Assembly (NCBI GenBank): GCA_030753015.1
Contig: JASMDC010000007.1
Span: 1-64,000 of the forward strand
DNA length: 64,000 nt
Direction: 5' to 3'
Source of the DNA: Candidatus Undinarchaeales archaeon
GTDB taxonomy: Archaea; SpSt-1190; JASMDC01
Shown: piece after piece, positions 1 through 64,000 of the stretch
How the letters are laid out: the number at the start of each line of letters is the position of its first letter
Position numbering within the stretch: the first letter of the stretch is position 1
Translations under genes and position numbers: made by a program
The notes under the pieces: model-generated
What the model was told of the DNA's origin: nothing
The model's input: only the letters and a program-made list of their open reading frames with translations
Database searches by the model: none

Positions 1-2
1 TC

Positions 3-62
3 AACTGGGTGGTCGACCTGACTGTCGAAGAGGACAAGGGATTGGAGCCGAGAAAAGGTTAG
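3..62 (+). CDS. C-terminal end of a gene that begins before the window
   Basis: A reading frame open from the window edge ends at TAG 60-62 and gives about 19 residues ending EEDKGLEPRKG. The acidic and lysine-rich composition looks like a natural protein tail. The V4R gene starts 48 bases later on the same strand with no clear TATA box between, so the two may be cotranscribed. Too little is visible to name a family. Confidence 0.45.
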   Translation, partial: NWVVDLTVEEDKGLEPRKG

Positions 63-110
63 TTATGCAACAAAGCAGATTTCTTCATTGATAAGATCCT
101 CTTCCCGAAG

Positions 111-1181
111 ATGATCATGATCGATACTCCTGGGCGAATCGAGAGCTATGTTCAGCGGCCGTTCGGGAGCATACGGAGCAGACGCCGGTTGGTGTTCAAC
201 TGGGAAAGGGTCCTCGCAGATGTTGAGATCGCGGCCATCAAGACACTCGGGAAGGATGAGGCCGAAGGTATATTCTACCGAACCGGTAAGGAGCTCGGGC
301 TGCGGTACATGTATTTCGGCGGGAGGGCGGTTCCCTCCTTCCTCGCACCTCGGGTCGTCAGATATCTCTTCAGCACCTGGAAGACCACGGGATTCACCAT
401 TGCAGAGAACCTCGAGTTCGATCCTGTCGACAAGAGATTGGTGCTCAATGGAGATGACAATTACATCTGCAGGTTCAGCGGCGGGGGATCCCTTTTCGCA
501 GGATTCGCTGCAGGGATCTTGACATATATCTATGGGATCGAATTCGAGGGAGTTATTACTAAGTGTTCTGGAAGGGGGGATGATGGTTGTGAACTTATCA
601 GTCAGCCCCGGGAGAACGGGGGGATGAGTTATACCTATACGGTCGATGTCGAAGATATCAAACCGGTAAAGGGATATGACGGGAGGAATTTCATCAGCAC
701 GACCTCCAAAGAGCGCATCCCTTCGATCACTGACCTTATCAAGCAGAAGAAGGTAGTCCACGACAAGGAAACTTCCCGCTTCTCCTTGGGTGGGGAGTGC
801 ATCATCCCCATCGAGGTCGGATTCACGGGGATGCTTCTAAAGAACATCGAAGAACAAGGTGCGGAATTCGATGTCCGTATGGAAATCGTGGACAGCGCTC
901 GCGCTATCGGAAAGGATCAATTCCCTCCTAGAGTACCTGAATCCACGAATCTTGTCAAGCTCCGCTCTATCCTGTCGTCCTTCGGATATGGGCTGCCCTT
1001 CATAAGCGTGAAAAAAGACCGCGTTGTCATCGATCTACTCAATCCTCCGTATAGCGGATTCGGTTTCCAATGGAATATTCTCGTGATTCAGGGATTACTC
1101 TCCAGTATTCTCGATTCAAGCCTCAATCTGGAAGAAGTGAAAGAGAAGCGTTCGAGCACAGTACTGCACTTCTCAAGATAG
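111..1181 (+). CDS. V4R-domain (4-vinyl reductase type) ligand-binding protein
   Basis: The protein has 356 residues. Residues about 40-165 match the V4R pattern: an early helical part, then FAGFAAGILTYIYGIEFEG (about 129-147) and a segment with C152, D157-D158 and C160, the place where V4R domains carry their cysteines. V4R domains bind small hydrophobic ligands in regulators and in enzymes linked to tetrapyrrole or aromatic metabolism. The second half (about 180-356) has no domain I recognise and no HTH motif, so a regulatory role is possible but not shown. There is no signal peptide. The gene has visibly lower GC than most of the window, as does the converging UbiA gene 31 bases downstream. 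Confidence 0.7.
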   Translation: MIMIDTPGRIESYVQRPFGSIRSRRRLVFNWERVLADVEIAAIKTLGKDEAEGIFYRTGKELGLRYMYFGGRAVPSFLAPRVVRYLFSTWKTTGFTIAENLEFDPVDKRLVLNGDDNYICRFSGGGSLFAGFAAGILTYIYGIEFEGVITKCSGRGDDGCELISQPRENGGMSYTYTVDVEDIKPVKGYDGRNFISTTSKERIPSITDLIKQKKVVHDKETSRFSLGGECIIPIEVGFTGMLLKNIEEQGAEFDVRMEIVDSARAIGKDQFPPRVPESTNLVKLRSILSSFGYGLPFISVKKDRVVIDLLNPPYSGFGFQWNILVIQGLLSSILDSSLNLEEVKEKRSSTVLHFSR

Positions 1182-1212
1182 GGATATCGCCCTTTCCGTG
1201 TGAATAATGGGC

Positions 1213-2181
1213 TCACGGGAGAACGGCGTGTGCCAGATGGCGCTTGAGATAGAAGCATCGGGTATCGCTGGAGATCTCGGTCAATAGGCTTGGGCTGTAC
1301 AGGGTGAAGAGAGCCAGGAACGGGATGAGGATCTCGTATTTCGTCGTACTTATCAACGCGATTCCGAGGATGAATGTCACATACAGGAATCTGGAAAGGT
1401 CGAGGGCCTTCTTCATCCTGTTCAGGTTTATCCTCGCTATGCATATGGACGTCAGAATGACCAATGCCGCCGAAACGGCCAGGAACAGGTTCGGGAGGTC
1501 GAACATGAAGTAGGCGACCGACATAAATACGCATGATATCGCGATGCTCCTTTTCGCATGTGACACGCCCTTGTCCGAGGACTGGACGACGAGGGTTGCG
1601 TACTTGTTCCGGGCATCCTTCTCAAAGTCCTTCAGGTTCTTCATATGGATCAGGAACCAGCATGTCATGAAGAAGAAGCTCCCGATCCCCAATGCCTTCG
1701 TAAACGGCAATCCTAGGAGCAATGCAGAGGAGAATGCAGGGAGTGCGTGGTGCGTAATGGCGCATATCGTGACGTCCGCCATAAGGACGAAGCGTGAGAT
1801 CGTATTGTAGATATAGCCGAGAATGGCCCAAACGAGGAACGTCATGAATATCACCTCGTTCCTCAGTGCCAGCACGAACGACACCAGCACAAGCAGGTTG
1901 ATCGCGTGCTGGTGATATCCGGGGAGGTCGTAATCCCCGTCGAGCTTGGCATTATGGATCGCAACGGCGGCGTATACGAACACCCATGTGCTCCCGAGAA
2001 AGAGCAGGTCAAGACTGACTTTGTTGACAAGGGCCGCCACTACGAGGATGGAAGTAAGACCTGTGATAGTGCGAAGTATCCTCATCGATTTCAGAAGCTC
2101 TCGAAAGGTTCCCTTCTTTATTCCCACGATAGGTTTCTGTCCCCCCGATCGCGAGCTTCGCCGAATGACCTCGCTCGACAT
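1213..2181 (-). CDS. UbiA-family membrane prenyltransferase
   Basis: This 322-residue, strongly hydrophobic protein has about eight or nine membrane segments. Two aspartate-rich motifs are visible in the right order: NAKLDGDYD in the first half and NLKDFEKDARNK in the second. They match the Mg-diphosphate binding motifs of UbiA-type enzymes, though the first is a variant of NDxxDxxxD. Archaeal members attach isoprenoid chains to glycerophosphates, quinones or tetrapyrroles; the substrate cannot be read here. The start ATG lies about 40 bases below a TATA-like element (2222-2231, minus strand), giving a short leader. GC is low compared with the rest of the window. Confidence 0.75.
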   Translation of the reverse strand: MSSEVIRRSSRSGGQKPIVGIKKGTFRELLKSMRILRTITGLTSILVVAALVNKVSLDLLFLGSTWVFVYAAVAIHNAKLDGDYDLPGYHQHAINLLVLVSFVLALRNEVIFMTFLVWAILGYIYNTISRFVLMADVTICAITHHALPAFSSALLLGLPFTKALGIGSFFFMTCWFLIHMKNLKDFEKDARNKYATLVVQSSDKGVSHAKRSIAISCVFMSVAYFMFDLPNLFLAVSAALVILTSICIARINLNRMKKALDLSRFLYVTFILGIALISTTKYEILIPFLALFTLYSPSLLTEISSDTRCFYLKRHLAHAVLP

Positions 2182-2220
2182 GGAACGGGAAGTTATCTCG
2201 GTGATATTTTAATATTTCGG

Positions 2221-2233
2221 TGAATATATAATC
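2221..2233 (-). promoter_or_regulatory. TATA box of the UbiA-type gene
   Basis: On the minus strand the sequence reads TTATATATTC, centred about 45 bases upstream of the start codon at 2181. The rest of the 326-base gap 2182-2507 holds only the hairpin terminator of the neighbouring TldD gene and short weak inverted repeats; I see no RNA gene in it. Confidence 0.55.
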
Positions 2234-2450
2234 CCATTTTATATTAATGGGATACACGCCACTTTCACACTCGCCCACGAAGCAGCGCCCTGATACGCTC
2301 CTCAAGGGGGGTGGATTGATGTACTCGTCTCCATAACGAGATCACTTTCAGACACCAGCTACCTAGGTGTAGGCCCAGCTGTGTCTATACCTGTTTGGAC
2401 TTGACGGGAACACTCGGACGTGCCGACACGCAGGAAAAGTGATAGAGCCG

Positions 2451-2490
2451 AGAAAAAAGAAATGATCCGGGAGGAGCGTACCCCTCCCGG
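2451..2490 (-). terminator. Hairpin plus T-tract terminator of the first TldD gene
   Basis: An 8-bp stem (CCGGGAGG at 2467-2474, CCTCCCGG at 2483-2490) lies 18 bases after the TldD stop. In the minus direction it is followed by a run of T residues (TTTCTTTTTTCT). A very similar hairpin follows the second TldD gene. Confidence 0.6.
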
Positions 2491-2507
2491 TCTATCCGTT
2501 CGTGGAC

Positions 2508-4526
2508 CTAATCGAGCTTCTTCTCCTTCCAGGGAGTATCGAGCTTCTCGACCTGGCGGTGCTGGCCGGCGTCGACCTCGGACTCGGGGCCGAGGTACAT
2601 ACCGTCGTGCTCCTTGATCTCCTCGCGGATGGACTGGTGGCCTACCCTGTCGAACGGTGTGCCCTGGACGACTATGTCGTCGAGGCGGATGGCGGGCCCT
2701 GCGCACTCGTTGGGCACGCCCTGGCCACCCTTACCACAGGTACCACCGAAGCGCTCGTAGGTGTCGGCGTTGCCGATGGCGCTGATGTTCTTGAGCGCCT
2801 TGAGGGTGTTGTCCATGAGGATGGTACCCTTGATCGGCTGGTCGTACTTGATCTCGCCGTCCTCGATCTTGTAGGCCTCCTTGGGCCAGAAGGCGAAGTT
2901 GCCGTTGAGCTCGACATAGCCGCCCCAGGAGCCGGTCATGTAGATGCCGTCCTTGACGTCCTTGACCATGCCCTCGGTGTCCTCTCCCTTCTCATTGGGA
3001 AGGATCATGGTGTTGGTCATGCGGACCTGGGGCACAGCGTACCAGGCCTCGGCGCGGGCGTTCCCGGTGGACACGAACTCGCGCTTGTCGGCGGCCTCCC
3101 ACGCGCCCTGGATCTCCTGCTGCTTGGCCATGATCTTGGTCATGGCACCGGTCTGGATCTTCTGGAGCTCCTGGCCGATGGCTTCCTGGAAGCCCTCATC
3201 CTGCTGCTTGGTCATCATGTACATGGCCACTTCTTGTTCTGAGGGATCGTCGATGTTATCGTGGTCCTTCATGTAGGTCTTGGCGAAGTCCATCACGGAC
3301 TCCTGGACCTCCTTCTCGATCTCCTTGGAGAGGTCGAAGGTGGACGAGTCGAAACCCTGTTCGCGCATGAACTCGCCCTTCTGGTTGTGGCCGTAGAGGG
3401 CGGCGTCATTGTTGCCCATCAGGTAGTTGGTGAGCACGCCGTCCTTGATGATCTCGGTGCGCTGACTGGGCGTACCCTCATCATCGAACTTGTACGAGCC
3501 GCGGGCCTTGCCGGTGAGCACACCCGTCTGGAGGGCGCGGGCGTCGTCGACCACGTTGAGGCCGTCGACACCGACCTTCTCGCCGAGCTTGCCCTTGAGG
3601 ATGCGGGCGTCGTGGTGCGTGTACATGTCGGCCTCGGTCATGTGACCGAGGGCCTCGTGGATGAACACGCCGGCCATTTCGCCGTCCATGACAACGGTCG
3701 TAGCCCCGGAGGTGAACCGCTTGCCGCCGATGACCTTGAGGGCAGCATCGGCAACGTCCTTACCACGCGCGGTGGTGTCCTTCTCCGTGAGGGCCTTTGC
3801 CACGAGCTCGTAGCCACCTTCGCCGAGGCCGAAGCTGTCGAAGTTGGTGAAATCGATGGGCGTCTCGTACGCAGGGTCCTGCTTCTGTGCCGTGGCCGAG
3901 ATACCGGCGTACGGGCGCGGGATGACCTGGGTGATGTTCGAGCCGTTGGTGTCCACGAACCAGCTCTTGCGCTCGGTCTCCTTGTAGATGCCGCGGGTGT
4001 TGACGATGCCGTCCTTCATGGCAGCCGTCGAGAGCTCCTCGACGAGATCCTGCTTCTCCTTGGCGGTCACGCTGTCGAAAGGCTGGCTCGTCGGGGCCTC
4101 ATAGTGGTCCTGCACCTTCGCCTCGTTCTTGAATGCGTAGATCTTATGGGGTACGGATAGATAGACGCCCGACGCTCCGGCAGATACGAAGGCCTTGCTG
4201 ATGCTCTGGATCGAGTCACCGGACTGGAGGGTCTGCACCGCGTAGGCAGCGAGCTTCTCGAGCCCGTCCTTGGTGGTGTCCTGGGTGATGCCATAGACCT
4301 CCCAGGCCATGCCCTCCTGGTCGAAGCCCACCACGTGGGCCCGGGCACCCTTCATCATCGACTCGCCCTTGCCGTTGAGCTCTCCATCGGTCGCGATATA
4401 AGTAGAGGAGGCGTTCTCCTCGACCGTGAGGGACAGGTAGATCCCCGCCTCAGCGTACTGGTTCACGACCCCGCTCGCAATCTCTGTCTTGGGGGCCATC
4501 TCGCCGTGTACATCATACGCCATCAT
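2508..4526 (-). CDS. Enlarged TldD-type zinc metallopeptidase (copy 1)
   Basis: The 672-residue protein belongs to the TldD/PmbA (modulator of DNA gyrase) family, whose members degrade or process peptides in the cytoplasm. The metal motif is HEALGH (H290, E291, H295), and the family's third zinc ligand fits C597 in GGTCGKGGQ. Usual TldD length is about 480. The extra length comes from a helical, charged insertion at about 374-486, between the strand ending LMGNN and the stretch GNARAEAWYAVPQ, plus a tail of about 50 residues after the normal family end. ATG 4526 is followed directly by a second ATG. The TATA box at 4551-4559 would make the transcript leaderless. The adjacent copy 2 has the same architecture. 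Confidence 0.85.
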   Translation of the reverse strand: MMAYDVHGEMAPKTEIASGVVNQYAEAGIYLSLTVEENASSTYIATDGELNGKGESMMKGARAHVVGFDQEGMAWEVYGITQDTTKDGLEKLAAYAVQTLQSGDSIQSISKAFVSAGASGVYLSVPHKIYAFKNEAKVQDHYEAPTSQPFDSVTAKEKQDLVEELSTAAMKDGIVNTRGIYKETERKSWFVDTNGSNITQVIPRPYAGISATAQKQDPAYETPIDFTNFDSFGLGEGGYELVAKALTEKDTTARGKDVADAALKVIGGKRFTSGATTVVMDGEMAGVFIHEALGHMTEADMYTHHDARILKGKLGEKVGVDGLNVVDDARALQTGVLTGKARGSYKFDDEGTPSQRTEIIKDGVLTNYLMGNNDAALYGHNQKGEFMREQGFDSSTFDLSKEIEKEVQESVMDFAKTYMKDHDNIDDPSEQEVAMYMMTKQQDEGFQEAIGQELQKIQTGAMTKIMAKQQEIQGAWEAADKREFVSTGNARAEAWYAVPQVRMTNTMILPNEKGEDTEGMVKDVKDGIYMTGSWGGYVELNGNFAFWPKEAYKIEDGEIKYDQPIKGTILMDNTLKALKNISAIGNADTYERFGGTCGKGGQGVPNECAGPAIRLDDIVVQGTPFDRVGHQSIREEIKEHDGMYLGPESEVDAGQHRQVEKLDTPWKEKKLD

Positions 4527-4550
4527 GAGAACCGGCGGCCCAAGGCGCGG

Positions 4551-4559
4551 AATATATAG
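4551..4559 (-). promoter_or_regulatory. TATA box of the first TldD gene
   Basis: The minus strand reads CTATATATT, centred about 28 bases upstream of ATG 4526, the spacing expected for a leaderless archaeal transcript. Confidence 0.6.
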
Positions 4560-4712
4560 TTTTCCTTTACGCTTTCACGACAGAATCGTAACGATACGGA
4601 GGCTGCCGAGCTCAAGAATCGATGGACTGCGACCGTGACACACGGTGTCAGTCCGCTCGGAGCCGGAAAATACGTCCTTTTTTCGGTCAGAAAATAGGCT
4701 ATCTGAGAAGTG

Positions 4713-4743
4713 GCTCCGGGAGGGAGCTTACCACTCCCGGAGC
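4713..4743 (-). terminator. Hairpin terminator of the second TldD gene
   Basis: A perfect 10-bp inverted repeat (GCTCCGGGAG at 4713-4722, CTCCCGGAGC at 4734-4743) lies just after the stop codon at 4755. It is followed in the minus direction by a moderately T-rich stretch. It resembles the hairpin after the first TldD gene, so the terminator was probably copied with the gene. Confidence 0.6.
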
Positions 4744-4754
4744 TTCCAGCTGTC

Positions 4755-6776
4755 CTAGATGGTCTTCTCCTTCCAGGGTGTCTTGATCTTGTCCACCTGG
4801 CGGTATCCGGCGGCCTCTATCTCGGTCTCGGGGCCGAGGTACATGCCATTGTTGTCCTTGATCTCCTTCCTTATCGCTTGGTGGCCCACCTTGTCGTGGG
4901 GAGTGCCCTGGACGACTATGTCGTCGATGCGGATGGCGGGGCCGGAGCACTCGTTGGGCACGCCCTGGCCGCCCTTGCCGCAGGTGCCGCCGAAGCGCTC
5001 GTACGACTCACCGTTACCGATGGAGCTGATGTTCTTGAGCGCCTTGAGGGTGTTGTCCATGAGGATTGTGCCCTTGATCGGCTTGTCATACTTGATCTCG
5101 CCGTCCTCGATCTTGTAGGCCTCCTTGGGCCAGAAGGCGAAGTTACCGTTGAGCTCGACATAGCCGCCCCAGGAACCGGTCATGTAGATACCGTCCTTGA
5201 CGTCCTTGACCATGCCCTCGGTGTTGGGGCCTTCCTTGTTGGGGAGGATCATTGTGTTGGTCATGCGGACCTGGGGAACAGCGTACCAGGCCTCGGCGCG
5301 GGCGTTGCCCGTAGGGGCGTACTCGTGCTTGTCGGCCTTCTCCCACGCGGCCTGGATATCCTGCGCCTTGGACGCGATCTTGGTCATGAGGCCGGTCTGC
5401 GCCTCCTGCATCACCGGAGTGTAGGCCTTGATGAACGCCTCGTCAGTCTTCCCGTGATCGTTTATGTAGGCGAGCACCGCCTCCTCAGTGGGATCCTTGA
5501 TGCCCTCGTTCTCCTCCATGTAGGTGCGGGCGAAGTCCTTCGTGGTCTTGTTGATCGCGTCGGCGATCTCCTTGGCGAGGTCGAAGCTCTCACCATCACC
5601 CATGCCGTTCTCCTTGACGTACTTGGCGAACTCCTTCTTGGCGTAGATGGATGCCTCGTTGTTGCCCATGAGGAAGTTGGTGAGCACTCCGTCCTTGATG
5701 AGCTCGGTGCGCTGCGAGGGAGTGCCCTCATCATCGTACTTGAATGAGCCACGGGCCTTACCAGAGAGCACGCTGCGCTCGAGCGCGCGGCCATCATCGA
5801 CCACGTTGAGGCCGTCGACGGCGATCTGCTCGCCGAGCTTACCCTTGAGGATGCGCGAGTCGTGCTGGGTGTAGTGGTCGGCCTCTGTCATGTGGCCGAG
5901 GGCCTCGTGGATGAATACGCCGGCCATCTGGCCGTCCATGACCACGGTGGTGGCGCCGGAGTCGTACCGCTCGCCGTTGATGACCTTGAGGGCCGTTTCG
6001 GCAACCTCCTTCCCGCGGGCGGTCGCGTCCTTCTCCGCAAGCGCCTTGGCCACGAGCTCGTAGCCGCCGGAGCCGAGACCGAAGGAGTCGAAGTTGGTGA
6101 AGTCGACGGGGTCCTCGTACGCGGGATCGTCCTTCTGTGCCGTGGCCGAGATACCGGCGTACGGGCGCGGGATGATCTGGGTGATGCGCGAGCCGTTGGA
6201 GTCGGCGAACCAGCTCTTGCGCTCGGTCTCCGCGTAGATGCCACGGGACTTGACGATGCCGTCCTGCATGGCACTTTTTGAGAGCCCCTCCACGAGCTCC
6301 TGCTTCTCCTTGGCGGACACGGAGTCGAATGACTTGCTGGCTTTTGCCTCGTAGTGGTCCTCCACCTTTGTGGTGTTCTCGTAGGCGAGGATCTTGCGGG
6401 GGATCGAGAGGTAGACGCCAGAAGCTGCGCCGGAGACGAGGTTGGAGCTGATGTTCCTGATGGAGTCGGGGGAGCTGATGTTCTTGACGGCGTAATCGGC
6501 GAGCTTCTCCAGACCATCCTTGGTGGTATCCTGGGTGATACCGTAGGCCTCCCACGACATACCGGTCTGGTCCTGAGCCACGACATGCACACGGGCACCT
6601 TTCATGAGGGAGTCGCCCTTACCGTTGAGCTCACCATCGGCGGCCACGTAGGTCGACGATGCGTTCTCCTCGATGGTCAGCGACAGATAGACGCCCATCT
6701 CAGCGTACTGGTCGGCGATCTTGCCGACAGCCTCCATCTTGGGCGCCATGTCACCGTGGATCTCATATACCATCAT
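4755..6776 (-). CDS. Enlarged TldD-type zinc metallopeptidase (copy 2)
   Basis: At 673 residues this closely resembles copy 1 over its whole length, including the HEALGH metal motif, the GGTCGKGGQGVPNEC segment, the helical insertion and the C-terminal tail. The insertion is the most diverged part. I place the start at 6776 rather than 6797 because that aligns with the MM start of copy 1 and GGAG lies about 7 bases upstream. The TATA element at 6848-6856 predicts a leader of roughly 50 bases, unlike copy 1, so expression may differ. Canonical TldD works with a TldE partner lacking HExxxH; these neighbours are both HExxxH types. Confidence 0.85.
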   Translation of the reverse strand: MMVYEIHGDMAPKMEAVGKIADQYAEMGVYLSLTIEENASSTYVAADGELNGKGDSLMKGARVHVVAQDQTGMSWEAYGITQDTTKDGLEKLADYAVKNISSPDSIRNISSNLVSGAASGVYLSIPRKILAYENTTKVEDHYEAKASKSFDSVSAKEKQELVEGLSKSAMQDGIVKSRGIYAETERKSWFADSNGSRITQIIPRPYAGISATAQKDDPAYEDPVDFTNFDSFGLGSGGYELVAKALAEKDATARGKEVAETALKVINGERYDSGATTVVMDGQMAGVFIHEALGHMTEADHYTQHDSRILKGKLGEQIAVDGLNVVDDGRALERSVLSGKARGSFKYDDEGTPSQRTELIKDGVLTNFLMGNNEASIYAKKEFAKYVKENGMGDGESFDLAKEIADAINKTTKDFARTYMEENEGIKDPTEEAVLAYINDHGKTDEAFIKAYTPVMQEAQTGLMTKIASKAQDIQAAWEKADKHEYAPTGNARAEAWYAVPQVRMTNTMILPNKEGPNTEGMVKDVKDGIYMTGSWGGYVELNGNFAFWPKEAYKIEDGEIKYDKPIKGTILMDNTLKALKNISSIGNGESYERFGGTCGKGGQGVPNECSGPAIRIDDIVVQGTPHDKVGHQAIRKEIKDNNGMYLGPETEIEAAGYRQVDKIKTPWKEKTI

Positions 6777-6847
6777 ATTCACTCCATCATGTCGCATGTC
6801 GAGCAGTCGCCCTGCCCAACAAGCTTGACAATATATGGCATTGGAAC

Positions 6848-6856
6848 TATATAAAT
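6848..6856 (-). promoter_or_regulatory. TATA box of the second TldD gene
   Basis: The minus strand reads TTTATATAG, about 75 bases upstream of the preferred start codon, implying a leader with a ribosome-binding site. Confidence 0.55.
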
Positions 6857-6911
6857 GTTACCCTTATGGAGTAGTAACTGGGGCCCTTTTCGCGGTTCTG
6901 TCCTCTAAGAA

Positions 6912-6921
6912 GATAAAAAAG
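6912..6921 (-). terminator. Oligo-T terminator after the ferredoxin gene
   Basis: In the minus direction a run of six T residues (CTTTTTTATC) lies about 20 bases after the ferredoxin stop, without a strong stem, as is common for archaeal oligo-T termination. Confidence 0.4.
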
Positions 6922-6941
6922 TCCTGATAGAAGGGATTTCC

Positions 6942-7124
6942 CTACTCCTCTATATCGATGCTCTCTGAGGGGCACTGGACCTCGCAGGAGCGGCAACCGA
7001 TGCACTCCTCTCCGTTCACCACCTTGGGAACGTCGTCCTGCATCTCGATGACCTCGTTGGGGCACACCTCGGCACAGGTGCCGCACCCATCGCATTTCTC
7101 AAGGTCAATAATGGGCTTGGCCAT
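6942..7124 (-). CDS. 2[4Fe-4S] ferredoxin
   Basis: This 60-residue protein has two cluster motifs, CDGCGTCAEVCP (residues 11-22) and CIGCRSCEVQCP (41-52). Each has the CxxCxxCxxxCP spacing that binds one [4Fe-4S] cluster; it is a small soluble electron carrier. The start lies about 35-40 bases below an AT-rich element (7155-7168) shared with the divergent glycosyltransferase. It is monocistronic, with an oligo-T tract after the stop, so the redox partner cannot be inferred from position. Confidence 0.93.
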   Translation of the reverse strand: MAKPIIDLEKCDGCGTCAEVCPNEVIEMQDDVPKVVNGEECIGCRSCEVQCPSESIDIEE

Positions 7125-7154
7125 TCATACACCGGACATGCCCTCCGCACCTCA

Positions 7155-7168
7155 TTCTTAAAAAGATT
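7155..7168. promoter_or_regulatory. Shared AT-rich promoter of ferredoxin and glycosyltransferase
   Basis: The sequence TTCTTAAAAAGA can serve as a TATA box in both directions. It lies about 27 bases above ATG 7190 on the plus strand and about 35 bases above the ferredoxin start on the minus strand. This supports ATG 7190, not the upstream GTG at 7178, as the glycosyltransferase start. Confidence 0.5.
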
Positions 7169-7189
7169 CTCCCACGAGTGGACCGTAGT

Positions 7190-8458
7190 ATGCGTATCGC
7201 TTATTTCGTCTGGGAGTTCCCTCCAAAGATACTCGGGGGTCTTGGGACCTATGCGATGGAGGTGACCGACCAGCTGCAGCGCATGGGCCATGACGTGGTC
7301 GTGTTCACGCTCAACTACGAGGGCGAGTTCAAGACGCGGGAAGTTTTCCCTAACGGGGTCGAGGTGCATCGCCCGAAGATCACTGACTGCTCCACTGTCA
7401 CACCGCTCTTCTTCGGTGAGGGCATACGCAAGTGGGGTGCTGGAGCCATCCGCTTCTTCTCCGATCTTCTGTGCTACAACGTCATCACAGCAACGAAGCT
7501 CGTGCATAGTGTTGCAGAGAAGAAGAAGTTCGATGTCATTGTCGCACACGACTGGTTATCGGCGATCGGCGGCATGATCGCGAAACGGGAGTTGGGGCTG
7601 CCATACGTGCTGCACATACACTCGACCGAACACGGAAGGAGTCAGGGGAAACCATCCGGAGTGATACAGGACATCGAGATGACCGCGGCGAAGGAGGCGG
7701 ACCTGATAGTCACCGTGTCCTACGCCATGCGCGACGAGCTGGGCGGGCTCGACTTCCCTGGTGAGAAGGTGCGCGTCATCTGGAACGCAGTGGACGCTTC
7801 GAAGTATGATCCTGCACGCTTCTCTGACGGGGAACGGGCCGAGGTCAGGCGAAGGCTCGGTGTGGAGGACGACGAACAGCTCATCTTCTTCATCGGCAGG
7901 CTGTCCACCGTAAAGGGACCGGACGCGCTCGTCCGGGCCATGCCGACACTGCTCCGGGAGTTCCCGGGGGCAAAGCTCAACATCGTGGGTCTGGGCGAGC
8001 AGCAGCGCGACCTCGAGATGCTGGTGAAACGCCAGGGGCTCGATGAGCACGTCATCCTAGAGTACAAGTTCATACCCGAGAGCGAGCGCATCCTGCGCTA
8101 TCTCGCAGCGGACGTGGTCGTGTTCCCGTCGAAGTACGAGCCCTTCGGTATCGTGTGCACCGAGGCGATGGCCATGGAACGTCCAGTGGTCGTCGGCGGC
8201 ACCGGTACGTCGGGACTGCGGGAGCAGATCATGCCCTCAGGACCGAACCACTGCGGCTTCCACATAAATCCGCACGATCCCTCGGACATCGCCTGGGGGG
8301 TGGGCGAGTGCCTTCGCGATCCCGAACGCGCCCGAGAGCTGGGGAAGAACGGCCGCAAACGTGTGCTCCAATACTTCACCTGGGAGCAGGCGGCAAAGGA
8401 CACGCTCGAGCTGTACCTGTCGTTGGTTCCCGGGAATGACAAGAAGGACGCAGAATAG
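7190..8458 (+). CDS. GT4-type glycosyltransferase (glycogen synthase-like fold)
   Basis: The 422-residue protein starts MRIAYFVWEFPPKILGGLGT, the typical GT-B opening with a glycine-rich donor/acceptor loop. The C-terminal half has FFIGRLSTVKGPDAL and the E-x7-E motif in EPFGIVCTE, which fixes the nucleotide-sugar in retaining GT4/GT5 enzymes. It likely transfers a hexose in the cytoplasm to a glycan or storage polymer; donor and acceptor are unknown. An in-frame GTG exists at 7178, but the promoter position and the family N-terminus favour ATG 7190. There is no signal peptide or membrane segment. Confidence 0.85.
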   Translation: MRIAYFVWEFPPKILGGLGTYAMEVTDQLQRMGHDVVVFTLNYEGEFKTREVFPNGVEVHRPKITDCSTVTPLFFGEGIRKWGAGAIRFFSDLLCYNVITATKLVHSVAEKKKFDVIVAHDWLSAIGGMIAKRELGLPYVLHIHSTEHGRSQGKPSGVIQDIEMTAAKEADLIVTVSYAMRDELGGLDFPGEKVRVIWNAVDASKYDPARFSDGERAEVRRRLGVEDDEQLIFFIGRLSTVKGPDALVRAMPTLLREFPGAKLNIVGLGEQQRDLEMLVKRQGLDEHVILEYKFIPESERILRYLAADVVVFPSKYEPFGIVCTEAMAMERPVVVGGTGTSGLREQIMPSGPNHCGFHINPHDPSDIAWGVGECLRDPERARELGKNGRKRVLQYFTWEQAAKDTLELYLSLVPGNDKKDAE

Positions 8459-8488
8459 GACGTGCGGACCTTTCGCACCGACCACATC

Positions 8489-8497
8489 GTTATAAAC
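8489..8497 (+). promoter_or_regulatory. TATA box deciding the start of the surface protein at 8525
   Basis: GTTATAAAC lies about 32 bases above ATG 8525. This rules out the upstream in-frame codon at 8462 and leaves a start directly at the signal peptide. Confidence 0.5.
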
Positions 8498-8524
8498 GAG
8501 CGTCGCTATCATCTGGATGGCACC

Positions 8525-9715
8525 ATGACGCGCTCCGCTCCCGCCATCCTCCTGGCATGGTTCCTCGTGGCCACTTTGGTAGCGGGGGCCGGTGCCATGC
8601 CGGTCGTAACGGGGGAGCTCGTCATCGATCCGTCACAGGTACCGCCCTCGGTGGGACGTGGATCGTCACTCCCACCCGGCTCCCTGGACTGTGCCCACCG
8701 CGTCACCCTGAGCGCATGCACGCGACAGCCCATCTGCATCTGGACGGACGATGGATCATGCGTCCACGCCGGGCTCGACCAGTGGTTCAAGGACAATCCC
8801 CCGCAACCGATCGGGAAGGTATCGGTCCGTGTATCTGTTGAGGGCATCACCGCGGACGCCGCGTTCGATGCGGCCCTGTTCATCGGGACGGGGTTTGCTC
8901 CTGCTGTCGTGCTCACCTTCCCCGCCGGGACGGGACGCGTGGAGCTCTCGACCCACAACCTCCTGTTCGGTCCAAGCGGGGCCTTGGTGCGCTTGTGCCT
9001 CAACACCACTCCCTGTGATGGGTGGCCGCAGGAATGCGCTGCATGCGTCGAACGTCCTGTCGAGATCGATGAACAGCCGCCCGATCCTTCCCCTGGTCCG
9101 GACGGCACCCGGCCCAAGGTGCGGCTCCATGCGCCCTTCTCCCCGGAGCCCTCCTGGGCGCTCGAGGTCATCCGGGCGGTCGAAGCGCACGTCGAGGTCC
9201 TGGAGCAGGGCTCGGCATGGACGGGCCGGTGCACCCTCAGGCGTGTGGGTGCACCCGATGCCTTTGAGGTCTGCCTCACCGGGGAGCTCAATGTGGATCC
9301 GTGCCCCCCGCTCAAACCGACCGGCCCGAACGGCACCGTGCACAATATACGGTTCACGGGCAACGACGTCGGTGGCTGGTCGGAGGGCAGCTACGAGCTC
9401 TGGTGCACCGTCATCGACGGCTCCGAGAACGAGGACACCATGGCAGAGGTGTTCAAGCTCGTGGGTATCCGGGGGCCTTCCGAGATGGACGGTCCCGAGG
9501 CCACCCCCATCCGCCTCCCTGCCCGTTGCGGCGACGGGGTATGCTGGAGCGGCGAGGACATGGGCTCCTGCTGTCGGGACTGCGGCTGTCCTGTGGGCCG
9601 TGAGTGCGTGGACGGTTCATGCACATCTCTGCGACGGGGCCGGACGCTCGTGCTCTATCTCGTGGCCGGTGCCGTGCTCGCGGTGTCCTGGCTCGCTCTC
9701 CGAAAACGACGGTGA
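8525..9715 (+). CDS. Secreted, membrane-anchored cysteine-rich protein
   Basis: This 396-residue protein begins with a signal peptide (hydrophobic about 7-22, ending AGAGA) and ends with one membrane segment (LYLVAGAVLAVSWLAL) followed by a basic RKRR tail. It should sit outside the membrane with its C-terminus inside. Two cysteine-rich parts stand out: an early one with CAHRVTLSACTRQPIC and a late knot-like cluster starting CGDGVCWSGEDMGSC. The middle looks like beta-sandwich material. I do not recognise the family. Similar cysteine-rich exported proteins occur at 27063, 28672 and 53584. The gene ends 4 bases before the converging dehydrogenase gene. Confidence 0.75.
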   Translation: MTRSAPAILLAWFLVATLVAGAGAMPVVTGELVIDPSQVPPSVGRGSSLPPGSLDCAHRVTLSACTRQPICIWTDDGSCVHAGLDQWFKDNPPQPIGKVSVRVSVEGITADAAFDAALFIGTGFAPAVVLTFPAGTGRVELSTHNLLFGPSGALVRLCLNTTPCDGWPQECAACVERPVEIDEQPPDPSPGPDGTRPKVRLHAPFSPEPSWALEVIRAVEAHVEVLEQGSAWTGRCTLRRVGAPDAFEVCLTGELNVDPCPPLKPTGPNGTVHNIRFTGNDVGGWSEGSYELWCTVIDGSENEDTMAEVFKLVGIRGPSEMDGPEATPIRLPARCGDGVCWSGEDMGSCCRDCGCPVGRECVDGSCTSLRRGRTLVLYLVAGAVLAVSWLALRKRR

Positions 9716-9719
9716 TGGC

Positions 9720-10964
9720 TCAGGGCCAGACGCCCCGTCGCATCTGTGCCTCGACCAGTCGGCCGACACTAAGGACATAGGCCGCGGTCCGCAGGTCCAG
9801 GTCACGCTCTCTCGCGATGGCGTTGACGTCGTCGTAGGCCTGGAGCATGAGGTCACGGAGCCGTACAGCGATCTCGTGCTCGCTCCAGAAGAAGGACGAT
9901 GTGTCCTGGACCCACTCGAAGTAGGAGGCGGTCACCCCGCCCGCGCTGACAAGGATGTCCGGGAGTACAATGATCCCCCGCTCGTGGAGGGCGCTCGCTG
10001 CCTTGGACGTGACGGATGCGTTGGCCGCTTCCACGATGATGCGGGCATTGACCTTAGCCTGGTTCTTGCTGGTGACCGTCAGTTCGCGTGCTGCTGAGAC
10101 GAGCACATCGATGTCCATGGCAAGGATGTCGTCGTCCGTGACGGGCTCCGCTCCCGGGAATCCCTTCACGGTACCCTTCTCCTCCACCCACTCCCGGAGA
10201 GCGTGGATGTCGAGGCCGGAAGGATCGTGGATCCCGCCGTGGCGGTCCGAGGCGGCCAGGACCTTGCACCCCTTGCGCGCCAGATGGTGGGCAGCGAAGC
10301 TCCCGACGTTACCGAACCCGATACAAGTGACCGTGGATCCCTGGAGAGGGATGTTCGCGTCCTCGAGCGCCCGCCGGGTGATGAACATGACGCCGCGACC
10401 CGTGGCATCCTTCCGCCCCCTGGTGCCGCCGACCTCCACGGGCTTGCCGGTGACGACGCCCGTGATGGTGTGACCATGCATGGTGCTGAATGTGTCCATG
10501 ATCCAGCTCATGAACTGGGCATCCGTACCTCGGTCGGGTGCGGGGATGTCCTTCTTGGGCCCGATGAATGGGAGCAGCATATATGTGTAGCGTCGGGCAA
10601 CCCGCTCCAGCTCACCCCTGGAGAGCTTATCCGGATCGCACGAGATAGCGCCATGGGACCCGCCCCATGGGATGTCCATCGTCGCGCACTTCAGGCTCAT
10701 GATGGCCGCAATAGCTTTGAGCATGTCCGGCTTGACATCGGGATCCAGCCTGATACCGCCCTTGAAAGGGCCACGGGCGTTATGGTGCTGGACGCGGTAG
10801 CCCGTGAACACCTCGATGGAGCCGTTATCCCGAACAAGGGGCACGGCCACCCTGATCTCGGCGCGGGGATGCGCGAGCCGGGCGACGTGGTCAATGGGGA
10901 GCCCGATGATCTTGGCGGCCCGCTTAATGTCCTTAACGACCTCTTTGAAATAGTCATGACCCAT
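9720..10964 (-). CDS. Glu/Leu/Phe/Val dehydrogenase homologue with altered active site
   Basis: The 414-residue protein has the family's order of parts: PFKGGIRLDPDV (substrate-binding lysine), MSLKCATMDIP (second lysine), the catalytic aspartate in PAPDRGTDAQ, the nucleotide motif GFGNVG and the C-terminal SAGGVTASYFEWVQD. Glutamate dehydrogenases have GGAKGG after the second lysine, and that lysine is essential in characterised enzymes. Here the codons give GGSHGAI, so it is histidine. Activity or substrate may therefore differ. ATG 10964 matches the family start; the frame stays open far upstream, but that part is antisense to peptidase T. A TATA element (10995-11006) is shared with divergent pepT. 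Confidence 0.8.
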   Translation of the reverse strand: MGHDYFKEVVKDIKRAAKIIGLPIDHVARLAHPRAEIRVAVPLVRDNGSIEVFTGYRVQHHNARGPFKGGIRLDPDVKPDMLKAIAAIMSLKCATMDIPWGGSHGAISCDPDKLSRGELERVARRYTYMLLPFIGPKKDIPAPDRGTDAQFMSWIMDTFSTMHGHTITGVVTGKPVEVGGTRGRKDATGRGVMFITRRALEDANIPLQGSTVTCIGFGNVGSFAAHHLARKGCKVLAASDRHGGIHDPSGLDIHALREWVEEKGTVKGFPGAEPVTDDDILAMDIDVLVSAARELTVTSKNQAKVNARIIVEAANASVTSKAASALHERGIIVLPDILVSAGGVTASYFEWVQDTSSFFWSEHEIAVRLRDLMLQAYDDVNAIARERDLDLRTAAYVLSVGRLVEAQMRRGVWP

Positions 10965-10994
10965 GGGCGATTCCTGGCGGCCGAGCGATCTATC

Positions 10995-11006
10995 ATTTAA
11001 ATATAT
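10995..11006. promoter_or_regulatory. Shared TATA element between the dehydrogenase and pepT
   Basis: ATTTAAATATAT lies in the 87-base gap between the divergent genes and reads as a TATA box on both strands. It is about 30-40 bases above the dehydrogenase ATG and about 50 above the pepT ATG. Confidence 0.55.
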
Positions 11007-11051
11007 CACGGGGGAGGTGCTTGCCCGCCGAGAGCGGAAGGTGATGAGCCA

Positions 11052-12305
11052 ATGGATATCATGCGCCAGCGCGTTGTCGAGCGGTTCCTCGCGTACGTGC
11101 GGGTGGACACGACCTCGGACGAGGGTTCCCGACATCGCCCCTCCTCCCCCGGACAGATGGCGCTGGCCCTGCACCTCATGGACGAGCTGCGGGACCTGGG
11201 GCTCGTCGACATCTCCCGCGACCACCGGGGGCGGGTGTTCGCTTCGCTGCCGTCCAACCTCCCGGAGGGACGAACGGCGCCGGTCATCGGACTGATCACC
11301 CACATGGACACCTCTCCCGAGGTCTCGGGCAAGCACGTCACCCCCCTCGTCCACCACTACACTGGAGGCGATATCCAGCTCCCTGCCGGAGGGACCATCT
11401 CTGTCGCGGACACCCCGCGCCTTGCCGAGTTCGAGGGCGACGACATAATCACCAGCGACGGCAGCACCCTTCTGGGCGCCGACGACAAGGCGGGTATCGC
11501 AGAAGTGCTCACAGCCATAGAGCATCTCGTCCACCACCCGGACATCCCCCGCGGCACCGTCCGCGTGGCCTTCACGACCGACGAGGAGATCGGTGAGGGT
11601 ACCGATGGTTTCGATGTGGAGGGCTTTGGTGCCGACCTCGCCTACACCGTTGACGGCGGACCGCTCGGACAGCTCGAGCTGGAGACCTTCAATGCGGCCG
11701 AGGCGACGTTCACCATCACGGGCTTCAACCTCCACCCGGGCTACGCCAAGGGGAGGATGAAGAACGCACTCCTCATAGCTGCCGAGCTCATCGCCTTGTT
11801 CCCTCCCGGGGAGCGTCCATCGACGACCGAGGGGCGAGATGGCTTTTTCCACATCACCCGGGTCGAGGGGAAGGTAGAGGAGGCCAGGGTGAAGCTCATC
11901 GTCCGTGACTTCGACGTCGAACGATTCGAGGAGCGGAAGTGGCAGCTGGCCGTGTACGCCGACCAGCTGAACCAGCTCCACGGAGAGGGCACAGTGGCCC
12001 TGACGGTAGCGGACTCCTACCGGAACATGCGCGAGGTGCTCGACGAGCATCCGCAGGCGACTTCGCTCGCCGAACGTGCCATGCGCGAGGCGGACGTGGA
12101 ACCGAACTTGGTCCCCGTGCGCGGCGGGACCGACGGCGCGCGCCTCTCCTTTATGGGGCCTCCGACACCGAACCTCTTCGACGGTGGCCACAACTTCCAT
12201 TCACGTATGGAGTTCGTCCCTGTGAAGAGCATGGTCAAAGCCTGCGAAGTGCTGGTGAACATCGTCCGGCTGGCGATCGACGTCCAAACCGAAACCCTTA
12301 AATAG
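11052..12305 (+). CDS. pepT: Peptidase T (M20 tripeptide aminopeptidase)
   Basis: The 417-residue length is close to the usual 408. Metal and catalytic residues sit in recognisable motifs: THMDTS, GADDKAG, the glutamates of TTDEEIGEG, VDGG, and HNFHSRMEF near the end. The family's own HPGYAKGRMKNA segment is present, which separates it from other M20 peptidases. The enzyme removes the N-terminal residue of tripeptides in the cytoplasm. ATG 11052 is preceded by GGTGATG; ATG 11061 is an alternative. The last codons overlap the promoter of the following gene. Confidence 0.92.
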   Translation: MDIMRQRVVERFLAYVRVDTTSDEGSRHRPSSPGQMALALHLMDELRDLGLVDISRDHRGRVFASLPSNLPEGRTAPVIGLITHMDTSPEVSGKHVTPLVHHYTGGDIQLPAGGTISVADTPRLAEFEGDDIITSDGSTLLGADDKAGIAEVLTAIEHLVHHPDIPRGTVRVAFTTDEEIGEGTDGFDVEGFGADLAYTVDGGPLGQLELETFNAAEATFTITGFNLHPGYAKGRMKNALLIAAELIALFPPGERPSTTEGRDGFFHITRVEGKVEEARVKLIVRDFDVERFEERKWQLAVYADQLNQLHGEGTVALTVADSYRNMREVLDEHPQATSLAERAMREADVEPNLVPVRGGTDGARLSFMGPPTPNLFDGGHNFHSRMEFVPVKSMVKACEVLVNIVRLAIDVQTETLK

Positions 12306-12306
12306 A
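12297..12306 (+). promoter_or_regulatory. TATA box inside the end of pepT
   Basis: CTTAAATAG overlaps the pepT stop region and lies about 30 bases above ATG 12331, giving a leaderless transcript. It supports ATG 12331 over the in-frame GTG at 12322. Confidence 0.5.
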
Positions 12307-12330
12307 ATTAACTACTTATTAGTGGTGACA

Positions 12331-13317
12331 ATGTATTCGACCGAGGTCGGTCCGGATGAGAACATAGTCTGCAAGTTGGATCTATATCGCGGACGGGAAC
12401 CGTACCTCCAGTTTGAGACGGACATCATGGACCGGATCGGCATCGACGCAGAGATCAACACCCATACCTACGAAGCGCTCGACACCCAGCTGCGCGCGAC
12501 CAAGGACATGCCACTGCGCACGGTCCACCTTCGTGCCGATCCGGGCGAGCCGTTCAACTACAACTTCAACACCCCGGACCAGCAGGTAGCTAGGGACAGT
12601 GCCTACCGCCTCTCGGAGCTCTTGGACACCTACGGGGACAAGGCCCGTGGCTTCATCCTCCATGAGGAGCGAGGTGGAGAAGGGCGCATGACCGAGGCCG
12701 AGAAGGATAACTATGCCGCAGCCCTCAGCAGGATCGACGGTAAGGGCACCCTCTTCCTTGAATACTGTTCCAGCGATCCGGACGACTGGGTGGACGTGAT
12801 CTCGCGGGTGACATCGGACAGCGTGTCCGCGTGCGTCGACATAGGCCACCTTTACCAGCACTTCAGGGCCCAGAAAGGCCTCGACCGCGACGGAGCGGTG
12901 GAGCGGACCCGGGACGTGGTGGACCGCGTATCCAAGATCGGCAAGCCCGTACACTTCCACGTCCACGACTGCGACATGACCCAAGGCCATCCCTGGTACG
13001 GGATCCCGGACCATCTCCCCCTGGGGGACGGAGAGCTAGGGCTCGAGGGAATCAAGGACGTAATCGAGCCGGCCTACCGGAACCTTGGTACCGATAAGGT
13101 CACCTACAACATCGAGATCCTTCTCAGACCGGAGTACTCACAGGCGCTCTCGAAGGAAGAGGCCGACGACATGGAGCGTTACGCCGTCGAGAGCGGGAAG
13201 GACCGGAAGGAGATAATAAATGACGCCGAGATGATCAAGGGCACCTACGAGTCCATCGCAACTGAGGTCGGCGAGTTCCGCGAGATCCTTGACGAGCTCT
13301 CGGGCAAGGGCGCCTAG
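12331..13317 (+). CDS. TIM-barrel sugar isomerase/AP endonuclease-2-like protein
   Basis: This 328-residue protein has the spaced metal ligands of the xylose isomerase-like TIM-barrel superfamily: E in FLEYCS, D and H in CVDIGHLYQHF, H and D in HFHVHDCDM, and E in YNIEILLRPEY. Members isomerise or epimerise sugars and related compounds, or cut abasic DNA. The isolated gene gives no clue to the substrate. There is no signal peptide. Start choice rests on the TATA box in the pepT end. Confidence 0.65.
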   Translation: MYSTEVGPDENIVCKLDLYRGREPYLQFETDIMDRIGIDAEINTHTYEALDTQLRATKDMPLRTVHLRADPGEPFNYNFNTPDQQVARDSAYRLSELLDTYGDKARGFILHEERGGEGRMTEAEKDNYAAALSRIDGKGTLFLEYCSSDPDDWVDVISRVTSDSVSACVDIGHLYQHFRAQKGLDRDGAVERTRDVVDRVSKIGKPVHFHVHDCDMTQGHPWYGIPDHLPLGDGELGLEGIKDVIEPAYRNLGTDKVTYNIEILLRPEYSQALSKEEADDMERYAVESGKDRKEIINDAEMIKGTYESIATEVGEFREILDELSGKGA

Positions 13318-13370
13318 ATCCATTCTCCGCTGTTCCTGACCCGGAGTCCCATACCTACGCCCAAACACAA

Positions 13371-13379
13371 GCTATATAA
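13371..13379 (+). promoter_or_regulatory. TATA box of the gene at 13417
   Basis: GCTATATAA lies about 42 bases above ATG 13417. AGGTG about 9 bases before the ATG can serve as ribosome-binding site. Confidence 0.55.
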
Positions 13380-13416
13380 GGGCCTTGAGGTAGCCGGTGG
13401 CCTCAGGTGTTTGCTC

Positions 13417-13935
13417 ATGGAAGAACTCGTCCGAGCTGAACTGAACTATGCAATCGACAGGGACATCAGGACCTACTCATGCATCGACTTCCCAACCCAC
13501 GTGGTCACCGCCTATCCGCAGAGGGCAGATGAGTTCGGATCGCCCCTCGTCGACGTCGTGGAGGCAATGGCTGCCGACGGGTACCAGATAGATGTGACCG
13601 TCGAGCCCTACGAGAAGAGCCTGAACAGCTACTCTCGCGCCCTCATGACCATGGGTGAGGAGTCCGGTACGGCCGTCACCTACGTAGGATCCAAGGAAGA
13701 CCTCGAGGAACTGGTGAGTCGTGTCGCCGAAGCTGACCTGGGCGTGCCAGAGACAATGTCGCCGTTGGCCGACTGGAAGCATCCCATCCAGAGCTTCAAG
13801 GGCTACCGCACAGCGCTGAAGAAGGCGCACGATGTGGAGGACAGTTTTCTCACCTCGACCGTCGAATCGACGTACACAGATGACTTCAACCGCGAGGCCA
13901 CCGCCGTCAAGGTGATGTTCGGCCACGAGGAGTAG
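13417..13935 (+). CDS. Uncharacterised soluble protein
   Basis: I do not recognise this 172-residue protein. It is acidic, lacks a signal peptide or membrane segment, and has no cysteine cluster (a single C in YSCIDF). Alternating helices and short strands suggest a compact alpha/beta fold. An in-frame TTG lies two codons upstream, but ATG 13417 has the better ribosome-binding site. It has its own promoter and is followed by a strong hairpin terminator, so it is a single-gene transcript. Confidence 0.7.
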   Translation: MEELVRAELNYAIDRDIRTYSCIDFPTHVVTAYPQRADEFGSPLVDVVEAMAADGYQIDVTVEPYEKSLNSYSRALMTMGEESGTAVTYVGSKEDLEELVSRVAEADLGVPETMSPLADWKHPIQSFKGYRTALKKAHDVEDSFLTSTVESTYTDDFNREATAVKVMFGHEE

Positions 13936-13955
13936 TCACTGACGCATCGCGGGGA

Positions 13956-13985
13956 GGGGCGCTACGTGCGCCCCTTCTTCCCTTT
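13956..13985 (+). terminator. Hairpin plus pyrimidine-rich terminator
   Basis: A 7-bp stem (GGGGCGC 13956-13962, GCGCCCC 13968-13974) is followed by a T- and C-rich stretch. It ends the plus-strand gene and straddles the stop codon of the converging minus-strand gene. Confidence 0.6.
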
Positions 13986-16019
13986 CTTCTTCCTCTGAGG
14001 GGAGTTGTCCTTGACCTCAACAGGGCCGGACACGTCCTTCGCGCTGGCGATATCCTCCGGAGCCTTCTTTTCCCCACTCTTGGAACCCCGTCTCATCTTC
14101 AACCGCACGATGGCCAGGACGACGAGCGCGATCCCCAGCGGGATCTCCCACCTGAAGCGGGGCTTGAACGGGGACACCTCAAGGGCAACCATGTCGGTCT
14201 GCTGGCGACGCGTGCGCTCACTGCCCTCCTGCCACGCGATGACCACTTCCAGCGGGTAGCTCTGGGGCGTCGCCTCCGCGTCCACGTCCACGTGGAACAC
14301 GACCTCCTCCCTCTCGCCGGGCGGGAGCCGCGGGATGTAGGCCGTGCGCCCCGCCGGGGTGATCGGGTAGGACGCCATGAGGGTGAGACTCACCTGCTCG
14401 GCGGTGGTTGTGCCTGTGTTCCGGACCACGAAGGTGACGGGCTGGCGTGTGTCGTCCCGCAGGAGCGGGCGGTTCCTTCCCCTGATGGCGAAGTCGGCGA
14501 CTTCCGCGATCGTGAGGGTGATTGTGCCCTCCACCGTGCCCGATCGGTGGACGAGCTTGACTGGTACGGTGTGGTCTCCCGCTGTGGCATTGTCATCCAC
14601 CTCGCCGGCGACGGTGGCGGTGGCCACTCCACCGGGTTGGAGTATACCAAGTCCCTGCTCCCGCCCGGCCGCGTGGAAGCTGAGCGCGTCCGTCGAGGCG
14701 ACGGAGGCCACCACGTCCAGGGCCCTGTGGTGAGGGGCGGCGCCGATGTTCACCACGCGTAGGGTGACCGTGAAGGGCTCGCCGGGACGCAGGGAGGGGG
14801 GCTGGGAGCCCACCGCGGACACGCTCAACGAAGGGGAGGGCGGCGCGACGCCGAGGAGCACCGTCGACGCCAGCTGCTGGGTACGCCCGTCCCGGGTCCA
14901 CGTGATAGTGAGCGGAAGGCTGTGCTCCCCCTGCTTGGCGTTGCGCAGGACCTCGCCGGTGAACGCGGCCGTGATCGCAGCATTGCCAGGCAAGGTTCCG
15001 AGCACCTGCTCGCGTCCAGAGGCGTCCACACGCACCTGATTGGTCGGACCGAGGGACAGGGTGATCCCCTCGGCAGCGTCCGCAGGATCGGTGGCCGAGT
15101 TCACTACCCTCACGGTCAGGGAGAAGGGGCCACCGGGGATGACCACAGCAGGCAGGGATGACACTCCGGAGACTGCTATAACGGGCTGAGCGGGACGGAC
15201 GTCGACAACGACCTCCATGGTACTTGAATAAGTGTCGGCGTCACCGGCCCACGAGAGGGTGAGCGGGAGAGCATGCTCTCCGGTCCCGGCACCCTCGTCG
15301 ATGGTACCGACAAGGGTGATGGCAGCAGCTGCTCCCGGCGGCAGGTCGCCCACGAACTGGTCGGCGAACCCCCATTCGGCGCTGAGCTTGTCCGTGTTCT
15401 GGGCCGTGATCCGTAGGTCCTCGGCGATGTCGGTCCCGTTGTTCACCAGGCGCAGGGATGCTGTGAACCGGTCGCCTGGGTGGATGTCACGGAGGTCACC
15501 GGCGGCCACAGCACCCACGACCTCGGGCTCGCCATGGACACGGACGTTGATGAGCTTGGTGAAGGAGTAGCCTGTGGTCTTCATCTCCAGGAACCGCGTG
15601 CCCTGGACCGCCTGGGCGGTGGCCTCCATGGAGACGATGACCGTGAGCGGGTACACACCGGCCGGTGTATCCTCGTCCACCTGGAGGCGGAACGAGGCGG
15701 GTGCGGTGGCGTTGGGCCTCATATCACCTATGTATACATAGCTGGCGCCCAGGTCATCGAACGGCCCGGTCACCGAGAGCTCCAGGTGCATGTCCTCCAT
15801 CTCCACGTCGAGGATGTTGCGCACATCGAAGGAGAGGGTGAAGGGCTGGCCCGGGCGGACCTGTGCGGGAGAGAACCGCAGGTCGTCGAACTGCGCCCAC
15901 ACCGTCTGGGTTCCCTGGGTCTGGCCGCAGGCAAGGGACACCACCAGCAGGGCGGCAAGGATGAGGGCTTGTGCCCCCCGTCGTCCATCATGTCCGTGTG
16001 TATGGCTCTCGTACATCAT
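13962..16019 (-). CDS. Large surface protein with repeated CARDB-like domains, ABC-linked
   Basis: The roughly 685-residue protein has a short basic N-terminus and a signal-like segment (ALILAALLVVSLACG). It then carries about five Ig-like repeats of 110-120 residues with the recurring pattern (R)PG-PF-(S/T)(L/V)-T(L/V)-RVVN, typical of CARDB/COG1361 archaeal surface proteins. One membrane segment (WEIPLGIALVVLAIVRL) and a lysine-rich cytoplasmic tail close it. GAGGTG precedes the paired ATGs 16019/16016. It begins 7 bases after the ABC-2 permease in the TrmB-ABC operon, so it may be the extracellular partner or cargo-capture part of that transporter, which is inference. Confidence 0.75.
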   Translation of the reverse strand: MMYESHTHGHDGRRGAQALILAALLVVSLACGQTQGTQTVWAQFDDLRFSPAQVRPGQPFTLSFDVRNILDVEMEDMHLELSVTGPFDDLGASYVYIGDMRPNATAPASFRLQVDEDTPAGVYPLTVIVSMEATAQAVQGTRFLEMKTTGYSFTKLINVRVHGEPEVVGAVAAGDLRDIHPGDRFTASLRLVNNGTDIAEDLRITAQNTDKLSAEWGFADQFVGDLPPGAAAAITLVGTIDEGAGTGEHALPLTLSWAGDADTYSSTMEVVVDVRPAQPVIAVSGVSSLPAVVIPGGPFSLTVRVVNSATDPADAAEGITLSLGPTNQVRVDASGREQVLGTLPGNAAITAAFTGEVLRNAKQGEHSLPLTITWTRDGRTQQLASTVLLGVAPPSPSLSVSAVGSQPPSLRPGEPFTVTLRVVNIGAAPHHRALDVVASVASTDALSFHAAGREQGLGILQPGGVATATVAGEVDDNATAGDHTVPVKLVHRSGTVEGTITLTIAEVADFAIRGRNRPLLRDDTRQPVTFVVRNTGTTTAEQVSLTLMASYPITPAGRTAYIPRLPPGEREEVVFHVDVDAEATPQSYPLEVVIAWQEGSERTRRQQTDMVALEVSPFKPRFRWEIPLGIALVVLAIVRLKMRRGSKSGEKKAPEDIASAKDVSGPVEVKDNSPQRKKKGKKGRT

Positions 16020-16026
16020 GCTCACC

Positions 16027-17094
16027 TCATACCTGTCGTTTGAACCTACGTGTGGCGAAGGCCACCATGAGCGAGGAGAAGAACGCGAGATAGGCGATGT
16101 CCACCGCGATGGACTCGAGGATGACGCCACGGGCCATCACGGCGCGCATGGCATCGATGGCGTAATGGAGGGGATTGAACGGCACCAGCCATCTCAGATA
16201 GGCGGGCTGGGACTCCACCGGGTATATGCCCCCGGAAAGGATCCACAGCGGCATGAGGAAGAGTTGGAACACCAGCAGGAACACCTGCAGCTCCGACACG
16301 GAGGAAGCAATGGCGATGGAGGCACCGATGATGGCGAACCCGAGCAGGGTCATAACGAGGATGAGCATGAGGATCTCGGCAAGGCCCGTTCTGAGCCCGG
16401 TCCCGATGAAGATGGCGACCAGGAGCGCGATGGTCCCCCCGGTGACCGCCTGTGTGACGCCCGACAGGAGCTTGCCCACGAGGATGGACTCCATCCGCAC
16501 GGGGGCGAGCAGGGTGGCGGCAAGGCTTCCCTTCTCCCTGTCCTGCAGCAGACCGATGCCCCCGGCGAAGATGCCCGTGAACGCCACGACCATCATGATG
16601 GCGGTGGGGACGAGGAAATCCACGTAGTCGAGCCCGTACCCGTAGAGCACCTCCTCCTGCAGCGCAGCGTCGTTGCGGGCGAGAAGGGCCTGCTTGACGC
16701 GGCCGGCGATGGCGCTGCGCACCGTAGGCGAGGTCCCGTCCACCAGCAGTCGCACCCCACGGGGGAAGTCCGCGGTGACGACCACGACGGCCTTGACCTT
16801 CTGGGCCCGGAAGAGTGACAGCGCCTCGTTGTAGGACGTGTCCGTGGCCATCTGGAGCGTTGGTCCCTCGAAGACGTCGGCGATGAACGCGTCGCCGGCA
16901 GCGCTCGCCCCCAAACGCACAACGGCAACGGGCAGGTTGGACACATCGCCGCCGATGGCCCGGGCGAACACTAGAAGGAAGATAATCCCAAAGATGGCCG
17001 AGCGGGCTATGCCGATGATAGGATTGCGGAGCCACACCACCATCTCTTTGTGCCAGATGGTGTACACGTCCCCGAGGTCGTCGGCGATGCTCAT
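16027..17094 (-). CDS. ABC-2 type permease
   Basis: This 355-residue protein has one N-terminal membrane segment after WHKEMVVWLRNP, a large extracytoplasmic loop, and about five segments in the second half with the typical LLQDREKGSLAATLLAPVR coupling stretch and LSGGIYPVESQPAYLRWL near the end. This is the layout of ABC-2 (DrrB/YhgE-like) exporters. Its ATG overlaps the ATPase stop by four bases (ATGA), so the two are translationally coupled. Confidence 0.88.
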   Translation of the reverse strand: MSIADDLGDVYTIWHKEMVVWLRNPIIGIARSAIFGIIFLLVFARAIGGDVSNLPVAVVRLGASAAGDAFIADVFEGPTLQMATDTSYNEALSLFRAQKVKAVVVVTADFPRGVRLLVDGTSPTVRSAIAGRVKQALLARNDAALQEEVLYGYGLDYVDFLVPTAIMMVVAFTGIFAGGIGLLQDREKGSLAATLLAPVRMESILVGKLLSGVTQAVTGGTIALLVAIFIGTGLRTGLAEILMLILVMTLLGFAIIGASIAIASSVSELQVFLLVFQLFLMPLWILSGGIYPVESQPAYLRWLVPFNPLHYAIDAMRAVMARGVILESIAVDIAYLAFFSSLMVAFATRRFKRQV

Positions 17095-18026
17095 TCTCGC
17101 ATAGACCTCCCTGTGAAGTGGATGAACACGTCCTCGAGCGTTGGTTCATGGAGGGCGATCGAACGGATGTGAACCTTACCGGCACATGCTGCCATGAGGT
17201 CGGGGATGCGCTCCTCGCCCCGGTCGGTGTGCAGCCGCAGCCGCCCCTCGTGGGAACGCGCGGTCATCCCGAGCTCCTTGGCGATGGCCGCAAAGCGGTC
17301 ATCCTCTTCGTTGTCTAGAGAGATGTCGATGATGTCGCCCTCACCGATCATGTCCTTGAGCTCGGCGGGCGTACCTTCGGCGATGATGCGGCCGTGGTCG
17401 ATTATGGCCAGCCGGTCGCACAGGGCGTCGGCCTCTTCCATGTAGTGGGTGGTCAGAAAGATGGTGAGCCCCTGGTCCTTGTTGAGGTGGCGGATGTACC
17501 GCCAGATGGCCTGCTTGGTCTGCGGGTCCAGGCCCGTTGTGGGCTCGTCCATGAAGATGAGGCCGGGCCTGTGGAGGAACGAGCGGGCGATCTCGAGCCG
17601 GCGCTTCATCCCGCCGGAGAGGTTCTTGACCAGCTCGTCTGCTTTATTTGTCAGTCCGACGACATTGAGCACCTCGCACACGGCGTCCGGGATATCGGCA
17701 GGGCCCATGTGGTTGAGCCGGCCGTAGTACTCTAGGTTCTCGCGGGTTGTGAGCTCGGGCTCCAGGGAGTTGGTCTGCATTATGACGCCGATGGAGGCGC
17801 GGATCCTGTCAGGGTCCTTCGCCACGTCCCACCCGGCCACGGATCCCGAGCCCGCGGTGATGGGGAGCATGGTGATGAGCATGTTTATCGTTGTCGACTT
17901 GCCCGCACCGTTGGGGCCCAGGAACCCGAACACCTCGCCCTTCTTCACCGTGATCGAGACGTCGTTGACGGCGACCAGGTCACCGAACTCCTTGCGGAGC
18001 CCCTTGGTCTCGATCATGGCGTCCAT
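17091..18026 (-). CDS. ABC transporter ATPase (DrrA/ABC-2 type)
   Basis: About 311 residues with Walker A GPNGAGKSTT, signature LSGGMKRRLEIA, Walker B LIFMDEPTTGLDP and the switch histidine in TTHYMEEADAL. The C-terminal 80 residues form the accessory domain common to drug and antibiotic exporters. The start is ATG 18026 (MDAM) or 18017 (MIETK), just after the TrmB-type regulator stop at 18031. It energises the permease at 16027-17094. Confidence 0.92.
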   Translation of the reverse strand: MDAMIETKGLRKEFGDLVAVNDVSITVKKGEVFGFLGPNGAGKSTTINMLITMLPITAGSGSVAGWDVAKDPDRIRASIGVIMQTNSLEPELTTRENLEYYGRLNHMGPADIPDAVCEVLNVVGLTNKADELVKNLSGGMKRRLEIARSFLHRPGLIFMDEPTTGLDPQTKQAIWRYIRHLNKDQGLTIFLTTHYMEEADALCDRLAIIDHGRIIAEGTPAELKDMIGEGDIIDISLDNEEDDRFAAIAKELGMTARSHEGRLRLHTDRGEERIPDLMAACAGKVHIRSIALHEPTLEDVFIHFTGRSMRE

Positions 18027-18030
18027 GGAC

Positions 18031-18840
18031 TCACAGTCCCCAGATCTTTGCGAAGGGCAGCTTGTGGAGGTTGGCATGGATCCGGCGGATGATGCGGTTG
18101 ATGGTGGACAGGTGCTGGTAGTGGACTGAAAAGACATCGGTGAGGCGCTCCTCATCGAAATCGCCGGCCACGATGCATGCGTCGGTCTCGTCGACGACCA
18201 GGAGCTTGACGGGCGGGGACATGGGGAAGGCCGCGGGGAGGGCGAGCACACGTACTCCGGGGATATCTTTGGCCAGCTCCCGGGCGTCGTCGACGGATAC
18301 CTGCTCATCGTAGATGGTGTTGTGGACGAAGTACGCGTGGAGGGTCACACCCCGGGCAGCTGCCTTGCGCAGAGCGTCGAAGATGATCGTGGCCTCTGTC
18401 CTTGAGCACCAGCCGATGAGGGTGATCGCATCCTCCTTCGCCTGGGCCATGACCTCGGCGTACTTGCCCGCACATGGCATGAGGTCGCGATTGATCCACA
18501 CCTGCGTGCGCTTGGCCGCCGGGGCGGAATAGAGCTGCTCGAGCTCCTCGCACACCGACTCACGCGCTTCCTCGAGCCGACCCTTAAGCCCCTCGACCAG
18601 CGCGGCGAGAGCGGTCCGGGGTCCCTTTGCCCGGTATCGCTGGGGCCGCACGGGGAACGACTCCACGAGCCCCTGAGCGACGAGCGCGTCCAGCAGGGCG
18701 TACACCGCCGGTCGGGCGATACCCGCATCCTTGGCCACCTCCGATGCGGTTGCCTCGCCGCTCGCAAGGAGGGCGAGGTATAGATCGGCCTCGTTGCGGG
18801 AGAGGCCAAGGTCCGTGAGTCGTTCGGCAAGGTCGACCAT
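18031..18840 (-). CDS. TrmB-family transcriptional regulator of the ABC operon
   Basis: The 269-residue protein opens with a winged-helix HTH (about 3-65, with LGLSRNEADLYLALL and SGEATASEVAKDAGIARPAVYALLDAL), then a short coiled coil and a C-terminal phospholipase-D-like effector half, as in TrmB sensors. It is the first gene of the TrmB-ATPase-permease-surface protein operon. ATG 18840 is chosen because an in-frame ATG at 18876 would precede the likely transcription start. Two TGTTGT-type palindromes bracket its TATA box, pointing to autoregulation; the effector molecule is unknown. Confidence 0.85.
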   Translation of the reverse strand: MVDLAERLTDLGLSRNEADLYLALLASGEATASEVAKDAGIARPAVYALLDALVAQGLVESFPVRPQRYRAKGPRTALAALVEGLKGRLEEARESVCEELEQLYSAPAAKRTQVWINRDLMPCAGKYAEVMAQAKEDAITLIGWCSRTEATIIFDALRKAAARGVTLHAYFVHNTIYDEQVSVDDARELAKDIPGVRVLALPAAFPMSPPVKLLVVDETDACIVAGDFDEERLTDVFSVHYQHLSTINRIIRRIHANLHKLPFAKIWGL

Positions 18841-18852
18841 GAGGAGCACCAC

Positions 18853-18875
18853 TTGTTGTAAAATAACTAACAACA
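18853..18875. promoter_or_regulatory. Downstream operator-like palindrome (TGTTGT...ACAACA)
   Basis: Arms TGTTGT (18854-18859) and ACAACA (18870-18875) are separated by 10 bases and lie around the expected transcription start of the TrmB gene. The half-site matches that of the stronger palindrome at 18899-18924. Confidence 0.5.
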
Positions 18876-18888
18876 TTAGCCCCCGCAG

Positions 18889-18900
18889 CTATTTATACTT
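18889..18900 (-). promoter_or_regulatory. TATA box of the TrmB-ABC operon
   Basis: The minus strand reads AAGTATAAATAG, about 55 bases upstream of ATG 18840 and between the two palindromes. Confidence 0.6.
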
Positions 18901-18924
18901 TGTTGTAACGGACGTAACAACAAA
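18899..18924. promoter_or_regulatory. Upstream operator palindrome
   Basis: TTTGTTGTAACG (18899-18910), spacer GA, then CGTAACAACAAA (18913-18924). The 12-base arms match at 11 positions. It abuts the TATA box of the TrmB operon and also lies about 60-85 bases above the divergent gene at 18983, so it could control both directions. Confidence 0.65.
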
Positions 18925-18950
18925 AATAACAAAGAACTTTGAAACGCAAA

Positions 18951-18960
18951 GTTAAAATAG
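18951..18960 (+). promoter_or_regulatory. TATA box of the gene at 18983
   Basis: GTTAAAATAG lies about 28 bases above ATG 18983, giving a leaderless transcript. Confidence 0.55.
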
Positions 18961-18982
18961 TAGGAGAGACTTAGAATAGACC

Positions 18983-19624
18983 ATGGGAGAGAGCGAGGCA
19001 AGCGAGATGGACCTGAAGGCGCTGGAGCAGAAGATCTATACGCGGTTCCACGATGACGGGCTTGCGGACATCCTGGTGGGAATGTGGTTCCTGGTGGCGG
19101 GAATGGGGATCGCCTATGATATATCGTTCCTCATTAGCATCACACCACCGTTGGCCGTTCCTGTCTGGGTTGTGGCCAGGAAGCTCATTACAATCCCAAG
19201 GATGGGGAATGTCAAATTCGGCATCGAGCGCCAGAAGAAGCTTGCGCGGGCAGAGTGGTTCTTACCCGTGATCGGTTTTGTCGCTCTCGTTTGCTTATCC
19301 GGGTTCTACTTCCGCGTTGCGGGTAATCCTGAGTACATTACCTGGCTGCGCGAGGATGTCCAGCTATCAGCGGTATCACCCTTGCTGGTAATAGTCGCTG
19401 GACTCATCGGCCTGATCGGTAGCCTGCTGGACCTGCCGCGCTTCTATAAGTATGCTGGCTTCATCGTGGCCTTCGTCGTTGTAGGTCATGTGTTGAGATT
19501 GACCGAACTGGTCTACATGTTCTCCTTGGGCGCGCTCATCGTGCTCAACGGTTCGAGGATGCTCAACAGGTTCATTGTGGATAATCCGCTCCCTGAAATG
19601 AACGGAACAGAGGAGGCGATCTGA
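18983..19624 (+). CDS. Membrane protein, first of a tandem paralogous pair
   Basis: The 213-residue protein has an acidic cytoplasmic N-terminus (EMDLKALEQKIYTRFHDDG), five or six membrane segments, and a soluble loop with RKLITIPRMGNVKFGIERQKK between the second and third. The downstream neighbour repeats this layout, including KLITIPRLGVVEYSPERKAQ. I do not recognise a named family. It leads a three-gene operon ending in a winged-helix regulator, a common arrangement for sensor/effector membrane proteins. Confidence 0.75.
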   Translation: MGESEASEMDLKALEQKIYTRFHDDGLADILVGMWFLVAGMGIAYDISFLISITPPLAVPVWVVARKLITIPRMGNVKFGIERQKKLARAEWFLPVIGFVALVCLSGFYFRVAGNPEYITWLREDVQLSAVSPLLVIVAGLIGLIGSLLDLPRFYKYAGFIVAFVVVGHVLRLTELVYMFSLGALIVLNGSRMLNRFIVDNPLPEMNGTEEAI

Positions 19625-19625
19625 C

Positions 19626-20309
19626 ATAGCGAACGATAGTGAAGACGACAAGAACGATATCAAGACGGCCACCGGGCTCGACCTCATCGCACTCGAACAC
19701 AGGGCCTACATCCAGTATCACGAGGACGGGATTGCAGATATCGGAATAGGTCTGTTCCTGATAATATGGGGATTTACCTTCGGAACCACCATGGGCGGGA
19801 TGGTGGCGATCCTAGCCGCTGTTGGCATGCCGTTCTGGATAGCTGCGAAGAAGCTGATCACCATCCCCCGACTTGGAGTGGTGGAGTACTCACCGGAGCG
19901 GAAGGCGCAGGAGAAGGACAAGATAACGATGCTGACCATGCTCCTAACCATGACTGCTCTGGGGGGCGGAGTCGTGTTCATGGGCGTGTCCGGTGCCGGC
20001 GGCATCCCCCCCGGAATCGTGACGGCCTTTCGGGCGAATGCTCTCCTGTCCTTCGGCTTCACCCTCGCCATCGTTGTTGCTGCGGTGGGGCGCGTCACCG
20101 GGCTCAAGCGTATGTACGGGTACGCAGGCCTCATCGTGGGTTCGTTCCTCTTGCAGAAGGTTGTGGACATCCACCCCCGCGTCTCCTTCTTGGTCCCAGG
20201 CGTTCTCATTCTGGCTAGCGGGCTTCTAGTACTATCCCGCTTCCTGCAGGAGAATCCGATACTGGCCGACGCCTTGTCCGTCGAGGAGGCCGTCGATGCC
20301 ACAGAGTGA
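19626..20309 (+). CDS. Membrane protein, second of the tandem pair, apparent ATA start
   Basis: From ATG 19791 the protein would be only 172 residues and lack the conserved N-terminal part. The frame upstream encodes ANDSEDDKND, then LDLIALEHRAYIQYHEDGIA, clearly matching the paralogue's LKALEQKIYTRFHDDGLAD. Between the in-frame TGA at 19599 and ATG 19791 there is no ATG, GTG or TTG. The only plausible start is ATA 19626, 9 bases after a perfect GGAGG (19612-19616), giving 227 residues. A sequencing error or real ATG-to-ATA change is the alternative. Five or six membrane segments follow. It overlaps the regulator gene by 14 bases. Confidence 0.7.
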   Translation: MANDSEDDKNDIKTATGLDLIALEHRAYIQYHEDGIADIGIGLFLIIWGFTFGTTMGGMVAILAAVGMPFWIAAKKLITIPRLGVVEYSPERKAQEKDKITMLTMLLTMTALGGGVVFMGVSGAGGIPPGIVTAFRANALLSFGFTLAIVVAAVGRVTGLKRMYGYAGLIVGSFLLQKVVDIHPRVSFLVPGVLILASGLLVLSRFLQENPILADALSVEEAVDATE

Positions 20310-20625
20310 GCCCTCTGAGGGCGTGACGTCCCCGATAATGGACATCGACCGGGTGATCCACGCACCGGCCCGACTGCTCATCCTCTCCCTCCTGTACGTG
20401 GTGGAGAGCGGGGACTACGTGTTCCTCATGCGCCAGACCTCCCTCACCTGGGGCAACCTCTCCACCCACATGACTAAGCTGGAGAAAGCGGGGTACGTGG
20501 AGGTCGTCAAGGAGTTCGTTGACCGAAAACCGCACACCATGGCGAAGCTCACTCCCGACGGCCGCAGGGCCTTCGACGAGTACCGCACGAGCATGAAACG
20601 AGTGCTCGAGGGCGTCCCCGGGTGA
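20296..20625 (+). CDS. Winged-helix transcriptional regulator (HTH_34/MarR-like)
   Basis: This 109-residue single-domain protein has the winged-helix pattern HAPARLLILSLLYVVESGDYVFLMRQTSLTWGNLSTHMTKLEKAGYV (written here as its two halves: early helices and recognition helix) followed by the wing YVEVVKEFVDRKPHTMAKLT. Confidence 0.3.
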   Translation: MPQSEPSEGVTSPIMDIDRVIHAPARLLILSLLYVVESGDYVFLMRQTSLTWGNLSTHMTKLEKAGYVEVVKEFVDRKPHTMAKLTPDGRRAFDEYRTSMKRVLEGVPG

Positions 20626-20627
20626 AC

Positions 20628-20660
20628 AAGAGGACTCTAAACCCCTCTTTCTGCTCTCTT
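20628..20660 (+). terminator. Hairpin plus T-rich terminator after the HTH gene
   Basis: AAGAGG (20628-20633) pairs with CCTCTT (20644-20649) and is followed by a T- and C-rich run. The stem is only 6 bp, so support is moderate. Confidence 0.4.
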
Positions 20661-20696
20661 CAGAGCATGTTCCTTTCTTCTCGGCCCCATCAGAAA

Positions 20697-20725
20697 ACTA
20701 TAAATAGCAGGAATGTTATATACTT
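20697..20725 (+). promoter_or_regulatory. One or two TATA boxes before the DUF2178-type operon
   Basis: AACTATAAATAG (20697-20708) lies about 28 bases above the ATG of a 26-codon open frame at 20731. GTTATATAC (20716-20724) is a second candidate whose start would fall inside that frame. The pair could give two transcripts, one with and one without the small frame. Confidence 0.5.
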
Positions 20726-20730
20726 CTAAC

Positions 20731-20811
20731 ATGATGTTGGAAAAAGCCAACAAAATGAGCGAAATAATCAACAATATGTGCGAGATAGCTAACGGAGGGC
20801 GCTACCGATGA
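20731..20811 (+). CDS. Possible 26-residue leader or small protein
   Basis: The frame begins ATG ATG TTG about 28 bases below a TATA box and ends with TGA overlapping the next ATG (ATGA at 20808-20811), the same coupling used between the following genes. The peptide starts MMLEKANKMSEIINNM and ends NGGRYR; it is amphipathic and lacks a membrane segment. It could be a translational coupler, a regulatory leader peptide or a real small protein. GTTGG and CCAAC (about 20735-20750) can form a small hairpin inside it. Confidence 0.45.
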   Translation: MMLEKANKMSEIINNMCEIANGGRYR

Positions 20812-21254
20812 AGAGGGTGATTTCGATACCGTGGGAGGTTTTCTACAGGGGGCTCGTTGCGGTCCCGGTCCTCATCTTGGCCATCGCGCTGGTGACCCAG
20901 GGTGTTAACCGCTGGGTCGTTCGGGCGCTGATCGTCCTCGTGATGCTGGCCGTGGCCGGTGTGGTCAAGCACATGAGGTACGGGGAGGTGCAGAGGGATG
21001 AGCGGACCGAGAGGATAGGGTTCTTGGCCTTGTCCTACTCGTGGGTCGCCACGCTGCTTGTGATCGGGGCGCTCATGGGGCTGGACGTGACGGGCAGGGT
21101 ACAGCTGACCGCGCTAGAGGCCCTTGCGTCCACCGCGTACGTCATGCTCCTGGTCGCCGAGTGTGTCGTGCTCTATCATCAGATGAACGATCAAAAGGAG
21201 ATGGGTGAGTTGGAATCAGAATATGACAGGCTAACAGGAGGATCCGACGAATGA
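20808..21254 (+). CDS. Four-helix membrane protein, DUF2178-like
   Basis: This 148-residue protein has four membrane segments and, after the second, the soluble motif QRDERTERIGFLALSYSW. That resembles the DER...DKAGAWTF motif of the two DUF2178-type genes downstream, so it is likely a more divergent member. A short charged tail (MNDQKEMGELESEYD) ends the protein. It overlaps the next gene by ATGA. Confidence 0.65.
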   Translation: MKRVISIPWEVFYRGLVAVPVLILAIALVTQGVNRWVVRALIVLVMLAVAGVVKHMRYGEVQRDERTERIGFLALSYSWVATLLVIGALMGLDVTGRVQLTALEALASTAYVMLLVAECVVLYHQMNDQKEMGELESEYDRLTGGSDE

Positions 21255-21724
21255 CAAATGATAATGACAAGGACCGGATGAGGTTCTACGGTATAGCGAT
21301 GGTCTTCGTGCTCGTGATAAGCACTGCACTGCTCCTCGCAGCAACGCTTGCGAAGAAGGGACAGGCCCAGGATGCTGTCCTGCCCATGGTGGCGGCGGGG
21401 GTGCTCGCCGTGTTCGCCGCGCGGTTCCTCGGGGACGCGTGGGAGAAGGTGAAGAACGGCATCCCCCTGGAGGACGAGCGCGCCCTGCGGTTGAAGGACA
21501 AGGCGGGAGCCTGGACGTTCTATACGTCCATATACATGCTCCTGGCAACAGGGTGGTATCATGACTATCTAGTGGACCAGGGCCTGTCCGGACTGGACGT
21601 GCGCCACGTCACCGTCGGCGCCATCATCGCCATGGCCATGCTATTCGGGTTCTGGTCGTGGTACCACGGTCGAAGGGACGAGGTCGAATGGGGACACGCA
21701 TCAGGGCGTTCGGACGCCATATGA
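21251..21724 (+). CDS. DUF2178-type membrane protein (copy 1)
   Basis: The 157-residue protein has an acidic N-terminus (MTNDNDKDRMRFYG), four membrane segments and the central motif [21 protein letters not shown] that marks this archaeal family. Function is unknown; such proteins commonly sit beside small Cro/CI-type regulators, as here. It is paired with the very similar copy at 21753. GGAGG lies just upstream of the coupled ATG. Confidence 0.78.
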   Translation: MTNDNDKDRMRFYGIAMVFVLVISTALLLAATLAKKGQAQDAVLPMVAAGVLAVFAARFLGDAWEKVKNGIPLEDERALRLKDKAGAWTFYTSIYMLLATGWYHDYLVDQGLSGLDVRHVTVGAIIAMAMLFGFWSWYHGRRDEVEWGHASGRSDAI

Positions 21725-21752
21725 TCCGATCCAATAACAGGAGGGCTAACGA

Positions 21753-22199
21753 ATGACAACGGACAACGACAAGGACCGGATTCGATTCTACGGCATAGTG
21801 AGCGTGGTGGCGCTCGTGGTGATGACGTGGATCATCTTTGCGGCCACCGTGGTGAAGAACGGGAACACCCAGGGAGCGGTCGTCCCGGGCATCATCGCTC
21901 TGTCCATCGCCGCGCTCGGTGCGAGTTTCCTCAAGGGCGAGTGGGGGAACGTGCGCGACGGTATACCTCTCGATGACGAGCGCTCGCAGCGGGTGAAGGA
22001 CAAGGCGGGCGCGTGGACGTTCTACTCGGGCATCTACCTGATGCTCGCCATGAGCTGGTACGACGACTACATGCTGGACTCAACCGGTACTGCCGCGTTC
22101 AGGGACGCCTCGCAGGCGCTCGGGATAGCGATCATCTGTTTGGCGGCCCTATTCGGGTTCTGGTATTGGTATCACAACCGAACGGGGGAGGTCGCATGA
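21753..22199 (+). CDS. DUF2178-type membrane protein (copy 2)
   Basis: The 148-residue protein is clearly a tandem duplicate of the preceding gene: the same MTxDNDKDRxRFYG start, the motif [21 protein letters not shown] and the same four membrane segments, ending [13 protein letters not shown]. The 28-base gap between the copies contains GGAGGG as ribosome-binding site. It overlaps the regulator at 22196 by ATGA. Confidence 0.78.
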
Positions 22200-22405
22200 G
22201 AACCCGCATCAAGGAGCTGCGGGCCCGACACGACCTGACCCAGGAGGATCTGGCCAAGAAGGTCGGTGTCCGCCGGGAGACGATCGTGTTCCTGGAGAAG
22301 GGCAAGTACAATCCTTCGCTGTTGCTGGCCATGAAGGTCGCCCGGGCGCTGGAGATCGGCGTGGAGGAGCTGTTCCTCTTCGAGGACGATGAGCTGGAGG
22401 TGTGA
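22196..22405 (+). CDS. Small Cro/CI (XRE) HTH regulator
   Basis: The 69-residue protein is one HTH domain: [20 protein letters not shown], then [20 protein letters not shown]. This is the short archaeal/bacterial type (about 67-70 residues) found next to DUF2178 genes, and it likely controls this operon. It is coupled to the gene before it (ATGA). Confidence 0.9.
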
Positions 22406-22410
22406 TGAGG

Positions 22411-22698
22411 ATGTCAGCGTACGACCAACATGGAGCCGAGAATGCCCGCCACTGCTCGGTTTGCGGGTGTGCTGTTGCAGAGGAGTGGGAGTACCTGGAG
22501 TGTACCGGGTGCAGCGCGGTTGTGTGCAGCGCCTGCATCCGTCGCGTCGACGGGCGACGTATATGCCCGGTCTGCTCGGTAGAGCTGGTACCCGGTACAG
22601 GACATCCATGCACGATCACCGGTGTCATCGAGGAAGGTCCACGCCCGTTGATCACGTGGCCCATCTTCGCTGAGCGCGCCCGGCTGCCCTCGCTATAG
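22411..22698 (+). CDS. Small zinc-ribbon/RING-like protein
   Basis: The protein is about 95 residues. Cysteines come in pairs: CSVCGC, then C-TGC, CSAC and CPVC, enough for two zinc sites in a cross-brace or double ribbon. ATG 22411 is preferred over ATG 22405 because GGAGGTG ends 8 bases before it. It closes the DUF2178 operon. The cysteine layout resembles RING-like domains, but the histidine position is not clear and no E2-like partner is nearby, so a ubiquitin role is not claimed. Confidence 0.7.
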   Translation: MSAYDQHGAENARHCSVCGCAVAEEWEYLECTGCSAVVCSACIRRVDGRRICPVCSVELVPGTGHPCTITGVIEEGPRPLITWPIFAERARLPSL

Positions 22699-22721
22699 CG
22701 GACCGCCCCTTACCCCTCATG

Positions 22722-22752
22722 CATTTATTGGTTTCCTGTCCCCATCATGACA
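22722..22752 (+). promoter_or_regulatory. TATA box and palindrome before the TPR gene
   Basis: CATTTATTG (22722-22730) is about 37 bases above ATG 22763. Just below it CCTGTC and GACAGG form a 6-bp inverted repeat that would overlap the transcription start, a typical repressor position. Confidence 0.4.
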
Positions 22753-22762
22753 GGGGACGACC

Positions 22763-24010
22763 ATGACCGACTGGGAAACCGAGATCGCTTCATGGCGCAA
22801 GGCCGCACAGGCCGCCCCGAACGATCCACACATCATCTACAACCTCGGCTGGGCGCTCGTCAACGCCCACGAGGGCGCGCTCCTGAACTACGAGCTTGAC
22901 GACGCTTCGCGCGCGGCGGTGGACGAGGCAGAGCGCATGCTGAAGCGGGCGCTAAAGATCGATCCTACCCACATCAGGGCCACCATCCTCCTCGGCCAGC
23001 TCTACCGCCATGTCAAAAGGTACACAAAGGCCATCACCTTCGCCCGGCGCGGCATGTCGCAATCTCCCAAGACCCAGGACTGGTTCAACGCCGCTGAGAC
23101 CGTCGCTTCCTCGTACATGCTGCTCGACCACATCGAGGGTGCGATCCCGGTGCTGGAGGGGATGATGGAGCATTATCCCGAGCATCCCATGGTGCTGCTC
23201 AAGCTGGGCAGCTGCTACTGGCACCTTGGCCGCATCCACGACGCCGAGCGCGTGTTCGCCACACTTGTGCGGTGCGATCCGGAGAGCGAGGAGGGGCACA
23301 CCTTCCTCGGCCAGGTGCGCGATCAGATCGAGCAGGAGCGGCTGGCGGCCGAGCGGACGGCCGTCCACCAGGAGGATCCCCGGGCTGAGGATATCGAGGA
23401 CTGGGACGCCGAGGTGGCGCGATGGACGAAGAAGAGCGAGGAGGAGCCCGAGAACTCCGACATCCACTACAACCTCGGCTGGGCCTTGGTGCACGCCCAT
23501 CCGGAGAAGGTGCGCGGTACCGACGAGGGCCCCGGAGCGAAGGCGGTCGTCAAACGGGCGGAGCTCGCGCTCCTGCGGGCCTTGATGCTGGACCCGGACA
23601 ACCTCCGTGCAAGTGTCCTTTTAGGCCAGCTGTACCGCCACATCCAGCGCTACGAGGAGTCGATCCGGTTCACGACGCCGGCGCTCGCACTCCCCCCGGA
23701 AGAAAGGGACTGGTACGCCGCCGCCGAGACGGTCGCGTCATCGTACATGCTGTTGGACCAAGTCCCTGAGGCTCTGTCCGTGCTCGAGCAGATGAAGGAG
23801 CACCATGCCCGCGACCCGATCGTCGCGTTCAAGCTTGCCAGCTGCTACTGGATGCTCGACCATCTCGAGGAGGCCGAGCGCGAGTTCGCCCTCGTGGTCG
23901 AACTGGAGCCGGGGAACGAGCAGGCCCGGACCTTCCTCCAGCACGTGCGCGACCAGCGTTCCGCTGTGAGCGAGCCTCCGCCCGCTCCGCTTACGCCACA
24001 AGACGCTTGA
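22763..24010 (+). CDS. TPR protein made of two duplicated halves
   Basis: The 415-residue soluble protein consists of two halves of about 190 residues that match each other closely: both contain YNLGWALVxAH, LLGQLYRHxxRY, AAETVASSYMLLD and LxSCYWxL. Each half has several TPR-like helix pairs, so it is a protein-interaction scaffold. A charged linker (about 190-215) joins them. Its last 20 bases overlap the converging DUF4139 gene. Confidence 0.82.
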   Translation: MTDWETEIASWRKAAQAAPNDPHIIYNLGWALVNAHEGALLNYELDDASRAAVDEAERMLKRALKIDPTHIRATILLGQLYRHVKRYTKAITFARRGMSQSPKTQDWFNAAETVASSYMLLDHIEGAIPVLEGMMEHYPEHPMVLLKLGSCYWHLGRIHDAERVFATLVRCDPESEEGHTFLGQVRDQIEQERLAAERTAVHQEDPRAEDIEDWDAEVARWTKKSEEEPENSDIHYNLGWALVHAHPEKVRGTDEGPGAKAVVKRAELALLRALMLDPDNLRASVLLGQLYRHIQRYEESIRFTTPALALPPEERDWYAAAETVASSYMLLDQVPEALSVLEQMKEHHARDPIVAFKLASCYWMLDHLEEAEREFALVVELEPGNEQARTFLQHVRDQRSAVSEPPPAPLTPQDA

Positions 24011-26006
24011 GCTTGGCCAGCGCGCTCTCATCCTTGCGGGCCAGGGGGACCAGCCCCGCGCTCCGCTCGTTGATGGTGGTCTGGATCTTCTCCTTGTCCT
24101 TCTCCAGCGTCTCGAACCGTGCCTCGATCTCTTCGATGCGCGTCTCCTGGACCTTGAGCTTGCTCACGTACATCTGGCGCACCTCGTTCTCGCTCGAGGA
24201 CGTGCCCAGGGAGGACAGGTTATCTTTGTACCGCGTCTGGTGCTCGAAGATGCGGTTGCGCTCCTCGTCGAGCTTCTGCCGCTCCTCGTCGAGCCGGGTG
24301 ATCTTCCGGTAGAGCTCGAGGATGGCCCTGATCTCGTCGGCCACGGTCTGGGTGATGAGACTGTTATCGTAGTACCACGTCACGTCCCGGGTGGACATGT
24401 TGCGGACGTAGATACGGGTGCGTTCGAGCTTGCGCTCGGACACCATCAGCTTGATGGCCTTGGTCTTTGGCTTAAGGGAGAGCTCGAACCGGCGGTAGTT
24501 CTCGGTCTCCTCGGTGGGCTTGATCTCGCTGGTGATCTCGTACCCGTTCTCCTTGGGGTGCTCGATGAACAGCGGCACCTCCTTGTCCACCGTGTCCTTG
24601 ACGTAGTAGATGGTCTCCTTCTTGCGATAGCTGAGGCCCACCAGCGCCCCGCTCTCGACCTGGACCTCCTGGATGGACTCGCCGGTGTACCGCTCCTCCT
24701 TGGTGACCTTCACCCGCAGCTCGACGGCGTAGGACAGGGTGCGGTCTCCGTCCTTCTTGAGGAACGGGAGCATGGTCTCGCCCACGTACGTACCCTTGTC
24801 GAGCACCGTGGCGGGGCCCTCCTCGAGGGCGAGGCCGGTGTCGTTGGTGAGCTTGAGGCACGCCATGGGATTGTCTGCGCGGCCGGCCTCGTTGTACACC
24901 AGGATCTTCTTACCGGATACCTCCTGCTGAAGGATGGGGACCAGGGCCGACTGGTTGCGCAGCACCGTCACCGGCTCGGCGACGTCGTAGGCGAACACCT
25001 CGCCCATGTCGCGCCCCACGGCGGATGCCTTGAAGCTGTCCTTGGCCATCTGAGCTCGGGGGGGAGGTGCCGGGGCCGGCCTGCTGCGCATCATCATCCT
25101 GCTGACCTCCATTACCTTCTTGCACGGCTTCTCGTCATCGAATTCCTCGTCGTCATCGTAGTCCTCGACGCCCTCCATGGCCTCCTCGATGTCCATCGGC
25201 CGAACTCCCATGTCCAGTTTCACGGCTATCTCGGGGCGGAAGGCGTACCGGGGAGAGTAGAGGTCGTTGCGGAAGGACACCGGCAGGCCGGCGACCAGGG
25301 ACAGGTCCACGCTCTTCCAGTCGTCGTCCATGACGTTGTCCACGATGGCCCAGCCCTGGAGGGTGATCTTTCCCTTGTCGTCCACCAGGAGGCGGTAGGA
25401 GGTCTTCCATACCGGGCACTCGACGACGTAGGCGCAGGCCACATCACGTGAGTCCTTGCCCTTGGTGTACACCGTGACGGTCTTCTTGTCGCGACGGGTG
25501 GCGGCGAACACCGTGTCCAGGTAGAACCGCAGCTCCCGGGCCAGCGTCTCGTCGGTGGGCCGCAGCCAGGCGATCTCCTCCAGCGGGACGGTCCTGACCT
25601 TGCCCACGTCGTCCAGCAGCATCAGCTGGCGCTGCTTGTGCTCACGGTCGTTCTCCACGACGGTGCGTGTCTGGATGCCGGTCACGGTGGCTGTGAGCGT
25701 CTTGCCCCCGGTGGACACCTCCACCTCTGCGCCCTTGAGCTGGCCCACCAGCTCGGTGAGGTTCTCGTCGCCGTCGAGGCGGAACGAGACTTCCTCCAGC
25801 GCCTTTGCCACGGGCTTGAACGCGTCGTAGGAGATGCTGGTGACAGCACCCTTCCCGGAGTCCAGGAAAGTGAACGACTTGAGCACGTCATTGATCTCAG
25901 ACTGGCGAAATGTGAACGTGAGCTGCTGCGAGCCCTTGACCTTCCCGGCGCGCTCGAAGTAACCGACACCGTGCTTGTACAGGACGACCTTCTTTATCGG
26001 GAGCAT
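23991..26006 (-). CDS. DUF4139-domain protein
   Basis: This 671-residue protein begins KKVVLYKHGVGYFER, which in DUF4139 proteins opens the N-terminal beta domain. It has the middle motif CPVWKTSYRL with LQGWAIVDNVMDDDWKSVDLSL close behind, and ends in a long coiled coil (about 560-645). A low-complexity acidic and proline stretch separates the halves. There is no signal peptide, so it appears cytoplasmic. Function is unknown in the family. A TATA element at 26029-26037 gives a leaderless start. Confidence 0.82.
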   Translation of the reverse strand: MLPIKKVVLYKHGVGYFERAGKVKGSQQLTFTFRQSEINDVLKSFTFLDSGKGAVTSISYDAFKPVAKALEEVSFRLDGDENLTELVGQLKGAEVEVSTGGKTLTATVTGIQTRTVVENDREHKQRQLMLLDDVGKVRTVPLEEIAWLRPTDETLARELRFYLDTVFAATRRDKKTVTVYTKGKDSRDVACAYVVECPVWKTSYRLLVDDKGKITLQGWAIVDNVMDDDWKSVDLSLVAGLPVSFRNDLYSPRYAFRPEIAVKLDMGVRPMDIEEAMEGVEDYDDDEEFDDEKPCKKVMEVSRMMMRSRPAPAPPPRAQMAKDSFKASAVGRDMGEVFAYDVAEPVTVLRNQSALVPILQQEVSGKKILVYNEAGRADNPMACLKLTNDTGLALEEGPATVLDKGTYVGETMLPFLKKDGDRTLSYAVELRVKVTKEERYTGESIQEVQVESGALVGLSYRKKETIYYVKDTVDKEVPLFIEHPKENGYEITSEIKPTEETENYRRFELSLKPKTKAIKLMVSERKLERTRIYVRNMSTRDVTWYYDNSLITQTVADEIRAILELYRKITRLDEERQKLDEERNRIFEHQTRYKDNLSSLGTSSSENEVRQMYVSKLKVQETRIEEIEARFETLEKDKEKIQTTINERSAGLVPLARKDESALAKLKRLVA

Positions 26007-26028
26007 GGGCTGCTGTATGCAAGTAGAT

Positions 26029-26037
26029 GTTTTAAGG
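26029..26037 (-). promoter_or_regulatory. TATA box of the DUF4139 gene
   Basis: The minus strand reads CCTTAAAAC, about 27 bases upstream of ATG 26006. Confidence 0.45.
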
Positions 26038-26054
26038 GTTGGGAACGGACCTGC

Positions 26055-26267
26055 TCACTCCACTACCTTGAGCAAATTCTTGTACTCCTCTTCGTCGATC
26101 TCGCCCCAAGCGAGGCGTCGCTTCAGGATGTCTCCGGGGGACGAGGACACCGTCCGCGACCGCTCGTGGTCCCGGAGCGCCCAGATGATGAGGCCCAGCG
26201 TCACGACGAAGAACAGGATGTTGAATCCCATCGCGTACATGCCGTAGCCGAGACCGTATCCGTACAT
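26055..26267 (-). CDS. Small membrane protein with SHOCT domain
   Basis: The 70-residue protein has a Tyr/Gly/Met-rich start, one membrane segment (FNILFFVVTLGLIIWAL) and a C-terminal SHOCT motif (GDILKRRLAWGEIDEEEYKNLLKVV), which mediates oligomerisation. ATG 26267 has GAGGTG 7 bases upstream. It follows the secreted Gly-rich protein gene on the same strand, separated by a strong G/C hairpin. Confidence 0.8.
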   Translation of the reverse strand: MYGYGLGYGMYAMGFNILFFVVTLGLIIWALRDHERSRTVSSSPGDILKRRLAWGEIDEEEYKNLLKVVE

Positions 26268-26287
26268 CCCCAACACCTCGCGTATCC

Positions 26288-26323
26288 TCGGGGGGGCGGG
26301 GGTTCTTTCAGACCCCCACCTCC
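26288..26323 (-). repeat. Strong GC hairpin between two minus-strand genes
   Basis: A run of G-rich sequence (GGGGGGGCGGGGGT) pairs with ACCCCCACCTCCCC across a short loop CTTTCAG. It lies between the stop of the gene at 26350 and the ribosome-binding site of the SHOCT gene, so it could end most transcripts or tune readthrough. Confidence 0.5.
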
Positions 26324-26349
26324 CCGGACGATGGACGTTCCTATTGTGC

Positions 26350-26820
26350 TTATTGCTGGAAGCGCCACCCACGGCCCCGCCCGCAGCCGCCGCAACCACC
26401 GGCAGCGATGTTGTCGCACTGGCCATCGCCGTCCGCATCGACGAAGCCGCCGCCATTCATTCCACCACCACGGCCGTATCCCCGGCCGCGTCCCTGCCCG
26501 AGCCCGAGCTCGGCGCGGATGGTAGCGGCCAGGTCGAGGTCGCCGGATTCCATGGCCTCATGGACCTTGGAGAATCGTCCGAAGGTCTCATCGGTGACCA
26601 TGTCCACCACACGTGGGCGACGGCCGTTCTCGGTCATGAGGGTCTTCCATGCCTCGTAGTCGTTCTCTTCGAATGCCTTCTCCATCAGCTCGTGTCGCTC
26701 ATCACTGTGATAAGGGCCGTAGCCGGGGGACGGCACATCCGTGGCACCCACAACACCCGCGGACAGGAGCAGCCCCGTCGCAGCGAGGGCCGCGAGCACC
26801 ATGATAGATGTCGTCTTCAT
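26350..26820 (-). CDS. Secreted Gly/Arg-rich protein with Ca-binding-like loop
   Basis: The 156-residue protein starts with a signal peptide (MKTTSIMVLAALAATGLLLS), then a helical charged domain (about 45-110), a Gly/Arg-rich stretch and FVDADGDGQCD, which resembles an EF-hand/dockerin calcium loop, then a CGGCG cluster. The frame continues upstream, but the signal peptide and the TATA box (26877-26887) fix the start at 26820. Its promoter carries five phased direct repeats, so it is probably tightly regulated. Function unknown. Confidence 0.7.
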   Translation of the reverse strand: MKTTSIMVLAALAATGLLLSAGVVGATDVPSPGYGPYHSDERHELMEKAFEENDYEAWKTLMTENGRRPRVVDMVTDETFGRFSKVHEAMESGDLDLAATIRAELGLGQGRGRGYGRGGGMNGGGFVDADGDGQCDNIAAGGCGGCGRGRGWRFQQ

Positions 26821-26872
26821 CTGTATCACATCCTGGCCGCCCCCCGGGGGGACGACCATAAGGAACGTAGGT

Positions 26873-26964
26873 TGAAACCATATAACCAACTTGCTGAAAC
26901 CGTTGTACGGAAAGCTGAAACCATAGGGTGGTTCCGTGAAACCATGGGCCTTCCACATGAAACC
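26873..26964 (-). promoter_or_regulatory. Five 21-22 bp-phased GGTTTCA repeats around a TATA box
   Basis: TGAAACC (GGTTTCA on the minus strand) occurs at 26873, 26895, 26916, 26937 and 26958, with spacings 22, 21, 21 and 21. The TATA box GGTTATATGG of the gene at 26820 lies between the two promoter-proximal copies. Two-helical-turn phasing puts all copies on one DNA face, as expected for cooperative binding of a regulator. Confidence 0.7.
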
Positions 26965-27030
26965 CTCGGGCCCGCTGCGCACGGTTTTAACCGGTCTATG
27001 CGTGAGAGGGCGTCCGCTACCCTGACTCTA

Positions 27031-27041
27031 GCTTAATAAAT
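27031..27041 (+). promoter_or_regulatory. TATA box of the toroid-like surface protein
   Basis: GCTTAATAAA is about 27 bases above ATG 27063 (leaderless). Confidence 0.5.
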
Positions 27042-27062
27042 GATGGCGGGTCCTCGCGTCCC

Positions 27063-28667
27063 ATGGCCCCCTCCCGTACACGCTTATCGCTTTTCATGCT
27101 CGTCGTGGTGTTCGCAACGACGGTCCCAGCGGTGTCGCTGGACACCACCGAGTTCCTGAGCAACCTCACCATCAACGGCTCAAAGGAGTGCGGTCCCGAG
27201 ACCGACTGGGACTGCACCACCGCAGAGGCCCAGGGCAAGATGATCATGGCCTACTCGGCCATGTACAAGGCCACCGGCGTGACCATGTACAAGAACCGCG
27301 CCAAGAACCTGGCCAACGCCAAGGTATCGGGCGCCGCCGGGTGCGCTGCGTGCGCCTGCGACAGCGCGGGCGATTTCGACTGCGGTACGGCGACCGACCA
27401 GGCGACGCTCATCCTCGGTCTGTTGTCGGCCTTCGAGTACACGGGGGAGCCACTGTACTACTCCCGGGCCCTGCTGCTGGGGAACACGGCCACGTCCGAA
27501 TGCGGACCCGACGCGGAGTTCGACATCGGCGGGTCCGACTGGGAGTGCGCCGACGTCAGCTCGCAGAACCTCATGATACTGGCGTACGCGCGGCTGTTCG
27601 AGGACTCCGGCGAGGAGGACCACCTGGACGCTGTGAAGAAGCTGGCCGATAACTGTAACGGTGTGCAGTTCCAGGGCTCGCTCCACCCCTGCTCCACGGG
27701 CCTCGTCCGCGCCTACCACCTCACCCGGGACACCCGGTACAAGGACCAGTTCTTCAGCTCGGTGCGCGAGCAGGATGGGCTGGGGAAGCTCCTTGTGGAC
27801 AACCTCGTGTACTACCGGTTCACCGGCGAGGACCAGTACCTCGAGCTCGCCGTCTCGTCCGGGACCGAGGGGAGCTCGCTGTGCGGGCCCGGGACGGACG
27901 ACTGGGACTGCGACTACCCGGCCACCCAGGGCTGGTTCATCACCTCCTACGCTGCACTGTACGAGTTCACCAACGACACCACTTACAAGGGCTACATGGA
28001 CAAGCTGGCCGACGTCGACCAGCCATGCGGCTCATACGAGGACGGCGACGCATGGGAGTGCGCCACTGCCACCGAGCAGGCCCAGCTCATGATCGGCCTC
28101 GCCTCGGCACTGGTCGAGAAGGACCTCCACACCGCCCAGTGGGGCCTTGACGACCTAACCTCCGTGGCAGTGGCCCGGAAGGACGCCGGTGACGCCTGCA
28201 TGTCCAACGCCGATTGCCTTTCCGGCAACTGCAAGAGCCAGGTGTGCTGTCTTGCCGACCAGGTGTGCTGCACCAAGGACGCCCACTGTCCGCCGGATAA
28301 CACGTGCGACACGGAGAGGTCCTACTGCATCGAGGCTCTCACTGTGGAGCCGACGGCGGTCCCTGGTCCCTCGGTCGAGCCCCAGTGCACGCCGTGCCCC
28401 GAGGCCACATGTCCCGAGGTAACCCCTGAGGTCGTCGAGAGGATCGTGGAGAAGAACGTCACCGTGACCGTCACCGTGCCCGCCGAGACCACGCCCTGTC
28501 CCCCCGCACCGAGCTGTGGTCCGCAGGCGACCGCGTGCCCCTCCTGCCCGTCCGCCGAATCTGCCCCGTCCACTCAGTCCTCCAGCGGCTCCGTTGCCGT
28601 GCTGGGGGCCGTGTTCGGGCTGCTGGCCGGGCTGGTGTTGAGCGCGATGATGACCGTGAACAAGTAA
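27063..28667 (+). CDS. Secreted alpha-helical repeat protein with C-terminal anchor
   Basis: This 534-residue protein has a signal peptide (about 7-25), about five to six repeats of 50-90 residues, a cysteine-rich knot (about 380-425), a Pro/Thr/Cys-rich stalk and a C-terminal membrane segment (VAVLGAVFGLLAGLVLSAMM). Most repeats share C..(D)xxDWDC or DWEC, then Q and a helical hairpin with (Y/F)xxTGxxxY. This resembles an alpha/alpha toroid of the six-hairpin type with one disulphide per repeat. I see no convincing catalytic residues, so it may bind rather than cut sugars or peptides. Confidence 0.72.
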   Translation: MAPSRTRLSLFMLVVVFATTVPAVSLDTTEFLSNLTINGSKECGPETDWDCTTAEAQGKMIMAYSAMYKATGVTMYKNRAKNLANAKVSGAAGCAACACDSAGDFDCGTATDQATLILGLLSAFEYTGEPLYYSRALLLGNTATSECGPDAEFDIGGSDWECADVSSQNLMILAYARLFEDSGEEDHLDAVKKLADNCNGVQFQGSLHPCSTGLVRAYHLTRDTRYKDQFFSSVREQDGLGKLLVDNLVYYRFTGEDQYLELAVSSGTEGSSLCGPGTDDWDCDYPATQGWFITSYAALYEFTNDTTYKGYMDKLADVDQPCGSYEDGDAWECATATEQAQLMIGLASALVEKDLHTAQWGLDDLTSVAVARKDAGDACMSNADCLSGNCKSQVCCLADQVCCTKDAHCPPDNTCDTERSYCIEALTVEPTAVPGPSVEPQCTPCPEATCPEVTPEVVERIVEKNVTVTVTVPAETTPCPPAPSCGPQATACPSCPSAESAPSTQSSSGSVAVLGAVFGLLAGLVLSAMMTVNK

Positions 28668-28671
28668 CGGT

Positions 28672-29451
28672 TCAGCTGCGCCAGTTGCGCAAGCAGGCCG
28701 TTCGCGCAGCGTCCTCGGGTATGGCGTCGCAGTGGGAGACGTCCCCGGAATAGCGGGCCAGCCTCGACCTGCAGAAGAACGGGAGCGGCATCCTGACCCC
28801 GCCAAGTACGGCAGAGGCGCCGGTGTCGACCGTGTCGCAGTCGAACGTCCTGTTGTTGTCAAGAGAGACCTTCACGGTGTCGCTGATGCACAGGGCCCGG
28901 GCCGTGGAGTACGTCCCGCCCGCTGTAGTGTTATCCCCGCCGATCATCGCGCAGTAGGCAGCGTCCTGCTTCACCTCGGCGAAACGGGCAAGGCAGAGGT
29001 CCCGGTCCCGGTCGCTCAGAGTGTCCAGGAACGTCACGTTGTCGGCGTTGGCCGCGCGCTGGCAATAGCAGATGGTGCGCAGGTCGCTGGACGCCTTGGC
29101 CGCGAACGGGCTGGTCTCCATACCGGTCTCGGTCTGGGTGAACATGTCGCACGAGAACGACGCCGAGGCCGACGCACGCCACACGTCGGTCAGGCATGCA
29201 TCGTGGCAGTTTACCTCCGGCCCGCGGTCGCAGGAACCGAGAATTGCGCAGAGGTACAGGTCCATTGTCTCGGTGGAGTTCATCCTTGTCGGGGCCTGGT
29301 TGTACCGCCACAGCGCGCACGGTCCCATGGAGACCACCGAGCACACATCGGGATTGCCCGACGAGACGGCGAGGTGGAGCAGGCCCTGCTCGATCACGGG
29401 GATCGCCACCGCGATTGCGAGCAGTGCAAGGACAATGACCTTCTTCCCCAT
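28672..29451 (-). CDS. Secreted cysteine-rich protein
   Basis: The 259-residue protein opens with a signal peptide or anchor (KKVIVLALLAIAVAIPVIEQG) and carries about 16 cysteines spread along its length (for example CDRGPEVNCHDAC, ICYCQRAA, YCAMIGG). The repeated C-A-x-I-x-G and A-x-C patterns suggest helical, disulphide-linked units. I do not recognise the family. ATG 29451 lies about 27 bases below a TATA box (29473-29482). It converges on the gene at 27063 with a 4-base gap. Confidence 0.7.
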   Translation of the reverse strand: MGKKVIVLALLAIAVAIPVIEQGLLHLAVSSGNPDVCSVVSMGPCALWRYNQAPTRMNSTETMDLYLCAILGSCDRGPEVNCHDACLTDVWRASASASFSCDMFTQTETGMETSPFAAKASSDLRTICYCQRAANADNVTFLDTLSDRDRDLCLARFAEVKQDAAYCAMIGGDNTTAGGTYSTARALCISDTVKVSLDNNRTFDCDTVDTGASAVLGGVRMPLPFFCRSRLARYSGDVSHCDAIPEDAARTACLRNWRS

Positions 29452-29551
29452 GGTGGGCCCGTGCCCCTTCAGGCTTTTATGCGTGTCGGGTAAAAGGCGG
29501 CCCTCGGGTGCCGTCACTGGCCTCCAGGGACGGTGTGTCCTCCACGGGTTA

Positions 29552-29561
29552 ACTATAAATA
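29552..29561 (+). promoter_or_regulatory. TATA box of the gene at 29597
   Basis: ACTATAAATA lies about 40 bases above ATG 29597. Confidence 0.55.
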
Positions 29562-29596
29562 CGAGCTATCGTGCGACTCTATGACAGGCGATAGGA

Positions 29597-30763
29597 ATGG
29601 TTGCACTCGACGAAGAGGATTTCAGGGATAAGAACGACACGGAGGACCAGCCGAAGCTGGAAGAAGTCTCCGTGCCATCTTACGGTGCCTCTGAGTACTC
29701 CGTCGACGAGCAGGCCGCCCAAGAGGAAGCGGCCGAGGAACCTGACCTCAAGTGGTACCACAAGTTCGGCAACTATCTCAAGGACCGCTATGAGCACGTC
29801 CAGGACTTCGTCAGCACCGTGGGCGAGACCATGTTCGGCGACGTCCGTGGCCTCACGGGCAACGTGGGCGCGGGTATCGGCGCGTACGTGGGCAGCCACT
29901 TCGGCCCGGGTGGGCTCGTCATCGGGCTAGGGATCGGGGCGCTCACCGGCGCGTACGTGGGCAAGTACCTCAAGAAGGATCTCGGGAACACCGAGTTCGA
30001 CGTCGTCTGCAGCAACCTCAACAAGCAGGACCACACCGACGTGACCGGTACTCTCACGAAGCTCCGGTCCACTCTCCAGTCCAAGGAGGGTACCTGGGAG
30101 ACCAGGCTCGACGTGCTCAAAGAGACCATGTCCAACCTCTATGCTAACATCGACGGCGAGGTGGGCGGCATGGACGAGAGCTTGGGCAAGTCCTTCATCC
30201 TCGACGTGTCAACGGCCCTCAACTACCTCGAGAAGGGCTACCTCGGCTACAAGGCCGAGTCCACCGACGTGCTCCTCGCAGAAAGGGCCAAGGGCTACTC
30301 GTTCGAGGAGAACGTGGACACCTTCAAGGAACTCTACGCGGACGTCGGCGAGCGGCCGCCCTCCGCGCTCCTCTCCACCATTGATGGGATCAACGACTCG
30401 GGCTACTCAGGCATCGGCCAGAACGTCGGCGACCTCTCCACGGTGCTCTACCAGGGCAAGAAGGAGACCACCTACCACCGATGGAGGACGCGTATCGACT
30501 ACCTCAAGTCGGGCATGGGCGGGCTCCGCAAGCACATGGACGCCGCCATCGACGACATCGAGGGCCACGAAAAGGAGGTCAAGAAGCTCTACCTCGACGT
30601 GAGCACCTCACTCAATGTGATGTCCAAGACATACCTCGACAAGCGCGACATGGCCGCCGTCCGGTACGCCGAGCGTTCCACGGGCTACAACTTCGAGCAC
30701 GACGCCAAGGAGTTCCGGGACACCTACGGCGAGAAGGTCGCCGACCTCGGCCTCGAGCTCTGA
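29597..30763 (+). CDS. Glycine-zipper protein with duplicated helical domain
   Basis: The 388-residue protein has an acidic N-terminus (1-50), a glycine-zipper hydrophobic stretch (about 93-127: GIGAYVGSHFGPGG, then VIGLGIGALTGAYVG) able to insert into or bind membranes, and two helical repeats of about 85 residues. Both repeats contain TR(L/I)D-LK, LDVSTxLN, Y and AERxxGYxFE...F(K/R). There is no signal peptide. Glycine-zipper plus helical-repeat proteins are often membrane-remodelling or stress proteins, but I cannot assign a role. AGGA sits only a few bases before the ATG. Confidence 0.72.
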   Translation: MVALDEEDFRDKNDTEDQPKLEEVSVPSYGASEYSVDEQAAQEEAAEEPDLKWYHKFGNYLKDRYEHVQDFVSTVGETMFGDVRGLTGNVGAGIGAYVGSHFGPGGLVIGLGIGALTGAYVGKYLKKDLGNTEFDVVCSNLNKQDHTDVTGTLTKLRSTLQSKEGTWETRLDVLKETMSNLYANIDGEVGGMDESLGKSFILDVSTALNYLEKGYLGYKAESTDVLLAERAKGYSFEENVDTFKELYADVGERPPSALLSTIDGINDSGYSGIGQNVGDLSTVLYQGKKETTYHRWRTRIDYLKSGMGGLRKHMDAAIDDIEGHEKEVKKLYLDVSTSLNVMSKTYLDKRDMAAVRYAERSTGYNFEHDAKEFRDTYGEKVADLGLEL

Positions 30764-30889
30764 GCGTACGTCCGGACCTCTAGGGATCCACTGTCGTAGA
30801 CCGTGCTCTATCTGGATGGTGTAGATCGGACCTATGGACCACCGTGGCCCCGTCCCCTCCACGCTAAACTGTCATCACTCCCCCGTGGC

Positions 30890-30900
30890 AAAATATAAAA
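30890..30900 (+). promoter_or_regulatory. TATA box deciding the metalloprotease start
   Basis: AAAATATAAAA lies about 32 bases above ATG 30927, excluding the earlier in-frame ATG at 30834. Confidence 0.6.
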
Positions 30901-30926
30901 GGGCACACCTGTCGCCGAACTGTCCG

Positions 30927-31829
30927 ATGTACGGCCCCAGCGCGGACGTCATGGGATGCGAGGAGCTGGTGGACACTCTGGTCTCCTACATCGAGGAGAG
31001 CTTCGGCGTCGAGTACGGCGCCGTCCCCGAGGTCGTGCATGCCAGCATCGCCGACGTCGAGTCGTACGTGCGCGACAGGGACCGCGCTATTACCGGTGTC
31101 GAGCCTGACGCAGCGACGGTGCACGAGCGCGCGAAGCACGTGTACGGGTCCACTTCCGGCATCTACGACGGCATCAACCACCGCGTGCTGGTGATGGACA
31201 ACGCCGCCCGCCCTCAGGTCCTGGACGACCTGGGCCAGGGGATCGAGGTGGACCCCACGACCATGGCGGACCAGGGCGAACTGGTCTACATCCTTGCCCA
31301 CGAGCTGGTCCACGGCTACCAGCGCAATCATGGGGCCCCCTCGGAGCCCGAGCTCATCGTCGCCAGCGCCCGCTCGATACAGCAGGAGAATGGCTCGATC
31401 ACGGGCAGGCTCGCAGGCCTCTTCAGGGCCAACCACATGTCCGAAGGGATGCAGTTGGTGTACGGCGCCCTCCCCGCCCTCACGGTCATCGAGGGACAGG
31501 CCGACTACATGGCCATGGGCGCGCTCCTCGCTCACAAGGACGAGCTGCCCGAGGCCGCGGCCTACGCCGCTCAGAAGTACGTGGAGCAGACCACCGATTC
31601 GGGTGACGGTGACTATCGGACCATGGTCAAGGGCCTTCTGGTGGCCAAGCAGCAGATGGAGGCGGGCAAGGCACCCGAACTCTGCACGTCGCCGCAGTTC
31701 GCCCACGCGCTCAAGGACGCCCAGTACATAATCGGGTTCGACTACATCGCCGAGACGGCACGAGACGAGGGCCACAGCATGGACTGGTTCGTCGAGAACC
31801 TCCCCGACAAGCTAGATGCCTTTCTCTGA
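30927..31829 (+). CDS. HExxH zinc metalloprotease
   Basis: This 300-residue protein has LAHELVHGYQ (HExxH zinc motif, near residue 128) and, about 80 residues later, VIEGQADYMAMG, whose glutamate fits the third ligand of gluzincin-type peptidases. There is no signal peptide or membrane segment, so it acts in the cytoplasm. Substrates are unknown. It is preceded by its own TATA box and followed by an HD-domain gene with a separate promoter. Confidence 0.78.
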   Translation: MYGPSADVMGCEELVDTLVSYIEESFGVEYGAVPEVVHASIADVESYVRDRDRAITGVEPDAATVHERAKHVYGSTSGIYDGINHRVLVMDNAARPQVLDDLGQGIEVDPTTMADQGELVYILAHELVHGYQRNHGAPSEPELIVASARSIQQENGSITGRLAGLFRANHMSEGMQLVYGALPALTVIEGQADYMAMGALLAHKDELPEAAAYAAQKYVEQTTDSGDGDYRTMVKGLLVAKQQMEAGKAPELCTSPQFAHALKDAQYIIGFDYIAETARDEGHSMDWFVENLPDKLDAFL

Positions 31830-31861
31830 ACCGATTGCACTCCGGCGAGCGGTGGACAAAA

Positions 31862-31872
31862 GCTTTTTAGTA
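31862..31872 (+). promoter_or_regulatory. TATA-like box of the HD protein
   Basis: GCTTTTTAGTA lies about 27 bases above ATG 31894, giving a leaderless start. A nearly identical CCTTTAGTACC element precedes the gene at 48605. Confidence 0.45.
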
Positions 31873-31893
31873 CCCAAGGCGTAAGAACGGCCA

Positions 31894-32487
31894 ATGGGGT
31901 ACGACCGGGATGCCGGTCTCGAGCTCATGGAGTCCTATCTGGGCGCTGACGAGCTCGCGACCAAGCTCGAGCACTCGCAGGGCGTTGGTGACTTCGCCTA
32001 TATCGTTGCCGAGCGTATCAGTGAACGGAACCCCGAGCTGGGGCTCGATCCGGAGCTGGTGGGATACCTGGGGTACGTCCACGACATCGGGTACGTCGCC
32101 GGGCCCGAGAAGCACGAGCTCGCTTCCATCGAACTCCTCTTGGCGGAGGGTGTCGATCCAGACATAGCCAGGATGGCCATGCACGGCCAGCTGGCCGAGC
32201 AGTACGGCGAGGCCGAGGGAGACGTCGACCAGTACCTACCGATAGGTCTGGAGGGCATGCTCCTCACCTACGCGGACATGTCCGTGCGCGTGGGCAGGGC
32301 CATCCCCGTCCGGGAGCGCGCGGCCGAGATCGAGGACCGGGTAAACGGCCTCCCTATCCCGCAGGACATCAAGGACACCATCATCGAGAACCTCCACAAG
32401 GCGATGCCGCGGTTCGAGCGGTACGAGGAGGCCATGCTGGCGCTGGCCGGTGCGGACTCGGTGGACGACTTCTACGACGAGCGTTGA
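31894..32487 (+). CDS. HD-domain phosphohydrolase
   Basis: The 197-residue protein carries HD metal-site elements in order: H in LEHSQGV, HD in GYVHDIGYV, H in MAMHGQL and D in TYADMSVRVG. HD proteins of this size hydrolyse nucleotides or other phosphoesters in the cytoplasm. The remaining helices fit the fold. The exact substrate cannot be read. Confidence 0.82.
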   Translation: MGYDRDAGLELMESYLGADELATKLEHSQGVGDFAYIVAERISERNPELGLDPELVGYLGYVHDIGYVAGPEKHELASIELLLAEGVDPDIARMAMHGQLAEQYGEAEGDVDQYLPIGLEGMLLTYADMSVRVGRAIPVRERAAEIEDRVNGLPIPQDIKDTIIENLHKAMPRFERYEEAMLALAGADSVDDFYDER

Positions 32488-32545
32488 ACCTTACTTTCCG
32501 TGGCTCCGGGCCCTACGTCCAGCAGTCCCGGCGATCTGCGGAAGG

Positions 32546-33154
32546 TCAGATCACGGAGAGGAGGAAGATGACGCACACGAGCCATCCGACACCTGCCGCG
32601 AGGATACTTATCGACCTCTTGATGGCCGAGCAGGCCAAGATCGTAAGCGGTAGACTGAGGATCGGACCTACCACACCCACGCCGAGGCCCATGTACGCGG
32701 CGTGCCTCGTCGATTCGCCTTGCACCTTCATCAGGCCCGCGAAGCTCAGGGACAGCGCCAGGAACAGACCGACCGTACTGACCCAGCGGGCGTTCTCGAA
32801 GACGGCCTGATAGAACAACCGCAGACCGTCGCCGAGCTTGTCCAGGAAGAGCGCCTGCCGGATCCAGCCGATGATATCGGAGTGCAGACGTATGATGTGG
32901 TAGCGATGGTCGTTGTAGGTGACGCTTCCCACGATCTCGCTCGAGTTCATCTCGATCGCCAGGTCCCTGAGCGTCCTGATTATGTACTTCGTTGCAGGCA
33001 CCTTGTACTTGTAGCTACCGACGGCACCGGAGGGGTAATAGAACTCTGACGAGCCCTCGAACTCCATGATGACCTCGGTCCCGTTCACGTCATCGGGCGG
33101 ATCGAGCGAGGAGACGATGAAGGTCTGGAACGCGTGCCTGAGAACAGATGTCAT
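32546..33154 (-). CDS. Membrane protein with soluble N-terminal half
   Basis: The 202-residue protein has a soluble N-terminal half (1-120, with NGTEVIMEFEGSSEFYYPSG and a helical part) and three membrane segments near the C-terminus (about WVSTVGLFLALSLSFAG, YMGLGVGVVGPILSL, ILAAGVGWLVCVIFLLSV). No family is recognised. A weak TATA-like element (GATGATAAGG, minus strand near 33185) would suit ATG 33154. Confidence 0.65.
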   Translation of the reverse strand: MTSVLRHAFQTFIVSSLDPPDDVNGTEVIMEFEGSSEFYYPSGAVGSYKYKVPATKYIIRTLRDLAIEMNSSEIVGSVTYNDHRYHIIRLHSDIIGWIRQALFLDKLGDGLRLFYQAVFENARWVSTVGLFLALSLSFAGLMKVQGESTRHAAYMGLGVGVVGPILSLPLTILACSAIKRSISILAAGVGWLVCVIFLLSVI

Positions 33155-33287
33155 CCACGCGCCTTCCTTCTTTCCGTCGCCTTATCATCCAAAGCCTGAG
33201 CTTAGCAAGATCACGCTTCATAACTTACCACAGGAAAAAAAGAGAGACTCAACATCAAGAATGTCCAACATGTGGTGAGGAACTACA

Positions 33288-34175
33288 CTAGCGCCGGTAG
33301 TACTTGTCTGCGATCGGCATGTCGTCACCCTTCCGGATGAACGTCCCCGCCCGCAGCTGGGCGAACGCCGTGTCCAGCTCCTTTTGTGTGTTCATCACGA
33401 TGGGGCCGCGCCAGGCCACCGGCTCGTCCAGGGGCGGACCGGAGGCGAGCAGGAACCTGATGCCCTCCCCGCTGGCCGTGACCTCGACCGCGCCGCCGTC
33501 ACCCAGGACGACCAGATGCTCGGTGCCGACGCGCAGCTCCTCGGGCCCGAACTGTCCACCGCCCTCGAAGACGTACGCGACGACCTTGTGACCGAGTGGG
33601 ATGGTGCGCTCGAACAGCACGCCCGGGGGTACCGTGACGTCGATGTACTCCACGGGGACGACGAGGTCCTCGACGGGGCCGCGTGTGCCTTCCACCTCTC
33701 CTGCTATGACCTTTACTGTGATGCCGTCGTCGAGTTTGACGGTGGGGATGGTCGCCGCCAGCACGTCCCGGTACCGCGGTTCCATCATCTTCTCGGCCCG
33801 CGGGAGGTTCACCCAGAGCTGGAACCCGCGCATGGTGCCCTCGTAGCGCTGGGGCATCTCCTGATGGATGATGCCGCCACCAGCGGTCATCCACTGGACG
33901 TCGCCCGATCCGATGACGCCCTCGTTCCCGATGCTGTCGCCGTGCTCGACGGCCCCCTCAAGGACATAGGTCACGGTCTCGATGCCGCGGTGGGGGTGCC
34001 AGGGGAACCCTGCCATGTAGTCGTCCGGGTCGTCGGAGCCGAAGTGGTCGAGCAGGAGGAACGGATCGACGTTGGGGACCTCGTGGAAGCCGAACACGCG
34101 CTTGAGCCGGACACCCGCGCCCTCGATGGTAGGCCTGCTCCGGGAGATGTAGGTGACGGGTCGTGGACCGCTCAT
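33288..34175 (-). CDS. Pirin-family cupin protein
   Basis: The 295-residue bicupin has the pirin metal site: HPHRGIETVTY (two histidines), then GGGIIHQEMP (third histidine and glutamate). Pirins act as iron-dependent quercetinase-like enzymes or redox sensors. Length is standard. It follows ywbE on the same strand after 7 bases; a palindromic TATA-like element (GATTTTAAAATC, 34196-34207) inside the ywbE end may also give it its own transcript. Confidence 0.92.
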   Translation of the reverse strand: MSGPRPVTYISRSRPTIEGAGVRLKRVFGFHEVPNVDPFLLLDHFGSDDPDDYMAGFPWHPHRGIETVTYVLEGAVEHGDSIGNEGVIGSGDVQWMTAGGGIIHQEMPQRYEGTMRGFQLWVNLPRAEKMMEPRYRDVLAATIPTVKLDDGITVKVIAGEVEGTRGPVEDLVVPVEYIDVTVPPGVLFERTIPLGHKVVAYVFEGGGQFGPEELRVGTEHLVVLGDGGAVEVTASGEGIRFLLASGPPLDEPVAWRGPIVMNTQKELDTAFAQLRAGTFIRKGDDMPIADKYYRR

Positions 34176-34182
34176 GGTGTCC

Positions 34183-34387
34183 TTATAGGCCGCTCGATTT
34201 TAAAATCTCTTTGACCCTGCCCACCTGGCCGTCGCGCAGGCGGACCTTGATACCGTGGGGATGAGTGGGCGAGCCTGTGAGGATGTCCTTGACCACGCCC
34301 TCGGTGAGCTTCCCGGACCGCTGGTCCTTCTTGAGCACGATCCGGACGGTGATGCCCGGGCGGATGTCCTTGCGGTGGCGTCCGTCC
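34183..34387 (-). CDS. ywbE: YwbE-family small RNA-binding-like protein
   Basis: The 67-residue protein matches the YwbE family over its length: RKDIRPGITVRIVLKKDQRS, then TEGVVKDILTGSPTHPHGIK and DGQVGRVKEIL. The compact beta-barrel is thought to be KOW-like; its role is not established. The frame stays open upstream, but the family start MDGRHRKDI and the promoter at 34415-34430 fix ATG 34387. Confidence 0.85.
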
Positions 34388-34414
34388 ATGGTGACCAGTA
34401 GGAGGCCAAAGGCA

Positions 34415-34430
34415 TGAGTTAAAACCTTAA
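34415..34430. promoter_or_regulatory. Shared AT-rich promoter of ywbE and the NicO-type gene
   Basis: GAGTTAAAACCTTAAC can act as TATA box in both directions, about 30 bases above ATG 34387 (minus) and about 40 bases above ATG 34463 (plus). Confidence 0.5.
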
Positions 34431-34462
34431 CGCATCGATACGCTCGACAGAGGAGACGTCCC

Positions 34463-35176
34463 ATGTCCGAGCACCTCACCGTCCTTGCCATGACGGCCGC
34501 GTCCCTGGGATTCCTCCACACCCTGTTCGGTCCCGACCACTACCTGCCCTTCCTCGTGATGTCGAAGGCACGGGGCTGGTCGCGCACGCGCACGCTGGGC
34601 ATCACCGCACTCTGCGGTCTGGGGCACGTCCTCGGCTCATTGATGCTGGGCGCCGTGGGCATCGCTGCTGGCCTTGCGGTGTCGCGTATGGAGGTCCTCG
34701 AGGGCGTCAGGGGCGACCTTGCGGCATGGGCGCTCATCGCATTAGGGTTCGTCTACGCCGCGTGGGGCCTCAAGCAGGCGTTCCGCGACCGTACGCACGA
34801 GCACGCCCACGCTCACGTCGGCGGCGTGGAGCACGAGCACGTCCATACACACCACCAAGCGCACACGCATGCGCACCTGGGCACAGACGCCGCCGATGTG
34901 ACGCCGTGGGTGCTGTTCACTGTGTTCGTCCTGGGCCCGTGCGAGCCTCTCATCCCCCTCCTCATGGTGCCTGCCGCACAGCAGAGCCTGTTCGGTATCA
35001 TCGTGGTGACGGCCATATTCTCGGTGGTCACCATCATCACCATGCTCTGCACGGTATCGCTGGGCCTGGCCGGCGTGGACCGTCTCCCACTGGGCCAGCT
35101 CGAGCGCTTCGGCCACGCAATCGCAGGTACCACCATCGGCCTGTGCGGCGCGAGTATCGTGTTCCTTGGGCTGTAG
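34463..35176 (+). CDS. NicO/UreH-type nickel-cobalt transporter
   Basis: The 237-residue protein has six membrane segments. The first carries FLHTLFGPDHYLPF, the histidine-aspartate-histidine signature of nickel/cobalt permeases. A histidine-rich loop (about 113-142, with HEHAHAHVGG and HTHHQAHTHAH) between segments three and four should bind metal. FVLGPCEPLIPL in the fourth segment is also typical. GGAG lies 9 bases before ATG. The CDF metal transporter follows on the same strand with its own promoter. Confidence 0.82.
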   Translation: MSEHLTVLAMTAASLGFLHTLFGPDHYLPFLVMSKARGWSRTRTLGITALCGLGHVLGSLMLGAVGIAAGLAVSRMEVLEGVRGDLAAWALIALGFVYAAWGLKQAFRDRTHEHAHAHVGGVEHEHVHTHHQAHTHAHLGTDAADVTPWVLFTVFVLGPCEPLIPLLMVPAAQQSLFGIIVVTAIFSVVTIITMLCTVSLGLAGVDRLPLGQLERFGHAIAGTTIGLCGASIVFLGL

Positions 35177-35248
35177 GATCTCACGGACGGGCGCCCCTTA
35201 CCGCGTTCTGGAAGTGACAGCGACGACGGACGGCCGCCCCTTCATGAC

Positions 35249-35258
35249 AATTTATAAA
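35249..35258 (+). promoter_or_regulatory. TATA box of the CDF transporter
   Basis: AATTTATAAA lies about 35 bases above ATG 35288. Confidence 0.55.
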
Positions 35259-35287
35259 CATGCGGTCATCCCCGTGCACCCATAGCG

Positions 35288-36310
35288 ATGGTGGAAGGAG
35301 AGCGGTCGGCGGACCATGACCATTCCCACGGGCATGACCATGATCACGGGCACGCCCACATCCATGGCGTGGTGGACCCGACCATCCTCACCACCGAGCG
35401 GGGCATCTGGGCAGTGAAGTGGTCGTTCGCTGGTCTCTTCGCCACGGCCCTCCTCCAGGTGGTCGTTGTCGTCCTCTCCGGGAGCGTCGCGCTGATGGCG
35501 GACACCATCCACAACATCGGCGACGCTGCCACGGCCATCCCTCTGTGGGTGGCGTTCCGGCTCCAGCAGCGGAAGCCCTCGCGTGTTTACACCTACGGGC
35601 TGGGCCGCGTGGAGGACCTGGCCGGTGTTGCCATCGTGCTCACTATTCTTGCAAGCGCCCTCATCGCCGGGTACGAGGCCGTGGACCGGCTCCTCCATCC
35701 ACAGGAGATCGCGTACCTCGGGGCCGTCGTGGTGGCCTCTGTAGTAGGGTTCATAGGCAACGAGCTGGTCGCCGTGTTCCGCATCAGGATCGGACAGGAG
35801 ATCGGCTCAGCGGCCCTTGTGGCCGACGGCCATCACGCCCGCGTGGACGGGCTGACGAGCCTTGCTGTCCTCCTCGGCGCCATCGGCGTGTGGATGGGAT
35901 ACCCCATGGCCGATCCCCTGATCGGGCTTGTCATCACCATAGCCATCCTCCGCATCGTGTGGGACTCGGGGCGAACGGTGCTCCGCCGGATGCTCGACGG
36001 CATCGATCCGGAGGTGCTCGACGAGCTGGAAGAGGTTGCGTGCCGGACCAAGGGCATCAGTGACGTGACCGAGGTCCGGGTGCGGTGGCTCGGCCACCGA
36101 CTCCTTGCCGAGATCAACATCACCGTCAACCCCGAGCTCTCCGTCAGCGATGGGCATGCCATCGCCACCGAGGTGCGCCACCGTCTTCTCCACAAGCTGC
36201 GCTACTTCTCCGACGCCACCATCCATGTGGACCCAGCTACCGCTTCAGGCGAGGTGCACCATTGCGTGGACCAGCATGAGCACGACGACCTGCCCCCGCA
36301 CGCCCACTGA
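35288..36310 (+). CDS. Cation diffusion facilitator (Zn/Co/Ni efflux)
   Basis: This 340-residue protein has a histidine-rich N-terminus (DHDHSHGHDHDHGHAHIHG), six membrane segments with the transport-site pairs HNIGD in TM2 and DGHHARVDG in TM5, and a C-terminal cytoplasmic metal-binding domain (about 225-305). A histidine-rich end (DQHEHDDLPPHAH) is added. It should export divalent metal in exchange for protons. With the NicO-type gene just upstream it forms a local metal-handling pair. Confidence 0.9.
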   Translation: MVEGERSADHDHSHGHDHDHGHAHIHGVVDPTILTTERGIWAVKWSFAGLFATALLQVVVVVLSGSVALMADTIHNIGDAATAIPLWVAFRLQQRKPSRVYTYGLGRVEDLAGVAIVLTILASALIAGYEAVDRLLHPQEIAYLGAVVVASVVGFIGNELVAVFRIRIGQEIGSAALVADGHHARVDGLTSLAVLLGAIGVWMGYPMADPLIGLVITIAILRIVWDSGRTVLRRMLDGIDPEVLDELEEVACRTKGISDVTEVRVRWLGHRLLAEINITVNPELSVSDGHAIATEVRHRLLHKLRYFSDATIHVDPATASGEVHHCVDQHEHDDLPPHAH

Positions 36311-36333
36311 GGCTGGACGGCCTTCATCCGACG

Positions 36334-36405
36334 CTAGTCCGCCGGCTTGTAGGCACGGACGTTGGCGCAGAGGGCGAGCTCGTGGCCCGTGCGCGCGTTG
36401 CGCAT
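36334..36405 (-). pseudogene. Possible HU-like C-terminal remnant
   Basis: The 23-codon minus-strand frame MRNARTGHELALCANVRAYK resembles the last part of HU/IHF family proteins (RNPrTGEel..A..v.aFKP). It has GC-rich third positions, but the frame is closed just upstream and no HU N-terminal part is visible. A coding-like plus-strand tail (ending DEMNTCCKGDF at TAG 36461-36463) abuts it, so this gap may contain decayed gene ends. The call is tentative. Confidence 0.25.
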
Positions 36406-36484
36406 CTGCAAGATCTTCTACGACATGGACGAGATGAACACCTGCTGCAAGGGCGACTTCTAGGCCATCGCCCGATCACGTCCG

Positions 36485-36802
36485 TCACTCAGCGATCCTG
36501 TCGATCAAGTGGCGCAGCGCCAATACAGGGTGATGGAGCAGCATGCGCGGCCCCGAGTACCGCATGACCTCCCTGATCATCGATCGCTCCGGCTCACTGT
36601 AACAATGGATCGTACAATTGGCGCACGTGGGCTTTCTCTCCTTGTTCGGGCAATGGGTGAGCCGGTCGTCCGTGTAGGCAAGAAGGGAACGGCATTCATC
36701 GCACAGACTGCCCTTTGGATGATGGTTCTTCCGACAGTAGAGGACGATCATCGCTTCCACGGTCTCACCTTCTCTTCGTATCCGGGGATGTTCACAGGCC
36801 AT
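36485..36802 (-). CDS. ygbA: YgbA-family (nitrous oxide-stimulated promoter) protein
   Basis: The 105-residue protein carries the family's motifs: LYCRKNHHPKGSLCDECRSL, the cysteines of HCPNKERKPTCANC, HCYSEPERSMIREVMRYSG and PRMLLHHP. The six or more conserved cysteines suggest metal binding. In enterobacteria the homologue belongs to the nitric-oxide response. Start ATG 36802 is about 30 bases below a TATA box (36830-36841). Confidence 0.88.
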   Translation of the reverse strand: MACEHPRIRREGETVEAMIVLYCRKNHHPKGSLCDECRSLLAYTDDRLTHCPNKERKPTCANCTIHCYSEPERSMIREVMRYSGPRMLLHHPVLALRHLIDRIAE

Positions 36803-36829
36803 TGGGACGCCTGCTGTGGTCGAAAGGCA

Positions 36830-36841
36830 GTAATAAATATC
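36830..36841 (-). promoter_or_regulatory. TATA box of the YgbA gene
   Basis: The minus strand reads GATATTTATTAC, about 32 bases upstream of ATG 36802. Confidence 0.5.
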
Positions 36842-36948
36842 GCTCGTACTGATAATAAAATGGGATCTTGCTAAGAGGAGCAGGTTCTTTCTGCTTGTTA
36901 GCAGGTGAGTTAAAAGCCCGTCCGAGGCTTCAACAGTATCAAACTAAC

Positions 36949-38214
36949 TCACTCGTTCACGTTGAACCAGTTCTCCACCAGCGCCACATCGCCCCCCGTC
37001 TGTCCCGTCCCGTACACGACGATGCGCTCACCGTCGCGCAGCACGGCCGCCACGGGAGCGTACCCCTTTTCTGCAAGGTACGCCTCTGTAGCGTACGGCG
37101 GCTCCCACGCCTGATCGGAAACGGCCACGTGCGTCACTCCGTACTTATCGATGATCGGATCCACGTACACCTCGTCCGGCAGCCACCGCGCAGGCAACCT
37201 CCCATAATAACTCAGGGGCACCCATACGTCAGATAGTACCACTCCCGGCCGGAGATCGGCGACGACCAGTGCTGCTGCCGCCCGTGCCGGGAAGCCCGTC
37301 CCGACCATCCCCAGTGCAGCATGACCGTACCACGCCTGCAACAGGAGAGCGATGGCAATAGCTGGACGTCCGAGCCGGGAGAGCCCCCCCGAGGCGAGCA
37401 CGAGCGCCGCGGGAGCGACGACCATGAGGTAGCGCGCTTCCTTGTTGGCGTTGAGCGTCAGCAGCGCTATCACGAGCACTACGACCACCGGTACGACATC
37501 CCTGCGCCGGGTGAGGACGGCTGCGAGCACAGCGGGCCCTAGAGCGGGCGCCAGCTGCCCGACATAGAACATGACCGGCATCCGTGGCATCCTCTGTTGC
37601 TGCACGATCTTCGCGGTGACCGCATGCAGCGGATCGCCGAACCGGGAATAGTTGGCCGCAAGCCATGGCAGGAGCGCCAGGCCCACCACCAGGGCGATGA
37701 CCGGTACCGTCCGCCGTCGGCAGAGCGCCAGCAGCACCACGCCGGCAGGGTACCGGAACAGCACGGCCACCGCGCCCAGTATCACCCCCAGCCGCTCGTC
37801 GCGGTCCCATGCTGCCAGCGCGGCCGTGACCAGACCGGCCGTTGCGATATCGGCCTGCACCTGACCACCGTAGAGGAGCACCAGCGGGCACAATCCCACC
37901 AGCAGAACGGAGAGGATCGCTCCCTCGCGACCCCCCTCCCGCCGCGCCAGTACGGCAGCGGCCGCCATTGGCAGCACCAGGAGCGCCAGCGCAGATAACC
38001 TGAGCACAAGCAGGCTCCGCCCGCACACGCTCTGCACGGCCGCGAGCAGCGCGGGCATCCCCGGAGGTCGGATCCACTCGTAGTAGGCGCCCTCGCCCGC
38101 CATCATCCGGGCGTTGGAGAGGAACGCAAGCGCGTCCCACCCGGGAATAGAAGCGAAGGTCTGCGGCAGCTGGAGCAGGACCAGCAAGCCGATGAGCAGC
38201 GGGAGCGCTCTCAA
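36949..38214 (-). CDS. Membrane glycosyltransferase of the PMT/GT39-ArnT type
   Basis: The 421-residue protein has about 10 membrane segments. After the first comes GWDALAFLSNARMMAGEGAY, with the aspartate expected in the first external loop of GT-C enzymes, then WIRPPGMPALLA. The C-terminal 120 residues are soluble and extracytoplasmic. It probably moves a sugar from a polyprenyl-phosphate donor to an acceptor outside the membrane. The start is TTG 38214, overlapping the DJ-1 gene's TGA (TTGA) with GAGG just before it. Confidence 0.72.
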   Translation of the reverse strand: MRALPLLIGLLVLLQLPQTFASIPGWDALAFLSNARMMAGEGAYYEWIRPPGMPALLAAVQSVCGRSLLVLRLSALALLVLPMAAAAVLARREGGREGAILSVLLVGLCPLVLLYGGQVQADIATAGLVTAALAAWDRDERLGVILGAVAVLFRYPAGVVLLALCRRRTVPVIALVVGLALLPWLAANYSRFGDPLHAVTAKIVQQQRMPRMPVMFYVGQLAPALGPAVLAAVLTRRRDVVPVVVVLVIALLTLNANKEARYLMVVAPAALVLASGGLSRLGRPAIAIALLLQAWYGHAALGMVGTGFPARAAAALVVADLRPGVVLSDVWVPLSYYGRLPARWLPDEVYVDPIIDKYGVTHVAVSDQAWEPPYATEAYLAEKGYAPVAAVLRDGERIVVYGTGQTGGDVALVENWFNVNE

Positions 38215-38717
38215 GCCTCTTCCAGTCCGGAGAGCAGCGTGCTCATGAACTCGGGCAGTGCCTTGACATCGGTGGCGGTGACGATGCGCTCGTCAGATTC
38301 CACCGCGAGCCCGGTGTAGTCGGCCCCGGCGTTGATGATGTCGTCCTTGATGGAGAGGAACCCGGTGATCTTCTTGTTGGTGACGATGCCTGCCGAGATG
38401 AGCACCTGTGGCCCGTGGCAGATGGCCGCGATCCGGCCGCCGTGCTCGTACACCTGTGCTACCAGCTCGAGCACTTTCTGGCTCCGGCGCAGGCGGTCGG
38501 GGGCGTACCCGCCGGGGACCACGAGCACCTGGTACTTCTTGAGCAGCGCCTCCTCCACCGTTGTGTCGGCCCTGAGGATGAGCTTGTTCTTGGACGAGAA
38601 CTCTCCGGTCCGGACGGCGACCACGTCGACATCGAACCCGGCCTCGATCAGGCGGTAGTAGGGGTAGATGAACTCGGCGGCATCGACCCCGTCGTCAAGT
38701 AGTACAGCAGCGAGCAT
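38211..38717 (-). CDS. DJ-1/PfpI-family protein
   Basis: The 168-residue protein has the nucleophile elbow AAICHGPQVL with cysteine and histidine, and the upstream VVPGGYAPDRLR with the glycine pair of the family. Members are deglycases, chaperones or proteases; the PfpI-like length fits an archaeal member. It is first in a two-gene operon with the membrane glycosyltransferase. The TATA box is at 38748-38759 on the minus strand. Confidence 0.9.
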   Translation of the reverse strand: MLAAVLLDDGVDAAEFIYPYYRLIEAGFDVDVVAVRTGEFSSKNKLILRADTTVEEALLKKYQVLVVPGGYAPDRLRRSQKVLELVAQVYEHGGRIAAICHGPQVLISAGIVTNKKITGFLSIKDDIINAGADYTGLAVESDERIVTATDVKALPEFMSTLLSGLEEA

Positions 38718-38747
38718 GATTGTTCCTCCCGGTAGAATGACCTACCT

Positions 38748-38759
38748 AAATCTTAAAAG
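38748..38759 (-). promoter_or_regulatory. TATA box of the DJ-1 gene
   Basis: The minus strand reads CTTTTAAGA, about 35 bases upstream of ATG 38717. Confidence 0.5.
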
Positions 38760-38785
38760 ACTATTCCAAGACCGGGCGGGGCCCG

Positions 38786-38810
38786 GGTGGTGAGGTTCTA
38801 TCTCACCACC
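38786..38810 (-). terminator. Hairpin across the stop of the third TldD gene
   Basis: GGTGGTGAG (38786-38794) and CTCACCACC (38802-38810) form a perfect 9-bp stem covering the stop codon at 38803. No strong T-tract follows in the minus direction, so its terminator role is only likely. Confidence 0.45.
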
Positions 38811-40425
38811 ACAGGACGCCGTTATCGGTCACGATGTGCCGACCGAACGTCTCGCCGGACCTGCCGAAGCTTTCGAACTCGAAAGGCCGGTCGATCTTGT
38901 CCTCGGAGATGCGGGACAGGTCGGACCGGGCAAAGCCGCCCTCGCCGACGCTCATCTCGCTCACCAGCACCTCGGGGCCGACACCGCTCACCGGTGCCCA
39001 CTGCGCGGACCACCAGCCGCCCTTGCCGCAGAAGCCCACGAAGTTGTCCTCGGTGGCGTCGTCGCCCAGGGCCTCGATCTTGCCCAGGACGTCGAGCGAG
39101 TAGCCCGACACGGCCGCGGCGTCCACGGCGTACTGGATCTCGCCGTTCTCCACCCAGTAGGCCTCGGAGGCCTTGACGGCGAACTGCCCAGTGGAGGTGT
39201 AGACGTAGCCGCCGCTGGAGCCGACGATGTACAGACCGGTGCCCAGCTGAGCCAGAAGCTCCTCGTGGGTGTTCTCCCCGTTCTCCAGGATGGTGTTGCG
39301 CATCCGGGGCATGGGATCGTAGGAGCCGTCCTGGGAGCGACCGTTGCCGGTGACGCCCATGTCGATTCCCATCCGGTTCGCGAGCTCAACGGCAGTGTGC
39401 CTGTCGGTCATGAACCCGGTCACGGCGCCATTCTCCATGATGGTCAGGTCGTTGGCCTTCATCATCTCGTTGTCGTAGTAGATGTTGCCATGGCCTCCGG
39501 GGAACTGGGCTATCTCTTTGATCGTGACGAAGTCCGGCGCGATGACCTCGCCGTACTTCTGGCCCAGACGGCCGCCTTCCAGGACGGCATCTGCCTCGGC
39601 CATGTGGCCCACCATCTCGTGGATGAACACGCCGGTGACCTTGCCGCCGAACATCACGCGCACCTTCTCGCCGTCCTTGACGGGCATCTTGTGAGCGTTG
39701 TACTGGATGCGGGCCTTGTTGAGAGCGCTGTAAGCGGTGCCCTTGAGACCGTCGAGCACCAGTTCTGCGCCGGAGGTGGTGCCGATGGAGTCGAACCCGG
39801 TGACCACCGTCTCGACCTCGTTGCCCTCCTCGTCGGTGACCTTCTTGGTCAGCTCGATCTGGACCGCCAGGTGGCCGAGCATGCGCTCCTCGCACAGGTG
39901 GTTGTTCAGGTTGTCCTGGTAGTCGTCGGTGGTCTCGGTCAGGGTGTACTGCACCTTCACGGTCTTGATGTCGGGGTTGGCGGCCTTGATCTCGTCGGCG
40001 ATCTGCTTCATGTAATCCTTGACCTGCGTCTGGTACTGGTGGGGGTCCTTCTCGAACTCAGCTGCACGGTACACGGTGCCGATGGCGGGACCACGGGCGT
40101 AGATGTTGTCGAAGAACGCGTCGTCCTTGTCACCGGTGAGCCGTCCGATGGCCGAGTTGATGCCCTTCTCCACGGTGGACGCGTCGTGGCCGTAGAGCGT
40201 CTGGTAGTTCTCGGACGTGCCCCGACCGGCGAATATCTTACCGGTGGTGGCGCTTTGCGTGGTGACATCGGGCTCGTCGAACACCGGCATACCGGCGCCG
40301 ACCGCGCTCGTGGAATAGAGTATCTTCGTCTTGTTCTCGCTCTGGCGATAGACCGACAGGAAGTTGGCGTCGAAGCCGCCCAAGTCCAGCTCGTCCATCG
40401 GTCCCGTATAAAACTCTTCAAACAT
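38803..40425 (-). CDS. TldD-type metallopeptidase, divergent third copy
   Basis: The 540-residue protein carries FIHEMVGHMAEAD (H269, E270, H274) and GFCGKGGWW (C466), the same three-ligand zinc site as the tandem TldDs. It lacks their long helical insertion and has a distinct N-terminal domain. Its motif GNGRSQDGSYDPMPRMRNT corresponds to the substrate-binding segment. It has its own promoter, shared with the divergent Trm-G10 gene. No HExxxH-less TldE partner is adjacent. Confidence 0.82.
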   Translation of the reverse strand: MFEEFYTGPMDELDLGGFDANFLSVYRQSENKTKILYSTSAVGAGMPVFDEPDVTTQSATTGKIFAGRGTSENYQTLYGHDASTVEKGINSAIGRLTGDKDDAFFDNIYARGPAIGTVYRAAEFEKDPHQYQTQVKDYMKQIADEIKAANPDIKTVKVQYTLTETTDDYQDNLNNHLCEERMLGHLAVQIELTKKVTDEEGNEVETVVTGFDSIGTTSGAELVLDGLKGTAYSALNKARIQYNAHKMPVKDGEKVRVMFGGKVTGVFIHEMVGHMAEADAVLEGGRLGQKYGEVIAPDFVTIKEIAQFPGGHGNIYYDNEMMKANDLTIMENGAVTGFMTDRHTAVELANRMGIDMGVTGNGRSQDGSYDPMPRMRNTILENGENTHEELLAQLGTGLYIVGSSGGYVYTSTGQFAVKASEAYWVENGEIQYAVDAAAVSGYSLDVLGKIEALGDDATEDNFVGFCGKGGWWSAQWAPVSGVGPEVLVSEMSVGEGGFARSDLSRISEDKIDRPFEFESFGRSGETFGRHIVTDNGVLWW

Positions 40426-40458
40426 GTACCGTACCCCGTCAAATCCAGCAAGGGTCTA

Positions 40459-40472
40459 CTTATTTATACCTT
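40459..40472. promoter_or_regulatory. Shared TATA element between TldD3 and the Trm-G10 operon
   Basis: CTTATTTATACC reads as a TATA box on both strands, about 38 bases above ATG 40425 (minus) and about 33 above ATG 40498 (plus). Confidence 0.55.
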
Positions 40473-40497
40473 TTGAAAGGCCGCGGGGAACGTGCGC

Positions 40498-41496
40498 ATG
40501 TTCTTTCTCTTGTCAGGCGAGCATTATCCCCTCCCTCGTATGGAGCTCGAATCCTGCCTGGCGGCCGACGGCGTGCGCTGGCAAGAGGCCGGGTCGCTGG
40601 GCCGGGTGGCCCTGCTCGACCTCGACGGACCGCCGCCCACTCGCATGGGGCTGACGCCCGAGATCGGCGAGCTTGCGTGCACCGCCGACGACGCTGAGGG
40701 GCTGATCGCCGCCGTCACCGATTCCCCACTCGAGCTCGCAGGGAGCTTCGTGGTGCGTGCCTCCACCGTGCCCAAGGCCTTCGACTGTGGGGCCACCCGG
40801 CTCGAGCCGCGGCTGGGCGATGTCATCGGCGAGCGTACGGGAGCACCCGTCGACCTGCACGACCCGGACACCGTGCTCCGGGTGATCGCCACGCCCGAGG
40901 GTGCCGTGATGGGGCCGCGGGTACACCAGCGCGGGACGTTCGATGACCGCAAGTCCGACCGCAGACCGTACTTCCACCCGTCCAGCCTGGCCCCCAAGCT
41001 CGCCCGGGCCATGGTGAACCTCTCGGGCGCCCGGTCCCAAAAGACCCTGCTCGATCCGTTCTGCGGGACGGGGGGTATCCCCATCGAGGCCGCCATGGTC
41101 GGGTGCCGGGTGCTGGCGTCCGACATCGACCCCAAGATGGTGGCGGGCACCAAGGCCAACCTCGACCACCTGGACCTGGAGGCGTCCATGGCCACCGGCG
41201 ACGCGCGGCACGTGACCGAGTTGTTCGGCGAGGGCAGCGTGGACTGCATAGCGACCGATCCGCCCTATGGCAGGGCCGCGTCCACGTGGGGCGTCGGCCT
41301 CAAGGACCTGTTCTCCGAGGTGTTCCCGGCATTGTTCGCCGTGCTCCGGCCCGGCGGGTTGATGTGCATGGGCGCGCCGCAGCAGGTACCGCTGGAGACG
41401 CTGTGCCGTGACGTGGGGTTTAAGTATTTGCAGGGTGTCCGAATCCGCGTCCACGGGAGCCTGACCCGGCACATCTGCGTGGCGGAGCGTCCATGA
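40498..41496 (+). CDS. tRNA (guanine-10-N2) methyltransferase, THUMP type
   Basis: The 332-residue protein begins MFFLLSGEHYPLPRMELESC, typical of the archaeal Trm-G10 N-terminus. A THUMP-like RNA-binding region covers about 50-150. The Rossmann methyltransferase domain has LLDPFCGTGGIPIEA for SAM and the catalytic ATDPPYGRA. It modifies G10 of tRNA. ATG 40498 is preferred over GTG 40492. It opens a six-gene operon with overlapping ends. Confidence 0.9.
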   Translation: MFFLLSGEHYPLPRMELESCLAADGVRWQEAGSLGRVALLDLDGPPPTRMGLTPEIGELACTADDAEGLIAAVTDSPLELAGSFVVRASTVPKAFDCGATRLEPRLGDVIGERTGAPVDLHDPDTVLRVIATPEGAVMGPRVHQRGTFDDRKSDRRPYFHPSSLAPKLARAMVNLSGARSQKTLLDPFCGTGGIPIEAAMVGCRVLASDIDPKMVAGTKANLDHLDLEASMATGDARHVTELFGEGSVDCIATDPPYGRAASTWGVGLKDLFSEVFPALFAVLRPGGLMCMGAPQQVPLETLCRDVGFKYLQGVRIRVHGSLTRHICVAERP

Positions 41497-42395
41497 CAAT
41501 GAAACTCACCATGCTCGGGACCGCCGCAGGTGCACCGACCCCGGAGCGGGGGCACACCGGAGTTGTCCTCTCTCACGAGGGCCGTGTGTTCCTGTTCGAT
41601 TGCGGGGAGAACGCCCAGGTCAAGCTCCAGGAGGCCGGGGCCAAGTTCATGCGCATCAACGAGGTATTCATCACCCACTTCCACGGTGACCACTTCTTCG
41701 GCCTGCCCGGGTTCCTGTTCTCCATGTCGCTGGCCGAGCGGACCAAGGGCATCGCCCTCTACGGCCCCCGTGGCGCAGCCGTGGAGTTCGACCGTGTCGC
41801 CACCATGGGCCACCAGCAGCTCAAGTACGTCATCGAGTCCCACGAGGTCCGTTCCGGCGTGGTGTATTCCACGGACAGGTTCCGTGTCGAGGCCTCTCCC
41901 GTGGAGCACGGGAACGTCCCCGCCGTCGCCTACGCGTTCATCGAGGAGGACCGGTTCAAGATCGATCGGGCCAAGGCAGCGGAGCTCGGTCTGGAGAACT
42001 CGCCACACCTCTCCCGCCTGCAGATGGGCAGGACCGTGGAGCATGACGGAGGTACCGTCGGACCCGATGACGTGGCGTCGCGCGTCGTCCCCGGGCGAAA
42101 GGTCGTCTACTCGGGCGACACCCGGCCGTGCGGTGCCGTGCGCAAGCTCGCCCAGGGCGCCGATGTCCTTGTGCATGAGTCCACCTACTCGGCAACGGAT
42201 GCGGACCGGGCCAAGGAGTTCGGCCACTCCACCACCGTGGAGGCCGCCACCGTCGCCAGAGAGGCCGGTGTCAAACGATTGATACTCACCCACATCAGCA
42301 AGCGGTACGATGATCCCGACGCCCTGCTCGCAGAGGCACGGGAGGTCTTCCCCGCAACCGACATCGCTTTCGACCTTATGTCACTGGAGGTATGA
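41493..42395 (+). CDS. rnz: Ribonuclease Z (tRNA 3'-end endonuclease)
   Basis: The 300-residue metallo-beta-lactamase has ITHFHGDHFFGLPG (the HxHxDH zinc motif), VVYSGDTRPC, a GHSTTVEAA segment and LILTHISKRY, all as in tRNase Z. It cuts the 3' trailer of tRNA precursors. ATG overlaps the stop of the tRNA methyltransferase gene (ATGA), so two tRNA-maturation enzymes are co-translated. Confidence 0.92.
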   Translation: MTMKLTMLGTAAGAPTPERGHTGVVLSHEGRVFLFDCGENAQVKLQEAGAKFMRINEVFITHFHGDHFFGLPGFLFSMSLAERTKGIALYGPRGAAVEFDRVATMGHQQLKYVIESHEVRSGVVYSTDRFRVEASPVEHGNVPAVAYAFIEEDRFKIDRAKAAELGLENSPHLSRLQMGRTVEHDGGTVGPDDVASRVVPGRKVVYSGDTRPCGAVRKLAQGADVLVHESTYSATDADRAKEFGHSTTVEAATVAREAGVKRLILTHISKRYDDPDALLAEAREVFPATDIAFDLMSLEV

Positions 42396-42397
42396 TC

Positions 42398-43114
42398 ATG
42401 GAACTACGTATAGTCGTCGACAAGGAATCGCGGTTCGAGAGACCGGTGCTCATCGAGGGGTTCCGGGGCTCGGGGATGGTGAGCAATATCGCCTCCCACT
42501 ACATCTCTACAGCGCTCAAGATGGAGCGGATGGGGCACTTCGAGTCAGACATACTCCCACCCGTGGCCGTTGTGCACGAGAACACGGCCAGCCACCCGTT
42601 CCGCATCTACCAGTCGCAGCCGCATGAGCTGTACCTCATGACGAGCGAGTTCAGGATGCCGCGTACGCTGGTGTTCTCGGCAGCACGGACCATCTCGGAC
42701 TGGGCAAAGGTCCACGACGTGGGGACTGTGATCTCGATCGAGGGCGTGAAGTCCAAGAAGGAGGCCGACAACAGGGTCTACGCCATGACCAACGACCCGG
42801 GCCTGAGCGAGCGGGCCAAGGAGGCCAAGATCAACGTAATCGACCACGGGATGATCGGCGGCATCTCGGGCACCCTGCTCCTGGAGTGCACCAAGCGCCG
42901 TATCCCCACCATGAGCCTCCTGATCCGGACCCGGGAGGACTTCTCCGATGCCCGGGCCGCAGCGCACCTCATCATGGCGATCGATTCCATGTACGGTTGG
43001 GGCATCGATGCCAAGCCGCTGCTCGACGGCGCAACGCGCATCGAGGACCGGCTCGACCAGGTGATCCACGAGGTGTCGCAGAGCACACCCGACGAGCCCA
43101 GCATGTTCAGGTGA
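42398..43114 (+). CDS. PAC2-family proteasome assembly chaperone-like protein
   Basis: The protein has 238 residues from ATG 42398, or 240 from ATG 42392, which overlaps the RNase Z stop. GGAGG lies 8 bases before 42398, which I prefer. It has the PAC2 layout: VLIEGFRGSGMVSNIASHYI at the start, a central VVHENTASHPFRIY, VISIEGV, and GMIGGISGTLLLEC with a C-terminal helix. Archaeal relatives are thought to assist proteasome assembly. Confidence 0.88.
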   Translation: MELRIVVDKESRFERPVLIEGFRGSGMVSNIASHYISTALKMERMGHFESDILPPVAVVHENTASHPFRIYQSQPHELYLMTSEFRMPRTLVFSAARTISDWAKVHDVGTVISIEGVKSKKEADNRVYAMTNDPGLSERAKEAKINVIDHGMIGGISGTLLLECTKRRIPTMSLLIRTREDFSDARAAAHLIMAIDSMYGWGIDAKPLLDGATRIEDRLDQVIHEVSQSTPDEPSMFR

Positions 43115-43121
43115 CCGCACG

Positions 43122-43817
43122 ATGACCGCTCCCACCGTTGTGTTCGATGCGTCGCATGACGAGTACTTCTCCATCAGAAAGCGCGAGGATCCGTCGTACC
43201 GGCTCCTTGCCCGCCAGCTGGTGGCCGGTGGGATGGGCGTAAAGGAGGCCGGCGAGCTCGATGACGGGTTCGCGGGCGATGTGCTCGTCGTGGCGGTGCC
43301 GCGGAGGGCGTTCCAACCGGCCGAGAGCGCGGCCGTCCAGGAGTTCGTCAAGAACGGCGGCGGGCTCGTGCTCGTGGGGATGGGCGGCGGGCTCCACCAG
43401 AGCTCTCTAGTCCTCAACGCGCTGGCGTTCAGGTTCGGGATGGTGTTCGGCGAGGAGCTGCTGCACCACGATCCTGACCGGCTGAACGCGCTGCGCAAGG
43501 ACCAGGTCCACGCGGCCCATACCGTGCTCCTGCGCCACCCGGTGCTCGAGGGCGTGGGGACCGTGAGAGTGAGGTTCGGGTGCTCGGTGACCAGCGACGG
43601 GAACGCGCCGGTCTGGGTTGGCGACGAACCGCTCGAGGAGCGGTCCATGGCGGCGCTCGAGGCCGCACACTATTACCCCGTTCTCGCCCTCCAGGAGGAG
43701 GGCAAGGGCCGTGTCGTCGCCCTGGGCGACGCGTCCCTGCTCGACAGCCGCTACGTGCGCGGGAGCGCCCGGCTGGCGGGGAACATCATGACCTGGGCAG
43801 CAGGTGATACACCATGA
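43122..43817 (+). CDS. GATase-like (DUF4350/IFT52-like) protein
   Basis: The 231-residue protein resembles the GATase-like module: VVFDASHDEYFSI, then VLVVAVPRRAFQPAESAAVQ, FVKNGGGLVLVGMGGG and a late GKGRVVALGDASLLD. These modules lack the amidase triad and are probably ligand- or protein-binding. AGGTG precedes the ATG. It sits between PAC2 and a proline-rich coiled-coil protein in the tRNA/proteasome operon. Confidence 0.65.
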   Translation: MTAPTVVFDASHDEYFSIRKREDPSYRLLARQLVAGGMGVKEAGELDDGFAGDVLVVAVPRRAFQPAESAAVQEFVKNGGGLVLVGMGGGLHQSSLVLNALAFRFGMVFGEELLHHDPDRLNALRKDQVHAAHTVLLRHPVLEGVGTVRVRFGCSVTSDGNAPVWVGDEPLEERSMAALEAAHYYPVLALQEEGKGRVVALGDASLLDSRYVRGSARLAGNIMTWAAGDTP

Positions 43818-44314
43818 GCATGCAGAACATAGTCGAACGGTTCATGAAGAAGGAGGAGCACAGGCCGCTCGGGCCCGAGCCCAGCGCGCCGCCGCCCCCG
43901 CCGGGCACGCAGCCCACACTGGGTCCCGAGAACCCCCAGGGGATGGGAGCGCCGCCGCCGATGGCACCGCTCAACCCCTTCTCCCCGCTCAAGGAGCACC
44001 AGTCGCCGATGTCGACGCCCATGCAGCCGCCGCTGGGACCCAATGGGATGCCCCTTCAGGCGCCGCAGGGGGGCCCGCTGGCACCGCCCGGCTCGGTCCC
44101 CGGAGCGCAGCCGCAGGGCAGCATGAATGACCTGCTGGGCCTCATGCAGGGGGCCGCCCCGGCGGGCGCCGCCCCGGCCGCGGTACCGGCCGCCAGCGAG
44201 GAGGCCATAAAGCGGCTCGAGCAGCGCATCGAAATGCTCGACAAGAAGATGGACATCATCGACGGCCAGCTCAAGAACATCTGGAACCTCCTGCAGACCT
44301 GGCGGCGCGGTTGA
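43814..44314 (+). CDS. Proline-rich protein with C-terminal coiled coil
   Basis: The 166-residue protein has about 110 residues of disordered Pro/Gly/Met-rich sequence and ends in a coiled coil (EEAIKRLEQRIEMLDKKMDI). Such proteins usually act as flexible linkers or oligomerisation adaptors. It overlaps the genes on both sides (ATGA at 43814, TGATG at 44312), so its expression is tied to the operon. No family recognised. Confidence 0.75.
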   Translation: MSMQNIVERFMKKEEHRPLGPEPSAPPPPPGTQPTLGPENPQGMGAPPPMAPLNPFSPLKEHQSPMSTPMQPPLGPNGMPLQAPQGGPLAPPGSVPGAQPQGSMNDLLGLMQGAAPAGAAPAAVPAASEEAIKRLEQRIEMLDKKMDIIDGQLKNIWNLLQTWRRG

Positions 44315-45117
44315 TGATGGACCCGGCCGGTTTCGTGCGGACGTACTTCCTCGACCCGATCCGCACGGGCTCCGGCTACAACATGGTCAACACGACCGCG
44401 TACGCTCTTGGCTTCGTGGCGTTCATCTACGTCATCTTCGAGGGCCTCAAGCGCAAGCGCATCACGGTCGAACGGTTCGCCCTGGCGTTCGCACCGTACA
44501 TCGTGCTCACGTGCCTTGTACGCGCGCTGGTGGACATCCACGTGTACCCGCGGTCCATCTTTACCGTCAGCCCCGGTATCTACGGGACATCGTTCATCGT
44601 GACGGTCATCTCCATCGCGATCGGGTACCAGATCGAGCGCGTGAACAAGACCCCCTGGGACAAGGCGTCGGCTTACATCGGTACGGTGCTCCTGCTCATG
44701 CACCTGCCGCTGATCGTCTGGCTGCGTCCCATGGCGTTCGCTGCCATCTTCGGTCTCACTGCCCTGTGCACCCTCTTCGTGTACCAGGTGGTCGCGCTCT
44801 CCGGGCGGGAGGACCTGCTCGTCCCCGAGAACGTAGGAGTGATCGCGGGCCAGCTCCTCGACGCCTCGGCGACCTACATCGGCCTGGCCTTCATCGGGTT
44901 CAAGGAGCAGCACGTAATCCCCAACCTCCTGTTCAATATGGCCGGAACACCACTGATCTTCCTTCCGGTGAAGGCCGCGCTCGCCGTGCTGGTCGTATAT
45001 GTCGTGGACAAGGACGTGGACGACAGGCAGATGGCCCGGTTCGTGAAGCTGGCGGCGTTCGTGCTCGGGTTCGGGCCGGGGCTGCGCGACGCGTTCCAGG
45101 TTCTCATGGCGGGGTAG
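44314..45117 (+). CDS. DUF63-family membrane protein
   Basis: The 267-residue protein has about eight membrane segments and the family's conserved elements: FLDPIRTGSGYNMVNTTAYA near the start, YIVLTCLVRALVD, and QLLDASATYIGLAF. DUF63 is an archaeal family of unknown role. ATG 44314 overlaps the previous stop by one base; TTG 44311 is an alternative. It is the last gene of the operon starting at 40498. Confidence 0.85.
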   Translation: MMDPAGFVRTYFLDPIRTGSGYNMVNTTAYALGFVAFIYVIFEGLKRKRITVERFALAFAPYIVLTCLVRALVDIHVYPRSIFTVSPGIYGTSFIVTVISIAIGYQIERVNKTPWDKASAYIGTVLLLMHLPLIVWLRPMAFAAIFGLTALCTLFVYQVVALSGREDLLVPENVGVIAGQLLDASATYIGLAFIGFKEQHVIPNLLFNMAGTPLIFLPVKAALAVLVVYVVDKDVDDRQMARFVKLAAFVLGFGPGLRDAFQVLMAG

Positions 45118-45172
45118 AGGTCGCGAGTGACCCTGTAATCTACTGGTATCATCTGCGCCCGTCCGGCCGATA

Positions 45173-45183
45173 GGGTTTTAACG
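45173..45183 (+). promoter_or_regulatory. TATA box of the M20 peptidase gene
   Basis: GGGTTTTAACG lies about 27 bases above ATG 45205. Confidence 0.45.
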
Positions 45184-45204
45184 CTGTTCCGATCCAACGC
45201 ACCC

Positions 45205-46314
45205 ATGATCGAGGACCTCCTCGCACGGCTCGTGGCCGTCCCCTCGCCCTACCCCGAGGAGGGGGCCATCGGGGACCTGCTCGCCGACCTGCTGCAAGAA
45301 CGCGGCTTTTCGGTCGAACGCCAGCGGGTGGCCGATGGACGCGCCAATGTCCTTGGTACGAAGGGTAGCGGCCCGTCATTGCTGTTCCTGGGTCACATGG
45401 ACACCGTGGCGCCGGAGCCGGGATGGGAGAATCCCTACGCCATTCGCAGGGACGGTGGCCGTATCCTGGGGCTCGGGGCACACGATATGAAGGGCGGCAT
45501 CACCTGCCTCCTCTCTGCGCTCGAGGGGGCCGACACACCTCATGCGGTGAAAGTGGCGTTCACCGTGGACGAGGAGAACGTCAGCCAGGGCGCCCACGTG
45601 CTCGACCGGAGCGGATTCCTCGACGACGTCGCCGGGTGCGTGTCCGTGGAGTCGGCGGAGCTGGGCGGTCTGGAGGAGGCATGCCTGGGCCGACGGGGCC
45701 GGACGGTGCTCCAGGTGGACCTGTACGGCAGGCCCGCTCATGCCGCGGCGCCGCAGGACGGGGCCAACGCCGTGACCGCGGCAGCATCGGTGCTCCTGGC
45801 GCTGGGCGACGTGCCCCTGGCCATCCACGAGCGACTTGGCCCCGCGAGCCTGACCCCGCTGGGCATCCACGCCGAGGCGCGGGGGCTCACCGTCCCCGAG
45901 CGGTGCACGCTCACCCTCGACCGGCACCTGGTCCCGCCCGAGACGCCCGAGAGCGCGCTGGCCGAGCTGCGAGAGAGGCTGCCGGACATGCTCGAGGGCG
46001 TGCGCGTGGAGGCGCGCCTGGCCGACCGGCCCACGCCCTTCCTGCGCCCGTACTGGACCGCACCGGACTCCGCCATCGCTCGTACCGTGGCCCAAGCGAT
46101 CAGGACCGTTGTCGGGAAGGACGCCGTGTGGCTTGCAGGTTCTTCCGTCGCCGACGAGAACGCGGTGGGCGCCCGGGGCATCCCCACAGTGGTGTACGGC
46201 CCCCTGGGCGGCAGGGACCACACCAAGCACGAGTGGGTGGACGCCTCCAGCCTGCCGGTGGTCCGCGACGTGCTGGCCCGCGTGCTGGCCGGATGGACAC
46301 CGCAGTTGGACTGA
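45205..46314 (+). CDS. M20 peptidase/deacylase (ArgE-DapE-LysK type)
   Basis: The 369-residue protein has LFLGHMDTVAPE (metal histidine and catalytic aspartate), LGAHDMKGG (bridging aspartate), FTVDEENVSQG (catalytic glutamate pair, second position asparagine-shifted), a GRPAHAAAPQDGANAV dimerisation segment and DHTKHEWVD (last histidine). It probably removes an acyl or amino-acid group from a small substrate; ArgE, DapE and LysK activities cannot be separated here. It is leaderless. Confidence 0.85.
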   Translation: MIEDLLARLVAVPSPYPEEGAIGDLLADLLQERGFSVERQRVADGRANVLGTKGSGPSLLFLGHMDTVAPEPGWENPYAIRRDGGRILGLGAHDMKGGITCLLSALEGADTPHAVKVAFTVDEENVSQGAHVLDRSGFLDDVAGCVSVESAELGGLEEACLGRRGRTVLQVDLYGRPAHAAAPQDGANAVTAAASVLLALGDVPLAIHERLGPASLTPLGIHAEARGLTVPERCTLTLDRHLVPPETPESALAELRERLPDMLEGVRVEARLADRPTPFLRPYWTAPDSAIARTVAQAIRTVVGKDAVWLAGSSVADENAVGARGIPTVVYGPLGGRDHTKHEWVDASSLPVVRDVLARVLAGWTPQLD

Positions 46315-46321
46315 GGCGCGA

Positions 46322-46341
46322 AGTGGTCCCCCGGGGGTCCA
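46322..46341. terminator. GC palindrome between convergent genes
   Basis: GTGGTCCCCC and GGGGGTCCAC form a near-perfect palindrome in the 46-base gap between two convergent genes, a position suited to a shared terminator. There is no T-tract. Confidence 0.4.
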
Positions 46342-46360
46342 CTAGAATGCAACGCTCGGA

Positions 46361-47323
46361 TCAGTCGTCCCCGGGAGCCTCGTTGACATCGCCGAAGAGG
46401 CCGTCCACGAGCCGCTGGCTCGCGGTCCTGACGGGAAATGAGACCACGAGCACGCATCCCGCGGAGAACAGTCCCGAGAGGCGGAGCTCGCCCAGGTACC
46501 GGGTGGCAAGGAACTCCTCGAGCACCTCCTCGACGACCAGGAATACGACGGTGAGGGCTACGCTCAGGAACGTGTACACAAAGCTCCTTCTCACGATGAT
46601 CTCGATATCGAGCAGATGGTCCTTCACGATACCGTAAGCGATCGTACCACCCGTAAGGGTCATGAACACGATCCCTACGTTCACCTTGAGCGGCAGGGAC
46701 AGGACGGCAGTGCTTATGACCATGATGCCATAGCCGATGAACGGGAAGAGGCATCCAAGGAGGAAGTACGACGACCGCCGCTTCAGCTCGGGATCCTTCA
46801 CCTGCCTGAAGGTGAGCGTGAAGATGGCGATAGGAAGGAACGACAGGAGACCCTGAGCGTTGTTGAACACCATCATGAGCCCTGATGGAGCGAGGAAGAC
46901 GCCGCTGTACAGGCCGAACATCGACTCGTCCGCCTCGACGACGTTGGCGAAGAGGCGGTCCGGGGCGAGGATGATGGCCGCGAGGAAGAGGACAGGGACC
47001 GCATAGATGACCAGGAGCCTCTTGTCCTGTAGGAAGGTGCCCCTGCTCCGGTAGAGCAGAGCAAAATGGGAGAGGACCGTGAGCGTGATGGCGGTGCTGA
47101 TGAAATGGACCGACATCCACGTGGTCCATGTGCCTATGTCCAGGCTGCATGACGCCATGGCGGCACCGACAGCGATCATGGAGGTGAAGAACAGGCACGC
47201 GGCGTTCATTTGCACGAACAGTCCTTTCTCACGCTTGTGGAGCAGGAACATCGACAGGCCGAGACAAACGAGGAAGGAGATGAAGTAGGGGACAGACCAG
47301 AGGTTGAGGAAATAGCCCGTCAT
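46361..47323 (-). CDS. Seven-helix membrane sensor-like protein (7TM HK N-terminal type)
   Basis: The 320-residue protein has seven or eight membrane segments followed by a motif like KDHLLDIEIIVRRSFVYTFL that occurs at the end of the 7TM region of archaeal and bacterial histidine kinases. No kinase domain follows: the protein ends after about 40 more residues that include another hydrophobic helix. It may be a stand-alone receptor. The TATA box lies at 47346-47356. Confidence 0.7.
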   Translation of the reverse strand: MTGYFLNLWSVPYFISFLVCLGLSMFLLHKREKGLFVQMNAACLFFTSMIAVGAAMASCSLDIGTWTTWMSVHFISTAITLTVLSHFALLYRSRGTFLQDKRLLVIYAVPVLFLAAIILAPDRLFANVVEADESMFGLYSGVFLAPSGLMMVFNNAQGLLSFLPIAIFTLTFRQVKDPELKRRSSYFLLGCLFPFIGYGIMVISTAVLSLPLKVNVGIVFMTLTGGTIAYGIVKDHLLDIEIIVRRSFVYTFLSVALTVVFLVVEEVLEEFLATRYLGELRLSGLFSAGCVLVVSFPVRTASQRLVDGLFGDVNEAPGDD

Positions 47324-47397
47324 CGGACGTCATACCGTGGACTATCCTTAAAAGTTAGTGCGCTGCGTGCTCGCCGAGCGGCTATCGCCCTCCCCGT

Positions 47398-47770
47398 AAG
47401 GTTTATATCCCTGGATGATCCCAATCCAGCTACCTCCGGCCAACAGGGACTATTGTCCAGTGGCTGTAACAAGGTTCTATCCATCATCGGGGATCGCTAC
47501 CATGGCGGTCCCCTTTGGTGGCCCCTGTCTTTTCCGGCCGAGAGTGTTGCTATTCCAAGCCGTCCCTGAGAGGAGTAACCAGATGGTTGACCCTCGGCTC
47601 AGACACCTCGTGCGGCCATCGGGGACGCTGTCCCCGTACATTAACATGTGGTCTTATCATCGCCGGGGGTCGCCGATACGGTGGCCCCCGCCGGTGAAAT
47701 CGTTCTATGACGACCGGGAGGGGTACTATTTCTGTATGGTCCGGCCGTGCCCTGACGCGCCCAAACAGTA
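47398..47770 (+). ncRNA. Candidate structured RNA in a 490-base gene-free stretch
   Basis: A TATA box (GGTTTATATCCC, 47401-47411) opens a stretch with several clear stems: GGAC/GTCC (47446-47458), GGGGATCGC with GGCGGTCCCC (about 47489-47513), CGGGGAC/GTCCCCG (about 47619-47635) and GGGGGTCGCC with GGTGGCCCCC (about 47664-47690). The second and fourth stems and their 5' flanks look alike about 174 bases apart. Open frames here lack coding-like composition. I cannot match it to SRP, RNase P or other known RNAs. Confidence 0.3.
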
Positions 47771-47772
47771 AC

Positions 47773-47783
47773 TTTTTATACCC
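47773..47783 (+). promoter_or_regulatory. TATA box of the HAD phosphatase gene
   Basis: TTTTTATACC is about 38 bases above ATG 47818. Confidence 0.5.
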
Positions 47784-47817
47784 CGTCCCCTGCCGTGGAG
47801 CGTTGGCGGGGTATGCC

Positions 47818-48531
47818 ATGTACTTGATGGAGGAGTCAAATGATGCACCCGGTGATGAGGGGACCTCGGACCTCCTAGTTCTGTACGACATGGACGGAAC
47901 CCTGTTGCAGGGGGATGGCCTGCGTAACGTGTACGAAGGCATAGGTGGCGAACCCCTGGACAACGTGGAGGAGGCACATGCACGGTACGGGAACGGCGAG
48001 ATCGGCTACTTCGATCTGCATCGGGCATCGATGGAGAACCTCAAAGGCGTCGAGGCCTCGCTCGCACAAGAGCTGGCTGGGGCGACACCTCTCTTCGAGG
48101 ACGCGACGGTGATCGTCGATTACATGGTCGCTCGTGGCTACGACCAGTCCATCCTCTCCCACAGCCCGACGGACCTCATAGCACCGCACGCCCAAAGATT
48201 GGGGATCGGGACCTACTTCGGCGTCGACATGGTCTGCGAGGGCGGTCGTTATACCGGAGATACGAACACAGCGTCCAACTACACACGGACCCTTCTGAGC
48301 GACATGGACGCCAAGGCCACGGTCATGAGGGACCTGGCACAAGGTCGGAAGGTGATCGCCTTCGGGAACGGCAGCAACGACTACAGTATGCTCGATGCCG
48401 CGGACATGGGCTTCGCCATACACGCAAACCAGCATCTTCGGGAACTGGTGGAGGACGGGGACAGCCAGAACATCTACTTGGTGGACTCGTTCGAGGAGGC
48501 GATAGAGGTCCTTGATAGGGAGCTTGGATGA
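47818..48531 (+). CDS. HAD-superfamily phosphatase (SerB-like)
   Basis: The 237-residue protein has the four HAD motifs: LYDMDGTLLQGD (nucleophile aspartate), LSHSPTDL (serine), K within DMDAKATVMRDL, and FGNGSNDYSMLDAAD. The cap region between motifs I and II fits phosphoserine phosphatase-like enzymes, though the substrate is not certain. ATG 47818 is followed by ATG 47827. Motif I begins about residue 20, so the N-terminus is slightly extended. Confidence 0.85.
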   Translation: MYLMEESNDAPGDEGTSDLLVLYDMDGTLLQGDGLRNVYEGIGGEPLDNVEEAHARYGNGEIGYFDLHRASMENLKGVEASLAQELAGATPLFEDATVIVDYMVARGYDQSILSHSPTDLIAPHAQRLGIGTYFGVDMVCEGGRYTGDTNTASNYTRTLLSDMDAKATVMRDLAQGRKVIAFGNGSNDYSMLDAADMGFAIHANQHLRELVEDGDSQNIYLVDSFEEAIEVLDRELG

Positions 48532-48604
48532 GCGCTCTACCGGGACCGGACGTCCGCGCACCGACCAAAAACCTTTAGTACCACGAGGGACACATACCCT
48601 TATC

Positions 48605-48907
48605 ATGGTCCAGCAGGACTTAGCCGTGATCCGTGAGCGCATCCGCGTCGCGCTCGCCCCCTACAAGGCGAAGCTGGAGAGGAAGAAGCCCACCGACGGC
48701 GACATCATCACCAACCTCCTGTGGCGTTTTAGGAGCCAGCCGTCCCACCACATCGACCTTCTCGTGCTAGAAGCGTGCTCCGAGCTGAGGAACAAGGACC
48801 CGGACATCACCGAGGCCGATATCAACGCGATCATCGCCAAGTACTCCAAGAAGGCACAGGCCTTGGTGGCCGAGCTGGGCGACCTCCAGCCGGCCGGGCT
48901 GGGCTGA
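48605..48907 (+). CDS. Small helical protein of unknown function
   Basis: The 100-residue protein is predicted all-helical and charged (DLAVIRERIRVALAPYKAKL, then TDGDIITNLLWRFRSQPSH). ATG 48605 lies about 30 bases below a CCTTTAGTACC element (48571-48581) that closely matches the one before the HD gene at 31894. No family recognised. It converges on an ABC permease gene 13 bases later. Confidence 0.65.
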   Translation: MVQQDLAVIRERIRVALAPYKAKLERKKPTDGDIITNLLWRFRSQPSHHIDLLVLEACSELRNKDPDITEADINAIIAKYSKKAQALVAELGDLQPAGLG

Positions 48908-48920
48908 CCCGACCCCGACA

Positions 48921-50072
48921 CTACACGAACCGCTCCGGGTGTGCTTCGAAATACTTTTCGCCCATCCGCACGAGCACGAGCCCTGATCCGAGAAGCAAGG
49001 TGAACGAGATTGCCACGGGGGCTCCGAGCATTGGCGAGTACGCAAGCGTCGCCAGGCAGGCGGACGGGACCAACGCCACCACGCTCTCGGGGAGGGGAAG
49101 CGGGGTGAGGTTGACGACGAACACCGCCGACATGGCCCCGAAGTACACGAACCGCAGCTCCTGCCGCCCGGGGACCATCGCTGCCGCCGCCAGACCCACG
49201 CCCGCCAGTAGCAGTGCCAGGGATAGCGCGTACCCGATCATGAGCACCGGATGCGCCATGTGGACGCCTTGGGTCTCGAGGAGGACGATGTACAGTACCG
49301 CCTGCGTACAGGCCAGCATCAGGGCGCCGGTCACCTTACCGCGCACCACCGTCCCAGGCGACAGGGCGTGCACCAACGGTTCCAGCTTGTGGGTCTCGGT
49401 GTCCTGGCTCAGTGCTTCCATGAGCACGTCGCCGGCGTTGATGGCCAAGAACAGGAAGATGAACGGTACCAAAAAGCCGTAGAGCGCGTGTACGGGACGC
49501 ACCGAGCGCAGCGGGGGGGCGCCGCGGTCGTCGTCGGGCGCAGGCTCGTTCACGCCCGTCACCCGTACCTGGGGCACGGCGGGCACCTCCAGCAGCAACC
49601 GCTCGAAGCCCAGGGAATAAGAGAGCTCCACCAATGCTTCCTCGAGCCGGTTCCGGGAGTAGGAGGAGAGCAGGCTGCGCGGGTCGTGGATGAGCGATAT
49701 ACCCACGTGCACCGGCCGGTCCAGCTGGTCTCCCAGTTCCGGCGGGGGCACCAGGATGACCTCGATCCGTCCCTCCATGAACGCGAACTCCGCCTGGGTG
49801 AGGCTGTCGTACCCCCGGGCGTACAGCTGCTCGCGCTCGAGAAGGGCGTTTCCAACGGATGGACGCTCGCCGTACGTCACCACGCCGATCCGCCACCCGC
49901 CCGGCGGTTCCCCGGCCTCGGACGGGAACAGGAGCGCGGCATAGTTGTGGACGATGGCCTGGGCGAACACCACCATGAGCACCTGGAAGAAGAAAAGCAC
50001 CCAGAACGTCCGGTCTCGCAGGAGGCGCTGGAGCTCGCGCCAGCCAACGAGCGCAACCGGGCCTACATCCAC
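48921..50072 (-). CDS. ABC-2 type permease (second subunit)
   Basis: The 383-residue protein begins GWRELQRLLRDRTFWVLFFF, the typical first helix of ABC-2 permeases, has a large external loop (about 50-200), then five or six membrane segments with SQDTETHKLEPLVHALSPG as coupling segment. It starts at GTG 50072, overlapping the upstream PrsW-fused permease by 10 bases. Together with that gene and the ATPase it forms a NatAB-like exporter; no substrate can be inferred. Confidence 0.8.
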   Translation of the reverse strand: MDVGPVALVGWRELQRLLRDRTFWVLFFFQVLMVVFAQAIVHNYAALLFPSEAGEPPGGWRIGVVTYGERPSVGNALLEREQLYARGYDSLTQAEFAFMEGRIEVILVPPPELGDQLDRPVHVGISLIHDPRSLLSSYSRNRLEEALVELSYSLGFERLLLEVPAVPQVRVTGVNEPAPDDDRGAPPLRSVRPVHALYGFLVPFIFLFLAINAGDVLMEALSQDTETHKLEPLVHALSPGTVVRGKVTGALMLACTQAVLYIVLLETQGVHMAHPVLMIGYALSLALLLAGVGLAAAAMVPGRQELRFVYFGAMSAVFVVNLTPLPLPESVVALVPSACLATLAYSPMLGAPVAISFTLLLGSGLVLVRMGEKYFEAHPERFV

Positions 50073-51832
50073 ATCATCACCACCGCGAGGTTGTAGGCGC
50101 CATGCAGGAGCGTGGCCACCGCCAGCGCGAGGGAGGCGCGGCCGCTACGCAGGTAGACCAGCGCGAACACCGTGGTGCACAGGCCATGGACGACCAATGA
50201 CAAGGGGAGGATGGGGAGCAGGAGCAGGGTCTCGAGGGTCTGGGCGACGCCCTCAAGACCAACGAACGGTGTGATGAAAGCGACGTTGTACAGCTTCTCG
50301 AACACCAGGAACCCCACGCCAACCGCCAGGGCCAGGGGGACCACGTCGCCCGAGTTCGAGCGCAGGCGGCCGGCGCGGTGGAGCAGGAGGAACGCAGCAC
50401 CCTTCACGGCCTCCTCCACGCCCATCAGGACCGTGACTAAGAGGATGAACGGGACGCGGACCAGGGTGGCCAAGGCCACCACCGCCACCTCGCCCGCAAG
50501 CCCCAAGAACACTGTACCGGCACCGGTGAGTATGCCCAGCAGGAGCGATGGGCGGCCGGAGGGGAGAGACTCGCGGGTGGCGAGCACCAAAGCCTCCCAC
50601 AGGGTGTGGCCCCCCGTCACCGTCCCGCGGGCGGCGCCCAGCACGCCCAGCAGCATGGCCAGTGAGAACGCGCCGGGGAAGAACAGCGACAGCCCCACCT
50701 GCTCGGCGCCCGGTGGCTCGCCTCGGAGAACGTGAAGCACGGTGGTCAGCGGCGAGTAGAACGCAACGTCGTGCACACCGGAAAGCAGGGTGGGGAGCAG
50801 CAGGCCCACCGTCCCCAGGAAGTAGGCCACTGAAAGGCTGGCCGACATGGAGGCATAGGATGAGGTGGTGACGCACACCGCCGCCGTCAGGGCGAAGAAC
50901 GTCGCAACCACCGCCGTCGTGGCCAGCACGAGGAGGGGCAGCGACGCGCGGGCGGGGGGCGCAAGGACCACAGAGAGTGTCACGGGGACCGCCACCGCCA
51001 GCAGGGCGTGGGGGGCGGCCTTCCCGGCCATGATCGAGTGCTGGGGGACGTAGGCGGAGAGCACCTCGTACCCACCGCCCAGGCGCGAGCCGGTGAGCGA
51101 CACGCCGAAGGACGAGGCGAAGAACAGTATGGGGATGAGCATGCCCAGCGGTGCCATGAGGCCCGCGATGGGGTTGGTGCCGCCCGGCTGGGGGACGGCC
51201 AGCTCCTCACCCTCCTCAATGGTATCGGGCCGTGCCAGGCGGTCGCCAAGGGCGTCGGCGGCGTAGGCCTCGCCCGGGGGCCGGGCCACCAGGAGCGATG
51301 GATCGATGGACGGCGGTGCGGGCACGCTGCCGGGGCCGGGACGTACGTTACCGCTGGGCGTCTCCTCCCGTGGTATCGGACGGAAGCCTGTCCCGCGGTC
51401 CAGCGCGTCTGCATCGATGAGGAGCGGTGCCAGGAGCACGTCAGGGAGCGGTCGCTTGGCGGCCTCCTGCTCGAACAGCCGGCGGTTGGTGACCTCGAGC
51501 ACGTCGATCATCAGCCTGCGGAGGGCACGCGACCGGTGGGACCGGCCGAACTGCGCATGCACGTCCGCGTCGTCGGTCCAGAGGTAGCCGTCGATTCGTT
51601 CCCCGAGCAGTGCCGCGTGGGCGGTATCGCGATCGGCGAGAGCCATCATCTCGATCAGCGGTGACGCGAACAGCTCGTCGGCCCGGGGATCGCCCACCCG
51701 GCCCAGCCGGTACACGTCCCGGAGCGACGGGGGCTCGCGCTCCATGCTCGTCCGCATAGCGGAGAGCACTACCAGGGAGAGCAGCGGCACCGCCAGCAGC
51801 GCCAGGGAGAGCCGACGGGAGCCGGACAGCAC
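50063..51832 (-). CDS. ABC-2 permease fused to a PrsW-like intramembrane protease
   Basis: The protein is about 589 residues from GTG 51832 (AGGA 8 bases upstream); ATA 51859 and farther positions are alternatives. The N-terminal 370 residues follow ABC-2 permease layout: first helix, large external loop, then several helices (GLMAPLGMLIPILFF). The last 150 residues have PrsW (M82) features in order: GVEEAVKGA (EExxK), GVGFLVFEKLYN, VVHGLCTTVFALVY and LLHGAYN. PrsW-type glutamate and histidine residues are all present, so it could be active. It overlaps the next permease and follows the ATPase. Confidence 0.7.
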   Translation of the reverse strand: MLSGSRRLSLALLAVPLLSLVVLSAMRTSMEREPPSLRDVYRLGRVGDPRADELFASPLIEMMALADRDTAHAALLGERIDGYLWTDDADVHAQFGRSHRSRALRRLMIDVLEVTNRRLFEQEAAKRPLPDVLLAPLLIDADALDRGTGFRPIPREETPSGNVRPGPGSVPAPPSIDPSLLVARPPGEAYAADALGDRLARPDTIEEGEELAVPQPGGTNPIAGLMAPLGMLIPILFFASSFGVSLTGSRLGGGYEVLSAYVPQHSIMAGKAAPHALLAVAVPVTLSVVLAPPARASLPLLVLATTAVVATFFALTAAVCVTTSSYASMSASLSVAYFLGTVGLLLPTLLSGVHDVAFYSPLTTVLHVLRGEPPGAEQVGLSLFFPGAFSLAMLLGVLGAARGTVTGGHTLWEALVLATRESLPSGRPSLLLGILTGAGTVFLGLAGEVAVVALATLVRVPFILLVTVLMGVEEAVKGAAFLLLHRAGRLRSNSGDVVPLALAVGVGFLVFEKLYNVAFITPFVGLEGVAQTLETLLLLPILPLSLVVHGLCTTVFALVYLRSGRASLALAVATLLHGAYNLAVVMMWM

Positions 51833-51867
51833 CCGCGCTTCCTGGCGGGACAGCTCTATAGCGCCCC

Positions 51868-52779
51868 TCAGGGCGATGGCGCGTCCACCCCCCCGATCTC
51901 GCGGAAGAACACGTCGTCGAGCCCAGGCTCCTCGACGGACACGCGGACCACCTCGCCTGACCTGGACAGGCGGCCGGTGAGCGCGGCAAAGCCCGCTGGT
52001 GTCCCCCTGTACACTACCTGCCACCGGTCCCCGGGCAGACCCTCGATCTCCAGGTCCTTGCCTGTAGGCTCCTTCCCGAGCACCTCGAGCACGTACCGCC
52101 GTTCGGCGGCCAGCGCCTCCTTGAGCACGTCCTTTGGCCCGGCGGTCACCACACGGCCCTCGTTCATGATGACCACGTCGTCGCAGAGCCGGTCGGCGTC
52201 GAGGAGGAGGTGGGTGGAAACCAGCACCGTGCGCTCGCGCTTGAGCGACAGGAGCTCCTGGTTGAGCGCTACCGAGCTGGAAGGGTCGAGGCCCGAGGCC
52301 GGTTCGTCGAGGATGAGCACCGGCGGGTCGGGGAGCAGGGTGCGCGCAAGCTCCAACCGGCGGCGCAAACCCTTGGAGAGCGCCCGGGCGGGAAGCTCGG
52401 CGTGGCCCTGCAGGCCGTACTCGCGGACCAGGTCCTCGGCACGCGCCTCCAGGTCGGTCCCGCCCATCCCAAGGAGCCGGCCGAAGAACCGCAGGTACTC
52501 CAGGGGCGCCATGTCATCGTACACATGGCTCTCCTCGGGGAGGTAGCCCATGGCCTTGCGGGCACGCTGTCGGTCGGCCCGCACGTCGGCGCCGTCCAAC
52601 AGCACCGTACCATCGTCGGGGATGAGGATGCCGCAGATGCACCGGAGGGTGGTGGTCTTGCCGGCGCCGTTGGGGCCCAGTAGCACCGTTAGCGTCCCCT
52701 CCCTCGCGGTGAGGTCCACGTCGTGGAGCACCTCCCTGTCGCCGTACGACTTGCGCAGCTTGCGCACCTCGAGCCTCAT
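51868..52779 (-). CDS. ABC transporter ATPase of the PrsW-linked exporter
   Basis: The 303-residue protein has Walker A LLGPNGAGKTTTLR, Walker B PVLILDEPASGLDP and switch histidine in VSTHLLLDADRL. The signature is LSKGLRRRLELA, with lysine replacing the second glycine of LSGG, a variation seen in some ABC-2 ATPases. GGAGGGTCGAGG precedes the ATG. A TATA box at 52816-52825 starts the three-gene operon. Confidence 0.9.
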   Translation of the reverse strand: MRLEVRKLRKSYGDREVLHDVDLTAREGTLTVLLGPNGAGKTTTLRCICGILIPDDGTVLLDGADVRADRQRARKAMGYLPEESHVYDDMAPLEYLRFFGRLLGMGGTDLEARAEDLVREYGLQGHAELPARALSKGLRRRLELARTLLPDPPVLILDEPASGLDPSSSVALNQELLSLKRERTVLVSTHLLLDADRLCDDVVIMNEGRVVTAGPKDVLKEALAAERRYVLEVLGKEPTGKDLEIEGLPGDRWQVVYRGTPAGFAALTGRLSRSGEVVRVSVEEPGLDDVFFREIGGVDAPSP

Positions 52780-52815
52780 CCTCGACCCTCCATGGCGCTC
52801 ACCATATCGTTCACC

Positions 52816-52825
52816 GATTTAAAGG
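52816..52825 (-). promoter_or_regulatory. TATA box of the ATPase-permease operon
   Basis: The minus strand reads CCTTTAAATC, about 40 bases upstream of ATG 52779. Confidence 0.5.
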
Positions 52826-52846
52826 GAGTGGAAGGCGGTCGACCCC

Positions 52847-53584
52847 TCAATCCGCCTCGCGCACCTGCAAGTGGAACGCCGCCGAGTCGTACCACAAGTA
52901 GCAGTCGCCCTTCACATTCCCGTCGCACTCCCGTGCGGGCCGCTGTCGACAGCTCTCAGGCTCGCACGCGTCACATCCGGCCATCGGCTCCAGGCACCAG
53001 GTCGGATCGACCGGGTCCCACTTGCGGCACGCAGGCCGGTACTCGCACACGTCGACGTTGAACGCGTACCTGCCGTTGGGCGCCTCCAGCGGGTCGTCGG
53101 GGAAGGAGAGCGTCGTTCGGAGCGCGGCCGCCTCCTGCCCGTAGACCTCGATAAAGCCGGGGCCTGAGAACCAGGTGTTCGGGCTGCAGGTGGCGACCCC
53201 CTCCCAGCATTCCGCGGGGAGGTAGCGCCTGTACTTCTTCAGGACCGCCTCGTCAAGAGGTCCACGCCGCCCCTCCAGCGTCCTGAAGTCCCGGTCGATG
53301 GTATCCTCCCGCGAGCCGGGACCATCCAGGCGGAGCAGGTGCGGGTAGGCGCAAAAGCACCGGTCGTCGGGAGCGATGTTGTTGATCGCCACCTGGATGT
53401 CACGGCGCCCGCCACGTTCCATCTTGATGGATGTCGGGATGGAGAGCATGACCTTCTCATTCCTGTTGTGGACCGTGGGCGGTGGCGGCCTTGACGGCCT
53501 CACCGGCCGCTCCTCGGACACGGCAGCGTCCACCCACACCACCACCAGCACCAGGGGGACGCACACCAGCATGATGATGTCCAT
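52847..53584 (-). CDS. Membrane-anchored cysteine-rich extracellular protein
   Basis: The protein is about 245 residues from ATG 53584 (GGGGGT upstream) or 266 from GTG 53647. It has one N-terminal membrane helix (MDIIMLVCVPLVLVVVWV), a proline-rich linker and a globular exterior with about 12 cysteines, clustered near the end (CEYRPACRKWDP, GCDACEPESCRQRPARECDG). Family unknown. It lies just upstream of the PrsW-linked ABC operon on the same strand and may be its extracellular partner, which is inference. Confidence 0.65.
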   Translation of the reverse strand: MDIIMLVCVPLVLVVVWVDAAVSEERPVRPSRPPPPTVHNRNEKVMLSIPTSIKMERGGRRDIQVAINNIAPDDRCFCAYPHLLRLDGPGSREDTIDRDFRTLEGRRGPLDEAVLKKYRRYLPAECWEGVATCSPNTWFSGPGFIEVYGQEAAALRTTLSFPDDPLEAPNGRYAFNVDVCEYRPACRKWDPVDPTWCLEPMAGCDACEPESCRQRPARECDGNVKGDCYLWYDSAAFHLQVREAD

Positions 53585-53760
53585 GGTCGTGACCCCCTTG
53601 AGCAGCGAGCGCTTTCGTCCCGTCAGTTCCACCAGAAAGGACGACACTGGGGCGGTTGAAAAACACGGTGTTAGGGGTGATAGTGAGGGCGCTCACACCG
53701 CGCGAGTACCGGCACGCCGGCCTGCCGGCTTTCTTGACCCATGAGCGGCTAATCTCTACC

Positions 53761-54426
53761 ATGGCGCTTCCATGGGAGCACGGGGCCCGGCAGCCGTTCC
53801 TGGACCGGACCGATCCCTCCGATGTCCGCCGGGAGGCAGTGGCGCTTCCCCTGGCGCCCGGCCGGGTCACCGTGCTCCGACCCACCTCCTTCCCCGTGTC
53901 CCTGGCCCTGGCCAGGGCGGCGCTCGCGCCCGGGGGGGAGGTGCGGGCCGTTGTGGTCGACGGCGGTAACCGCTTCGATCCATCAGCCCTGGCGCGATGG
54001 GCACAGCACCTGGGCGCGCCGCCGCGGAGGGTGCTGGAGGCCGTGGCCGTGTCCCGGGCGTTCACCTGCCACCAGCTGGCCCGGCTCGTGACCGAAAGGC
54101 TGCCCCGGGAGCTGGCGGTCACCGGGGCGCGGCTGGTGGCGGTGCTGTCGCTGACCAGCTCGTTCACCGACGTGCCCGCACGGGAGGGCGTCGCCCTCTT
54201 CCGCCGCACCCTGGACGCCCTCGCCCGGGCGGTGCGTTACGCGAACGCCGCGTGCCTGGTCACCCTGGACCGGGAGCCCGAGGGGTACCTGGAACGACTG
54301 GCCCGGCGGCGTGCCGTGGCGTGCGCCGAACTGCTCCCGGGGCTGCGGCTCCAGCTGGAGGGAGGGCCTGCGGTGCCGCTGGGGGCGACACCCGCCCCCT
54401 TTCCCTGGGCTGTGGGTGGTGCCTGA
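53761..54426 (+). CDS. RecA/RadA-like protein without Walker A (PolB2-linked)
   Basis: The 221-residue protein keeps parts of the RecA/Rad51 core: VTVLRPTSFP where Walker A should be, VRAVVVDGGNRFDPSALARW, and AVSRAFTCHQLARLVTERLP, matching the Rad51 stretch ending ARAFT..HQ..LL. The phosphate-binding GKT is absent, so ATP hydrolysis is unlikely. ATG 53761 is chosen because codons before it lack the gene's GC-rich third positions. It is followed at once by a small helical gene and a PolB2-like polymerase. Confidence 0.72.
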   Translation: MALPWEHGARQPFLDRTDPSDVRREAVALPLAPGRVTVLRPTSFPVSLALARAALAPGGEVRAVVVDGGNRFDPSALARWAQHLGAPPRRVLEAVAVSRAFTCHQLARLVTERLPRELAVTGARLVAVLSLTSSFTDVPAREGVALFRRTLDALARAVRYANAACLVTLDREPEGYLERLARRRAVACAELLPGLRLQLEGGPAVPLGATPAPFPWAVGGA

Positions 54427-54427
54427 C

Positions 54428-54706
54428 ATGGGCCGGACCGTGGCCACGTTCCGCCACCTGCTGGCAATCGAGGAGTCGCGCTGGCGCCCCTTCCGCGACG
54501 GGCTGCGGCGACGGGACCGGGAGGCCTTCGACCGGCTGTTCGACCTGGCCCGGGGCCACGCCGCTGCTGCCACCATGGCGGCCAGCCCGCTCGCCATGGA
54601 GCCGGTGGTGCTGGCGGTGCTCCTGGAGCACCAGAAGGCGCTCGAGCGGCTGACCGCGCGGCTGGCGGAGGTGGACGAGGGTGAGGGGGACCGGCTGGGT
54701 CCTTGA
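54428..54706 (+). CDS. Small helical protein of the PolB2 cassette
   Basis: The 92-residue all-helical protein (ESRWRPFRDGLRRRDREAFD, then RLFDLARGHAAAATMAA and VVLAVLLEHQKALERL) sits 1 base after the RecA-like gene and overlaps the polymerase by 26 bases. Small helical proteins accompany archaeal PolB2 genes in other lineages as I recall; likely roles are adaptor or DNA-bridging. No catalytic motif seen. Confidence 0.72.
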   Translation: MGRTVATFRHLLAIEESRWRPFRDGLRRRDREAFDRLFDLARGHAAAATMAASPLAMEPVVLAVLLEHQKALERLTARLAEVDEGEGDRLGP

Positions 54707-56795
54707 CATCCACGCCGACGGGGGCGAGGTCGCCCTCTGGGTGAAGCGCGAGCGGGGCGGTACCGTCCGCCTCGCAGCATCCTACCGTCCTCCCTTCTAC
54801 GTGCTCCCGCGGACGCAGTCCCTGGACCGGCTCCTTCCCCGCCTGCGCCAGCTCCCCGGGGTGGGCCGGGTGACGACGGCACGGCGCTCGGACGTGTGGA
54901 CCGGAAGTGAGGCCGCAGTGGCCGAGGTCCATCCCGCCGATCCGGCACGGATGAAGGCGACGGCGGCCCGGGTCCGCGACGACGTGGGGACGGCGGGAGA
55001 GGTGTGCACCTGCGACGTGGCGCACGAGACGCGGTTCCTCATCGAGCGGGGGCTGTTCCCCCTGGCCAGGGTGCGCTTTGCGGCCGACGACGACGGGCGG
55101 TTGCGTGACGTGGCGCTCGACGGCGACGCTGCCGATGCCATGGAGTACCCGGTGCCCCGTCTTGAGGTCGTGGAGGTGTCCCGTGGTAGGAGCGCACGGG
55201 CGGCCTGCATCGGCCGGGACCCGGACGTGGTGATCACCCGGGGACCCTGCGCCGACCTCCATCTGGTGTCCCGTGAGCCCGTGGAGGCCGTGCGACGGCG
55301 CGCGCGTTCCTACGTCTCCTACGGACGAGTGGTGTACAAGCCGCCGTTCCAGCACCTGCACGGCCGCTGGCACGTTGATGGCGACCATTCCTTCTTCGTG
55401 CGCCGGTGCGGGCTGGAGGGGCTCATCGAGCTCTCCCGGCTCTCCTGCATCACCCCCCAGCGCATGGCTCATACCTCGCCGGGCACGGCCATCAGCGCCA
55501 TGGAGGTGGCCACGGCGCTGCGGCACGGGATGCTGGTGCCCTGGCGCAAGGGCGAGCCCGAGGCGTTCAAGACCGCCTGGCAGCTGGTGCAGGCCGACCG
55601 GGGTGGCCTGGTGCTGGAGCCGGTGCCGGGCGCCGTGGAGCAGGTGGCGGAGATGGACTTCGCCTCCATGTACCCCACCATCATGGACCACCACAACATC
55701 TCGCCCGAGACCGTCCAGTGCACGTGCTGCGGGGACGACGGTAGTGCGACGGTGCCCGTGCTGGGCTACCATCTGTGCAGCAAGCGGCGCGGACTGGTGC
55801 CCGAGACCATCGCACCGCTCTTGGAGCGGCGGCGGCACTACAAGCGACGAGCGCGGGCCACGCGCGGTGCGATGCGCGTGGGGTACGAGCGGCGGCAGCA
55901 GGCGCTCAAGTGGATGCTGGTGACGTGCTTCGGGTACCTGGGCTACCGCAACGCCCGTTTCGGCCGGATCGAGGCACACGAGTCGGTGACCGCCTTCGGC
56001 CGGGACAAGCTCGTGCGCGCGGCGCGCATGGCCGAGGAGGCGGGCTTCGCGGTGGTGCACGGCATAGTGGACTGCCTGTGGCTGCGGCACGAGGATGGGG
56101 ACACCCTCGCGGGGCGGGAGGACGAGCTCGCCGACCTCATGTCGTCCATCGGCAGCGCAGTGGACGTGGAGCTGGAGCTGGAGGGGGTGTACGGGTGGCT
56201 GGCCTTCTCCCCCTCGCGCCTCCACCCCGGGGTCGCGGCGGCCAACCGCTACTTCGGCAGGTACGTCACCGGAGAGCTCAAGGTACGTGGGATCGAGTCG
56301 CGACGCAGGGACGCGCCGGGTGTGGTGCGCCGGCTCCAGGCACGTATCCTGGGCATCCTTGCTGGCTGCCCCGACCTTGCCGCGGTGCGCGACTCCCTGC
56401 CCGGTGCCGTGGAGGTGGTGCGCCTGGCCGTGGACGGGGTGCGGGCCGGTGACGTCCGGTCCGATGAGCTGGAGGTGTGCACGGTAGTGTCCCGCTCCGA
56501 CTACCGCGGCCGCTCGCCGACGGCGGTCGTGGCCACGGCACTGCGCGACGAGGGCGTCGAGCTCCTCCCCGGCCAGAAGGTGCGGTACGTGTGGGGTGCC
56601 GAGGGCCGGCCCGTGCCCGCGAGCGAGGCCGACGGGTACGCCCACGACCGGTACACTGAGCTTCTAATCAGGAGCGCGGGGACCCTTTTAGCGCCCTTCG
56701 GGCTCCCTGCCGAGGCGCTCGCCCGGCGCCTGGCCCCCGGCGGCCATCAGCTTACCCTTGCCGCGTGCGTCGCGCGCAGAAGACGGGCGCGGTGA
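54681..56795 (+). CDS. Family B DNA polymerase, PolB2 (Dpo2)-like
   Basis: The 704-residue protein starts at GTG 54681 with GGAGGTG 8 bases upstream. Motif A is present as MDFASMYPTIMDHHNISPET. Motif B is altered, KWMLVTCFGYLGY instead of Kx3NSxYG. Motif C reads HGIVDCLWL instead of YxDTDS: the first aspartate is lost, but the second, metal-binding one remains. Exonuclease motifs are not visible in the short N-terminal part (about 320 residues). This is the pattern of archaeal PolB2, tied to damage tolerance in Crenarchaeota. Residual activity is uncertain. Confidence 0.82.
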   Translation: MRGTGWVLDIHADGGEVALWVKRERGGTVRLAASYRPPFYVLPRTQSLDRLLPRLRQLPGVGRVTTARRSDVWTGSEAAVAEVHPADPARMKATAARVRDDVGTAGEVCTCDVAHETRFLIERGLFPLARVRFAADDDGRLRDVALDGDAADAMEYPVPRLEVVEVSRGRSARAACIGRDPDVVITRGPCADLHLVSREPVEAVRRRARSYVSYGRVVYKPPFQHLHGRWHVDGDHSFFVRRCGLEGLIELSRLSCITPQRMAHTSPGTAISAMEVATALRHGMLVPWRKGEPEAFKTAWQLVQADRGGLVLEPVPGAVEQVAEMDFASMYPTIMDHHNISPETVQCTCCGDDGSATVPVLGYHLCSKRRGLVPETIAPLLERRRHYKRRARATRGAMRVGYERRQQALKWMLVTCFGYLGYRNARFGRIEAHESVTAFGRDKLVRAARMAEEAGFAVVHGIVDCLWLRHEDGDTLAGREDELADLMSSIGSAVDVELELEGVYGWLAFSPSRLHPGVAAANRYFGRYVTGELKVRGIESRRRDAPGVVRRLQARILGILAGCPDLAAVRDSLPGAVEVVRLAVDGVRAGDVRSDELEVCTVVSRSDYRGRSPTAVVATALRDEGVELLPGQKVRYVWGAEGRPVPASEADGYAHDRYTELLIRSAGTLLAPFGLPAEALARRLAPGGHQLTLAACVARRRRAR

Positions 56796-56807
56796 GCACT
56801 TGTAATG

Positions 56808-57290
56808 TCAGGCACGTATATATGCTATCCACACCATGACCCTTCTGAGGAAAATGGCAAACACGCCTCCCGGGGGGACGACAAAGGATGGGTCTCTCGT
56901 TTTTTTTCTGACCATCCTTGGCTGCCACCACCGCCCCCCGGGCCTCTTTCTCCCTTAACTTCTATCGGAAAGATGCCTTCGGAAGGTATTTATGCTATAC
57001 ACGACTAAATAGTATGGGGGGAATGATGGTCATTCTTCCCCCGGGGGACGGGATGGAAGGTTCACCTAATAATAGAATAATAGCACTTCTTAGTCTTCCT
57101 TTGGCTGCCACCTCCGCCCCCCGGCACTATTCTCCCCGTTCCTGATCCGAAAGGTAAATAGGCCATCCACACCTGATTAAGGACCGGGGGGAACGGGAAC
57201 CCAGTTCCTATGCTCTCCTGGGGGGCGGGATGGGGAAGTGCTGCCTATTTCTGTTTACGCTTTCTCGCTGCCACCCCCGCTCCCCGAACC
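56808..57290. repeat. Three tandem hairpin units of about 170 bp
   Basis: Each unit has a TATA-like AT-rich start (near 56817, 56989 and 57155), a G-rich arm containing GGGGG(A)C-GGGATGG-like sequence, and a distal GCTGCCACC-C-CG arm (56921, 57104, 57267). The arms pair: CCCGGGGGG 56869-56877 with CCCCCCGGG 56934-56942 and AAGGATGG with CCATCCTT in unit 1; CCGGGGG with CCCCCCGG and GGAAG with CTTCC in unit 2; GGGGGGC with GCTCCCC in unit 3. Unit 2 has an extra hairpin at 57016-57042. Apical loops are AT-rich (T8 in unit 1). No coding frame fits. They could be small RNA genes or protein-binding arrays. Confidence 0.6.
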
Positions 57291-57314
57291 TTCCCTGACC
57301 CAGAAGAACATGCA

Positions 57315-58451
57315 CTAGGCACGTTCATCGAGCAGGTCGGCGGCGGCCTCGAGGTCGAGCACGCGGTACTCGATTGTGAGGCTCTGCCAGGGGCGGAGGA
57401 CGTTGCTCGCTGCCTCGTGGCCCGAGGAAAGGAGCACCTCCTTGATCTCGTCGTTGGACAGTCCGTTGTACTGGGACTTGATGGCCGCCACGGCACCCGC
57501 CACCAGGGGTGCGGACATGGACGTGCCCGTCCATGTCGTGTAGCCGCCGGGGACCGGGGAGAGGATGTCCACGCCGGGCGCGACGATGTCGAAACCGAGG
57601 TTCGTGGAATTGTACAGGCGGTCCTTGTCCTCCCATGATGCGCCCGCGGTGAACACGTCGGGGCAGGAGCCGGGCGACGTCCTGCTGAGACCAGTCGCCG
57701 GATCGGCCGTCTCCCGGGCGTTGCCGGCGGACGCCACGAGGAACACTCCCGCGTCGTACACACGTGAGCATGCCTCGTTGATGAGGCGGTCCACTTCGGC
57801 CTTGGGCCGTCCCTCGAAGTCCTCTGCGGTCTCCATGCCGAAGGACATGTTGACTACGTCCATCCCGTCCGCCACGGCCTTGTCGAGTCCGCGCAGTGCG
57901 ACCGAGAACCCGTCATCGCCTTTGCCCGTGACGACCTTGTAGCTGTACAGCTCGGCCTCGGGCGCGATGGTGTGGACGATACCGGCGACGTGCGTGCCGT
58001 GGCCGTGGTCGTCGTACGGGTCGGGTTTGTCGTAGACGAGGTCGGTGAACCCGCGGTAGGCGTCGATGAGGTAGGGGTGGGACGCGTCGATGCCCATGTC
58101 GAGGATGCCCACCTTCACACCTTCACCGGTGAGCCCCCGGGCGTTCGCCTCGGCGGCGTGCACACGCCGGTAGCCCCAACCCTGGGCCACGTCCTGTGGT
58201 CCGACGCCAGTGGCGAGCTCGTAGGGCCGGTCGCTGTGCGTGATGGTGATCGCGCGTTCGTCACCGTAACAGGTGATGACCCCAGCTGTCCGGAGGTCGG
58301 CGAGCTCCCTGGCATCGGCATCCATAACGAGTGCGGCGTTCAGTGACGTGTACGCCTCCTCGACGGCGAGACCATGGGACGCGAGATCGTACGCGCCATG
58401 ACCCTGCTCCAAGAACACGACAGTGCGCTCGACACCTGCAAGCTCCACCAT
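57315..58451 (-). CDS. Subtilisin-like serine protease (copy 2), probably cytoplasmic
   Basis: The 378-residue protein has the catalytic triad motifs VGILDMGIDASH, DDHGHGTHVAGI and GTSMSAPLVAG, with SAGNARETAD for the oxyanion region. Residues 1-75 form a propeptide-like domain (ERTVVFLEQGHGAYDLASHG, then ALVMDADARELADL). No signal peptide is present, so it either acts inside the cell or leaves by another route. The TATA box lies at 58472-58482; the start is leaderless. It is the tandem partner of the next subtilase. Confidence 0.9.
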   Translation of the reverse strand: MVELAGVERTVVFLEQGHGAYDLASHGLAVEEAYTSLNAALVMDADARELADLRTAGVITCYGDERAITITHSDRPYELATGVGPQDVAQGWGYRRVHAAEANARGLTGEGVKVGILDMGIDASHPYLIDAYRGFTDLVYDKPDPYDDHGHGTHVAGIVHTIAPEAELYSYKVVTGKGDDGFSVALRGLDKAVADGMDVVNMSFGMETAEDFEGRPKAEVDRLINEACSRVYDAGVFLVASAGNARETADPATGLSRTSPGSCPDVFTAGASWEDKDRLYNSTNLGFDIVAPGVDILSPVPGGYTTWTGTSMSAPLVAGAVAAIKSQYNGLSNDEIKEVLLSSGHEAASNVLRPWQSLTIEYRVLDLEAAADLLDERA

Positions 58452-58471
58452 GCTGGCGCTGCTGGCGAGGG

Positions 58472-58500
58472 TGCTTTTATTCCTTCCCCGGGGGACGGGG
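58472..58500 (-). promoter_or_regulatory. Promoter and GC hairpin between the two subtilases
   Basis: The minus strand carries GGAATAAAAGC about 25 bases above ATG 58451. Directly upstream lies CCCCGGGGGACGGGG, which can fold into a short GC hairpin and resembles the G-rich arm of the repeat units at 56808-57290. Confidence 0.45.
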
Positions 58501-58521
58501 CGTGGGCCGTCCTGTCACGGA

Positions 58522-59706
58522 TTACTCGGTGTCCTCGAGCAGGTCGGCTGCCGCCTCGAGGTTGAGCACCTTGTACTCCTGGAGACCGTGGTAGTAGGTG
58601 TTGTGGCTAGCGTCGTCGGCCGAGGCGATGAGCGCGTCCTTGATCTCGTCGTTGGACAGGTCGCTGTACTTGGATTTGACGGCCGCAACGGCACCCACCA
58701 CGAACGGGCAGGCCATGGACGTGCCGTCCCATGTTGCGTACCTGTCCCCGGGGATCGAGGAGAGGACCCGCGCACCGGGTGCCGAGATGTCGAACCCGAG
58801 GTTTGTGAAGTACGCCAGCTTGTCGTTGTACTTGCTCATGGCGCCTACAGCGAAGACGTCCGGCCCCGACGCGGGAGCGGACCTGCTGCGGCCGGAGGCC
58901 GGGTCGGCGGCCTGGCCGTCGTTGCCGGCAGCCGCCACGAGGAACACGCCCGAGTCGTACGCACGCGAGCAGGCCTCGTTGAGTATGCGGTCGCCTTCCT
59001 CCTTGGAGTATCCCTCGCGTTCCTCGTCGGTGTCCAGACCGAAGGACATGTTCACCACGTCCATACCGTCCTGTACTATGGTGTCCAGGCCGCGGAGGAT
59101 GTCCGAGATGCGGTTGGCGCCATGCGACATATGGAGCTTGTAGCCGTACAGCTCCACCTTGGGAGCGACGGTCTTGACGATCCCGCCGCAGTGGGTGCCG
59201 TGACCGTGGTCATCGTACGGATCGGGCTTGCCGTAGGGCAGGTCGGTGAACCCGGCGTAGTTGTCCTTGAGGTACTCGTGGTCCGCGTCGATGCCGGTGT
59301 CGAAGATGGCGACCTTGACACCAGCGCCGTCCAGACCCTTGGTGTTGGCCTGGGCCGAGCGCACCCGGAGGTAACCCCAGTCGTTGGGGACGTCGCGTGC
59401 CTCGGGCTGATCGCCGGTGTCGTACGGATCAGGGGAGATGCTGCCGGGGCCGTGTGTTCCCTTGTTGTACGGACCGCGGGTCTCGTCGGAGATGGTCACC
59501 TCATGGTCCTCGGCGTAGTCCGAGACCACACCCACCAGCTGCAGCGTGGCCAGCTCCCGCGCGTCAGCTCCGGTCACTATCGCAGCGCCCAGACCGGCGT
59601 AGGACTCTTCCACCTGTATGCCGTAGGACTCGAGCTCCTCGGTGGCGTTGCCGCCGTAGGACCTGTCGAAGAAAACGATCGTACGCTCACTGCTCTCAAT
59701 ATCCAT
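58522..59706 (-). CDS. Subtilisin-like serine protease (copy 1), probably cytoplasmic
   Basis: The 394-residue protein has VAIFDTGIDADH, DDHGHGTHCGGI and GTSMACPFVVG as triad motifs, with AAAGNDGQAAD at the oxyanion site and a propeptide-like first 90 residues. It is clearly related to the neighbouring subtilase. Start ATG 59706 fits a TATA box at 59762-59771; an earlier in-frame ATG at 59787 is upstream of that box. No signal peptide is seen. The gap to copy 2 is only 70 bases. Confidence 0.9.
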   Translation of the reverse strand: MDIESSERTIVFFDRSYGGNATEELESYGIQVEESYAGLGAAIVTGADARELATLQLVGVVSDYAEDHEVTISDETRGPYNKGTHGPGSISPDPYDTGDQPEARDVPNDWGYLRVRSAQANTKGLDGAGVKVAIFDTGIDADHEYLKDNYAGFTDLPYGKPDPYDDHGHGTHCGGIVKTVAPKVELYGYKLHMSHGANRISDILRGLDTIVQDGMDVVNMSFGLDTDEEREGYSKEEGDRILNEACSRAYDSGVFLVAAAGNDGQAADPASGRSRSAPASGPDVFAVGAMSKYNDKLAYFTNLGFDISAPGARVLSSIPGDRYATWDGTSMACPFVVGAVAAVKSKYSDLSNDEIKDALIASADDASHNTYYHGLQEYKVLNLEAAADLLEDTE

Positions 59707-59761
59707 CCCGTACACCCATGGGGACCACTGTCCCCTCAAGTGATATCTAGCGGGGTCGCCG

Positions 59762-59771
59762 GAATATAAAC
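59762..59771 (-). promoter_or_regulatory. TATA box of the upstream subtilase
   Basis: The minus strand reads GGTTTATATT, about 60 bases upstream of ATG 59706; the leader would be about 35 bases. Confidence 0.5.
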
Positions 59772-59834
59772 CTTCGGTCTTCGGCAAGTGGAGGACTCGC
59801 GGCCGGACCGGTCGCGAGGCAAAACTTCAGTGAA

Positions 59835-59867
59835 CTACCCCTCCCTAAGTCGAGGGGCTTCCCGCTT
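59835..59867 (-). mobile_element. IS200/IS605-type right-end hairpin (copy 1)
   Basis: On the minus strand the end reads GGAAGCCCCTCGACTTAGG then GAGGGGTAG, a stem-loop of the form AAGCCCCT...AGGGAGGGGTAG typical of IS605-family right ends that overlap the tnpB stop. Confidence 0.6.
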
Positions 59868-60020
59868 CGACGCTGTTCCCATCTCCACGGGCGCATCGGG
59901 TGGTCCCCACCCTGATCGATCCTGAATGTAGATCGCAGCGTTCAGGTCGCAGTTTATCGTCAGCCTGAGGGTGATCCGGCCCAGACCATCGATGGAAACG
60001 TTCAGATTTCCTTCCGTTAT
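59835..60020 (-). pseudogene. tnpB: C-terminal remnant of an IS200/IS605 TnpB
   Basis: The minus-strand frame ends with LTINCDLNAAIYIQDR, then GWGPPDAPVEMG and KREAPRLREG before TAG. This is the TnpB ending (..GLTIxRDLNAAINI.., ..PVEMG.., KxEAPxL). The zinc-ribbon and RuvC-like parts are missing; just upstream the homology seems to continue in another frame (NGRKSERFHRW), so frameshift and truncation are likely. The final codons lie in the element's right-end hairpin. Confidence 0.7.
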
Positions 60021-60312
60021 CAGACCGGGTCGAGGCATCTGCACATCCACGTGCACGAAGACCTCCCTCAGAGCGCACCGTGCTATGAGCATCCATCACC
60101 CTGCCCCTGGAAAACCATGACCCCGACCGATCAGCCAGCATTCTCACCTTTGCTAAACGTTGGCCGGATTTAGGTCTCCAGGACGCGACTGTTATCGCTT
60201 CTGTTCAATGATCGTCCTTGGTGGTCACCCCTAATAGGTATTAGGCCGTTCATCATTATATCCCAAAGGGAGGTGGCGTGCCGGTACTCGTCCGGAAAGT
60301 AACTTTCGGCTC

Positions 60313-60344
60313 CATCCCCTCCCTACCGGAAGGGGACTTCCCGC
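60313..60344 (-). mobile_element. IS200/IS605-type right-end hairpin (copy 2, solo)
   Basis: The minus strand shows GCGGGAAGTCCCCTTCCGG then TAGGGAGGGGATG, matching copy 1 (GCGGGAAG-CCCCT...TAGGGAGGGG) at most positions in the same orientation. No TnpB-like coding is recognisable beside it. The rest of 59868-60393 has short inverted repeats (CCTAATAGG...TTAGG) but no gene I can support. Confidence 0.45.
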
Positions 60345-60357
60345 TGAAAACGATAAA

Positions 60358-60367
60358 GAGTTAAATC
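60358..60367 (+). promoter_or_regulatory. TATA box of the amidohydrolase operon
   Basis: GAGTTAAATC lies about 32 bases above ATG 60394, making it leaderless. It is about 15 bases from the second IS-end hairpin. Confidence 0.5.
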
Positions 60368-60393
60368 GTCAGAACATAATCTCGCTCCTACGC

Positions 60394-61203
60394 ATGGCTC
60401 CATACCACTGCTTCCCCGGCAAGGACCCGCGCATCGTGTACGAGGAGCTGCTCGACGCCACCATGATCGTGGACTGCCACACACACCTGGGGGAGGACAA
60501 GGACGGCATGCATCAGGCGATACCGGAGCTCGTCCGCGTCATGAACAAGCACAAGGTCGACCGAGCGGTGGCGTTCCCGTTCAACATGCCGGGGCCGGGA
60601 CGGGGCTTCCACAAGGCCAACGGGATCATCGCTAAGGCCTACGAATCACACAAGGACCGCCTCATCCCCTTCATGCGCCTCGACCCCCACTCTCCGGCGT
60701 GCATGAAAGAGATGCAGGAACGACTGGACCAGGGATTCCGCGGGATAAAGCTCCATCCACGGGCCCAGAGCTTCTCCATCGATGAGGAGATCGCGTTCAA
60801 CATCTACGATGCCGCCCAGGACAACGACATCCCCATCATCATCCATACCGGGCTCATGCGCCGCATGAAGATCGGTGATGCCCTCACGAACATCATAAAG
60901 GAGTTCCCCAAGCTCAAGATCATCCTCGCCCACGGGGCCTACGTGGACATCGTCCGCGTGGTGTACTCGCTCAAGGGGGCCCACAACATCCTCTTCGACA
61001 CCTCGGTGGCCCCCATCTACGATATCTATGAGCTCATCTATACGGTGGGTCCCGACCGGGTGGTGTACGGCTCCGACACGCCGTACGGGCACATGGCCTC
61101 GGCGCTGGAGGCGGTGGTGGACATCGCCCTCTCGCTCCACCTGCCCAAGGAGAAGATCGATATGATCCTGGGCCAGAACATACTCGAGTGGGTGGGACCA
61201 TGA
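60394..61203 (+). CDS. Amidohydrolase-2 family metal-dependent hydrolase
   Basis: The 269-residue TIM-barrel protein has IVDCHTHLGED (HxH metal pair), GIKLHPRAQSFSID, IIIHTGLM, a histidine in LAHGAYVDIVR and the late VYGSDTPYGH (aspartate). These are the metal ligands of the Amidohydro_2 family (decarboxylases and hydrolases of aromatic or lactone compounds). The substrate is not inferable. It overlaps the next gene by ATGA. Confidence 0.87.
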   Translation: MAPYHCFPGKDPRIVYEELLDATMIVDCHTHLGEDKDGMHQAIPELVRVMNKHKVDRAVAFPFNMPGPGRGFHKANGIIAKAYESHKDRLIPFMRLDPHSPACMKEMQERLDQGFRGIKLHPRAQSFSIDEEIAFNIYDAAQDNDIPIIIHTGLMRRMKIGDALTNIIKEFPKLKIILAHGAYVDIVRVVYSLKGAHNILFDTSVAPIYDIYELIYTVGPDRVVYGSDTPYGHMASALEAVVDIALSLHLPKEKIDMILGQNILEWVGP

Positions 61204-61772
61204 GCCCCGAGGAGGAAGTGTTCGGGGGGTTCTCGAAAAAGTCGCTGGACCGCATCCGCTCGAGCATGCACCCCGAGGAGGTGCGCGTGGTGGACAGCGT
61301 CATCTTCGTGCGCAAGCTGGGTTCGGAGTACCCTCACATGGCCGACGATGAGGTCGAGGCTCTTTTGGACCGCTCCTGCCACGAGGGTATCGACATCGAC
61401 GCCGTGGTCGTCCTCACCGACGACAAGGAGTACAACCTGGTGCTCCCCCGCCGTATCCAGGTGATAAAGTACATGCGCATCCTCGACAGGCTCAGCTGGA
61501 TCTTCATCCTCCTCAAGATCATCCGCGACCTGGAAGGCGATTCCCGGCGAGCGGCCATGCGCAAGGTGCGCCACACCATCAGCCTAATCCTGACCCTCCT
61601 GGAGGTAGAGATCGAGCTCAACATCAACGAGCGTCCCCACCTCTATGATATAAGGGCGTTCATGGAGAAGATGACAGAGGCCCTCGACCACGGGAACTCC
61701 GGAAAGGCATGGACCAACCTACAGGTGGCCATCAATATCGCATCCATACGACTGCTCAAGCAGGTCAAGTAA
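61200..61772 (+). CDS. Uncharacterised protein coupled to the amidohydrolase
   Basis: The 190-residue protein is soluble with one hydrophobic helix (LSWIFILLKIIRDL). An acidic N-terminus (SPEEEVFGGFSKKSLDRIRS) and a C-terminal helical bundle (LLEVEIELNINERPHLYDI) are visible. ATG 61200 overlaps the amidohydrolase stop, so the two are translated together. No family recognised. Confidence 0.7.
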   Translation: MSPEEEVFGGFSKKSLDRIRSSMHPEEVRVVDSVIFVRKLGSEYPHMADDEVEALLDRSCHEGIDIDAVVVLTDDKEYNLVLPRRIQVIKYMRILDRLSWIFILLKIIRDLEGDSRRAAMRKVRHTISLILTLLEVEIELNINERPHLYDIRAFMEKMTEALDHGNSGKAWTNLQVAINIASIRLLKQVK

Positions 61773-61796
61773 GGCGCAAGTGGTCGCGAGCCACAT

Positions 61797-61808
61797 TTCT
61801 ATATAAAG
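61797..61808 (+). promoter_or_regulatory. TATA box of the gene at 61832
   Basis: TTCTATATAAAG lies about 30 bases above ATG 61832 and excludes earlier in-frame starts inside the preceding gene. Confidence 0.6.
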
Positions 61809-61831
61809 GATTAAGTCAATCTTTTGACACC

Positions 61832-62905
61832 ATGGTTAAGGGACGTTTCGCCATTGGCAAGTTTGCCATCGAAGCGGGCGTGACCTCGGGAAGGATATTC
61901 GTCGAGTCCGTGCGAGAGATCTGGGACTCATTCCCGAAGTTCATTATAAACCTGCTCATAGCGTTCATCGTGTGGACGGTCGGTGGTTACCTCTTCCTGA
62001 AGTTCGCTCCGTTCCAGGTCTTCTACGGGGTATCTGCCTTCCAGACGATCGGTGCGATCCTGCTGGTGGTCATCTGTATCCTGCTCTCCAAGGCGCTGTC
62101 GGAGATCCGCGATATGGCGGAGGCCGCATCGGGACTGCTAACGGTGGTGACAGCTGACGAGGAGTTCGAGCGCAAGCTGCGCAACTACAACTTCTATCTG
62201 CGCACACTGTGCCTCTTGACGTTCCTGGCGATCTTCACGTTCTTCATCCTGACCCTCGGCCAGGGTGAGGGAGAGGAGCTCGGCCTGTTCTCCGGGCTCG
62301 CCCTTGTGTTCCTGGTGATCATCATCCTGGTGCACACCTTCGTTCCCGCCGATACCATCAACAAGATCGGTGGCGTCGTCTACGGGCCCATGGACACATT
62401 CAGTCAGCAGCAACAGATCATCGCGGTCGTCGCGTTCGTCGGCCTGGCGCTGGTGGTCGTGGGGATGTTCTACTCCTTCGCCGCCAACGTGGTCACGGAC
62501 AAGGACTGTGTACCCGGTATCACGACGGATATCTCGAAGCTCGCCCCGGAAGACGTGGACAAAGCGTGCGGTGTCGATGAGTTCTGCTACGCCAAGGACC
62601 GCAAGTGCCGTAGGAAGGTGTCCGGCGAGCGCCTGGTGTTCTCGACATTCGGGTTCTCGCTGTTCATGCTGCTGGCAGCATTGTTCGTGGACCGCATCGT
62701 CACCAATCTGGCCGACGAGATCAGCCGGCACACCGAGATCCCCGACGTCCTCCAGGAAGAGGAGGAGGGGAGTGGTGGCACTGACGAGATCGCAGACTAC
62801 ATCTCTAAGTGCAAGGCCCAGGGGATGCCCATGGACAAGATCCGGTCGTCCCTCCTGGAAGCGGGCTTCACCGAGGCCAACGTCGCCAAGTACTTCCCGA
62901 AGTAG
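61832..62905 (+). CDS. Multi-span membrane protein with short C-terminal helical domain
   Basis: The 357-residue protein has about seven membrane segments (INLLIAFIVWTVGGYLFLKF first), an extracytoplasmic stretch with four cysteines (CVPGITTD, KACGVDEFCYAKDRKC) before the last segment, and a C-terminal region (DYISKCKAQGMPMDKIRSSL, then LEAGFTEANVAKYF) that looks like a UBA- or SHOCT-like short helical domain. No family recognised. A clear hairpin and T-tract terminator follow. Confidence 0.75.
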   Translation: MVKGRFAIGKFAIEAGVTSGRIFVESVREIWDSFPKFIINLLIAFIVWTVGGYLFLKFAPFQVFYGVSAFQTIGAILLVVICILLSKALSEIRDMAEAASGLLTVVTADEEFERKLRNYNFYLRTLCLLTFLAIFTFFILTLGQGEGEELGLFSGLALVFLVIIILVHTFVPADTINKIGGVVYGPMDTFSQQQQIIAVVAFVGLALVVVGMFYSFAANVVTDKDCVPGITTDISKLAPEDVDKACGVDEFCYAKDRKCRRKVSGERLVFSTFGFSLFMLLAALFVDRIVTNLADEISRHTEIPDVLQEEEEGSGGTDEIADYISKCKAQGMPMDKIRSSLLEAGFTEANVAKYFPK

Positions 62906-62916
62906 GCATATGGAAC

Positions 62917-62953
62917 GCGGCCCTCGTCATGGGGGCCGCTTCTAACTTTTTTC
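62917..62953 (+). terminator. Hairpin plus T6 terminator
   Basis: GCGGCCC (62917-62923) and GGGCCGC (62933-62939) form a 7-bp stem, followed by a TTCTAACTTTTTTCT stretch. It ends the gene at 61832 and lies in the convergent gap before the aminotransferase. Confidence 0.7.
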
Positions 62954-62979
62954 TGAGCAGTCTCAGTTCCAGGCAGCGC

Positions 62980-64000
62980 TCAGGCATCCTTCACGAACGT
63001 CAGGACCTCGGCGCACACGCGCTCGATCTCCTTTGCAGTATGGACGGCCGACATGGGGAGCGAGAGAATTTCCTTCGCGAACCCCTCGGTCACGGGGAAG
63101 GAGCCCGGGACCTCCAGGCAGGGCTGGCGGTGGAGTGGGACGGGATAGTGGATGCCGCAGGAGATGCCGCGCCCCTCGAGGTGTGCCCGCAGGGCGTCAC
63201 GGTCGGGATGCCTGATAACATATAGGTGGTAAACGTGAGTGCCCCAGTGCACCCGGGGTGTCACCACTGCATCGCCGAGCAGCTTGTCGTAGAGCGCGGC
63301 GTTCTTCCGGCGGGCATCGTTGAAACCGTCCAGCATCCGTAGCTGGACGCGGGCTATGGCGGCGTACATCTCGCACAGCTTGGCGTTGTATCCCAGGACC
63401 TCAGCGGTCCCCGTACCCGCGTTGGCACCGTACGCACGGAGCAGGCGCACCTTCTCGGCGAGCCCATCGTCGTCGGTGACGAACATGCCGCCCTCGCCGG
63501 CGACCGTCATGTTCTTGGAGGGATAGAACGAGAAGCAGCCCGCGTCAGCGAGCGAGCCGGTGCGAGCGCCCTTGTAGGTGGCGCCGTGCGACTGGCAGGC
63601 GTCCTCGAGCAGGAACAGCCCGTGCCGCTCGGCGACCTCGCGGACGGGGTTCATGTCGCAGGTGTGGCCGTAGAGGTGGACCGGGATGATCGCCTGGGTC
63701 CGGGGAGTGATGGCCGCCTCCAACTTGGAGGGATCCATGGTATAGCTCCTGTCCACGTCCACGAGACGGATCGACGCACCACAGTACGAGATGGCCAGGG
63801 CCGTGGAGATGAATGTGTTGGGGACGGTGATGACCTCGTCACCCGGGCCGATACCCGCGGCCTTGAGGGCCAGGTGGAGCGCGTCGGTGCCCGAGGAGAT
63901 GCCGACGGCGTTATCGACGCCCATGTAGGCGGCGAACTCCTTCTCGAGCGCGGCGAGCTCGTCACCCAGCACGAACCGTCCACTGTCCAGCACGCGGCAT
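62980..64000 (-). CDS. DegT/DnrJ/EryC1-type sugar aminotransferase (5' end outside window)
   Basis: The visible 340 residues match the PLP-dependent nucleotide-sugar aminotransferase family: GISSGTDALHLALKA, LLEDACQSHGATYKG, SFYPSKNMTVAGEGG with the PLP lysine, and HVYHLYVIRHP. Family length is about 365-390, and the frame is open through the window edge, so the start lies beyond 64000. It should transfer an amino group to a keto-sugar nucleotide for surface glycans. It probably begins a glycan region continuing outside. Confidence 0.9.
   Translation of the reverse strand, partial: CRVLDSGRFVLGDELAALEKEFAAYMGVDNAVGISSGTDALHLALKAAGIGPGDEVITVPNTFISTALAISYCGASIRLVDVDRSYTMDPSKLEAAITPRTQAIIPVHLYGHTCDMNPVREVAERHGLFLLEDACQSHGATYKGARTGSLADAGCFSFYPSKNMTVAGEGGMFVTDDDGLAEKVRLLRAYGANAGTGTAEVLGYNAKLCEMYAAIARVQLRMLDGFNDARRKNAALYDKLLGDAVVTPRVHWGTHVYHLYVIRHPDRDALRAHLEGRGISCGIHYPVPLHRQPCLEVPGSFPVTEGFAKEILSLPMSAVHTAKEIERVCAEVLTFVKDA

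Follow-up and report, generated by a model that had tools for sequence, protein, structure and literature searches.

The cassette studied here consists of three open reading frames (ORFs) on the forward strand, each read in a different frame, within a 64-kb stretch of archaeal DNA (hereafter the window). The genes carry below the names of the protein families to which we assign them.

53761–54426, + strand: iRadA gene, ORF of 221 aa, ATG start (predicted)
54428–54706, + strand: PPB2 gene, ORF of 92 aa, ATG start
54681–56795, + strand: PolB2 gene, ORF of 704 aa, GTG start
54681–54706, + strand: overlap of the PPB2 3′ end and the PolB2 5′ end, 26 nt

A single nucleotide (base 54427) separates iRadA from PPB2, and the ORF coordinates agree with the 1-base gap and 26-base overlap that were described in the first-pass annotation of this DNA. 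Translational coupling is likely at the PPB2/PolB2 overlap, and the sequence GGAGGTG is found 5′ of the PolB2 GTG start. The coding signal is strong in all three ORFs, with codon-position GC of 0.82/0.58/0.87 in iRadA, 0.82/0.51/0.91 in PPB2 and 0.75/0.52/0.89 in PolB2. An in-frame upstream TTG at 53656 is a second start candidate for iRadA, giving a protein of 256 aa; the homologues agree better with the ATG at 53761, which is our predicted start. An antisense ORF of 802 aa (54237–56645, − strand) that runs across the polymerase gene was rejected as an artefact of high GC and high GC3. Two sigma-70-type promoter matches upstream of the operon were also set aside, since that model is not applicable to archaea, and an Rfam scan of the 64-kb window gave no match.

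The neighbors recognised around the operon are ABC transporter genes upstream and two subtilases downstream, and no lexA, orc1/cdc6, SRAP or DUF72 gene was recognised adjoining it; damage regulation thus finds no support in the context. The upstream genes (48921–52779, − strand) encode an ABC transporter ATPase and two membrane proteins. By eye, ORF 50063–52024 looks like an ABC-2 permease-like part fused to another membrane part, and it has no Pfam match. The adjoining subtilase (Peptidase_S8) genes (57315–58451 and 58522–59787, both − strand) probably represent a tandem duplication. The polB2 and subtilase genes converge, and between their ends there are three imperfect tandem copies of a noncoding unit of ~170 bp (56810–57314), with the blocks GTAxxTAxGCxATxCACxxC and GCTGCCACCnCCGCxCCCCG. 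This unit folds mildly better than its shuffles (z −2.3 to −1.2), and a search of the rest of the genome gave no other copy. The window also encodes two TldD/PmbA-type metalloprotease-like proteins at separate sites (2508–4526 and 38803–40425, both − strand).

The partner proteins iRadA and PPB2

The first protein matches the Pfam Rad51 family at 1.4e-5, above the family cut-off, and a PDB search with a profile of 44 homologues, all of them operon-linked, hits archaeal RadA at 2e-13. Its AlphaFold2 model has a pLDDT above 90 over the core (residues ~60–170). A Foldseek search with this model gives a best RadA match with an E-value of 1.8e-10 and a probability of 1.00, and the top 50 matches are all RadA/Rad51-family structures. 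The GK[ST] of Walker A is absent from the protein, and a Walker A consensus is missing from all 44 homologues (0/44). Walker B reads VLSLTSSF here, compared with IVDSLTSHF in RadA, such that the Asp is replaced. Five other residues (R99, F101, T102, Q105, and D137) are invariant across the 44 homologues. The N-terminal helical domain of RadA is missing from this 221 aa protein, whose homology starts in the ATPase core. By sequence and model structure the first protein is iRadA, a RadA/Rad51 homologue that lacks the ATPase residues. The first-pass annotation had proposed a RecA fold without Walker A and had let its reading of the cassette stand or fall with that fold; a RecA/RadA fold is what was found.

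The second protein, which had been noted as a small protein of 92 residues, begins with MGRTVATFR. The published signature of PPB2 is MGRT, and this part was modelled in the cleft between PolB2 and iRadA (PMC11791011). BLAST identity is 33–51% to the genes that precede PolB2 in bacterial and Thermoplasmatota loci, and an N-terminus of the type MGR[TSN] is conserved among these relatives. An alignment of 35 PPB2 sequences, drawn from operons of bacteria and archaea, has G2 and L26 in every sequence, and M1, R3, W19, D30, P56, E58 and L65 in nearly all. Searches of Pfam and NCBIfam gave no family above its cut-off. Standing outside all curated families, the protein matches the published description of arCOG07300 as a small alpha-helical protein that resembles no other protein significantly (PMC4104785). 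On these sequence features, it is PPB2, of the arCOG07300 type and predicted to be helical.

Motifs, fold and placement of the polymerase

The third protein matches Pfam DNA_pol_B at 9e-26 and NCBIfam NF004416 at 9.6e-120, the latter yet below the cut-off of the model. Four motifs can be located in it:

55587–55613, + strand: D(K/R) motif VQADRGGLV, residues 303–311, preceding motif A; D306 is invariant
55656–55682, + strand: motif A DFASMYPTI, residues 326–334
55908–55937, + strand: motif B KWMLVTCFGY, residues 410–419, in the PolB2 spelling
56058–56084, + strand: motif C HGIVDCLWL, residues 460–468, with the first Asp changed to Ile and the second kept

The D(K/R) loop is the one that was modelled as contacting PPB2 (PMC11791011). 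In the aligned PolB2 sequences motif B starts with KW and has no NS, whereas replicative PolB have KxxxNSxYG. The K...NSxYG form is present in the PolB of the class-mates and in the second PolB of the same genome, an 825 aa, exonuclease-positive protein with a DTD motif on contig C32. It was found that D326 of motif A and D464 of motif C are invariant in 39 aligned sequences, so that both metal-binding Asp residues are retained; H460 of the HxxxD motif C is invariant as well. The reading of a family B polymerase with IVD in place of DTD and the second Asp kept was thus correct.

The first-pass annotation had also seen no exonuclease. In an alignment that is approximate, since this region is divergent, the ExoI, ExoII and ExoIII residues are missing at the positions aligned to FDIET, YNGDQFD and EDTD of the second PolB. 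The AlphaFold2 model of PolB2 (pLDDT 91.6) finds KOD and 9N polymerases in Foldseek at 1.6e-39, with intact palm and fingers. Because the model aligns along nearly the whole length of these polymerases, a decayed exonuclease-domain fold without catalytic residues is probably retained, rather than the domain being cleanly deleted.

A 56-row tree places the polymerase within PolB2 with support of 100/100, and the DTD polymerase of the same genome and the PolB of the class-mates are outside. Grouping with PolB1/PolB3, on which the earlier reading would also have turned, was not seen: the polymerase groups with PolB2, apart from the replicative-type PolB. As the RadA fold is present and the polymerase groups in this way, the PolB2/Dpo2 likeness that had been pointed out is actual membership and not mere resemblance.

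Within PolB2, the protein joins the bacterial clade, weakly (92/75) in the rooted 56-row tree and strongly (100/98.6) in a second, unrooted tree of 31 rows, which rejects a grouping with Thermoplasmatota (AU p = 0.006). This placement is suggestive only, because the branch is long, the composition is unusual, and PolB2 of Thermoproteota, Asgard archaea and halophiles were left out of the trees. The simple view that the best relatives of the operon are bacterial was corrected by a search of Thermoplasmatota, in which 183 of the 390 sampled genomes have a match, the best reaching 48–50% over the polymerase domain.

The host genome contains an archaeal EF-2 that scores far above its curated cut-off; a search of the same genome for an archaeal 16S gave no match. 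This EF-2 is about equally distant (52–56%) from those of Thermoplasmatota, Archaeoglobi, methanogens and its own class-mates, which, with only ten genomes of the phylum available for comparison, indicates a deep and undersampled lineage. Across the ten phylum genomes compared, the others are 0.6–1.1 Mb in size and have one PolB match each, and the five class-mate PolB in the tree are outside PolB2 and have DxD motifs. Since the single PolB of the class-mates, where examined, is not PolB2, the operon is patchily distributed in the lineage, as is usual for PolB2.

Interpretation of the cassette

Of 109 related PolB2 loci, at least 60 have iRadA, PPB2 and PolB2 in the same order and orientation, and a PPB2-like gene was found in 76, when partners were sought on the same strand by BLAST with the proteins of this locus. 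The count of 60 is a lower bound because many loci end at truncated contigs and iRadA diverges fast, and linkage on this scale excludes a chance arrangement. Based on the three protein identities and the conserved linkage in the 109 loci, the cassette is very probably a PolB2 mutasome operon, which encodes an exonuclease-dead but predicted catalytically competent PolB2, PPB2 and an ATPase-dead iRadA. Makarova et al. 2014 (PMC4104785) predicted such an operon, and Timinskas et al. 2025 (PMC11791011) modelled its products as a heteropentamer. The protein identities, the operon geometry, the iRadA and PolB2 folds and the pattern of lost and retained motifs are shown directly at this locus.

One question that the placement of the polymerase raises is whether the contig came from a bacterium and was wrongly binned with an archaeon, with an operon that is simply of the bacterial G2 type. 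The genome is 98.9% complete, its listed bin contamination is 5.01%, and PolB2 branches with the bacterial clade. However, archaeal models are the best match for other genes of this contig, namely a TIGR01177 methyltransferase (5.4e-77), GdhA_Arch (1.3e-128), GdhB_Halo (2.5e-133) and Arch TldD (1.8e-58). In addition, HGIVD is the archaeal spelling of motif C, whereas HAITD, HAIVD and HGLTD are common in bacteria, and the polymerase stays outside the bacterial PolB2, which form their own clade without it (100/97 in the 56-row tree). On this evidence contamination seems quite improbable.

We consider it very improbable that PolB2 is a dead relic with a structural or regulatory role, for example in replication initiation. 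Sulfolobus Dpo2, which has the same substitution in motif C (IID), matches the replicase in nucleotide incorporation (PMC8764526), and here the two catalytic Asp are invariant and the palm and fingers are intact. These points weigh against the change of the first DTD Asp to Ile and the loss of the exonuclease residues, and against the earlier literature in which PolB2 was regarded as inactivated, with a role in replication regulation or origin recognition (PMC4104785). A replicative PolB1 or PolB3 with a chance motif change beside an unrelated RadA-like gene would belong to the same Pfam family, but has next to no chance given the 100/100 PolB2 clade that leaves the DTD, exonuclease-positive polymerase of the genome outside, the PolB2-specific spellings of motifs B, C and D(K/R), and the conserved linkage.

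For the PolB2 mutasome operon, we infer complex formation, damage induction, extender activity and mutagenesis at this locus from the published systems. According to the published model (PMC11791011), a trimer of PPB2 would assemble with single copies of PolB2 and iRadA into a heteropentamer. PolB2 would bind iRadA by mimicking the motif with which RadA oligomerises, and one of the three PPB2 would place its MGRT arm in the PolB2–iRadA cleft, close to the DNA. By analogy with Sulfolobus, DNA damage would induce the complex, which may extend mismatched or lesion-opposed primer ends where the replicative polymerase has stalled; more cells would then survive, but with more mutations. Retention of the second Asp speaks for an active polymerase, as in the active Sulfolobus Dpo2 (PMC8764526), and the enzyme may be error-prone.

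Comparison with known systems and significance

The locus resembles the published PolB2 mutasome (PMC11791011; PMC4104785) in its families, in the order iRadA-PPB2-PolB2 and in orientation, as well as in the MGRT arm, the D(K/R) loop, the HxxxD motif C, the inactive RadA and the loss of the exonuclease. It differs in that its host belongs to a sparsely sampled archaeal phylum, that no orc1/cdc6 or lexA neighbor was recognised, that PolB2 joins the bacterial clade, and that a clamp-binding motif is not recognised. Both iRadA and PolB2 were scanned for such a motif, and the C-terminus of PolB2, HQLTLAACVARRRRAR, holds no recognisable one. According to a published survey, clamp motifs occur in only part of the PolB2 systems (PMC11791011).

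The bacterial G2 (PolB2) operons, for example the Thermodesulfobacteriota and Ignavibacteriota loci L003, L010 and L009, have the three genes in the same order, a PolB2 with 34–41% identity and a PPB2 with MGRT, but differ in the bacterial spelling of motif C and in that some PolB2 have beta-clamp-like C-termini (QQELF, QHALF). The Thermoplasmatota operons (for example L115, L118 and L039) also share the three genes and their order, with up to 50% identity over the polymerase domain. Most iRadA of Thermoplasmatota end in a PIP-like QTTLDEF/Y (L117, L118, L120, L123, L127, L128, L130, L132, L134, L135, and L143), unlike the iRadA found here; this ending is consistent with PCNA binding through iRadA in those archaea.

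A biochemical comparison, made by description and not by alignment, is with Dpo2 of Sulfolobus islandicus (PMC8764526; PMC7390963), which likewise has Ile for the first Asp of motif C (IID there, IVD here) and no exonuclease catalytic residues. It was shown to be an active, exonuclease-free extender of mismatches and lesion-opposed termini, with high fidelity on undamaged DNA, and a poor inserter but good extender (PMC8764526). It was also described as the damage-induced source of targeted mutagenesis (PMC7390963). Sulfolobus differs in having the Y-family Dpo4 as well, whereas a search for the Y-family domain (IMS, PF00817) found none in the 98.9%-complete genome studied here, with matches in 11 of 14 genomes in the control search.

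The first-pass annotation had drawn a parallel with the bacterial ImuA-ImuB-DnaE2 mutasome. This parallel stands as a functional analogy, as does that with Pol V (UmuD'2C-RecA): each shares the idea of translesion synthesis by a polymerase with RecA-like and small partners, and Pol V (UmuD'2-UmuC-RecA) is the published parallel of the PolB2 mutasome. Membership does not hold, since the polymerases of those systems are of families C and Y and the one here is of family B. DnaE2 itself is a C-family enzyme, and no part of its system is present, nor is there a Y-family IMS match genome-wide.

A further proposal is that the operon of this deep lineage is, among known archaeal PolB2 operons, the closest relative of the one that bacteria acquired (or was itself regained from bacteria). 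In this proposal, having no Y-family polymerase, the lineage would depend on the PolB2 mutasome both to insert opposite lesions and to extend, and would do so with no tether to the sliding clamp of the usual kind. We regard this as rather unlikely.

The PolB2 mutasome is already described, and the main value of this locus is that it offers a further, diverged example from an undersampled archaeal phylum. It strengthens the case that the three genes form a conserved module, and it is a further candidate for a position near the point where PolB2 passed from archaea to bacteria. Should the genome truly lack a Y-family polymerase, the lineage would test whether the PolB2 mutasome alone does the whole of lesion bypass, because the Sulfolobus Dpo2 inserts poorly and extends well (PMC8764526).
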